Positions 1-36,364 of a DNA stretch of 36,364 bases are shown in pieces (the stretch's first letter is position 1; each line of letters starts with the position of its first letter). Below the pieces are notes generated by a model. The model was not told where the DNA came from. It searched no databases and saw only the letters and a list, made by a program, of their open reading frames with translations. The stretch is from Hyphomicrobiales bacterium (GTDB lineage: Bacteria; Pseudomonadota; Alphaproteobacteria; Rhizobiales; Aestuariivirgaceae), in assembly GCA_027024225.1 (NCBI GenBank), contig JALVSR010000073.1, forward strand, positions 1 through 36,364, written 5' to 3'. Both the position numbers and the translations under genes were made by a program.

Positions 1-2
1 CC

Positions 3-509
3 CTGGCCGACCTGGAGGTGGCGCTGAAATCCGCCCCCGACGACCCGCTGCTGCTGGTCAACCGCGCGCAGGCCTACCGTGGCTTCAAGCGCAACAAGGA
101 GGCCCTGGCCGACCTGAACAGGGCCATCGGGAAAAAGCCCGGCTTCATCGGCGCGCTGTTCAACCGCGGCGCGCTGCTGTTCGAGATGCGCAAATACGAG
201 GAAGCCCTGAAGGACTTCGAGAAGGTGGCCGCGCTCGACCCGCACTTGCCCGCGGCGCGTTTCAACATTGCCATGACGCTGGACGCGCTTGGCAAACGTC
301 AGCAGGCCATGAAGGAGCTGGAGAACTTTCTGAAGGTGGCGAAACACGAGGGCTGGCGCGCGGTGGCCTGGAAGCAGCTGAACAACTGGCGCAAACAGGC
401 CGGCCTGCCGGAGTTGAAGCCATTGTCCGCCACCATGGAAATCGACGCGCCGGACGGCAGATCGAAGGAAACGAAGAAAGGGACCGGAGGGGAGGAACAG
501 TCCCAATGA
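3..509 (+). CDS. TPR-repeat protein, 5' end cut by the window
   Basis: The reading frame is open from the first complete codon, so the true start lies upstream and only the C-terminal 168 residues are visible. At least three tetratricopeptide repeats can be read, with the usual small/large pattern (AQAYRGFKRNKEALADLNRA, then ALFNRGALLFEMRKYEEALK, then ARFNIAMTLDALGKRQQAMK). A basic tail and a Gly/Glu-rich end follow. TPR arrays are protein-binding scaffolds; no catalytic domain is visible. Its stop overlaps the start of the next gene (ATGA at 506-509), so the two are very likely translationally coupled and act together. An internal GTG at 18 is not a likely start, because it falls inside a repeat. 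Confidence 0.8.
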   Translation: MADLEVALKSAPDDPLLLVNRAQAYRGFKRNKEALADLNRAIGKKPGFIGALFNRGALLFEMRKYEEALKDFEKVAALDPHLPAARFNIAMTLDALGKRQQAMKELENFLKVAKHEGWRAVAWKQLNNWRKQAGLPELKPLSATMEIDAPDGRSKETKKGTGGEEQSQ

Positions 510-1339
510 AGCGAAGCCGGCGCCATATCCGCATCATCCGCCGGGTTCGCGGCCTGGTCGCCGTGGGCATGGCCGCGATGCTGGCAGGGGGCCTCTGCGC
601 CACCTCGCCCGGCGGCTTCTTCCTTGCTCACGCCGCCCCGCCGGAACCGGCACAGCCGAGGCAGTCACGGCCCCAGACCGCCGCGCTGAACATGTTCCTG
701 CGCCTGCTGGGAGAAACCGGCGTGCGGGTGCGTCTGCCGTCCGCCTACCGCCCCTCCCCGCCACCCGCGATGCGCGACCTGCCGTGGAGCTTCGACCGGG
801 CATGGCGCCATCCGCAAGGCCTGGTGGAAGTGCGCATGATGGTGCGCCCGCTGGCGCGCATGGAGATCGACTACGATGACCCCCACAGCGCCGCGCCGCA
901 CCCGGATCATGTGCACCCGCTGGTGTTCCAGAGCCTCATCAATCACCTGGCCGCCGCCGGCAGCACCACGCCCAGCCGCGTCTTTCCCATGAAAAAGGCG
1001 AAAGGGCTCTTCAATGCCGACTGGGCGGCCATGGCCGCCTTCGCCCCCGACCCTGCAGTGAACACGCGCCACCGCGAGGCCATGCTGCTGGCCGTGCACA
1101 AGAAGAAGCAGGGCGACGTGTTCGTGCTGTTCCTGTTCAGCCAGCCGAAGAGGGCGAAAGAAGAACTCGAACGCCTGCTCTCCATCGTGCGTTTCGCCGA
1201 CATGGTGTCGGAGGAGGATCTGGCGCGCGAGGAGGCGGAAGCGAAACGCCAGCGCGAAGCCTGGCTGAAGGAAGCCGGCGAAACCCTGCACTGCATGCCA
1301 CCCGACGGTGCCCGCCTCATCACCCGCAAGCCGGAGTAA
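506..1339 (+). CDS. Exported protein of unknown function, coupled to the TPR gene
   Basis: 277 residues that I do not recognise. The N-terminus is strongly basic (about ten Arg/Lys/His in the first 15 residues), followed by a hydrophobic stretch around residues 17-43 ending in AHA-A. That reads as a long signal peptide or an N-terminal anchor, so the protein probably acts in the periplasm. The mature part contains an Asp/His-rich patch (DYDDPHSAAPHPDHVHP, about residues 122-138), a stretch with beta-strand character (DVFVLFLFSQP), and a charged helical tail rich in Glu, Arg and Lys (about 235-260) that could form a short coiled coil. The start is fixed by the four-base ATGA overlap with the upstream TPR gene. 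Being coupled to a TPR scaffold suggests an envelope complex, but that is inference. Confidence 0.65.
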   Translation: MKRSRRHIRIIRRVRGLVAVGMAAMLAGGLCATSPGGFFLAHAAPPEPAQPRQSRPQTAALNMFLRLLGETGVRVRLPSAYRPSPPPAMRDLPWSFDRAWRHPQGLVEVRMMVRPLARMEIDYDDPHSAAPHPDHVHPLVFQSLINHLAAAGSTTPSRVFPMKKAKGLFNADWAAMAAFAPDPAVNTRHREAMLLAVHKKKQGDVFVLFLFSQPKRAKEELERLLSIVRFADMVSEEDLAREEAEAKRQREAWLKEAGETLHCMPPDGARLITRKPE

Positions 1340-1410
1340 ATGGTCGCCCTTGCCGGTCCTCCGGCTTCATGATGGCCCTTGGAGTAAACGTCCTCCCTCG
1401 CCGGTCCTCC
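1333..1410. repeat. Imperfect 30-bp direct repeat at the end of the exported-protein gene
   Basis: Two 30-bp units, at 1333-1362 and 1381-1410, match at 25 of 30 positions. Both begin GGAGTAAA and end GCCGGTCCTCC, with 18 bp between them. The first unit includes the stop codon of the upstream gene, so the second looks like a local duplication of the gene end. The rest of the 1340-1505 gap shows nothing recognisable, and no clear terminator hairpin. Confidence 0.5.
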
Positions 1411-1505
1411 CTTGTGGCAACGCCATCAGCCGTCTTCTTTCCTTCGCCGGCCGCTCACCTTGTCATTGCAACGCACCCTTCTTCCTTTCGTGAAAGATCC
1501 CCGCA

Positions 1506-2012
1506 TCACCAAGATCGGCTGCACATCTGTTTTTTGCGCGCCACGGTGTCATCCGGACCGGGGTGCTCCGGGTGCAGGCATTGAGCGTGGTCGGAGAGGA
1601 TCTCGATGATGCGGCAGGTGCGCACCTCTTGCGCCGGGCACTCTTCCAGCATTCTCGTGAACTCCTGTTCCAACGCCTTGAGCTGCGCGATCTTTTCCCG
1701 CACGCGGGCCAGCTCGCGGCGGATGATGGCATCGGCCTCCTCGCACGGCGCGGCGGGATTGTCCGCCAGCTCCAGCAGGGCGCGGATGTCATTGAGCGTC
1801 AGGCCCAGCTCGCGCGCATGGCGGATGAACACCAGCCGCCTCAGCGTGGCATCATCGTAGCGTCGCTGGCCGCCTTCGCTGCGTGCCGGCTCAGGCAAAA
1901 GCCCCTGCTGCTCGTACCAGCGCACGGTCTGCACCGACGTGCCGGCGGCTTCCGCCAGCTGGCCGATGCTCAGCGCCTTCGCCCTGGCCCGATTCTTCCC
2001 GGCTTTCTTCAT
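1506..2012 (-). CDS. MerR-family metal-responsive regulator (CadR/ZntR/PbrR type)
   Basis: 168 residues from the ATG at 2012; an upstream in-frame GTG at 2030 would add six. The N-terminus is a typical MerR winged helix (SIGQLAEAAGTSVQTVRWYE, then GQRRYDDATLRRLVFIRHAR). A long dimerisation helix follows, then a C-terminal metal-binding part. With residues numbered from the GTG, the cysteines at 96, 131 and 139 line up with ZntR Cys79, Cys114/115 and Cys124, and there is a further Cys/His cluster (QCLHPEH, 150-156). This pattern belongs to the Zn/Cd/Pb/Co-sensing branch rather than to CueR or SoxR. The gene is divergent from a CDF-type transporter, and a MerR-type promoter lies between them, so it most likely activates that transporter when metal binds. 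Which metal cannot be told from sequence. Confidence 0.88.
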   Translation of the reverse strand: MKKAGKNRARAKALSIGQLAEAAGTSVQTVRWYEQQGLLPEPARSEGGQRRYDDATLRRLVFIRHARELGLTLNDIRALLELADNPAAPCEEADAIIRRELARVREKIAQLKALEQEFTRMLEECPAQEVRTCRIIEILSDHAQCLHPEHPGPDDTVARKKQMCSRSW

Positions 2013-2037
2013 GATGAACACTTTCTTCACTCGCCCC

Positions 2038-2068
2038 TTGCATCTACAATTATTGTAGGGGGTAGAAA
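2038..2068 (+). promoter_or_regulatory. MerR-type promoter with 19-bp spacer and operator dyad
   Basis: A -35 box TTGCAT (2038-2043) and a -10 box TAGAAA (2063-2068) are separated by exactly 19 bp. The spacer contains a perfect 7-bp inverted repeat around one central base, CTACAATTATTGTAG (2044-2058). Over-long spacers filled by a dyad are the hallmark of promoters that MerR activators untwist. It faces the metal transporter and starts only a few bases upstream of the regulator gene on the opposite strand. Confidence 0.85.
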
Positions 2069-2123
2069 GAAGGCCGGCAAACGGAAACGGAGTGAACTCC
2101 GAATGAAACCGGAAGGGCGGCGC

Positions 2124-2894
2124 ATGAGCGAAAACGCAACCTCACACGGGGCGGAAAAAAGCTGCTGCGGCACGCAGGCGGGCTATTGCGAAGCCGGGCC
2201 AGAAGCCGCCGCCAGGCCCGCCAACACCGCAACTCCGACCACCGGCGCGGCCTGCTCGGCGGAAGGTGGCGCGTGCGGCTGCGAGGCCACCATCATCGCA
2301 TTCGACGGCACGAAGCCGGAATACATCCGCCGCCTGTGGATGGTGATTGCCATCAATGCCTCCATGTTCTTCGTGGAGATGTTCGGCGGCGTGCTGGCCC
2401 GCTCGCAGGCGCTGAAGGCCGACGCACTGGACTTCCTCGGCGATACCCTCACCTACGGTCTCTCGCTCGCCGTCATCGGCAAGCCGCTGAAGCTGCGCGC
2501 CACCGTGGCCATGGTGAAGGGCGTCTCGTTGTTCGTCATGGGGATCTGGGTGCTGGGCAACACGCTGTATCACGCGCTCTTTCTGCAAACACCCGTGGCG
2601 CCGGTGATGGGCGGCATTGCCCTTGCCGCGCTGGTGGCGAACCTCGCCTCCGTTGCCCTGCTGCTGCCCTATCGCGATGGCGACGCCAACGTGCGCTCCG
2701 TCTGGCTGTGCTCGCGCAACGACGCCTTTGGCAACATCGGCGTGATCGCGGCCTCGTGGCTGGTGTGGCTCACCGGTTCCGCCTGGCCGGACATCGTGGT
2801 GGCCTTCGTCATGGCCGGGCTGTTCACCCATTCTTCGTCGCGCATCCTGAAACAGGCCCGCGCCGAATACGCCCACGCCGCGCAAGCCGCTTGA
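2124..2894 (+). CDS. CDF-type cation efflux membrane protein with Cys-rich N-terminus
   Basis: 256 residues from the ATG at 2124, which has GGAAGGG about 7 bp upstream; an in-frame ATG at 2103 is possible. The first 60 residues carry six cysteines (14, 15, 22, 44, 51, 53) and probably bind metal in the cytoplasm. About five or six membrane segments follow, with the layout of a cation diffusion facilitator. The site in the second membrane segment reads D103xxxD107 and the one in the later segment C196xxxD200, where most family members have HxxxD. From memory, the stretch SVWLCSRNDA is conserved in a short subfamily annotated simply as cation transporter, so the Cys is probably normal there. 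The C-terminal cytoplasmic dimer domain of full-length CDFs such as YiiP is absent. The divergent MerR gene and promoter support metal-induced export, with proton antiport by family analogy. Confidence 0.85.
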   Translation: MSENATSHGAEKSCCGTQAGYCEAGPEAAARPANTATPTTGAACSAEGGACGCEATIIAFDGTKPEYIRRLWMVIAINASMFFVEMFGGVLARSQALKADALDFLGDTLTYGLSLAVIGKPLKLRATVAMVKGVSLFVMGIWVLGNTLYHALFLQTPVAPVMGGIALAALVANLASVALLLPYRDGDANVRSVWLCSRNDAFGNIGVIAASWLVWLTGSAWPDIVVAFVMAGLFTHSSSRILKQARAEYAHAAQAA

Positions 2895-2988
2895 CCGCTC
2901 GGCTGGCCTGCCGCATTTTTCGAGGTGTGGGCGCATCTTCCGCCTGCTCACGTCTCCATCCACCCGCCAACGGCTGGAACCGCCGCCC

Positions 2989-3762
2989 ATGACCGGCCTC
3001 GACATCACCGACATGCTGCTGCTGTTTCTCGCCGGCCTCGTGGGCGGGGCGGCCAATGCGCTCGCCGGCGGCGGCACCTTCTTCACCTTCCCCGCCCTGT
3101 TGGAAATCGGCCTGCCGCCCACCGCCGCCAGCGCCACCTCCGCCTTCAGCCTGTGGGGCGGGCGCGTTTCCGCCGTGCTGCCGCAGTGGCGCGCCATCGA
3201 CGTCACGCGGCCTGCGGTGCGCGCGCGCATCCTCACCGCCGCGGCGGGCGGGGCCACGGGTGCGCTCCTGCTGCTGGCCACGGCCGAGCGCGCCTTCCTG
3301 TTCATCGTGCCGTGGCTTTTGCTGTTCGCCACCATCATGTTCATCTTCTCGCGCCAAATCGGCGGCTGGCTCAAGCGCACGCTGGGACGAACGGCGCACG
3401 CCGGGCTGCAACGGCTGCTGGAGTTTCTCTTCGCCGTCTATGGCGGCTACTTCGGCGCCGGGCTGGGGGTGCTGATGATCTCGCTCTACGCCGTGTTCAC
3501 CAACCTGCCGCCCGCCACCGCCAACGCGCTGAAGAACGTGGTCACGGCATTGTTGCTGACCATCTCGGTGAGCATCTTCATCATCGGCGGGCGCATCGTC
3601 TGGCCGGCCGCGCTCGCAACCTTCGCCGGGGCCTTTCCCGGCGGGTGGCTGGGCGGCTGGCTGGCGATGAAGGTCAATCCACAGCTTTTGCGCGGCATCA
3701 TCGGCGTGCTCGCCGTGCTGCTCACCATCTGGTATTTCGTGAAAATCTACTGGCTCGGCTGA
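2989..3762 (+). CDS. TauE/SafE family membrane transporter
   Basis: 257 residues, almost wholly hydrophobic, with about eight predicted membrane segments in two related halves. Each half starts with the Gly-rich family signature: AGLVGGAANALAGGGTFFTFPAL near residue 15, and FAVYGGYFGAGLGVLMI near residue 148. Members export sulfite, sulfoacetate or other small sulfur or organic anions; many have no known substrate, and no sulfur gene lies nearby to narrow it. It begins 94 bp after the cation transporter on the same strand and could be co-transcribed, although a weak CGGC/GCCG hairpin followed by five T (2900-2920) lies between them. Confidence 0.85.
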   Translation: MTGLDITDMLLLFLAGLVGGAANALAGGGTFFTFPALLEIGLPPTAASATSAFSLWGGRVSAVLPQWRAIDVTRPAVRARILTAAAGGATGALLLLATAERAFLFIVPWLLLFATIMFIFSRQIGGWLKRTLGRTAHAGLQRLLEFLFAVYGGYFGAGLGVLMISLYAVFTNLPPATANALKNVVTALLLTISVSIFIIGGRIVWPAALATFAGAFPGGWLGGWLAMKVNPQLLRGIIGVLAVLLTIWYFVKIYWLG

Positions 3763-4123
3763 TGTTGACCGCTTCGAGCATGGTCATGGTCAGCGCTGAA
3801 CCGACACGGAGGTTGTTCGTGGTCGTTTACCCGCACACTTTCCATCATCCCCGCGAAAGCGCAGTGGTGTCCAGGGAAAGTTGCGTTGAAATAAGAAAAG
3901 GGGATGATTTACAAGCGGTTGCCTCCAATAACAGAGGAAGGGGCTTTTGCAGGTGGTTCCCTTTTTCGTCATCCCCGCGAAAGCGGGGATCCATAAGTGA
4001 ATCAGTGGCTTACTGGATTCCCGCTTGCGCGGGAATGACGATGAAATGCGGGCGGATAGGAGCAAGGACGGGTAAACCGCTGCCGGTGGTCAACAAGGCG
4101 AGAAAAAAGGATACTTGCAATCC
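3763..4123. other. 361-bp gap upstream of recG: repeats, no gene
   Basis: No convincing gene. The region contains a degenerate repeat copy near 3843-3860 and the inverted repeat at 3967-4040. The open frames here, with peptides such as FPRKRES, come from the repeat itself and are not proteins. The purine-rich AGAAAAAAGGA just before recG is the likely ribosome binding region. Confidence 0.7.
3967..4040. repeat. dRS3-like dispersed inverted repeat
   Basis: A left arm beginning CGTCATCCCCGCGAAAGCGG (3967-3993) is mirrored by a right arm, 4014-4040, whose reverse complement begins CGTCATTCCCGCGCAAGCGG. A loop of about 20 bases separates them. Each arm also folds on itself (CCCCGC/GCGGGG). This is the widespread proteobacterial repeat resembling Neisseria dRS3. 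A third, decayed copy (CATCCCCGCGAAAGCG) lies near 3844. It sits between the TauE-like gene and recG. Confidence 0.85.
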
Positions 4124-6238
4124 ATGCGCCCGGAGCTGCTCAATCCGTTGTTTTCGCCCATAACCACGCTGAAAGGCGCAGGACCCAAGATTGCCGCCGC
4201 TGCCGCGCGCCTGTTCGGCCGGCCGGAAAAGCAGCCCGCGCGGCTCATCGACCTGCTGCTGCACTTGCCGCAGGACGTGATCGACCGCTCGCACATGCCC
4301 GCCCTTTCCGAGCTGCCGAGGGAGAGCGGGCAGATCGTCACCATCCGCGCCCGGGTGGCGCGTCATCGCGCACCGCCGCCCTTCAGCCCCGCGCCTTACC
4401 GGGTGGAGGTGTGCGACGATTCGGGAGCGGGCCTGACGCTGGTCTATTTCCACGCGAAAGGCTCATGGCTGGAAAAGCTGCTGCCCGTGGGCGAGGAGCG
4501 ATACATTTCCGGCCGCCTTGAGTGGTATGGCGGCAGGCCGCAGATGGCGCACCCCGACCACGTGCTGAGTAGGGAAGAATTCGCCGCCCTGCCCGCGCTG
4601 GAGCCGGTTTATCCGGCGACATACGGCCTGACCTCCCGCACGCTGGGCAAGCTCATCCGCCAGGCGCTGGAACAGCTGCCCGAGCTGCCCGAATGGCTGG
4701 ACGCGGCATTGGTGAAACAGCGCGGCTGGCCCACTTTCCGCGAGGCGCTCATGCGCCTGCACAAGCCGGAACGGGCGGAAGACTTGAGCCCCGATTCCCC
4801 GGCGCGCCAGCGGCTGGCCTACGACGAGCTGCTCTCCTCGCAGCTGGCGCTGGCGCTGGTGCGCCACCACGTGAAAGGCCGTGGCGGGCGGGCGCTGCAC
4901 GGCAGTGGGGAGCTTCGCCAACGCATCCTTTCCGCCCTGCCCTACGAGCTGACCGGCGCGCAGAACCGCGCGGTGGCCGAGATCATCGCCGACATGGAGA
5001 GCGATCAGCGCATGTTGCGCCTGCTGCAGGGCGATGTCGGCTCCGGCAAGACGGTGGTGGCGCTCTTGGGAATGGCGCACGCCGCGGAAGCGGGCGCGCA
5101 AAGCGCGCTCATGGCGCCTTCCGACCTGCTGGCGCGGCAGCATTTCGCCACCATCGCCCCGCTGGCGGAAAAGGCGGGGCTGAAAGCCGTGCTGCTGACG
5201 GGGCGCGAAAAGGGCAAGGCCCGCAAGGAGCTGCTTGCGCAAATCGCCTCCGGCGAGGCGCATATCGTGATTGGCACCCACGCGCTGTTCCAGGAAGACG
5301 TGGTGTTTGCCGACCTCGGCCTCGTGGTGGTGGACGAGCAGCACCGCTTCGGCGTGCACCAGCGCCTGGCCCTGCAACAGAAGGCGAAGCACGCCGCCGA
5401 CGTGCTGGTCATGTCCGCCACGCCCATTCCGCGCACGCTGGCGCTGGCGCTCTATGGCGACATGGACATCTCACGGCTGGACGAAAAGCCGCCCGGCCGC
5501 CAGCCCATCCGCACCGCCACCATTCCGCTTCATCGTGTGGGCGAGGTGGTTGAACGCCTGCGCGCAGCCGTTGAGCGTGGCGAGCGCGCCTACTGGGTCT
5601 GCCCCGTGGTGGAGGACTCCGACGCCCTGCCCGCCACTTCCGCCGAGGAGCGCTTCGCCCTGCTCGAGCGCGTGCTGCCCGGCAAGGTGGGGCTGGCGCA
5701 CGGGCGCATGAAGGGCGAGGTGCGTGACGAAGTTATGGAGCGTTTCCGCCGCGGGGAGATCGCCGTGCTGGTGGCCACCACGGTGGTGGAAGTGGGCGTG
5801 GACGTGCCTCAGGCCAGCATCATCGTCATCGAGAACGCCGAACGCTTCGGCCTTGCGCAACTGCACCAGCTGCGCGGGCGCGTGGGGCGCGGAGACAGGC
5901 CATCGAGCTGCGTGCTGCTCTACCGCGAGCCGCTCACCCACACCGCGCGCGAGCGGCTCAAGGTGATGCGCGAGACGGAGGACGGGTTCGTCATCGCCGA
6001 GGCGGATCTCAAGCTGCGCGGCGCGGGCGATTTGCTGGGCGCGAAGCAGTCCGGCCTGCCGCAGTTCCGCACCGCCGACCTTGCCATGCACGACGAGCTG
6101 CTGGCCATGGCGCGGGACGATGCGCGGCTGATCATCTCGAAAGACCCGCACCTGCAAGGCCCGCGCGGAGAGGCGCTGCGGCACCTGCTCTACCTGCATG
6201 AGCGCGACGCCGCCGTGCCGCTGCTGACGGCGGGCTGA
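4124..6238 (+). CDS. recG: ATP-dependent DNA helicase RecG
   Basis: 704 residues, normal for RecG. It remodels stalled replication forks, R-loops and Holliday junctions by pulling branched DNA over a wedge domain. The order is: N-terminal helical region with RPELLNPLF, wedge/OB domain (about 55-160), first helicase lobe with Walker A LLQGDVGSGKTVVALLG near residue 302 and DEQHRFG (DExH box) near 404, the SATPIPRT motif, second lobe with ATTVVEVGVDVPQA and QLRGRVGRG, then the C-terminal TRG-type motif. The ATG at 4124 gives the MRPE start common in alphaproteobacterial RecG; an in-frame TTG at 4115 is less likely. It stands alone, with a repeat before it and a sodium channel gene after. Confidence 0.97.
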   Translation: MRPELLNPLFSPITTLKGAGPKIAAAAARLFGRPEKQPARLIDLLLHLPQDVIDRSHMPALSELPRESGQIVTIRARVARHRAPPPFSPAPYRVEVCDDSGAGLTLVYFHAKGSWLEKLLPVGEERYISGRLEWYGGRPQMAHPDHVLSREEFAALPALEPVYPATYGLTSRTLGKLIRQALEQLPELPEWLDAALVKQRGWPTFREALMRLHKPERAEDLSPDSPARQRLAYDELLSSQLALALVRHHVKGRGGRALHGSGELRQRILSALPYELTGAQNRAVAEIIADMESDQRMLRLLQGDVGSGKTVVALLGMAHAAEAGAQSALMAPSDLLARQHFATIAPLAEKAGLKAVLLTGREKGKARKELLAQIASGEAHIVIGTHALFQEDVVFADLGLVVVDEQHRFGVHQRLALQQKAKHAADVLVMSATPIPRTLALALYGDMDISRLDEKPPGRQPIRTATIPLHRVGEVVERLRAAVERGERAYWVCPVVEDSDALPATSAEERFALLERVLPGKVGLAHGRMKGEVRDEVMERFRRGEIAVLVATTVVEVGVDVPQASIIVIENAERFGLAQLHQLRGRVGRGDRPSSCVLLYREPLTHTARERLKVMRETEDGFVIAEADLKLRGAGDLLGAKQSGLPQFRTADLAMHDELLAMARDDARLIISKDPHLQGPRGEALRHLLYLHERDAAVPLLTAG

Positions 6239-6273
6239 AATTCCGCAAGGCAACCTCTACATCGCTTGCGGCC

Positions 6274-6289
6274 ATCCGCAAAAGCGGAT
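6274..6289 (+). terminator. Short hairpin after recG, weak terminator candidate
   Basis: ATCCGC-AAAA-GCGGAT forms a perfect 6-bp stem 36 bp after the recG stop. There is no run of T after it, so it is at best a weak or Rho-assisted stop, or an RNA-stabilising hairpin. Confidence 0.3.
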
Positions 6290-6369
6290 AAGCCCGCCCC
6301 GACAACGCATTCGTGCACGATTCTTCGTCACGCGACCGGGACAATGGATGATTCCAGGAGGCCACTGTC

Positions 6370-7251
6370 GTGTCCGAAACGGTGATTCACAACACCTCGT
6401 CCCTGCAGCGCAGGCTGCTGGCATGGCTGGAAAACCCGCGCACCGAGCAATTCATCATCGGCGTCATCATCATCAACGCCCTCGTGCTGGGGCTTGAGAC
6501 TTCGCCGGCCATTTACGCGCGCTTCGGCCCCCTGCTGGAGGCCATCGACGCCATCTGCCTGTGGATTTTCACCGTGGAGCTGCTGGCGAAAATATATGTC
6601 CACCGCCTGCGCTTTCCGCGCGATCCGTGGAACGTGTTCGACTTCCTGGTGGTGGCCATCGCCTGGATACCGGCCACGGGGTCGTTCGCCGTGTTGCGCG
6701 CGCTGCGCGTGCTGCGCGTGTTGCGGCTCATCACGACGGTGCCGGCCATGCGCAAGGTGGTTTCCGGCCTGTTGCAGGCCATCCCCGGCGTGGGCACGGT
6801 GATGCTGCTGTTGTCGCTGGTATTCTACGTTTTCTCCGTCATGACGACCATGCTCTACGGCGCCACCTTTCCCGAGTGGTTCGGCACGCTGCCGCGCTCG
6901 GCCTATACCCTGTTCCAGATCATGACGCTGGAGAGCTGGTCCATGGGCATCGTGCGACCGGTCATGGAAAAGCACCCCCATGCATGGGCCGTGTTCATCC
7001 CCTTCATCCTCATTACCAGCTTCACGGTGCTGAACCTGTTCATCGGCATCATCGTCAACGCCATGCAGGTGGAAGCGGAAGAAATGATCCACGCCGAGCA
7101 CGAGGAGCGCCAGCGTGAAAGCGCCATGATACTGGCGGAAATCAGGAAATTGCGCAAAGAGGTGTCGGCGCTGCGTGAAAAGGCCCCGGCCTGCCCGGAC
7201 GAGAAAGGAAACATTGATTCAAATTCTTCATCAGCGCGTACAAGCAGTTGA
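6370..7251 (+). CDS. Voltage-gated sodium channel, bacterial NaChBac/NavMs type
   Basis: 293 residues, one six-helix unit that would assemble as a tetramer in the inner membrane. S1 lies at about 27-43 and S2 at 58-77. S3 contains DPWNVFDF (85-92). S4 has four arginines spaced by three (R110, R113, R116, R119). S5 is at about 138-164, the pore loop carries the selectivity filter TLESWS (186-191), and S6 is at about 205-232. The filter is the one found in sodium-selective bacterial channels. Stretches such as LYGATFPEWFG and MTLESWSMGIVRPVM match the Magnetococcus NavMs sequence I know nearly word for word. A charged neck and coiled coil (about 235-270) follow S6, as in NavMs. The start is GTG at 6370 with AGGAGG eight bases before it. 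It likely links sodium entry to motility or pH, by analogy. Confidence 0.93.
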   Translation: MSETVIHNTSSLQRRLLAWLENPRTEQFIIGVIIINALVLGLETSPAIYARFGPLLEAIDAICLWIFTVELLAKIYVHRLRFPRDPWNVFDFLVVAIAWIPATGSFAVLRALRVLRVLRLITTVPAMRKVVSGLLQAIPGVGTVMLLLSLVFYVFSVMTTMLYGATFPEWFGTLPRSAYTLFQIMTLESWSMGIVRPVMEKHPHAWAVFIPFILITSFTVLNLFIGIIVNAMQVEAEEMIHAEHEERQRESAMILAEIRKLRKEVSALREKAPACPDEKGNIDSNSSSARTSS

Positions 7252-7315
7252 AATATCGCGCCATCAGGCTTGAACCGGATGACAGGACGACGTGTCCCGC
7301 TCACTTCGGGAGCAT

Positions 7316-9244
7316 TCAGTTGCCGGAAATGACGGTGAAGGCGGGCGGACGTTGACGGCCCAGCGCCTCCAGCGTATTGGCCACGATATCGCGCGCGGTC
7401 AGGCCCGCGTCCTCGTATTGCTCGGCCTGCGAGGCATGGGGCAGGAACTTGTCGGGCAGCGTCATGGTGCGCACCTTCAGCCCCCGTTGCAGGGCTTCCG
7501 TGTGGTTGGCGAGATGCGCCAGCACATGCGCGCCAAAGCCGCCCTGCGCGCCTTCCTCGATGGTAATTAACACCGCGTGCTCGTTGCCTAAGCGCTCGAT
7601 GAGCTCCACGTCCAGCGGCTTGGCGAAGCGGGCATCGGCCACGGTGACGGAAATGCCCATGCCCTCCAGCTCCCGCGCCGCGCGCAGGGCTTCCGCAAGC
7701 CGCGCGCCCAGCGAGAGGATGGCCACGTCCGTGCCCTCTTGCAGCACCCGGCCCTTGCCGATCTCCAGTATCTCGCCGCGCTCGGGCACCTCCACGCCCA
7801 TGCCCGGCCCGCGCGGGTAGCGAAAGGCGATGGGCCCTTCATCAAAGGCCGCCGCCGTGGCCACCATGTGCACCAGTTCCGCCTCGTCGGCCGCCGCCAT
7901 GATGACCATGTTGGGCACACAGATGAGCGAGGCGACATCGAAACTGCCCGCATGCGTCGGCCCGTCGTTGCCCACCAATCCTGCGCGATCGATGGCGAAG
8001 CGCACCGGCAGCTTCTGCAGCGCCACGTCGTGAATCACCTGGTCGTAGGCCCGTTGCAAAAATGTGGAATAAATGCAGGGAAAGGGTTTCATCCCCTCCG
8101 CCGCCAGCCCGGCCGCGAAGGTAACCGCGTGCTGCTCGGCGATGCCGACGTCGAACATGCGCTCGGGGAAGCGCTCGGCGAACTTGTCCAGCCCCGTGCC
8201 CGACGGCATGGCGGCGGTGATGGCCACGATGCGCTCGTCCCGCTCGGCCTCGGCGATCAGCGCGCGGGAGAACACCTCCGTATAGGTGGGCACGTTGCGC
8301 GGCGGCTTCTTCTGCTCGCCGCTATGCGGATCGAAGGGGGCGACGGCATGGTATTTCTCCGGATCGTCCTTCGGGAACGGGTGCCCCCTGCCCTTCTCGG
8401 TCAGCACGTGCACCAGCACCGGCCCCACGTCCGGCGCGTCGCGCACGTTTTCCAGTACCGGCACCAGCACGTCGAGATCATGCCCGTCCACCGGGCCGAC
8501 GTAGTAGAACCCCATTTCCTCGAACAGCGTGCCGCCCATGACCATGCCGCGGGCGTATTCGTCGGCCTTGGCCGCGGCCTCGCGCAGCAGGCGCGGGAAA
8601 CGGCTGGTGATCTGCTTGGCCATCTCGCGCAAGCTCAGGAACGGACGCGAGGATACCAGCCAGGAAAGATAGTTCGTCAGCGCCCCCACCGCGGGCGCGA
8701 TGGACATGCCGTTGTCGTTGAGCACCACGATGAGGCGCGTATCCGTGGCGCCGGCGTGGTTCATGGCCTCGTAGGCCATGCCGCCGCTCATGGAGCCATC
8801 GCCGATGACGGCGATCACGTTGTTCCTTTTTCCCGCCAGGTCGCGCGCCTTGGCCATGCCCAGCGCGGCGGAAATGGAAGTGGAGGAATGCCCCGCGCCA
8901 AAGGGGTCGTATGCGCTCTCTTCGCGGTTGGTGAAGCCCGCAAGCCCGCCCTTTTTGCGGATGGTGCGCAGCCCTTCGCGCCGGCCGGTGAGCACCTTGT
9001 GCGGATAGGCCTGGTGTGAAACGTCCCAGATAAGCCTGTCATCGGGCGTGTTGAACACGTAGTGCAGCGCTATCGTGAGCTCCACCACGCCCATGCCGGC
9101 GCCGAAATGCCCACCCGTTTCGGCCGCTGCGGCAATGAGCTCTGCCCGCAGCTCCCTTGCCAGCTGCGGCAGGTCTTCACGCGCCAGCCGGCGCAGGTCT
9201 TCCGGCGTGCGCACCTGATCAAGCAATGGCGTGCTGCTGCTCAT
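7316..9244 (-). CDS. dxs: 1-deoxy-D-xylulose-5-phosphate synthase
   Basis: 642 residues. It joins pyruvate and glyceraldehyde 3-phosphate using thiamine diphosphate, the first step of the MEP isoprenoid pathway and also a source for thiamine and pyridoxal. Visible motifs: [14 protein letters not shown] near residue 40, [11 protein letters not shown], the cofactor-binding [15 protein letters not shown] ... VVLNDN near 155-185, PVDGHD, and the pyrimidine-domain stretch [17 protein letters not shown]. The start at 9244 gives [11 protein letters not shown], matching alphaproteobacterial homologues; an in-frame ATG at 9340 would add 32 residues unlike the family. It is the last gene of a minus-strand run (rsh, DUF2062, acpS, dxs), 121 bp after acpS, and converges on the sodium channel gene. 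Confidence 0.97.
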
Positions 9245-9365
9245 CGGAGTATCACCGGCCTCGCCAAAATCGCAGTCGAAAGCTCCGTGCCTTTCAGCAT
9301 ACTCTTTCGGCACATGCAAACAAGCCACAGCCAAAACCACATGTGAAAATTCGCCGCATCATGTC

Positions 9366-9776
9366 TCACGAGGCCGCGGACACAGCCTCGATGATGACCA
9401 CGGCCAGCGCGTACCGCCGCTCGTCGGATAACGTCAGGTGCAGCCGCGCTTCGTGCCCGTTGGGCAACAGCGCCTCCAGCCTGCGCAAGGCCCCGCCATG
9501 CAGGCGCAGCAGTGGCGCGCCCCATTCATCGTTCACCACCTCTATCTCGTGCCACTGCACCCCGGCGGCGAAGCCACAGCCCAGCGCCTTGGCCGCAGCC
9601 TCCTTGGCGGCGAAACGCTTGGCCAGCGTGGCCACCCGCGCGCCCTGCCCGCGCTGCTCGGCCAGCGCGCGCTCCGCTTCCGAGAAGATGCGGCGCAAGA
9701 ATCGTTCGCCATGGCGCTCGAGCAATTGCCCGATGCGGCCGATCTCCACGATGTCGCTGCCCACCCCGATGATCAT
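9366..9776 (-). CDS. acpS: Holo-ACP synthase
   Basis: 136 residues. It moves 4'-phosphopantetheine from CoA to the serine of acyl carrier protein, and so activates the ACP encoded by acpP at 20152-20391. It shows the two AcpS signatures: GVGSDIVEIGRI at the N-terminus (Mg-binding Asp) and RFAAKEAAAKALG in the middle (Glu/Lys). The start at 9776 (MIIGVGSDIVE) fits the family; the open frame continues upstream to 9938 but that part is unlike AcpS. It begins 37 bp after the DUF2062 gene and is probably co-transcribed with it. Confidence 0.95.
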   Translation of the reverse strand: MIIGVGSDIVEIGRIGQLLERHGERFLRRIFSEAERALAEQRGQGARVATLAKRFAAKEAAAKALGCGFAAGVQWHEIEVVNDEWGAPLLRLHGGALRRLEALLPNGHEARLHLTLSDERRYALAVVIIEAVSAAS

Positions 9777-9813
9777 GAACCAGCCGAGAAAGAAAGGCTC
9801 AAGGCCGGCCGGC

Positions 9814-10410
9814 TCATTCCGCCGCCTGCCCCTGCAACTGCCGCCGCCGCAGCTCCAGCCGCTCGCGCCGGCGCTCCTGGTAGCGCGCCACGGCCTTGTA
9901 GACGAGAAAATAGATAACGATGCCGAACGCCCCGCCAATGGGCAATGAGCCCACCAGCATGGGCAGCAGAATGGGCCCCAGCGCTTCCCAGAACATGTGG
10001 AAGAATTCGGCCGGCTGCGTGAACAGCATCATCCAGAAGCCCTGCGGCAGGTCGATGGTGATTTCGCTTTTCAGGTCATAGCCCAGGATCAGGCCCCCCA
10101 GGTTGTAGGTGGCCCACCAGATGAACGGAAAGGTCAGCGGGTTGCCCACCGCCGTGCCAAGTGCGGAGGCCAGGATGGACCCGCGCAGCACCCAGGCCAG
10201 GATGCCCGCCAGGATGAAATGAAACCCGATGAACGGCGTGAACGAAACGAAGGCCCCCGCGGCAAACCCGGCGGCGATGGCATATGGCGTGGCGGCGATG
10301 CGCTTGGTGCGGTGCCAGATATAGGTCCACGCCCGGCGCAAGCCCCCCGGTGGAAACAGAAACAGGCGGATGCGCTGCAATATTCCCGGTTTTTCACGCC
10401 GTGCGAACAT
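9814..10410 (-). CDS. DUF2062 membrane protein
   Basis: 198 residues. DUF2062 is recognisable from TPYAIAAGFAAGAFVSFTPFIGFHF (about 41-65) and the GTAVGNPLTFPFIWWATYNLG stretch. There are two hydrophobic segments in the first half and one near the C-terminus (about 146-172), then a very basic tail (YQERRRERLELRRRQ). Function is not established; it is an inner-membrane protein commonly found near pdxJ/acpS or lipid genes in alphaproteobacteria. It lies between rsh and acpS on the same strand. Confidence 0.85.
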   Translation of the reverse strand: MFARREKPGILQRIRLFLFPPGGLRRAWTYIWHRTKRIAATPYAIAAGFAAGAFVSFTPFIGFHFILAGILAWVLRGSILASALGTAVGNPLTFPFIWWATYNLGGLILGYDLKSEITIDLPQGFWMMLFTQPAEFFHMFWEALGPILLPMLVGSLPIGGAFGIVIYFLVYKAVARYQERRRERLELRRRQLQGQAAE

Positions 10411-10548
10411 GGAAAATTCTTACACCATCACCTGGAAATTCGTGGTTAACGCCCCTGCGCCTTTCCGGCACAGATGCCACATCCGGTTTCATGAATCCAG
10501 CCGAATATGACCGGCGCAGGGCACATGGCAGCACGCAAGATGGAAAAA

Positions 10549-12846
10549 TCAGCCCAGCGTGCGCTCGGCCTCCACCACCACGTCCGCCGCCTTCAGGGCG
10601 AACAGGATCTCGTTCAGATGCTCTACGTTCCGCACCTCCACCACGATGTCGAAATCGTAGAAGTCAGCCGCCCGGTGCGTCATGACGAGATTCTCGATGT
10701 TGGCCGCGTGCTCGCCGATGATTCCCGCCACTTTCGCCAGCGCCCCCACCTCATTGTGCACCGTCACGCGAATGCGCGCCGGGAAAAGCTGCCCCGCCAG
10801 CACCTCCCTTTTCCAGTCCAGGTCCACCCAGCGATGGTCGCTGGCGTCCTCGTAGCGCTCCAGCACGCGCGAAAAGCTGGGATGCACCTTGATCACGCCA
10901 CCCTCGACGATGCCGATGATACGCTCGCCCGGCACCGCGCCCGTTTCCATGGAAATCTCGATGGGCAGATGGCGCTTGATCTTCCTGTCCTTGATGATGA
11001 TGGCCTCGCGGTTTATCAGCCGCCCATCCGATTCGGTGGCGCGCAGGCCGGGCAGCTCCGTGGCCTCGTGCACCTCGTCTTCGCTAAGCCCCAGCGCGCG
11101 CAACACTTCCGCCACCTGCAACTCGCCCCGGCCCAGCGCCTCCAGCCCGTCCTCCACCTGGGGAATGCCCAGCTTCGGAAAGGCCTTCGCCACCAGCGTG
11201 CGGGAATATTTCCGTCCCAGCTTGGCCAGCCAATGCTCCAGCATTTCCTCGCCCAGGCCGATGTATTCCTCGCGCCGGGCCTGGCGCGTGGCGCGGCGGA
11301 TGGCGGCGCGGGCCTTGGCCGTCACCGCCACCTTTTCCCACGCCGCCGGCGGCACGGTCTGCGCCTTGGAGGTGATGATCTCCACCTCGTCACCGTTGTT
11401 CAGCCGCGTCATCAGCGAGGCATGACGCTTGTTGATGCGGCAGCCCACCGCCGAGTTGCCCACGTCCGTGTGCACGGCGTAGGCGAAGTCAATGGCCGTC
11501 GCCCCGCGCGGCAGCACGATGAGATCGCCCTTCGGCGTGAAGCAGAACACCTGGTCGGTGAACAGCTCCAGACGGGTGTGCTCCAGGATTTCCGTCGGCG
11601 TGCGGCCGGATTCGAGATCTTCCACCACCGCGCGAAGCCAGTTGAAGGTTTCCTGCACCTCGCGCGGCGGCACGTAACCGGCCTCGCTTTCCTCCTGCGA
11701 AGCCGCCTCCTTGTACAGCCCGTGCGCCGCCACGCCGCGCTCGGCCACCTCGTGCATGTCCCACGTGCGGATTTGCAGCTCCATGGCCTCGCCGGTGGGC
11801 CCGCGCACCGTGGTGTGGATGGACTGGTACCCGTTGCGCTTCGGCACCGAGATATAGTCCTTGAACCGCCCCGGCACGATCTTCCAGCGCTGGTGCACCG
11901 CCCCCAGCGCCCGGTAGCAGTCGTCCACCTCGTCCACGATGATGCGAAATGCCAGGATGTCGGTGACCTGCGCCAGCGCCAGGCGCTTCTGGTTCATCTT
12001 GCGCCAGATGGAATAGGGCCGCTTCTCGCGCCCGGTCACCTCCGCCTCGATGCCATGTTCGGCCAGCGCGCGCTCGATTTCCCGGCGGATGACCTCCACC
12101 ACGTCGGCCTGCTGCTTGCGGATTTCGCGCAGGCGTTCCTGGATTTGCAGGTAGGCGTCCGGGTCCAGCTCGGCGAAGGCGAGGTCTTCCAGCTCTTCCC
12201 GGATGGCATGCAGGCCCATGCGCGCCGCCAGCGGCGCATAGATGTCCATGGTTTCGCGCGCGATGCGCCGGCGCTTGTGGGGAGGCACATGCATGAGCGT
12301 GCGCATGTTGTGCAGCCGATCAGCCAGCTTGACGATGAGCACGCGCACATCCTTCGTGACCGCGATGAGGAACTTGCGCAGGTTTTCCGCCTGCGCCGCC
12401 TCGCGCGAGATCAGGTCCAGTCGGCGGATTTTCGTCAGCCCCTCCACCAGCCGCGCCACCTGCTCGCCGAAAAGCTCTTCCATCTGCTCCAGCGTGGCGC
12501 CGGTGTCTTCCACCACGTCGTGCAGCAGCGCCGCGGCGATGCTCACATCATCCATGCGCAGCTCCGCCAATATGGCCGCCACCGCCACCGGATGGATGAA
12601 ATACGGCTCGCCGGAGGCGCGCTTCTGCCCCTCGTGCGCTTCTTGGGCAAACGCGTAGGCGCGGCGCAGCAGGTCGGCGTCGCACTCCGGGTTGTAGGCG
12701 CGCACCATGTCAATGAGCGCATCGGCCGAGAGCAGCTCGGAAGGCTGCGGCAAGTGCACGCCCTGCCCTGCCTCGCCCGTGACGAGGGGAGCCGCGTCAT
12801 CGGCCGGAACATGCAGCTCCGCCGTGCTGGTGCGTGTGTCTTCCAT
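10549..12846 (-). CDS. rsh: Bifunctional (p)ppGpp synthetase/hydrolase, RelA/SpoT family
   Basis: 765 residues. It makes and degrades the stringent-response alarmone (p)ppGpp in the cytosol. Domains in order: an HD hydrolase with HD at residues 109-110 in ALLHDVVEDTG, a synthetase domain with GREKRPYSIWRKM, a TGS domain (VFCFTPKGDLIVLPRGATAIDFAYAVH), a helical region, and a C-terminal ACT domain (IRVTVHNEVGALAKVAGIIGEH). Both catalytic halves look intact, so this should be the one housekeeping enzyme usual in alphaproteobacteria. About 45 residues precede the conserved start (ADALIDMVRAYNPECD), slightly more than usual, so a start further in is possible. rpoZ, often its neighbour, is absent. 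Divergent from pdxA. Confidence 0.95.
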   Translation of the reverse strand: MEDTRTSTAELHVPADDAAPLVTGEAGQGVHLPQPSELLSADALIDMVRAYNPECDADLLRRAYAFAQEAHEGQKRASGEPYFIHPVAVAAILAELRMDDVSIAAALLHDVVEDTGATLEQMEELFGEQVARLVEGLTKIRRLDLISREAAQAENLRKFLIAVTKDVRVLIVKLADRLHNMRTLMHVPPHKRRRIARETMDIYAPLAARMGLHAIREELEDLAFAELDPDAYLQIQERLREIRKQQADVVEVIRREIERALAEHGIEAEVTGREKRPYSIWRKMNQKRLALAQVTDILAFRIIVDEVDDCYRALGAVHQRWKIVPGRFKDYISVPKRNGYQSIHTTVRGPTGEAMELQIRTWDMHEVAERGVAAHGLYKEAASQEESEAGYVPPREVQETFNWLRAVVEDLESGRTPTEILEHTRLELFTDQVFCFTPKGDLIVLPRGATAIDFAYAVHTDVGNSAVGCRINKRHASLMTRLNNGDEVEIITSKAQTVPPAAWEKVAVTAKARAAIRRATRQARREEYIGLGEEMLEHWLAKLGRKYSRTLVAKAFPKLGIPQVEDGLEALGRGELQVAEVLRALGLSEDEVHEATELPGLRATESDGRLINREAIIIKDRKIKRHLPIEISMETGAVPGERIIGIVEGGVIKVHPSFSRVLERYEDASDHRWVDLDWKREVLAGQLFPARIRVTVHNEVGALAKVAGIIGEHAANIENLVMTHRAADFYDFDIVVEVRNVEHLNEILFALKAADVVVEAERTLG

Positions 12847-12911
12847 GCGCCTGCCTTCCGTCCTTGCGGAAGCCCCGGTTTGCCATCTTCCACCACACAG
12901 ATTGGCATGGC

Positions 12912-12941
12912 TTGCCTGTAAAACAACTTAACACCTATTGT
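12912..12941 (+). promoter_or_regulatory. Candidate sigma-70 promoter for pdxA-rsmA
   Basis: TTGCCT (12912-12917) and TATTGT (12936-12941), 18 bp apart, lie 37 bp before the pdxA start in the rsh/pdxA divergent region. It is the most AT-rich part of that gap. Only the match to a consensus supports it. Confidence 0.35.
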
Positions 12942-12977
12942 GCTTTCCAAGAAGTGCCCGCACCGGAGCATGACGGA

Positions 12978-14072
12978 ATGAACGATCTGCGACAGACCAC
13001 GCGCAATCATGACCTGCCGCCGCTGGCGCTGAGCATGGGCGAGCCGGGCGGCATTGGCGCGGAGATAGCGCTCATGGCCTGGCGGGCGCTGCATGAATCC
13101 GGCCCGGCCTTCGCACTGATTGGCTCCGTAGAGCTGCTGCGCGCCCGCGCGGCGCGGGCGGGGCTGGCGGACGTGCCGGTGCAGGAGGTGGCGGACACGG
13201 CGGAAGCGGCGGAGGTATTCCCCCGCGCCCTGCCCGTGCTGGAGCCGCCCCAAGCCGCAGACGTGGTGGACACCCCCGGTCAGGCCCTGCCGGAAAACGC
13301 CGCCGCCGTGCTGACGGCTATCCGCGAGGCCGTGCGGCTGACCATCTCCGGCGCGGCGGCGGGCGTGGTCACCCTGCCCATCCAGAAGGAAAGCCTCTAT
13401 CAGGCCGGCTTCGATTTCGAGGGCCACACGGACTACCTGGCCGCGCTGGCGCAGGAGATGCTGGAACTCAAGGAGCGCCCCGTGCCGGTGATGATGCTGA
13501 CCGCGAAGGACCTGCGCGCCGTGCCAGTGACGGTTCACATCGCGCTGAAAGATGTACCCGCAAGACTCTCCACCGATTCGATAATCCGCCAGGGCCGCAT
13601 CCTCGCGCACGATCTTTCCCGCCGCTTCGGTCTGCCCCGGCCACGCATCGCCGTGGCGGGGCTGAACCCGCATGCCGGCGAGGGCGGGCGCATGGGCACG
13701 GAGGAGCGCACCATCATCACGCCCGCCATCGAGGCCCTGCACGCGGAGGGCATCGACGCCTTCGGCCCGCTGCCCGCCGACACGCTGTTTCACGACGAGG
13801 CGCGGGCCACCTACGACGCCGTCCTGTGCATGTATCACGACCAGGCGCTGATACCGGTGAAGACGCTGGATTTTCATGGCGGGGTGAACGTCACCCTCGG
13901 CCTGCCCTTCGTGCGCACATCGCCCGATCATGGCACGGCGCTGGCGCTGGCCGGCAGTGGAAAGGCGCGGCCCGACAGCCTCATCGCGGCGCTGAAACTG
14001 GCGGCGGACATGGCGCGCGCTGACCGACAAGCCAGGGAAACCACGCAACAGGAGGCTCGCGGCAATGGCTGA
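12978..14072 (+). CDS. pdxA: 4-hydroxythreonine-4-phosphate dehydrogenase
   Basis: 364 residues, slightly longer than Escherichia coli PdxA. It oxidises 4-phosphohydroxy-L-threonine with NAD in pyridoxal phosphate synthesis. The family start [14 protein letters not shown] is at about residue 15. The three metal-binding histidines can be seen in [27 protein letters not shown] and [14 protein letters not shown]. The C-terminal [17 protein letters not shown] is also typical. The start at 12978 was chosen because the upstream extension (to 12834) is unlike the family and antisense to rsh. Its last eight bases overlap the start of rsmA; pdxA-rsmA is a common pair in proteobacteria. Confidence 0.96.
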
Positions 14073-15216
14073 AACGCCGGACGGCCTGCCCCCATTGCGT
14101 GAAGTCATCGACAGGCTAGGTCTGCGCGCGAAGAAGGCGCTGGGGCAGAACTTCCTGCTGGATCTCAACCTCACCCGCCGCATCGCGCGCGCCGCCGCAC
14201 CGCTGGAAGGGCACATGGTCATCGAGGTCGGCCCCGGCCCGGGCGGGCTGACGCGCGCCCTGCTTCTGGAAGGGGCGGAGAAGGTCATTGCCATCGAGCG
14301 CGACGAGCGCGCCCTGCCGGCTCTGGAGGAAATCGCCGCGCGCTGGCCCGGAAGGCTGGAAGTCATTCACGGCGACGCCCTCAAGATGGACTATCCGGCG
14401 CTGGTGGCGGAGCACGCAGATGGCCTGCCGGTGAAGGTGGTGGCCAACCTGCCCTACAACATCGCCACGCCGCTATTGACAGGCTGGCTGACGGACTGGG
14501 CCGCACCCCGCATCCCGGCATTGGACCAGGCCCGCGCCCCCGCCCAGCCACCTGCCTCCACAATATCGGCTGGTTGGAAGGGGGAGCGGACCGGAACCGA
14601 TCGCGCTTCGGCGCAAGAAAAACCAGCTTCCCCTCCCCACCGCCATGCCCACCATGTTGAGGGCGGTGGGGAGCGGGAGCAGGGAGGGCCGGTCGGACGC
14701 TTGCCAAGGAATCCCGTGGTTGGGCGGGGGAGCGGGCCGGAGCCGACCGCGCCTCAGCGCAATAATGACTGGCCGCCGTGGTGGGAGTCGCTCACGCTGA
14801 TGTTCCAGAAAGAGGTGGCCGAGCGCATCACCGCTCAGCCGAAAACGAAGGCTTATGGCAGGCTGGCGGTGCTCTCACAGTGGCGGGCGCGTCCGCGCAT
14901 CCTGTTCGAGGTGCCGCCGCGCGCCTTCGTGCCGCCGCCGAAGGTCACCTCCGCCGTGGTGCAGATCGTGCCCGCCGAACGTCCGCCCGTTCCGCGCGAT
15001 GTGAAGGCGCTGGAAAAGGTCACGCAGGCCGCCTTCGGCCAGCGGCGCAAGATGCTGCGCCAAGCGCTGAAAACGCTGGTGAAGGACCCTCTGCCCCTGC
15101 TGGAGCGCGCAGGGCTGGAGCCCACCCGCCGGGCGGAAGAGCTGAGCGTGGAGGAGTTCGTGCGACTGGCCGCGGCCTACGAGAACTTCCTGGCCGAAAA
15201 AGCCAACCAGCCCTGA
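14065..15216 (+). CDS. rsmA: 16S rRNA dimethyladenosine transferase RsmA/KsgA with a 91-residue insertion
   Basis: 383 residues; without the insertion it would be 292, the normal size. It dimethylates two adjacent adenines near the 3' end of 16S rRNA during small-subunit assembly. The core is intact: [12 protein letters not shown]-adenosylmethionine motif [16 protein letters not shown], catalytic motif [11 protein letters not shown], then after the insert [29 protein letters not shown] and [12 protein letters not shown]. The insert lies between codons 144 and 235 (14494-14766), in a surface loop by comparison with KsgA. It is rich in Pro, Gly, Arg and Ala, looks disordered, and is made of the repeat DNA described separately. 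No stop or frameshift is present, so the gene is probably functional; this is inference. Confidence 0.93.
14494..14766. repeat. Palindromic repeat element inserted in frame within rsmA
   Basis: A 273-bp insert between two copies of GACTGG (14494-14499 and 14767-14772). Its parts in order: an inverted pair (14529-14552 with 14568-14592), a tail hairpin GCGC-TTCG-GCGC (14603-14614), a second inverted pair (14627-14644 with 14662-14679, about 16 of 18 paired), a right arm (14715-14737, GTGGTTGGGCGGGGGAGCGG and three more bases), and a second tail hairpin GCGC-CTCA-GCGC (14749-14760). The 33 bases at 14709-14741 are identical to 23287-23319, which lie between genes. Confidence 0.88.
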
Positions 15217-15234
15217 CCCTTTCTTCAACAGCCT

Positions 15235-15459
15235 TCAGCCGCCGCAGCAGGATTCGCCGCTTTCCTGCACCGGCGGGCACGGCACGTCGCCATAGGAGCA
15301 GAATACGCAGCAATCCCCTTCCTTCGGGCGCAGCAGCGCGCCGCAGTGCGGGCATTCCCAGTACCACTGGCAGGAGTCCGTGGGCATGGTCTCGGTGCTT
15401 TTCCCGCCGCATTCCGGGCAGGTGATGGTGCTTTGCAGGATGATCTCGCCGCTCGCCAT
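15235..15459 (-). CDS. GDCCVxC-domain small Cys-rich protein
   Basis: 74 residues with 11 cysteines. Two CxxC pairs (TCPECGG and ECPHCGA) form a zinc-ribbon-like part, followed by the family signature GDCCVFCSYGDVPCPP and a CC near the C-terminus. Relatives are annotated as GDCCVxC domain (seleno)proteins and are often near mercury or metal resistance genes; the exact role is unknown. Here every position is Cys, so no selenocysteine is needed. The start at 15459 has GGGAG about 8 bp upstream; ATG at 15483 is a possible alternative. It converges on rsmA (18 bp between stops) and follows gmk on the same strand. Confidence 0.82.
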   Translation of the reverse strand: MASGEIILQSTITCPECGGKSTETMPTDSCQWYWECPHCGALLRPKEGDCCVFCSYGDVPCPPVQESGESCCGG

Positions 15460-15522
15460 GAGGCGTACTCCCTTCGCCTCCATCAAACCTCTTTCGCATG
15501 ACCATGTCCACGCACGAACGCG

Positions 15523-16200
15523 TCATTCGCCGCACAGTTCATGCAGCTCCTCGATCAGCCCGCGGGCGAAGGCGCTCAGCCCCTGCCGACGCTCGCGCTT
15601 CAGGTGCTCCGCGCGCAGGATGGCGCGGATGTCCGCCAGCGCCTCTTCCAGCACGTCGTTGACGACCACGTATTGATACTCGGCCCAGTGCGCGATTTCG
15701 CCCGCAGCGCCCGCCATGCGGCGGTTGATGACCTCCTCCGGGTCCTGCGCGCGGCGCTTCAGACGCTCGTAGAGCTCGCGCCCGGAAGGCGGCAGCAGAA
15801 AGATGGTGACCACGTCGCAACGCAGCGCCTCCACGATCTGCTGCGCGCCCTGCCAGTCCACGTCGAACAGCACATCCTTGCCGGCCTCGAAGGCGGCCTC
15901 CACCTTCTCCCGCGGCGTGCCGTAGAAGTTGCCAAACACCTCCGCCCATTCCAGCAGGCCGCCGGAATCGCGCATGCGCTCGAATTCCTCGCGGCTGACG
16001 AACCAATAATCCTTGCCGTTCACCTCGCCAGGGCGCGGCGGGCGGGTGGTGACGGAAACGGACATTTCCATCTGCGGCTCGCTTTCAAGCAGCATGCGCG
16101 AGAGCGTCGTCTTGCCCGCGCCGGAGGGCGAGGAGATGATCATCCCCAGCCCGCGCCTTTTCAGGGGAACTCTCTCCTGCCCTTTTTCAGCTTCGCTCAT
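15523..16200 (-). CDS. gmk: Guanylate kinase
   Basis: 225 residues. It phosphorylates GMP to GDP with ATP. The P-loop SSPSGAGKTT is at residues 23-32, followed by the GMP-binding stretch SVSVTTRPPRPGEVNGKDYWFV, then WAEVFGNFYGTP and DVDWQGAQQI. The start at 16200 gives a short polar lead before the P-loop; the frame stays open upstream to 16275, but that part is translated repeat DNA and unlike the family. The gene follows yicC after a 124-bp gap occupied by a palindromic repeat. yicC-gmk is a classic pair. Confidence 0.96.
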   Translation of the reverse strand: MSEAEKGQERVPLKRRGLGMIISSPSGAGKTTLSRMLLESEPQMEMSVSVTTRPPRPGEVNGKDYWFVSREEFERMRDSGGLLEWAEVFGNFYGTPREKVEAAFEAGKDVLFDVDWQGAQQIVEALRCDVVTIFLLPPSGRELYERLKRRAQDPEEVINRRMAGAAGEIAHWAEYQYVVVNDVLEEALADIRAILRAEHLKRERRQGLSAFARGLIEELHELCGE

Positions 16201-16233
16201 GATGACATACCCCCCGCCTGTGAAATGTTCCTT

Positions 16234-16318
16234 GCACGGAAGTGCGTCGTTCCGGCCCGCTCCCCTCCCAACCACCCGATATTGTGGGAACCAGGTGGTT
16301 GGGCGGGGGAGCGGCCCT
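16234..16318. repeat. Palindromic repeat element between yicC and gmk
   Basis: The tail hairpin, reading GCAC-TTCC-GTGC on the minus strand (16234-16245), is followed by a left arm 16252-16276 (CCGGCCCGCTCCCCTCCCAA and five more), a 17-bp loop, and a right arm 16294-16318 (GGTGGTTGGGCGGGGGAGCG and five more). The arms pair over most of their length. This is the simplest copy of the family: one palindrome and one tail hairpin. It lies where the transcript passes from yicC to gmk, so it may affect processing or coupling. Confidence 0.85.
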
Positions 16319-16324
16319 GCTTGC

Positions 16325-17215
16325 TCATTCGATGTTTGCCACCTGCTCGCGGAACTGGTCGATAATGGTTTTCAGCGCCACGCCGATCTCGGTAATTTCC
16401 GCGTCCACCGCCTTCGAGCACATGGTATTGGCCTCGCGGTTGAACTCCTGGGCCAGGAACTCCAGCTTGCGCCCCACCGCCTCATCGGCATCCAGCAGCG
16501 CGCGCACGGCGGCCACGTGCGATTCCAGCCTGTCCAGCTCTTCGGTGATGTCCGCCTTCACGGCCATGATGACCGCCTCCTGGTGCAGGCGCTGTTCATC
16601 GAGCTGCTCGGTGGCCTCCAGCAGGCGCGCCACCTGTTCGCGCACTCGCCGGCGGATATTCTCGGGCCTCAGGGCCGGATGCGCGCGGGCGCGCCGCACA
16701 AGCGCCTCGATCTCGTCGATCTGCCGCGCGATGACCTCGCGAAGGCGCGCGCCTTCCTCCGCCCGCGCCGCAACCAGTTGCCGCAACGCCTCCTCGAACC
16801 CCGCCAGCAGCACCGGAGCGTATTCCTCCGCCAGCGCGGCATAGTCCACCTGCACCGGTTCCACCACGCCGCGGATGGACAGGAGCGCTGCCGCCTCCAC
16901 CCCGGCCGAATCATCGCCCAGCCGGGCCGAAATCCGCCGCGCCTCGGTAATCAGCCGCCCCAGCAACGGCTGGTTCACATTCAGCGCCTGCTCCGTGCTC
17001 TGGATGCGGACTTGCAGGAAAATCTGCACGCTGCCGCGCTTCAGCCGCGCCGAAACACGCTTGCGCACCTCCGGTTCCAGCAGGTCGAACCCGCCCGGCA
17101 GGCGCATGCGCACGTCCAGTCCGCGGGAATTGACGCTTTTCACCTCCCAGAGCCAGAAAAGGGCCCCTTCTTCGCCGCTGGCACGAGCGAAACCGGTCAT
17201 GCTGGAAAGCGCCAT
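16325..17215 (-). CDS. yicC: YicC/YloC-family endoribonuclease
   Basis: 296 residues. The family start ALSSMTGFARASG and the early EVKSVNSRGLDVRMRLP are clear, as is the C-terminal signature (FNREANTMCSKAVDAEITEIGVALK). Members are now considered endoribonucleases involved in RNA turnover; older names are stress-induced protein. The middle is charged and helical. The start at 17215 is preceded by GAGGAG six bases upstream. It sits between mltG and gmk on the same strand, as in many alphaproteobacteria. Confidence 0.94.
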   Translation of the reverse strand: MALSSMTGFARASGEEGALFWLWEVKSVNSRGLDVRMRLPGGFDLLEPEVRKRVSARLKRGSVQIFLQVRIQSTEQALNVNQPLLGRLITEARRISARLGDDSAGVEAAALLSIRGVVEPVQVDYAALAEEYAPVLLAGFEEALRQLVAARAEEGARLREVIARQIDEIEALVRRARAHPALRPENIRRRVREQVARLLEATEQLDEQRLHQEAVIMAVKADITEELDRLESHVAAVRALLDADEAVGRKLEFLAQEFNREANTMCSKAVDAEITEIGVALKTIIDQFREQVANIE

Positions 17216-17339
17216 GAAAAGCTCCTCGGAAATGCGAGAGTGCCTGCGCTGAAAAGCAGCGTTTTCTCGTCTCCTGTGTATCCCGCCCCTGCAGGCCGGG
17301 CAAGAAAAGAGCGCCCGGCCCGGCCCGGTTGTGGATGAA

Positions 17340-18407
17340 TCAGCGGCTCTTGCCAGCTTTTTCTTTCTCCGCCGTGTTGGCGCCGTCCTTTTCTTGTTCG
17401 GCCTTTTGCCCTTCGGTCTTCTTGCGCTTCTGCTGGCGCAGCAGTTTGCGGAAACGGGCCACGTTGCGGTTATGCTCGCGCAAGGTGGCGGCAAACACGT
17501 GCCCGCCCTTGCCGTCGGCGACGAAATACAGATCATCCGTTTTCGCCGGGTTCAGCACCGCCATGATGGATTCCCGCCCCGGGTTGGCAATCGGCGTGGG
17601 CGGCAGGCCGCGGCGGGTGTAGGTGTTCCACGGCGTGTCCTTCTTGAGGTCGGATTTCGTCAGCTTCCGCCCCAGCGATTCGCCTTGCGTGATGCCATAG
17701 ATGACCGTGGGGTCGGCCTGCAATGGCATGTTCTTTTTCAGCCGGTTGATGAACACCGCCGCCACCCGCGGGCGCTCTTCCGGAATCGCCGTTTCCTTTT
17801 CCACGATGGAGGCCAGGATCACGGCCTCGCGCGGCGTCTTGAACGGCAGGCCTTTCGCCCGCTTAGGCCACAGCGCCTCCAGCAGGCGTTTCTGCGCGTC
17901 CATCATGCGCCGCACGATCTCGTCGCGCGTTTCGCCGCGGGTGAACAGGTAGGTATCGGGCAGCAGCGAGCCTTCTTCCGGTTGCAGCGTCAGCTCACCG
18001 CTCAAAACCGGATGCTCCCGCACGCGCCGCAAGACCTGCTCGGTGGACAACCCTTCGGGAATGGTCAGCCGATGCACCACGCCCTTGCCCTGGCGCAGGG
18101 TTTCCAGCACGTCCAGCAGGCTCATGCCGGGGTGAAACGCATATTCACCGGCCTTCAGCGGGCGCTTTTCTCCCATCAGGCGCTGCCAGGCGATGAGCGC
18201 CAGCATGAGGTGGCGCGAGGATATGACACCCTCCTCCTCCAGCCCGGCGGCGATGTCCTCCGTCGCCGCGCCGCGCTCGATGACCACCACCACGCGCTCG
18301 TCCAGCGGCCCCGGCCGCTCCGCCATGTGCAACAGGCCAAACAGCCCCACGCCCGCCGCCACCAGCAGGCCCACCAGCACCAGCAACCGGGCAAACCACA
18401 TGCGCAT
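17340..18407 (-). CDS. mltG: Endolytic murein transglycosylase MltG
   Basis: 355 residues. It cuts new glycan strands inside the peptidoglycan and is thought to set strand length. One N-terminal membrane segment (about 6-28) anchors it in the inner membrane with the rest in the periplasm. A LysM-like part follows, then the YceG domain with the catalytic Glu in SIVEKET (about 203-205) and INRLKKNMPLQADPTVIYG. The Lys/Glu-rich tail (KRKKTEGQKAEQEKDGANTA) is a poorly ordered extension. Two adjacent starts are possible (18407 or 18401). It lies between fabF and yicC. Confidence 0.95.
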   Translation of the reverse strand: MRMWFARLLVLVGLLVAAGVGLFGLLHMAERPGPLDERVVVVIERGAATEDIAAGLEEEGVISSRHLMLALIAWQRLMGEKRPLKAGEYAFHPGMSLLDVLETLRQGKGVVHRLTIPEGLSTEQVLRRVREHPVLSGELTLQPEEGSLLPDTYLFTRGETRDEIVRRMMDAQKRLLEALWPKRAKGLPFKTPREAVILASIVEKETAIPEERPRVAAVFINRLKKNMPLQADPTVIYGITQGESLGRKLTKSDLKKDTPWNTYTRRGLPPTPIANPGRESIMAVLNPAKTDDLYFVADGKGGHVFAATLREHNRNVARFRKLLRQQKRKKTEGQKAEQEKDGANTAEKEKAGKSR

Positions 18408-18742
18408 GTCGCAAACGCTCCAAGGCTTTCCGGAACCATCATGGAATCTCGACCCGCACGAACACACTCACGCATGCCACCGGGCCGAAATTGAGGCCGA
18501 ATGAAGAGGTAATCGCGGTGCGGGATCAATCCACCTACCTGAACAACAGCGCCGCATTGGTGCCGCCGATGCCCTGCCGGGAAGTTTCGTTGTCCCCGCT
18601 TCCTCCCTCCTTGCCCATGATCAAGGGTGGACGGGAGTGAGGAGCGAGCAGAGGCCAATGGAATGATTCAGAAGACAATACGGCGCTCCGCCCCGAATAT
18701 GTGACCCGACATGGACCGCCGAACACGCTCACCACCCTTGTC
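18408..18742. other. 335-bp gap between mltG and fabF: duplicated fabF end and a palindrome
   Basis: No intact gene. It holds a 48-bp duplication of the fabF 3' end (18526-18573) and an imperfect GC-rich palindrome (about 18598-18644, arms GCTTCCTCCCTCCTTGCCC and GGGTGGACGGGAGTGAGGAG with the loop containing ATGATC). The palindrome resembles the inner palindromes of the repeat family in composition only; it lacks the tail hairpin. The rest shows nothing recognisable. Confidence 0.6.
18526..18573 (-). pseudogene. Duplicated 3' end of fabF (16 codons)
   Basis: These 48 bases match 18743-18790, the end of fabF, at 45 of 48 positions. Read on the minus strand the fragment gives GIGGTNAALLFR, then a stop where fabF has Lys (AAG to TAG), then Val, Asp and the original stop. 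No other part of a ketoacyl synthase is found upstream of it, so it is a remnant of a local duplication and not a gene. Confidence 0.8.
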
Positions 18743-20005
18743 TCAGTCCACCTTCCTGAACAACAGCGCCGCATTGGTGCCGCCGAAGCCGAAGGAGTTG
18801 GACAAGGCCACGTTGATCTCGCGCTCCCTGGGCTCGTTGGCGCACAGGTCGATCTGCGTCTCCACGGAAGGATTCTCGAGATTCAGCGTCGGGGGCGCCA
18901 CCTGGTCGCGAATGGCCAGCACGGAGAAAATGGCCTCCACCGCGCCCGCCGCACCCAGCAGATGACCGATGGCCGACTTGGTGGACGACATGGAAACATC
19001 ACCGGCCCGATTGCCCAGCAGGCGCTCCACCGCTTTCAGCTCGATTTCATCGCCCTTTGGCGTGGAGGTGCCGTGCGCGTTGATGTAATCGATCTCGCCC
19101 GGCTGGATGCCGGCCTTTTCCACCGCCATCCTCATGCAACGATAGGCGCCGTCGCCGTCTTCCGCCGGCGCGGTGATGTGATAGGCGTCGCCCGACATGC
19201 CATAGCCCGCCAGCTCGGCATAGATCTTCGCGCCGCGAGCCTTGGCGTGTTCGTATTCTTCCAGCACCACGATACCCGCGCCCTCGCCCATGACGAAGCC
19301 GTCGCGCCCCTCGTCCCATGGACGCGAGGCCTTTTCCGGCATGTCGTTGTAGCTGGTGGAAAGCGCCCGACAGGCAAGGAAGCCCGCGATGCCGAGGGGG
19401 CAGATGGCCTGTTCGCAGCCGCCCGCCAGCATGACGTCGGCATCCCCTCGCGCGATGATGGCCGCCGCGTCGCCAATGGCGTGCGCACCGGTGGCGCAGG
19501 CTGTCACCACGGCCGAGTTCGGCCCCTTGAGCCCGTGGCGGATGGAGATGACGCCACCGGCAAGGTTGATGAGCGAGCCGGGAATGAAGAACGGCGATAC
19601 GCGGCGCGGGCCTTTCTCCCTGAGCAAAAGGGAAGTCTTCTCGATGCTGGCCAGCCCGCCGATGCCGGAGCCCACCAGCACGCCGGCGCGCTCCTTTTCC
19701 TCTTCCGTCTTCAGCTCCAGGCCCGCGTCCTTCATGGCTTGCCCGGCGGCGGCCACGGCGAAAACGATGAACTCGTCGTTGCGCCGCTGCTCTTTCGGGT
19801 CCATCCACTCGTCGGGATTGAAGGTGCCGCCCGTGCCGTCGCCCTTTTTCACCTCCGCGGCGATGCGGCAGGCCATCTCAGAGGCGTCGAAACGGGTAAT
19901 CGGCCCGATGCCGGACTTGCCCGCAAGCAAGGCCGACCACGTATCCTCCACGTTGCCACCCAGCGGGCTGACCATTCCCAGCCCCGTCACGACGACCCTG
20001 CGCAT
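18743..20005 (-). CDS. fabF: Beta-ketoacyl-ACP synthase II
   Basis: 420 residues. It condenses malonyl-ACP with growing acyl-ACP in fatty acid elongation. The active-site Cys170 sits in VVTACATGAH, His311 in NAHGTSTPKGD, and His348 in STKSAIGHLLGAAG, the full Cys-His-His set of chain-elongating synthases. The C-terminus NSFGFGGTNAALLF is typical. It lies 146 bp after acpP, past a hairpin that probably lowers its expression relative to acpP. Confidence 0.97.
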   Translation of the reverse strand: MRRVVVTGLGMVSPLGGNVEDTWSALLAGKSGIGPITRFDASEMACRIAAEVKKGDGTGGTFNPDEWMDPKEQRRNDEFIVFAVAAAGQAMKDAGLELKTEEEKERAGVLVGSGIGGLASIEKTSLLLREKGPRRVSPFFIPGSLINLAGGVISIRHGLKGPNSAVVTACATGAHAIGDAAAIIARGDADVMLAGGCEQAICPLGIAGFLACRALSTSYNDMPEKASRPWDEGRDGFVMGEGAGIVVLEEYEHAKARGAKIYAELAGYGMSGDAYHITAPAEDGDGAYRCMRMAVEKAGIQPGEIDYINAHGTSTPKGDEIELKAVERLLGNRAGDVSMSSTKSAIGHLLGAAGAVEAIFSVLAIRDQVAPPTLNLENPSVETQIDLCANEPREREINVALSNSFGFGGTNAALLFRKVD

Positions 20006-20094
20006 GGGCTTTCTCCCCGTTTGTGAACCTGTTCAGGTGGTCAGGATGACCACGGGCGGCCGAAAACACAACCCCGTCCCGGCATGACAAGAAT

Positions 20095-20118
20095 ATGCGC
20101 CCGGAAAGCCGGGCGCAT
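20095..20118 (-). terminator. Hairpin between acpP and fabF
   Basis: A perfect 10-bp stem, ATGCGCCCGG/CCGGGCGCAT, with a 4-base loop, lies 34 bp after the acpP stop. On the minus strand it is followed by ATTCTTGTC, only moderately U-rich. It is probably a partial terminator or mRNA-end stabiliser that lets acpP be expressed more highly than fabF. Confidence 0.65.
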
Positions 20119-20151
20119 GCTCGCCGCTAGGGATATCCGTTTCCACCCGGC

Positions 20152-20391
20152 TCAGGCGTTGGCGTGCTGCTCGATGTACTTGATGGCGTCGCCCACCGTC
20201 TGGATGGTCTCGGCCGCGTCGTCGGGAATCTCGATGCCGAACTCTTCCTCGAAGGCCATGACCATCTCCACGTTGTCCAGGCTGTCCGCGCCCAGATCAT
20301 CGATGAAGCTGGCGTCTTCCTTCACCTTCTCGGCGTCCACGCCCAGGTGCTCGACCACGATCTTCTTCACACGTTCGGCAATATCGCTCAT
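20152..20391 (-). CDS. acpP: Acyl carrier protein
   Basis: 79 residues, acidic, standard length. The phosphopantetheine attachment Ser37 is in [19 protein letters not shown]; AcpS (encoded at 9366-9776) would modify it. The usual DSLDTVE reads DSLDNVE here, a mild change. The start at 20391 has AAGGGAAGAG upstream; the open frame to 20439 is not part of the protein. It carries the growing chain for FabD, FabG and FabF encoded around it. Confidence 0.97.
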
Positions 20392-20472
20392 GTGTCTCTT
20401 CCCTTGTCTGCACGGGGCCCCGCCGCGATGCCGGCACATGGGCCGGCAATTGGCCGCCGACGGCGCCCTTCA

Positions 20473-20483
20473 TGGATGATTCC
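20473..20483. other. TGGATGATTCC 11-mer upstream of acpP
   Basis: The same 11 bases occur at 6345-6355 (just before the sodium channel gene) and 28776-28786 (just before the DUF808 gene), all between genes. In each case the bases just upstream are AT-leaning (ACAA, TATCATG, TTCA). A role is unknown. Confidence 0.3.
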
Positions 20484-20515
20484 GCGTTTTCCCTAACACA
20501 AGGATACGATTTTAC

Positions 20516-20556
20516 AAAGCCCCGCAATGCGCCTTTCCACGCGCAACCGGGGCTTT
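20516..20556 (-). terminator. Hairpin terminator after fabG
   Basis: AAAGCCCCG (20516-20524) pairs perfectly with CGGGGCTTT (20548-20556), with an inner GCGC/GCGC pair. On the minus strand the stem ends in GGGGCTTT and is followed by GTAAAATCG. It lies 46 bp after the fabG stop and separates fabDG from acpP. Confidence 0.65.
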
Positions 20557-20601
20557 CCGGCATCTTCCGCCCCGTCGTGCCGCCGCCTTCGGCCCTGCCG
20601 C

Positions 20602-21342
20602 TCAGCACATGACCATGCCGCCGTTCACCGCCAGCACGTGACCGGTGATGTATCCCGCCTCCTCCGAGGCCAGGAAGGCCACCGCCGCGGCCACGTCCTC
20701 CGGCTGGCCGAAGCGCCCGGCCGGAATGCGCGCGAACAGCGCCTCGCGCTGCTTCTCGTTCAGCGCCTCGGTCATGGGTGTTTCGATGAAGCCCGGCGCC
20801 ACGCAGTTCACCGTTATGTTGCGGCTGGCCACCTCCTGCGCCAGCGACTTGCTCATGCCCGCAAGCCCCGCCTTGGCCGCGGCGTAGTTGGCCTGTCCGG
20901 CGTTGCCCGTCTGCCCCACCACGGAGGTGATGTTGATGATGCGCCCAAAGCGCTGCTTCATCATGCCGCGCAGCACCGCCTGGCTCAGCAGGAAGGCGGA
21001 AGTGAGGTTCACCTCCAGCACCTCGCGCCACTGTTCCGGCTTCATGCGCATGGCGATGTTGTCGCGCGTGATGCCGGCGTTGTTGACGAGAATGTCGATG
21101 GCCCCGCCGGCCAGCTCCGCCGCCTTCGCGGGCAGCGCCTTCACCTGCTCCTCGTCGCTCAGGTTGCAGGCCGCTGCGAAGGCCCGCTCGCCCAGCTCGT
21201 TCACGCGCTCTTCCAGCACGTTCTCACGCGTGCCGGAAAGCACCACCGTGGCGCCCCGCCCGTGCAGGGCACGGGCGATGGCCGCGCCAATGCCACCCGT
21301 GGCGCCGGTGATGAGCGCCCTGTGTCCGCTAAGGTCGAACAT
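20602..21342 (-). CDS. fabG: 3-oxoacyl-ACP reductase
   Basis: 246 residues, a short-chain dehydrogenase. It reduces 3-ketoacyl-ACP with NADPH in fatty acid elongation. The nucleotide-binding GATGGIGAA lies at residues 13-21, NNAG at 87-90, and the catalytic Ser140, Tyr153 and Lys157 are in ITSVVGQTGNAGQANYAAAK. The C-terminal GHVLAVNGGM is typical of FabG. It lies between fabD and acpP, separated from fabD by 252 bp that hold a palindromic repeat. Confidence 0.97.
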   Translation of the reverse strand: MFDLSGHRALITGATGGIGAAIARALHGRGATVVLSGTRENVLEERVNELGERAFAAACNLSDEEQVKALPAKAAELAGGAIDILVNNAGITRDNIAMRMKPEQWREVLEVNLTSAFLLSQAVLRGMMKQRFGRIINITSVVGQTGNAGQANYAAAKAGLAGMSKSLAQEVASRNITVNCVAPGFIETPMTEALNEKQREALFARIPAGRFGQPEDVAAAVAFLASEEAGYITGHVLAVNGGMVMC

Positions 21343-21427
21343 GTGTCCCCTCTCGTTTCGATGGTTTGCCTTTGGCCCCGGTATCTAGACGAAAAATGGC
21401 GACAGGGCGAGTTTGCGTATACATTTT

Positions 21428-21579
21428 GCGCGGTAGCGCATCCGGCACCGGCCCTCGCTCCCTCCCGGCCACCCAGATCATGAAACCAAGTGACCGGCAG
21501 GCGGCGTGGGCCTTTTTGCGAAAGCCCGCTGGTTGGACGGGAAACGGGCCTTTGCCATTGCCCGGAAGCACAATCGTGC
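21428..21579. repeat. Palindromic repeat element between fabD and fabG
   Basis: Parts in order: a tail hairpin reading GCGC-TACC-GCGC on the minus strand (21428-21439), a palindrome (21450-21472 with 21490-21512, about 18 of 23 paired), a linker, a right arm (21528-21550, GCTGGTTGGACGGGAAACGG and three more), and a tail hairpin GCAC-AATC-GTGC (21568-21579). The 54 bases at 21444-21497, reversed, match 23214-23267 at 48 positions. The element fills most of the fabG/fabD gap. Confidence 0.85.
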
Positions 21580-21594
21580 CAGCCTGGACCGCAC

Positions 21595-22551
21595 CTATGC
21601 CGCGCCGCCGGTGAGGCGCTCCGCCAGCCTCTCCACGTCCGCGGGCGTCTCCACCGCCATGCCTTCCGCGCCCGGCGCGTTGCGCCGCACCAGCCCGGTG
21701 AGCACCTTGCCCGCGCCCAGCTCCACGAACAGATCCACGCCCTCACCATGCATGAAGGACATCGATTCGCGCCAGCGCACCCGGCCTGTCACCTGGTGCA
21801 CCAGGTTGTTCACGATGTCGCCGGCCGAGGTTTCCGGCCGCGCCGTCACGTTGGCGACGATGGGAATGGCGGGGGGATATTCGCTGGCCTCGCCCAGCGC
21901 CCACGACATGGCCTCCGCCGCCTTCTGCATGAGCGAACAGTGAAACGGCGCGGAGACGTTCAGCCGCACGGCGCGCTTCGCCCCCCTTTCCTTCGCCAGC
22001 TTCTCGGCCCGCTCGATGGCGCCCATGTGGCCCGACAGGACCACCTGCCCCGGCGCGTTGTCGTTGGCCACCTCGCAAACCTCGTCCTGCGCCGCCTCCG
22101 CCGCGATGGCCTCCACCTCCGAAAGGTCGAGCCCCAGGATGGCCGTCATGCCGCCCACGCCCGGCGGCACCGCGCCGGCCATGGCCCGCCCGCGGGTCTG
22201 CAGCAGCTTGGCGGTGCGATCCAGCGTGAAGGCGCCCGCCGCGCACAGGGCGGAATATTCGCCCAGGCTGTGTCCGGCGACGAACTTGCCGTGATCGGCC
22301 AGCCGGATGTCGAAATCCTCCTCCAGCACCCGCACCACGGCCATGGACACGGCCATGAGCGCCGGCTGGGTGTTTTCCGTCCGGGTCAGCTCTTCCTCGG
22401 GCCCGTCCTCGATGATGGCGGAAAGCTTGCGTCCCAGGGCCGCGTCCACCTCGTCGAACACGCGCTGCGCACTGCCGAAGGTCCGGGCCAGTTCCATGCC
22501 CATGCCCACTCTCTGGCTGCCCTGCCCGGGAAAGATGAATGCGATGGCCAT
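21595..22551 (-). CDS. fabD: Malonyl-CoA:ACP transacylase
   Basis: 318 residues. It loads malonyl groups from CoA onto ACP. FPGQGSQ lies at residues 7-13, the nucleophile Ser95 in GHSLGEYSAL, and the catalytic His204 in VSAPFHCSLM. It is the first gene of the minus-strand fatty acid cluster and is divergent from the DUF3775 gene; a palindrome lies in the shared 151-bp upstream region. Confidence 0.97.
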   Translation of the reverse strand: MAIAFIFPGQGSQRVGMGMELARTFGSAQRVFDEVDAALGRKLSAIIEDGPEEELTRTENTQPALMAVSMAVVRVLEEDFDIRLADHGKFVAGHSLGEYSALCAAGAFTLDRTAKLLQTRGRAMAGAVPPGVGGMTAILGLDLSEVEAIAAEAAQDEVCEVANDNAPGQVVLSGHMGAIERAEKLAKERGAKRAVRLNVSAPFHCSLMQKAAEAMSWALGEASEYPPAIPIVANVTARPETSAGDIVNNLVHQVTGRVRWRESMSFMHGEGVDLFVELGAGKVLTGLVRRNAPGAEGMAVETPADVERLAERLTGGAA

Positions 22552-22662
22552 TTTCAGCGAATCCCCCTCGTTGCGTCATGTCATTTGGCCGCCTGTTCCC
22601 CACAACAGACAAGCCGCTGACCGTGGCCGCGTCAAGGCCGGAAAGTTTTGCATCCGGGCCAA

Positions 22663-22687
22663 TTTCATGACATCATGATGTATGAAA
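22663..22687. promoter_or_regulatory. Palindromic operator candidate between fabD and the DUF3775 gene
   Basis: The 12-bp perfect palindrome ACATCATGATGT (22670-22681) is extended by TTTCAT on the left and ATGAAA on the right, with one extra G. The near-perfect dyad spans about 25 bp. It lies just upstream of the preferred start of the DUF3775 gene and 112 bp upstream of fabD, well placed for a dimeric regulator. No regulator gene is adjacent. Confidence 0.5.
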
Positions 22688-22702
22688 CAGGGAGTGAAGG
22701 CC

Positions 22703-23113
22703 ATGCTGGAACTTTCGACCGACAAGGTGGCGCAGGTGATCATCCGCGCCCGCGAACTGGAGTCGCGCACCGGCGCCTGGGAGTTGCCCGATCGGCTGCA
22801 CCCCGGCGAGGAAACCGCCGACATGGTGCTGGAAGCGTTGCGCAACGATCCTTCCCGGCTGGCGCTGGCCTCCTTCCTGAACGAGATGGGGCGCGACGAA
22901 CTGTGCCAGCTGGTGGCGCTCATGTGGATTGGGCGTGGCTCCTTCGACCCGGAGGAGTGGAGCGAAGCGCTGGAAACCGCACGCGAGGAATACGCCGACG
23001 TGCCGGGCCTGGCGCGCTATCTGCTGGAAAAGCCCCTGCTGGCCGAACATCTGGAGGAAGGCCTGGAGCGCTTGGGATTCTCGGTGGAGGAGGTGGAGGC
23101 CGACGTGCGCTGA
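22703..23113 (+). CDS. DUF3775 protein
   Basis: 136 residues, acidic, cytoplasmic. The DUF3775 pattern is visible: ELSTDKVAQVIIRARELESR at the N-terminus, ELCQLVALMWIGRGSFDPEEW in the middle, and ARYLLEKPLLAEHLEEGLERLG at the end. The function of the family is unknown; it is common in alphaproteobacteria. The start at 22703 has GGGAG eight bases upstream; an in-frame ATG at 22682 has none and lies inside a palindrome. It converges on the IalB-like gene, with a repeat element between the stops. Confidence 0.85.
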   Translation: MLELSTDKVAQVIIRARELESRTGAWELPDRLHPGEETADMVLEALRNDPSRLALASFLNEMGRDELCQLVALMWIGRGSFDPEEWSEALETAREEYADVPGLARYLLEKPLLAEHLEEGLERLGFSVEEVEADVR

Positions 23114-23160
23114 AGGACGGCGCGCCCCGGCACGACAAGCACCTTGACATGGAAGAATGA

Positions 23161-23338
23161 GGCCCGCTCTCCCACCCAACCACCTGGCTCTCACGATAAG
23201 CCCTCGCCCCCTCCTGGCCACTTGGTTTCACGATTTGGGTGGCCGGGAGGGGGCGAGGGCTGGTGCCGTGCACTTCCGTGCATGAAGAATCCCGTGGTTG
23301 GGCGGGGGAGCGGGCCGGAACCATTCGCGCTCAAGCGC
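23161..23338. repeat. Nested palindromic repeat element between DUF3775 and IalB-like genes
   Basis: The outer left arm 23161-23184 (GGCCCGCTCTCCCACCCAAC and four more) pairs with the outer right arm 23293-23315. Inside is a near-perfect 22-bp stem (23200-23221 with 23239-23260, 21 of 22 paired) with the loop around TTTCACGATTT, followed by a tail hairpin GCAC-TTCC-GTGC (23270-23281). A second tail hairpin, GCGC-TCAA-GCGC, follows the outer right arm (23327-23338). It is the fullest copy of the family and lies between two convergent genes, where it could also act as a two-way terminator. Confidence 0.88.
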
Positions 23339-23348
23339 AAGAACTTCC

Positions 23349-23933
23349 CTATTTCCCCATCTGCTTCATGGCGCGCATCCGCGCCAGCGACGTCTCCGCC
23401 AGTTTCAACAGCCCGCCGGGGCCGAGACAGGAGATGTCGAACGTCACGCTTTCACCCTTGCCCGCCTCGTCCGTGTAACGCCATTCGAGTTTCCTGCCCT
23501 TGCGCAGCGCATCCAGCACGATCTCCACCACCTCCGGCCGGATGCCGATGACGCGCCCGCCGGCCTTGACGTGCAGGAACTCATACGGCACGCGCATGGG
23601 CTCGCCCGTGTCCACCACCAGCTCCACGCCGGCCTGCGCATCCGCCGCCCTCGGCAGGGTCAGCACCACGCTCCAGTGCTCATCCGCCAGCGGATGGGAG
23701 AATTGCAGCCGATGCCCGTTCACCTCCGGCCCGCGGATGGCGCAGCCCCTGCCCTCGCGGCATTCCGCTTCCCAGCCGCCGGCGGCATGAATATGCCCGT
23801 AATCCGTTTTCGTGCGCGTTATGTCACACGCCTGCGCCGGGGCCTGCTTTCCCGGTTCTTCTGCCACCGCCGACGCGGCCATGGCGCCCGTCAGCGCCAG
23901 CATCGCCGCCAGCATACCGCTCGCACCACGCAT
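23349..23933 (-). CDS. Exported protein, possibly IalB-like
   Basis: 194 residues. A signal peptide is clear (GMLAAMLALTGAMAASAVAEE, cleavage near residue 24). The mature protein has four cysteines, in ACDITR, ECREGRGC and ISCLG, which could form two disulfides. The layout WEAEC...GC..., then VPYEF, a VLDALRKGRKLEWRYTDEAGKGESVTFDIS stretch and a final helical LLKLAETSLARM, resembles the invasion-associated locus B family, but only distantly. Periplasmic location is likely; function is unknown. It is divergent from panB (107 bp apart). Confidence 0.6.
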   Translation of the reverse strand: MRGASGMLAAMLALTGAMAASAVAEEPGKQAPAQACDITRTKTDYGHIHAAGGWEAECREGRGCAIRGPEVNGHRLQFSHPLADEHWSVVLTLPRAADAQAGVELVVDTGEPMRVPYEFLHVKAGGRVIGIRPEVVEIVLDALRKGRKLEWRYTDEAGKGESVTFDISCLGPGGLLKLAETSLARMRAMKQMGK

Positions 23934-24040
23934 GAAGCCTCTCCCGCCAAGCGTTGCCCTTTTCTGGCCTTATACCATGGCTTCGTGCTAATGGCCCAAT
24001 GACGCCGGAAAATACGAAAGCACGTCCGGAGAACAGCCTC

Positions 24041-24874
24041 ATGAGCAGCGCCAGGGAAACACCCGTCCGCCGCATTACCGCGCCGGACATCCGCGCCCGG
24101 AAACAGGACGACACTCCCATCGTGGCGCTCACCGCGTATCACGCCCACACCGCCCGGCTGGCCGACGATCACGTGGACATGCTGCTGGTGGGCGATTCGC
24201 TGGGCATGGTGCTCTATGGCTTCGGCTCCACCGTGCCGGTGACCCTGGAGCAGATGATCACCCACGGCCGCGTGGTGGCCTCCGCCGTGAAACGCGCGCT
24301 GGTGGTGGTGGACATGCCGTTCGGCTTCTACGAGGAAAGCCCGCAACAGGCCTTTCGCAACGCCGCGCGGGTGCTGAAGGAAACCGGCGCCGGCGCGGTG
24401 AAGCTGGAAGGCGGCGCGCGCATGGCCGAAACCATCCGCTTCCTGGTCGAGCGTGGCGTGCCGGTCATGGCCCACATCGGCCTTACCCCGCAGAGCGTGA
24501 ACACGCTGGGCGGCTTTTTCGCCCAGGGTCGCGAACAGGACCAGTGGCCGGCGATAGAGGCCGACGCCCGGGCCGTGGCCGATGCCGGGGCATTCTGCGT
24601 GGTGCTGGAGGCCATCGCCGAGCCATTGGCGCGCGAGATCACGGCCCAATGCCCCATCCCCACCATCGGCATTGGCGCCTCGCCCGCCTGCGACGGGCAG
24701 ATCCTGGTGATGGAAGACATGCTGGGGCTGAACCCGAATCCGCCGCGATTCGTGAAGACCTACGCCGACCTGAAAGGAGAAATCGACCGCGCCATCGCCA
24801 CCTATGCCGAGGAGGTGCGCACCCGGCGTTTTCCCGCCACGGAACACACCTATGGCATGAAAAGAAGGAAATGA
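24041..24874 (+). CDS. panB: Ketopantoate hydroxymethyltransferase
   Basis: 277 residues. It adds a hydroxymethyl group from methylene-tetrahydrofolate to ketoisovalerate in pantothenate and CoA synthesis. Visible: [16 protein letters not shown], the Mg-binding [48 protein letters not shown], and [26 protein letters not shown]. The start at 24041 has GGAG nine bases upstream; ATG at 23999 is a less likely alternative. CoA made through this pathway supplies the AcpS and FabD reactions encoded nearby. No panC follows. Confidence 0.96.
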
Positions 24875-25012
24875 GGCCGATATCGGCGCCATGCCGCGCA
24901 AGAACACATTTGCCTTCACCGCGGGCGAAAGCTATCAATTCCGCCAAGGAGTTTGCGGAGCGCGAGGCATGCGCGCACACCCGCGAGATCATCAGACCCT
25001 GGAGAAACGGAC

Positions 25013-25711
25013 ATGGCCGAAGATGACGCCCTCTTGCGCGAAGTGGACGAGGAGCTGCGGCGCGAGCAGCTGGAAAGGCTGTGGAAGCGTTACGGCAACC
25101 TGTTCATGGCCCTTTCCTTCGGCGTCGTGGCCGCGGTAGGCGCCTACAAGGGCTGGGAATATTACCAGGAAAAACAGGCCCAGGCGGCCGGTGAGGCCTA
25201 TGTGACCGCGCTCGACCTCATCAACACCGGCAATGACGAGGCCGCCATCGCCGCTCTGGAAGAACTCGCCGGCGGTCCGCACGCCGGTGGCGCGGCGCTG
25301 GCGAAATTGCGCCTGGCGGCCCTGCTGGGCAAAAAGGGCGAAACGGAAAAGGCCGTGACGCTTTACCGACAGGTCGCCGACGATGCCTCCCTCGAACTTC
25401 CGCTGCGCAATGCCGCAAGGGTGCGCCACGCCTGGCTGATGGCCGATACCCTGCCCCGCACGGAGCTGGCGAAAATCCTCGGCGGGCTGGACGTGGCGGG
25501 CAACCCCTGGCGCGCCGCCGCACGCGAAATCCTGGCGCTGGCCGCCTTGCGCGAAGGCGACAAACAGGCCGCGCTGTCCTACCTCGAGCGACTGCTGAAC
25601 GATCCGGAAACACCAGTGGAGGCCCGCACCCGCGCCAGCACCCTCTACCACGTGGCCGGTGGCACGGCGGCAAGCCTCGCCACCCCGCCCGCCAATGGCG
25701 GCGAGCGCTGA
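25013..25711 (+). CDS. YfgM-like membrane-anchored TPR protein
   Basis: 232 residues. A charged N-terminus (MAEDDALLREVDEELRREQLERLWKRYGN) leads into one membrane segment (about 29-48), then helical repeats resembling TPRs (ALDLINTGNDEAAIAALEEL, KLRLAALLGKKGETEKAVTLYRQ, LALAALREGDKQAALSYLERLL). This is the layout of YfgM, an inner-membrane partner of the Sec translocon and periplasmic chaperones. The order yfgM-bamB-der seen here is conserved. The start at 25013 is preceded by GGAG. Confidence 0.85.
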   Translation: MAEDDALLREVDEELRREQLERLWKRYGNLFMALSFGVVAAVGAYKGWEYYQEKQAQAAGEAYVTALDLINTGNDEAAIAALEELAGGPHAGGAALAKLRLAALLGKKGETEKAVTLYRQVADDASLELPLRNAARVRHAWLMADTLPRTELAKILGGLDVAGNPWRAAAREILALAALREGDKQAALSYLERLLNDPETPVEARTRASTLYHVAGGTAASLATPPANGGER

Positions 25712-25723
25712 GCGGAGCGGCGC

Positions 25724-27046
25724 ATGTCCGGCGGCAGCACGAAAAATCATCGCCAGCGCGGGCACGGCACGCTCAGCCGACGCACCCTTCTCGCCGGCCT
25801 TTCTTCGCTGCTGGCGGGCTGCGCCAGCACCGGCGACCTGCTGGATGATCTGCTGGGCGGCCAGGATAACGACAAGCCTCTTTCCGGCGCGCGCAAGCCC
25901 GTGCTGGCCAACGCCGTCAACGCCGACAAGGCGAAGGAGCCTGTGCTGCTGCCCCAGCCGGTGCGCATCTCCCAGTGGCTGCAACCCGGCGGCACCGCCA
26001 GCAACGTGGTGGGCAACCCCGCGCTGGCGGAGAAGATCTCCCGCAAGTGGCGCATAAGGGCCGCGGCCGCATCGGAAGGCGCTAACCGCCTTTCCGCCCC
26101 GCCCATCATCGTCGGCAACGCCGTATGCGTGATGGACGCCCGCGCCACCGTGCGCGCATTCCATGCCGACACCGGCCGCAAACTGTGGGAACGGTCCCTC
26201 ACACCCACCGGAGAGGATCCCGCCGACGGCTTCGGCGGCGGCATCTGTTCCGACGGCACGCGCCTTTTCGCCGCCACGGGTTTCGGCGAAGTTGTGGCGC
26301 TGAGCGCGGCATCGGGCACGGAGCAGTGGCGCACGAAGATGCAACGCCCCTTGCGGACCGCCCCGGTGTACGCCAACGGCCGGATATTCGTGCGCGACAA
26401 CGGCGACGTGCTGCACGCCATTGCTGCCGGCGGCGGGGAGAAGCTGTGGGACTATCAGGGCCCTGCTGGCCGCACGCGGCTCATCTCCGCCACCGCGCCG
26501 GCGGTGCTGGGCGCGCTGGTGGCATGCCCCTTCTCCGGTGGCGAGCTGGTGGCGTTGACCACCGGCGGAAACGAGCGCTTCTCGCACACGCTCTCCGCCG
26601 CCGTCACCATTGCGGACATCGCCGCACGGCCCGTCATCTCGCGCCGGCGCATCTACGGCGTGGCGGTCCAGGGCGACCTGGCCGCCCTCTCCCACGACGG
26701 CGAGGAAATCTGGGCCCTGCCCCTGCCGGGGCGCCACACGCCCTGGCTGGCGGGCAACTACCTGTTCCATCTCTCCGGCCGCAATGACCTTTACGCCATC
26801 CACGCCAAGACCGGCCGCGTGCGCTGGCAGGCGACGCTTGGCGCCGCCACCCATGCCGGACCGGTCATGGCGGGTGGGCGGCTGATCCTGGCCAACGCCG
26901 GCGGCCAGCTGCTGGAGGTGCTGGCCGAAGGCGGTCAGGTGCTGCGCCGCCACGATGTGGGGGCCTCGGTCTACATCGCCCCCGTTCTGGCGCGCAATTC
27001 CCTCTACGTGCTGGATGACGAGGGCTTCCTTTCGCGCTATGCCTGA
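25724..27046 (+). CDS. bamB: Outer membrane assembly lipoprotein BamB
   Basis: 440 residues. A lipoprotein signal with lipobox LLAGC puts the lipidated Cys at residue 33. The rest forms repeated PQQ-like beta-propeller blades (for example VCVMDARATVRAFHADTGRKLWE, EVVALSAASGTEQWRTKM, DLYAIHAKTGRVRWQATLG). BamB is a scaffold of the BAM complex that folds outer membrane proteins. It begins 12 bp after the YfgM-like gene and is followed by der, as usual. The N-terminus is longer and more basic than in enterobacteria. Confidence 0.92.
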   Translation: MSGGSTKNHRQRGHGTLSRRTLLAGLSSLLAGCASTGDLLDDLLGGQDNDKPLSGARKPVLANAVNADKAKEPVLLPQPVRISQWLQPGGTASNVVGNPALAEKISRKWRIRAAAASEGANRLSAPPIIVGNAVCVMDARATVRAFHADTGRKLWERSLTPTGEDPADGFGGGICSDGTRLFAATGFGEVVALSAASGTEQWRTKMQRPLRTAPVYANGRIFVRDNGDVLHAIAAGGGEKLWDYQGPAGRTRLISATAPAVLGALVACPFSGGELVALTTGGNERFSHTLSAAVTIADIAARPVISRRRIYGVAVQGDLAALSHDGEEIWALPLPGRHTPWLAGNYLFHLSGRNDLYAIHAKTGRVRWQATLGAATHAGPVMAGGRLILANAGGQLLEVLAEGGQVLRRHDVGASVYIAPVLARNSLYVLDDEGFLSRYA

Positions 27047-27118
27047 CCTACATGGCATGAGAACACGCCGGGCGCGGCACGCCCGTGACAATGACAACAC
27101 CGCGAAAGAAACACCATC

Positions 27119-28702
27119 ATGGCCAGCAAGAAAAAACTCCCCGTGGTGGCCATTGTCGGCCGGCCGAACGTGGGCAAGTCCACCCTGTTCAACCGGCTGG
27201 TGGGCAAACGCCTGGCCATCGTGCACGACGAACCGGGTGTCACCCGTGATTTCCGCGAGGCGAAGGCGAAGCTCGACAACCTGCGCTTCGCCCTGCTGGA
27301 TACCGCCGGGCTGGAAGATGCGGAGGAAGGCACGCTCGCCGCGCGCATGACCAGGATGACCGAACGTGCCATCGACCAGGCGGACGTGGTGATCTTCATG
27401 GTGGACGCCAAGGCCGGCCTGATGCCCGACGACGAGCACTTCGCCAGAATGCTGCGCGAGCGCGACAAGCCCACCGTGTTGCTGGTGAACAAGGCCGAAG
27501 GTGCCGACGGCGAGGCCGCGGCGGCCGAATTCTGGGCGCTGGGGCTGGGCGAGCCCATTCCCTTTTCAGCCGCCCACGGCATGGGGCTGGACGCCCTGCG
27601 CGACGCGCTTGAAGAAAAGTTCCTGCTGTTGAAGGAGCGCCAACGAGCGGCGGAAAGGAAGCGCAAGAAGACGGAGAGGGAGAAGGAGAAGGAGAAGGAG
27701 AAGGAGAAGGAGAAGGAGAAGAAAAGAAAGGCCGAATCATCGGCCGAAGCCGAAGCCGGGGCCGAAGCGTCTCCGAAAGAAGCCTCGGCGCCCGAGCGCC
27801 CCGAGGGTGGCGCGGGCGAACAGCTCCCGGAAGAAGAGTGTGAAGCCCTCAGACCGCTGAAGATGGTCATCGTCGGCCGTCCCAACGCGGGCAAGTCCAC
27901 GCTCATCAACCGTCTCATCGGCAAGGAACGGCTGCTCACCGGCCCGGAGGCCGGCATCACCCGCGATGCCATCGCCATCGACTGGACCTGGCACAAGCGC
28001 CCGATCCAGCTGTGGGACACCGCCGGCATGCGCAAGAAGGCGAAAGTGGAGCGCGGGCTGGAGCAGATGTCGGTGGGCGACGCCATCCGCGCGGCCAGGT
28101 TCGCCGAGGTCGCCGTGGTGTTGCTGGACGCCACCGAGCCGTTGCGCAAGCAGGATATGGCCATCGCCGGGCTGATGGCGCGCGAGGGGCGGGCGGTGGT
28201 CATCGCGGTCAACAAGTGGGATCTCGTCGATCCCGCCGCGCGCGCCCGCTACCGCAAGGAGCTGGAGCGCCTCATCGACGAAAAGCTCCCCCAGATCATC
28301 GGTGTGCCGGTGGTCACGCTCTCCGCCCTTACCGGCAAGGGCATGGACAAGCTCATGCCCGCCGTCATCGGCGCTTACGAGAACTGGAACCGCCACATCC
28401 CCACCGCGCAGCTCAACCGCTGGCTGGAACAGGCGGTGGCAAGGCACCCCCCGCCCGCACCCGGCGGCCGGCGCATCAAGCTGCGTTACATCACCCAACC
28501 CAAAACGCGCCCACCCACCTTCGTGGTGTTCACCCAGCGCGCCGACAAGGTGCCCGAGGAATACCGGCGCTATCTCATAAAGTCGTTGCGGGATGCCTTC
28601 GACCTGTGGGGCGTGCCCATCCGCCTGCACTTCCGCGAGGTGGAAAATCCCTACGACGACGGTTCGGACAGCGGAAAGTGGAAAGGCAAGCGCCGCAAGT
28701 GA
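27119..28702 (+). CDS. der: Ribosome-assembly GTPase Der (EngA) with an expanded linker
   Basis: 527 residues, about 50-80 more than usual. Two GTPase domains are clear: GRPNVGKST at residues 14-22 with DTAGLED, and GRPNAGKST near 253-261 with DTAGMRKKAKVERG and NKWDLVD. A C-terminal KH-like domain follows (RRIKLRYITQPKTRPPTFVVF). Der assembles the large ribosomal subunit. The extra length is the linker between the GTPases (about 176-248), which is highly charged and carries seven EK dipeptides in a row. The start at 27119 lies 72 bp after bamB. Confidence 0.96.
   Translation: MASKKKLPVVAIVGRPNVGKSTLFNRLVGKRLAIVHDEPGVTRDFREAKAKLDNLRFALLDTAGLEDAEEGTLAARMTRMTERAIDQADVVIFMVDAKAGLMPDDEHFARMLRERDKPTVLLVNKAEGADGEAAAAEFWALGLGEPIPFSAAHGMGLDALRDALEEKFLLLKERQRAAERKRKKTEREKEKEKEKEKEKEKKRKAESSAEAEAGAEASPKEASAPERPEGGAGEQLPEEECEALRPLKMVIVGRPNAGKSTLINRLIGKERLLTGPEAGITRDAIAIDWTWHKRPIQLWDTAGMRKKAKVERGLEQMSVGDAIRAARFAEVAVVLLDATEPLRKQDMAIAGLMAREGRAVVIAVNKWDLVDPAARARYRKELERLIDEKLPQIIGVPVVTLSALTGKGMDKLMPAVIGAYENWNRHIPTAQLNRWLEQAVARHPPPAPGGRRIKLRYITQPKTRPPTFVVFTQRADKVPEEYRRYLIKSLRDAFDLWGVPIRLHFREVENPYDDGSDSGKWKGKRRK
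27680..27721 (+). repeat. Hexanucleotide tandem repeat coding for (EK)7 in der
   Basis: GAGAAG is repeated seven times without interruption (42 bp). Unit gain or loss by slippage would change the linker by two residues and keep the frame. The neighbouring GAGAGG looks like a mutated eighth unit. Confidence 0.9.
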
Positions 28703-28810
28703 GGTCTCGGCGGCGCGTCAATCCGCCCATTCCGCCCACCCCGCCCTCGCGCCCGCAGGGCAAACTGGTATCATGTGGATGATTCCAACCACACTGGGGA
28801 TTGCACACCC

Positions 28811-29725
28811 ATGAGCACCGGACTGCTGGCCTTGCTGGACGACGTGGTGGCGCTGGCGAAGAAGGCCGCCATCGTGCTGGACGATACCGCTGCGCTGTCC
28901 ATGAAGGCGGGCGCAAAATCCGTGGGCGTGGTGGCCGACGACGCCGCCGTCACCCCGCGTTACGTCATCGGCTTCGCCGCTGCGCGCGAACTGCCCATCA
29001 TCTGGCAAATCACCCTCGGCTCGCTGCGCAACAAGTTCCTGTTCGTGGTGCCGGCGGTGCTGGCGCTGGGATATTTCGCCCCGTGGATCATCACGCCGCT
29101 ACTGGTGCTGGGGGCGCTCTATCTCTCGTTCGAGGGATTCGAGAAGGTACATGAATGGCTTGCCGGTCACGGCAATGACGAACCTGCCGTGGTGCGCGCC
29201 GACATCTCGCCGGAGGAGCTGGCCGCCTTCGAGCGCGAACGGGTCAACAGCGCCATTCGCACCGACCTCATCCTGTCGGCCGAGATCATGGTCATCGCCT
29301 ACTCCCAGATCGCCGACCAGCCCTTCCTCTACCAGGTGGTAACGCTGGCGCTGGTGGCGGTGGGCATTACCGCGCTGGTCTATGGCGTGGTGGCCATCAT
29401 CGTGAAGATGGACGACTTCGGCCTGTGGCTGGCCACACGGGAGGAAGGCGGCCAACTCCTGCGCACTCTTGGCCGGGGCATCGTGCGCGCCATGCCGAAG
29501 TTCCTGGAGGTGCTCAGCGTGGTGGGCACGGTGGCCATGCTGTGGGTGGCCGGCGGCATCATCATGCACGCGCTGGCCGAATATGGCGTGCACGCGCCGG
29601 AACATCTGGCCCACTTTGTGCCATACGTGGGCGAGCTGCTGATGTCCCTGGCGCTGGGGCTGGTGGCAGGTTTTGCGGTATGGCTGGTGGTGCACCCGCT
29701 GTTGCACCGGGGTGCGCAAGGCTGA
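28811..29725 (+). CDS. DUF808 (YedI-like) inner membrane protein
   Basis: 304 residues. The DUF808 start is distinctive: GLLALLDDVVALAKKAAIVLDDTA, then KSVGVVADDAAVTPRYVIGFAAARELPIIWQI. About six membrane segments follow (around 75-110, 155-200, 225-245 and 270-295). Function is not established. The start at 28811 removes 12 upstream residues unlike the family. It follows der after 108 bp and is followed by a convergent gene. Confidence 0.9.
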   Translation: MSTGLLALLDDVVALAKKAAIVLDDTAALSMKAGAKSVGVVADDAAVTPRYVIGFAAARELPIIWQITLGSLRNKFLFVVPAVLALGYFAPWIITPLLVLGALYLSFEGFEKVHEWLAGHGNDEPAVVRADISPEELAAFERERVNSAIRTDLILSAEIMVIAYSQIADQPFLYQVVTLALVAVGITALVYGVVAIIVKMDDFGLWLATREEGGQLLRTLGRGIVRAMPKFLEVLSVVGTVAMLWVAGGIIMHALAEYGVHAPEHLAHFVPYVGELLMSLALGLVAGFAVWLVVHPLLHRGAQG

Positions 29726-29733
29726 CCGGTGCA

Positions 29734-29802
29734 AACCGCCCCAGCCCATCCCCCGGATCATGAAGAACGAGGGCCTGGATGGGCGCGGGATGATGGGCGG
29801 TT
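29734..29802. repeat. Imperfect palindrome after the DUF808 gene
   Basis: The left arm 29734-29755 starts AACCGCCCCAGCCCATCC and the right arm 29784-29802 reads CGCGGGATGATGGGCGGTT; pairing is interrupted. The loop holds GATCATGAA, which also occurs in the palindrome at 21444-21497. It may stop DUF808 transcription or be a decayed member of the repeat family; the tail hairpin is missing. Confidence 0.4.
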
Positions 29803-29884
29803 CTCATGCATTCCGGTATTGCAACATCATGGCGAGGGGCATGGGAACCGTGCACGGACGGTAACCTGTACGGCAGGGACATGC

Positions 29885-29919
29885 AAAAACGGCGCGGCGC
29901 CGTCATTCGGCGCCGCGCC
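29885..29919 (-). terminator. Strong Rho-independent terminator
   Basis: A perfect 12-bp stem, GGCGCGGCGCCG (29891-29902) with CGGCGCCGCGCC (29908-29919), has a 5-base loop. On the minus strand it is followed by GTTTTTGC. It lies 29 bp after the stop of the Met-rich exported protein gene. Confidence 0.92.
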
Positions 29920-29948
29920 TCGTTCATTCCGGTTCGCCGGCGACCGCC

Positions 29949-30593
29949 TCAGTTGATCCTGGTGTTGTAGATCTTCTCCAGGCTGGGCAGCGTCACCATG
30001 TTCTTCAGCGGCACCGTGTAGGTTTCGGCCCGCACGAACCACTTCAGGCGCGGCTCATACCATTCCAGGCTGGTGAGCATGTCCGTCATGGGGCGGTAGA
30101 ACTTCGGGTTCAGCATGGCCTCGCCCCAGCGCACGTACTTGTTGTAATCCAGGTGCGCCAGCATGGACTTCCAGACGTTGGCGTTGATCGGCGCCATCAT
30201 CCACTTGAACATGCCTACCGGGTTCATGGCCTTCAGCGAAGCGATGGTCAGCTTCTCGTAGTTGGTCAGACCGCGCGCCCAGGTATCCCACATCACCGGC
30301 TCCATGGAGCAGTTGGCCATCACGTGCATGGTGCGCGGATCGTTGAGAATGTCCATCAACTTGAAGAACTTCTCCGGGTCGTTCATGGTCTCCGCCATGA
30401 CCTCGGCGTCGGTGAAGGCCTTGAGATACGGCTTGATCTGCTCGAATTCTTCCGCCGAGGCGTGCTTGCACTCGGTGTAATAGGCCTTCGCCTTCTCGAA
30501 CTTGTGCTCGCCCGCGTCATCGGCTGCCATTGCGGACATGGACATGGCCACCACCGCCGTCATGGCCATGGCGAATTTCTTCATCTTGCGCAT
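29949..30593 (-). CDS. Met-rich exported protein of unknown function
   Basis: 214 residues that I do not recognise. A signal peptide is clear (MRKMKKFAMAMTAVVAMSMSAMAADD, cleavage after AMA near residue 23). The mature part has about 16 methionines, many aromatics and two cysteines (TECKHA and ANCSME), with helical segments such as AEEFEQIKPYLKAF, DPEKFFKLMDILNDP and NEIGHBOUR-like repeats of Trp/Met (VMWDTWARG, MFKWMMAP). There is no CXXCH haem site. The start at 30593 has GGGAG upstream; the longer frame to 30716 is not signal-like. It is a single gene with its own AT-rich upstream region and a very strong terminator, as expected for an abundant monocistronic mRNA. The Met-rich periplasmic nature could suggest copper or redox handling, but that is speculation. 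Confidence 0.7.
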   Translation of the reverse strand: MRKMKKFAMAMTAVVAMSMSAMAADDAGEHKFEKAKAYYTECKHASAEEFEQIKPYLKAFTDAEVMAETMNDPEKFFKLMDILNDPRTMHVMANCSMEPVMWDTWARGLTNYEKLTIASLKAMNPVGMFKWMMAPINANVWKSMLAHLDYNKYVRWGEAMLNPKFYRPMTDMLTSLEWYEPRLKWFVRAETYTVPLKNMVTLPSLEKIYNTRIN

Positions 30594-30689
30594 GATGCTT
30601 TCTCCCTCTGTTTCCACCGGAAGCCATGCCATCCATGCGAAAGATGCTGGCTTTGCGTTCCGGCCAAAATTCCCCCCGGCCGCTTCATG

Positions 30690-30770
30690 CGCCCTTTCAT
30701 ATATTATGTTTTCCAAATATGCAAGCCTTCAAATATGAAAAAGTGTGCATAAGCCTGATTTTTTCACCCC
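30690..30770 (-). promoter_or_regulatory. AT-rich upstream region with a direct repeat, promoter of the Met-rich protein gene
   Basis: This is the most AT-rich stretch of the window. It contains CAAATATG twice (30714-30721 and 30730-30737, 16-bp period) and, on the minus strand, CATAATATATG that could hold a -10 box. No clear -35 was found, so the exact promoter is uncertain. The direct repeat could be a regulator site. Confidence 0.45.
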
Positions 30771-30801
30771 GGCCGCGCACCCCCGTTCACGACGCCGCCC
30801 T

Positions 30802-32163
30802 TCAGCCCTGGATCCCCAGGCTGCGCAGTTTCCGGTAAAGGGCGGAGCGTTCCATGCCAATGGCGGAAGCCGTGCGCGAGATATTGCCGGCGAAGCGCTC
30901 CAGCTGCGCCTGCAGGTAATGGCGCTCGAACTCCTCCCGCGCCTCCTTCAGTGGCAGAGCCAGCAGGCGTTCCATGTCCACGCCATTGCCCGAACCATCG
31001 CCGGCGGCCTCATCGGGCGGCAACATTTCCGGCGTGATCTCCTCCACCTCGTCGCCGCCGTGCAGGATCATCAGGCGCTCCACGTAATTGCGCAATTGAC
31101 GCACGTTGCCCGGCCACTCCCGCGTCTGCAGCATCGCCAGGGCCTCTTCCGAGAGCCTCTTGACCGGTTTGCCCGTCTGGCGGGAGAACTGCTCTATGAA
31201 AAACTCCACCAGCTCCGGAATGTCCTCCCGGCGTTTCGAGAGGGGCGGCACCACCACCGGCACCACGGCCAATCGATGATACAGGTCGGCCCGAAAGCCC
31301 CCTTCCTCTATCAGCGCCGGCAGGTCGCGGCTGGTGGAGGACACGATGCGTACGTCCACCCGCACCGGACGGGTGCCATTCACGCGGGTGAAGGTCTGCT
31401 CCATCAGCGCCCGCAACACCTTGCTCTGCGTCTGCGGTGGCATGTCCGCCACCTCGTCAATGAACAGCGTGCCCCCATGCGCCTCTTCCAGCTTGCCGAT
31501 GTTGTATTGTCCCGGCGCCAGCTCGCGGCCAAACAGCTCTTCCTCCATGCGTTCCGGCGCCAGGGCCGCCGCCGAGAGCACCACGAATGGCCCGTCCGCC
31601 CGGTTCGATTGCTCGTGCAGCACCCGTGCCGCCAGCTCCTTGCCCGCCCCGGCAGGGCCGGAAATGAGCACCCGTGCGTTGGTGGGGGCCACCTTTTCGA
31701 TGGTCTGGCGCAGCTGCCGCATGGCCGGCGAAGAACCGATCATCTGCCAGCCGCCGCCCCGGCTCTTCAGCTCGATGTTCTCTCGTTTCAACCGATGCAG
31801 CTCCAGCGCGCGCTGCACCGTCAACACCAGCTTGTCGGCCTTGAAGGGTTTCTCGATGTAATCGTGCGCGCCCTTGCGGATGGCCGCCACGGCCGTCTCG
31901 ATGTTGCCATGGCCGGAAATGATGATGACCGGCAGATCGGGATGCGTGGCCTTGATGATGTCCAGCAATTCCAGCCCGTCCAGCTTCGAGCCCTGCAACC
32001 ATATGTCCAGCACCACCAGCGCCGGGCGGCGGGTGTTGATCTCCTGCAGGGCCTGCGTGCTGTCCGCGGCCAGCCGCACCTGAAAGCCTTCGTCCTCCAG
32101 AATGCCGCCGATGAGCTCGCGGATGTCGGCCTCGTCATCGACGATGAGAATGTCGGCGCTCAT
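30802..32163 (-). CDS. ntrX: NtrX-family response regulator
   Basis: 453 residues. The receiver domain has the phospho-acceptor Asp53 in LVVLDIWLQGSKLDG and Lys in YIEKPFKADK. An AAA+ domain follows with Walker A ISGPAGAGKE and Walker B GGTLFIDEVADMPP, then a Fis-type helix-turn-helix (NISRTASAIGMERSALYRKLRSLG). The GAFTGA loop that contacts sigma-54 is absent: after ELFG the sequence is RELAPGQYNIGKLEEAHGG. This is typical of alphaproteobacterial NtrX, which need not act through sigma-54. It overlaps ntrY by four bases and receives phosphate from it. Roles in relatives include nitrogen and redox response and envelope control. Confidence 0.93.
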   Translation of the reverse strand: MSADILIVDDEADIRELIGGILEDEGFQVRLAADSTQALQEINTRRPALVVLDIWLQGSKLDGLELLDIIKATHPDLPVIIISGHGNIETAVAAIRKGAHDYIEKPFKADKLVLTVQRALELHRLKRENIELKSRGGGWQMIGSSPAMRQLRQTIEKVAPTNARVLISGPAGAGKELAARVLHEQSNRADGPFVVLSAAALAPERMEEELFGRELAPGQYNIGKLEEAHGGTLFIDEVADMPPQTQSKVLRALMEQTFTRVNGTRPVRVDVRIVSSTSRDLPALIEEGGFRADLYHRLAVVPVVVPPLSKRREDIPELVEFFIEQFSRQTGKPVKRLSEEALAMLQTREWPGNVRQLRNYVERLMILHGGDEVEEITPEMLPPDEAAGDGSGNGVDMERLLALPLKEAREEFERHYLQAQLERFAGNISRTASAIGMERSALYRKLRSLGIQG

Positions 32164-34538
32164 GCCTCCTCTTCCTCCTCGATCTCTCTCCCGGCGGAAG
32201 AAAGGACCGCCGCTCCCCTGTCTCCCCCCGTGGCGGCACCGGCCCTCGCATCACCCTTTTCCTCGGCCACCTCTTCTGCCGAGGCGTTTTCCGACCCGGT
32301 TTCCAGCGGCAGCCACAGGCTCGCCATGGCGCCGCGGCCTTCCGGCGCATCCGCCAGCTCCAGCCGCCCGCCATGCTCCTCCATGATGCGTTGCACGATG
32401 GCCAGCCCCAGTCCGGTGCCCTTGTCGCGCGTGGTCATGTAGGGTTCGGTCAGGCGATGCCGGTTTTCCTGCGGCAAGCCGCGGCCATTGTCGATAACGG
32501 AAATGACGGCATGGCCGTCCCGCTCTTCCAGCCGCACCACGATTCGCCCCTGCAACCCCGGTTCCTCCTCGCGTCTTGCCTCGATGGCCTCGCGCGCGTT
32601 CTTCACCAGGTTGGTCAGCGCCTGGGTGATCAGCGGGCGGTCGAATTTCACCAGCAGGAGCCTTTCGGGCAATTCGAGCTCGATATGCACGTCATCGCTG
32701 CTCACCCGCTGCAACAGCAGCGCCTCCTTGATTGCCTGCACCAGGTCCTGCTCTTCGGGGCGCGCCTTGGGCATGCGCGCGAAGGAGGAGAACTCGTCCA
32801 CCATCCGCCCGATGTCCTCCACCTGACGCACGATGGTGTCCGTGCACTGGGCGAAGATTTCCGGGTTGGAGCTGATTTCCCTGGCGAACCGCCGCCGCAG
32901 GCGCTCGGCCGAGAGCTGGATGGGGGTGAGCGGGTTCTTGATCTCGTGCGCGATGCGCCGCGCCACGTCGGCCCAGGCGGCGTTGCGTTGCGCCTTCAGG
33001 AGTTCCGTGGTGTCGTCGAAGGTGATCACATGGCCCGACACCTCCTCGCCGGCGCGTTCCATGCAGGCGCGCACCACGAATGTGCGTTCCTCGCCTTTCA
33101 CCCGCACCTGCACATGATCTTCCGCACAGCCCGAGCGTCGCGCATCCGCCGCCTGCAGCACCGGCACGAAAGCCGGAATCACTTCTTGCAGCGGTCGCCC
33201 CAGCACCTCGCGCCCTTCCAGCCCCAGCAACATCCGGGCCGAATTGTTCAGCAGGCGCACGCGCCCCTCCCTGTCCAGCCCGATCACCCCGGCGGAAACG
33301 CCGGCCAGCACCGCCTCCATGAACTGCCGGCGTTCGTCCAGCTCGTGATAGGCGTCCAGCAACTCCTGACGCTGCGACTTGAGCTGGCGCGTCATCTGGT
33401 TAAACACGCGTACCAGCAGGTCGATGTCGTCATTGCCGCGCGGGTGCGGCAGCTGCACATCGAAATTGCCGCGCGCCAGCTCGCGCGAGGCGCGAATGAG
33501 CCCCACCACCGGCGCCACCAGCCTGTCCGCCAGCCACAGGCCGAACCAGGTGGCCGCCAGCAGGAAGATGAAGGCGATGCCGGCATAGACGAAGGCGAAG
33601 GTGACCTGCAGGCCAAAGCGTTGCTTCTTGAACGAGAGGAATTCCGAAAGCTCTTCCTGCGCCGCCGCCAGCTGCCGGATGACCTCCGGGTTCACCGGTC
33701 GGTAGATGAGCAGGTAACGCCCCTCGGGCTTTTTCAACTTCAGCAGCACACGAATGAAATTGTCCCCCGGTCCGGGGCCGGACGCCAGCACCTTGCCCCG
33801 GTCCGCCTGGCGGTAGGCGTCCGGTGGCGGTGGTCGAAAGCGGATGTTGCGGTCGGACGTGATGGCCACGTCCAGCCGCCGCCGGACCGGATCGATGATG
33901 TAGACGGCCGGCACGCCACGCACCGCCGCCAGCACGGAAAGCCGCTGCATGAACTGTCGCAGATCACGCAGGAACAGAGCCTCGTTGGCCTCGATGTCAC
34001 GCGCCAGCGCCTGCGCATCCATTTTCGCCTGCACCATCTTGTCTTCGATGTAGGCCTCCGACACGATGATGGCGCGGCGCACGATGTTCTCGATGCGCTC
34101 GGAAAACCAGGCGTCCAGCCCACGGTTGAGCGTGACGGAAGCGAAAACGGCCACGATGATGGCCGGCACCGCGGCGAACAGCGACAGCAGCCCCACGATG
34201 CGCGCATGCAGCCGCGCACCCGCCAGCCGCCGCCGTCGCGCCCGGATGAGCCAATAGATCTGCACGCCAATGAGCCCGGCCAGCAGCAGCACCATCACGC
34301 CATTGGCCGCCACCAGCCAGGTGACCAGCTGCGGTGTGGGGGTGATGGGGGTCAGTCCCGTGAGAATGAGATAGGTCGCAAGCCCCAGGAAAATGGCCAG
34401 CACCACCAGCACCAGCCCGGCCCAGCCCGTGCGCGGGCGGCGGAAGGAGACGATATCGTCATCCTTGGCAACGGGCGGCCCCTCGCCGCCCGTGTCGGGG
34501 CGTTTCAGACTTGATGCCGCCATGGCCTCGCCGGACAT
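32160..34538 (-). CDS. ntrY: NtrY-family sensor histidine kinase
   Basis: 792 residues. Three N-terminal membrane segments (about 38-60, 75-97 and 115-135) are followed by a periplasmic sensor part, another membrane segment (about 305-330), HAMP (LVAPVVGLIRASRELARGNFDVQLP), a PAS domain (MEAVLAGVSAGVIGLDREGRVRLLNNSA), the phospho-acceptor box ARRIAHEIKNPLTPIQLSAERL near residue 530, and a kinase domain with NLVKNAREA, DNGRGLP and GTGLGLAI. The last 50 residues are Glu/Ala-rich and probably disordered. The start at 34538 or 34523 is possible. Its stop overlaps the ntrX start, so the pair is coupled. Confidence 0.94.
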   Translation of the reverse strand: MSGEAMAASSLKRPDTGGEGPPVAKDDDIVSFRRPRTGWAGLVLVVLAIFLGLATYLILTGLTPITPTPQLVTWLVAANGVMVLLLAGLIGVQIYWLIRARRRRLAGARLHARIVGLLSLFAAVPAIIVAVFASVTLNRGLDAWFSERIENIVRRAIIVSEAYIEDKMVQAKMDAQALARDIEANEALFLRDLRQFMQRLSVLAAVRGVPAVYIIDPVRRRLDVAITSDRNIRFRPPPPDAYRQADRGKVLASGPGPGDNFIRVLLKLKKPEGRYLLIYRPVNPEVIRQLAAAQEELSEFLSFKKQRFGLQVTFAFVYAGIAFIFLLAATWFGLWLADRLVAPVVGLIRASRELARGNFDVQLPHPRGNDDIDLLVRVFNQMTRQLKSQRQELLDAYHELDERRQFMEAVLAGVSAGVIGLDREGRVRLLNNSARMLLGLEGREVLGRPLQEVIPAFVPVLQAADARRSGCAEDHVQVRVKGEERTFVVRACMERAGEEVSGHVITFDDTTELLKAQRNAAWADVARRIAHEIKNPLTPIQLSAERLRRRFAREISSNPEIFAQCTDTIVRQVEDIGRMVDEFSSFARMPKARPEEQDLVQAIKEALLLQRVSSDDVHIELELPERLLLVKFDRPLITQALTNLVKNAREAIEARREEEPGLQGRIVVRLEERDGHAVISVIDNGRGLPQENRHRLTEPYMTTRDKGTGLGLAIVQRIMEEHGGRLELADAPEGRGAMASLWLPLETGSENASAEEVAEEKGDARAGAATGGDRGAAVLSSAGREIEEEEEA

Positions 34539-34754
34539 GCGTGGACTCTCCCGCTGGCTGTTGCGTCGACGCGCTCGTGCGAGCGCTGCCGGCGCTTCAG
34601 TGTGAAAGGCTTGTTGCAGAATTTCAACACCGCTGTGGCAATTTTGCGACAGTGCGCGCGGCCCGGCACCACGCGTGCGGGATCATGCCGGTGCGTTTAT
34701 TGAAATGTTCCCAGCAACCATCTGTCTTGTCGGCGCTTTGTGCTGCAAAACGAA

Positions 34755-34775
34755 TCGGCTCGACAACTCCGCCGA
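34755..34775 (-). terminator. Weak hairpin after glmS
   Basis: TCGGC and GCCGA form a 5-bp stem with an 11-base loop; on the minus strand TTCGTTTTGC follows. It lies 19 bp after the glmS stop. The rest of the 34539-34793 gap shows nothing else I can name. Confidence 0.3.
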
Positions 34776-34793
34776 CGACAGCGCCCAACAAGT

Positions 34794-36364
34794 TCATTCC
34801 ACCGTCACCGACTTGGCCAGGTTGCGCGGCTGGTCCACATCCGTTCCCAGGAACACCGCCGCATGATAGGCCAGCAGCTGCACCGGAATGGCGTAGAGGA
34901 TGGGTGAAATGAACGGGTGCGCGCTGGGCACGGTAATGGTCTCGAAGGCCTTCGCTCCGTGCTCCGAGGCCCCTTCCTCGTCCGTGATCAGCACGATGCG
35001 CGCCCCGCGCGCCCGCACTTCCTCCATGTTGGAGACGGTCTTGTCGAACAGCTGATCCCGCGGCGCGATGACCACCACCGGCATGTGCTCGTCGATCAGC
35101 GCAATGGGCCCGTGCTTCAGCTCGCCCGCCGCGTAGCCCTCCGCATGGATATAGGAGATCTCCTTGAACTTCAGCGCCCCTTCCAGCGCCAGTGGAAAAT
35201 TGATGCCCCGGCCGAGATAGAGAATATCCTGCGCGCGGGCCAGCTCGTGCGCCACCTTCTCCACCTGCCGCTCTCGCTCCAGCGTCTTCACCACCAGGCG
35301 CGGCAGCCCTTGCAGGGCGTGCACCAGCTCCGCCTCATGTTCGGCGGAAATGGCGCCGCGTGCGCGCGCCAAGGCAATGGCGAAAGCCGCCAGCACCACC
35401 AGCTGGCAGGTGAAGGCCTTCGTCGAGGCCACGCCGATTTCCGGTCCCGCCATGGTGCGCAAGACAACGTCGCTTTCCCGCGCGATGGTGGATTCCGGCA
35501 CGTTCACCACCGCCGCCACCTTCTGTCCCATGCTCCGGCAATAGCGCAGCGCGGCCAGGGTGTCCGCCGTTTCGCCCGACTGCGAGATCACCAGCGACAG
35601 CCCACCCTCCGAAAGCGGTGCCTCGCGGTAACGGAACTCCGAGGCGATATCCACCTCCACCGGCAGCCGCGCCAGCTGCTCCAGCCAATACTTGCCCACC
35701 AGCCCCGCGTAATAGGCCGTGCCGCAGGCGGTGATGGTCAGCCGGTCGAGCCGGCCCAGGTCCACCGGCATGTCGGGTATGCGCACGCGCCCTTCGGCGA
35801 AATCGAGGTATTCGGCCATGGTGTGGCCAATCACGTCCGGCTGCTCGTGGATCTCCTTGGCCATGAAATGCCGATATCCCCCCTTGTCCACCAGCAGCGA
35901 GGCGGCCTGAGTGAATTGCAGGGGGCGAATGACATGCCGGCGTTCCGCATCCAGGATCTCGAACCCTTCACGGGTCAGGAACACCACGTCGCCGTCCTCC
36001 AGATAGGTGATGCGCGAGGTAAACGGCGCCAGCGCGATGGCATCGGACCCCAGCATCATCTCTCCCTCGCCATGCCCCACCGCCAGCGGCGATCCGCGCC
36101 GCGCGCCAACCATCAGGTTCTCCTCACCCTCGAAGATGATGGCGAAGGCAAAGGCCCCCTGCAGGCGCTCCAACACGTTCAGCACCGCCTCTTTCGGGCT
36201 GTCGCCTTCTTCCAGCCGCAGGTTGATGAGATGGGCAACGATTTCCGTATCCGTGTCCGATTCCGGATGTACGCCGCGCAGGCGCAGCTCTTCGCGCAGC
36301 TCGCTGAAATTCTCGATGATGCCGTTATGGACGATGGCCACGCGCCCGGCAATGTGGGGATGCG
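34794..36364 (-). CDS. glmS: Glutamine-fructose-6-phosphate aminotransferase, N-terminus cut by the window
   Basis: About 523 of some 607 residues are visible; the start and catalytic Cys1 lie beyond the right edge, and the frame is open to position 364 of the last kilobase (HPHIAGRVAIVHNGIIENF). It makes glucosamine 6-phosphate from fructose 6-phosphate and glutamine, the first step to UDP-GlcNAc for peptidoglycan and LPS. The rest of the glutaminase domain is followed by two SIS sugar-isomerase domains (SQSGETADTLAALRY and GRGINFPLALEGALKFKE) and the typical end DVDQPRNLAKSVTVE. A GTG near 36341 lies inside a conserved stretch and is not the start. Confidence 0.96.
   Translation of the reverse strand, partial: HPHIAGRVAIVHNGIIENFSELREELRLRGVHPESDTDTEIVAHLINLRLEEGDSPKEAVLNVLERLQGAFAFAIIFEGEENLMVGARRGSPLAVGHGEGEMMLGSDAIALAPFTSRITYLEDGDVVFLTREGFEILDAERRHVIRPLQFTQAASLLVDKGGYRHFMAKEIHEQPDVIGHTMAEYLDFAEGRVRIPDMPVDLGRLDRLTITACGTAYYAGLVGKYWLEQLARLPVEVDIASEFRYREAPLSEGGLSLVISQSGETADTLAALRYCRSMGQKVAAVVNVPESTIARESDVVLRTMAGPEIGVASTKAFTCQLVVLAAFAIALARARGAISAEHEAELVHALQGLPRLVVKTLERERQVEKVAHELARAQDILYLGRGINFPLALEGALKFKEISYIHAEGYAAGELKHGPIALIDEHMPVVVIAPRDQLFDKTVSNMEEVRARGARIVLITDEEGASEHGAKAFETITVPSAHPFISPILYAIPVQLLAYHAAVFLGTDVDQPRNLAKSVTVE

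Follow-up and report, generated by a model that had tools for sequence, protein, structure and literature searches.

An in-frame cluster of dispersed palindromic repeats in rsmA of a Hyphomicrobiales bacterium, probably translated as a disordered extension of RsmA

Results

A stop-free insert divides the rsmA gene

In the window, that is, the whole stretch of 36,364 nucleotides from an uncultured Hyphomicrobiales bacterium that was analysed here, the gene for the 16S rRNA adenine dimethyltransferase RsmA is divided by an insert that keeps the reading frame. The NCBIfam model TIGR00755 (ksgA) matched the product in two stretches with 243.5 bits against a cut-off of 171, the Pfam model RrnaAD (PF00398) likewise matched it in two stretches, and this gene gave the sole full-length RsmA match in its own genome. 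That genome is designated G000 hereafter, and its ten relatives from the same genus G001–G010. The features below include copies of two repeat elements, A and B, and of a 5′-truncated A (A′); the names of genes flanking the intergenic copies were assigned by eye, and the E values come from A and B profiles that were built from copies they later scored.

14065–15216, + strand: rsmA (ksgA), 16S rRNA adenine dimethyltransferase, 383 aa with the insert; TIGR00755, PF00398
14500–14772, equally 14494–14766, + strand: in-frame insert in rsmA, 273 bp, 91 codons, no stop; absent in empty-site relatives
14494–14499, + strand: left GACTGG at the insert
14767–14772, + strand: right GACTGG at the insert
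14500–14529, + strand: leader of ~30 bp from GACTGG to element A, with no recognised repeat origin
14530–14619, + strand: element A, full length, with a long hairpin, a spacer, a GCGC/TTCG/GCGC hairpin and an A-rich end; E 5.3e-21 (the copy itself is in the profile)
14625–14699, + strand: element B in rsmA, a palindrome; E 5.1e-19
14704–14765, + strand: element A′, 5′-truncated A (profile positions 30–91); E 5.2e-11
16229–16316, − strand: element A between yicC and gmk; E 1.4e-18
18595–18655, + strand: weak B-like copy between fabF and mltG; E 1.9e-4
21424–21511, − strand: element A between fabD and fabG; E 8.3e-14
23200–23286, + strand: element A, intergenic; E 1.1e-16
23289–23343, + strand: truncated A (37–91) directly 3′ of the full A; E 3.6e-9; holds most of the 33 bases common with A′ of rsmA

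The spacing between an NLPYN and a QKEVA-type motif was determined in 110 RsmA loci among the matches listed (30 from the genome search and 80 from the contig search), and both motifs were found in 106 of these; the other four comprised two loci truncated at a contig end (L010 and L033) along with L036 and L123. The motifs were 22–31 residues apart in 103 of the 106 loci, and 72 in two (L011 and L065, both from a single G007 contig); the locus of the window stood at 114, a net gain of about 89 residues over the usual spacing of 25. A sequence-only reading of the locus had put the addition at 91 residues, which agrees with the 91 stop-free codons of the insert but slightly exceeds the net gain by motif spacing. 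The same reading took the two GACTGG copies for a target duplication. This was not supported, as a 6-mer was shared by two random 30-bp coding windows in 28% of 20,000 trials, and GACTGG was therefore no longer used as evidence. Moreover, the left GAC is probably part of the gene, because RsmA of G006 has D (GAT) at that place.

The insert consists of copies of two dispersed palindromic elements

The insert had been described as built of the repeat DNA that is found between genes elsewhere in the window. The repeat identity stood, but the insert is not one element: it comprises three copies (A, B and A′) and the leader. Positions 14709–14741 are exactly identical to 23287–23319 over 33 bases, as had been stated, and the agreement in peptide was reproduced as well, with SPAQPPGSHNIGWLGGERAG read from the minus strand of the yicC/gmk copy. 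Own-genome matches that reached the left part of the insert mostly started at query positions 31–38, with one at 25, and one in G002 started at 13.

Elements were resolved in 394 kb of own-genome sequence, consisting of the window and 32 stretches chosen for holding repeats, so that densities within it are not genome-wide. Element A measures 88–91 bp as a rule (mostly 85–92 bp) and combines a long hairpin (arms of ~23 bp) with a small one of the GCGC-TTCA-GCGC or GCAC-TTCC-GTGC type, the two being separated by a spacer, and with an A-rich end; by inspection, its consensus starts with GCCC and ends with GCAA plus A-rich bases. Element B is a palindrome of 75–78 bp when complete (12 copies aligned, some partial). 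The succession of B and truncated A also occurs at L146:4847–4987 and L149:597–732, that of a full and a truncated A is found in further own-genome stretches, and full copies follow each other head to tail at a spacing of ~87–96 bp in nine of the stretches fetched. Several contigs of the genus start or end in elements (L156:7–188, L159:7–273, L167:1–67 and L010:1–162), among them the G006 contig, which stops within its rsmA insert.

Over 39 A copies, the named structure was paired in 90.2% of cells, compared with 42–50% in six slid versions, a comparison that favours this structure in that it was taken from one of the 39 sequences. Seventy cells were changed on both sides of the hairpins, against a shuffled mean of 32, and none of 500 shuffles reached 70; counted as pairs, 10 were changed on both sides against 7.3 in shuffled sets, which is unremarkable (31 of 500 shuffles reached 10). 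As RNA, the rsmA insert was predicted to fold with −147.4 kcal/mol (z −3.63), and 1 of 200 shuffles was as good. Rfam 15 gave no match in the window at gathering score, nor did the insert alone match Pfam at E 0.1.

A palindrome of another kind lies between called genes at 3969–4041 of the window and encodes SSPRKRGS...WIPACAGMT, a peptide type that we take to mark a widespread proteobacterial repeat. On another contig of the same genome (L172), DNA near a B element, upstream of position 7067, codes for a peptide resembling it, SFPRKRESS...ISAFAGMT.

The elements occur in most genomes of the genus and are scarce in genes of the sampled sequence

Searched with the rsmA insert, its own genome gave at least 61 matches, the self match and its reverse included, and the best match outside the insert itself had an E value of 3.6e-30, which places the repeat likeness beyond chance. 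With the insert as query, at least 9 of the 11 genus genomes, G000 among them, gave a match; a single A copy as query matched at least 12 of 60 family genomes, namely the same 9 of 11 from the genus and 3 of 49 others (G012, G018 and G019, from three other genera). In all these searches candidates were scored in part, 40 of 101 in the own genome and 15 of 57 in the family search with the A copy.

Among 55 repeat blocks in the sampled 394 kb, five lay inside genes, one partly inside and 49 outside. As 83% of this sequence was called coding, by a home-made codon-usage score trained on 17 genes of the window, the elements are scarce in genes. By the same score, none of 20 blocks (19 from the genera of G012, G018 and G019, L319–L337, and one from G003) lay in a gene. 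The transposase domain Y1_Tnp (PF01797) was matched in none of the 11 genus genomes, some of which are incomplete, whereas the control was positive in 5 of 14 known genomes. A link of the spread of the elements to a RAYT was rejected on this ground, although a Y1 enzyme may formerly have been present.

The rsmA site is filled in three species and empty in most relatives read

The rsmA site was empty in six genus relatives (G001, G002, G003, G005, G009 and G010) and in all 13 family relatives read, and was filled in G006 and G007 with an A element at the same codons as in G000. Two relatives were left unscored, G004, whose contig stops short of the site, and G008, which gave no rsmA. The expectation of an empty site in relatives was thus borne out, while that of a strain-specific insert was not. 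Neither was an ancient domain without repeat similarity found in relatives, whose inserts are repeat copies too. The G006 and G007 copies have the orientation and entry phase of the G000 copy; the exit phase of A in G006 equals that in G000, and that in G007 differs. In content, the three inserts are distinct: A, B and A′ in G000; A and a second A-like copy running into the contig end in G006; and one A followed by other sequence in G007.

A tree was inferred from RsmA, SpoT, CobQ and the protein of a vWA gene (2181 columns with many gaps, several species lacking whole genes). It grouped the species as ((G000,G008),(G004,G006)),(G002,G007) with UFBoot values of 99–100 at these nodes and 66–89 at the outer genus nodes. 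The species with a filled rsmA all lie within one clade, which also holds the empty G002, the sister of G007; RsmA of G002 has the ancestral length and retains EP before WPP.

In-frame copies recur in other genes

In total, fifteen species copies of elements were found in frame at seven sites in six genes: rsmA, a vWA gene (two sites), cobQ, a GGCT-like gene, a gene for a RACo/AcsV-like corrinoid activator, and one gene of G004. These bear out the proposed likeness to the Rickettsia palindromic elements (RPEs). In each gene, it was an open frame that brought the initial case to light, a relaxed cut on repeat-spanning ORFs being needed for the G000 CobQ, G000 GGCT-like and G004 vWA cases, and the RACo case was taken from the list of repeat-spanning ORFs with C-terminal overlap. 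Many repeat-spanning ORFs looked antisense or spurious and were sorted by the codon-usage score; two antisense frames of cobQ that passed the relaxed cut were discarded by eye, and an ORF that spans two elements ahead of a BirA-like gene (L153) did not count as an insertion, the gene start lying 3′ of the repeat. Scoring of 42 repeat blocks revealed no further in-gene case besides the RACo and G004 genes. Pfam at E 0.01 and NCBIfam gave no name for the GGCT-like gene or the G004 gene, and the labels GGCT-like, NorD-like and Tam41-like (for the G004 gene) were given by eye.

The vWA gene, which had no Pfam matches other than VWA and none in NCBIfam, has two in-frame inserts in G000. Site 1 was seen filled in G000 only. 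Site 2 holds an element of like orientation in G000 and G004 but none in the outer species or in G008, whose sequence at this place is 92% identical to that of G000. The G008 contig starts near site 2 with a palindrome resembling an assembly end, and beside position 7160 of L146, at site 2 of G000, ~57 bp at the A-rich end look AT-rich for the genome.

The linker between the two domains of CobQ holds an antisense element in G000 and variant elements in sense orientation in G004 and G010, which agree with each other in orientation and frame, and lacks an element in G002, G003, G005 and G007. As G000 on the one hand and G004 and G010 on the other carry their copies in opposite orientations, this linker was hit more than once. 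Separately, CobQ of G002 and G007 (L199 and L200) has a common in-frame insertion of ~40 codons near residue 473, to which the A and B profiles gave no match.

In the GGCT-like gene, G000 (with A and truncated A), G008 and G004 (each with A) carry sense copies whose entry or tail phases differ between species, and the site is empty in G003, G005 and G010. The truncated A of G000 and the A of G008 can be aligned over their tails, which would fit the addition of a new A at an older one. The RACo/AcsV-like gene, matched by PF14574 in two stretches, is filled in G000 and G008 with agreement in orientation and both phases, and is empty in G001, G002, G003, G004, G005, G007 and G010. For the G004 gene, homologues in G000, G002, G003, G005, G006, G007 and G009 are without the element according to match coordinates. 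Phase is thus not uniform across species, the exceptions being the G007 rsmA exit and parts of the GGCT-like and vWA sites.

The reading frame is kept and the enzyme fold is predicted to be intact

Eight of the copies were found by stop-tolerant protein searches starting from another species; none of them contains a stop, and the frame is regained in all seven that do not run off their contig. Element A itself tends to be open: 48 full-length copies (5 in genes) had a mean of 4.48 of six frames open, compared with 3.87 in dinucleotide shuffles, of which none of 200 sets reached the observed value, and with 4.02 in random 89-mers of the window. For the 12 B copies, the value was not exceptional (4.58 open frames against 4.13 shuffled, maximum 4.92). 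In the RACo case, G000 and G008 differ at 21 of 59 aligned residues in the insert region and at 18 of 246 in a flank, which would suggest weak constraint on the peptide while the frame is kept.

AlphaFold2, run on the RsmA of the window with 23 relatives, placed the insert between a helix (residues 131–143) and a strand (242–248), with pLDDT below 50 at residues 147–189 and 191–233 and of at least 90 for 223 of the 383 residues. The 50 Foldseek matches listed were KsgA, TFB1M, Dim1, their relatives and complexes, with target TM scores of 0.77–0.92. Modelling, as had been proposed, thus predicts that the KsgA fold remains intact and that the insert is disordered; the loop that holds it is probably exposed.

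Discussion

Origin of the insert in rsmA

The claim that palindromic repeat DNA lies in frame inside rsmA was borne out by the dispersed repeat family, the paired arms, the empty sites and the in-frame copies in other genes. With good confidence, we interpret the insert as a cluster of dispersed, non-autonomous palindromes that occupies a loop of RsmA without breaking the frame, would be translated into a disordered extension and turns over in content. As part of RsmA, it would be near-neutral for the enzyme. The clade of G000, G006 and G007 would have acquired a first A, in one or more events, after which the content would have changed to A+B+A′ in G000, A and an A-like copy in G006, and A with other sequence in G007, presumably by nested insertion or by recombination at the resident copy. 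Copies would persist where a loop tolerates a change in length, and selection would hold the frame and clear most other insertions from genes.

How many gains this entailed is debatable. Empty sites nested among carriers, G002 at rsmA and G008 at vWA site 2, require either loss or repeated gain, and for G002 a history in which nothing was ever inserted would fit at least as well as a precise loss. One serious contender, to which we give somewhat less than an even chance, is therefore that the loop is an insertion hot spot or merely a tolerant place where G000, G006 and G007 gained their elements independently. It is in line with the ancestral length of the empty site in G002, the sister of G007, with the empty vWA site 2 of G008, the sister of G000, next to the filled ones of G000 and G004, with the opposite CobQ orientations of G000 and G004/G010, and with the entry or tail phases in the GGCT-like gene that vary by species. 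However, the three RsmA copies agree in orientation and entry phase, for which we reckoned a chance of about 1 in 36 under independence, and the entry phase is common to the three even though each of the six frames is open in 28–42 of the 48 full-length A copies; the two RACo copies, too, agree in orientation and both phases. At rsmA, the agreement in orientation and entry phase speaks for a common origin.

A function of the insert itself, either as an adaptive protein loop or as an RNA hairpin tuning rsmA expression, is unlikely in our view. Its predicted RNA fold is stable beyond nearly all shuffles, and elements inside genes are no less well paired than the remaining copies (0.925 of cells in 5 copies and 0.899 in 34), but good pairing may reflect youth alone. 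Besides, the content of the insert varies by species, G002 and the outer relatives read do without it, and the insert peptide of the RACo gene diverges far more than its flank. Still less probable is that the insert is skipped, by translational bypassing between identical flanking codons or by removal as an intron or intein. Identical codons do stand on both sides, GAC TGG in G000 and CCC in G007, and hairpins occupy the gap. Skipped DNA, however, would be free to have stops and any length, yet the copies at known sites keep the frame while the lengths of the 48 full-length A copies spread over the remainders 0, 1 and 2 as 17, 14 and 17, and neither Pfam for the insert (E 0.1) nor Rfam for the window (gathering score) gave a match. 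An assembly artefact caused by the repeat, which the sequence-only reading had kept in view and which several contigs of the genome starting or ending in A or B elements might suggest, is scarcely credible, given that the join lies inside a 36-kb contig and that two other genomes carry an in-frame A at the same codons.

Beyond the preferred reading of a translated, near-neutral palindrome cluster, we tentatively entertain, at rather less than even odds, the idea that element A has been shaped to be harmless in genes, a reading prompted by the surplus of open frames in A relative to dinucleotide shuffles. A copy once resident in a loop could then act as a landing pad where later copies join or displace it, so that disordered, rapidly changing loops that vary by species would sit at one codon in core enzymes of sister species, and the spread would proceed without a Y1 transposase.

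A genus with 11 genomes in which filled and empty sites coexist makes the gain, loss, growth and cost of such inserts comparable. RsmA offers a simple readout, dimethylation of the 16S rRNA adenines, by which the cost to the protein is measurable, and the kasugamycin response is a further readout of this enzyme.

Comparison with known repeat systems

Literature matches on palindromic or protein-coding repeats, among those listed and with subscription journals mostly outside, included no title on RsmA inserts, and as far as this literature reaches, the element family and its lineage appear new. In-frame palindromic inserts as such, though best documented in Rickettsia, are already known from a few other genera. 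The RPEs were reportedly described by Ogata et al. in 2000 and 2002, and a 2005 paper by Ogata is said, by its title, to concern protein-coding palindromic repeats in Wolbachia, another alphaproteobacterium.

Small, non-autonomous MITE-like elements such as ERIC and Correia/NEMIS, some of them fused in frame according to passages of two papers (PMC2229807, PMC10969869), resemble A and B in these respects. As for the terminal inverted repeats and target-site duplication that mark MITEs, the ends of A are by inspection not inverted copies, and the GACTGG repeats at the rsmA insert are within chance. REPs have also been found inside genes of several genera, and repeat clusters encode 43–82 residues in Thauera and R. 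conorii, as part of one account states (PMC3733652). GTAG/CGTC REPs are like A and B in that such repeats lie inside ORFs in several genera (same passages of PMC3733652), but the A consensus is without a GTAG or CGTC end tag and forms a longer unit (88–91 bp). RAYT-mobilised REPs differ further in that no Y1 transposase was matched in the 11 genus genomes.

The closest parallel is provided by the RPEs, palindromes of ~105–150 bp that lie in frame in Rickettsia genes, where the guanylate kinase is active despite its RPE insert, with changed substrate affinity, as passages of PMC10969869 and PMC2229807 relate. Like A and B, RPEs are described, in the parts concerned, as occurring between genes as well as in frame in conserved genes, with homologous insertions in several species (PMC10969869, PMC2229807, PMC3733652). 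A and B, though also palindromic and dispersed, are shorter (A mostly 85–92 bp, complete B 75–78 bp); A is set apart by description as a two-hairpin unit used in both orientations; and the host is not Rickettsia, the RsmA matches listed being largely Hyphomicrobiales by title. Judged by organisation and location, A and B are best read as RPE-like palindromes.
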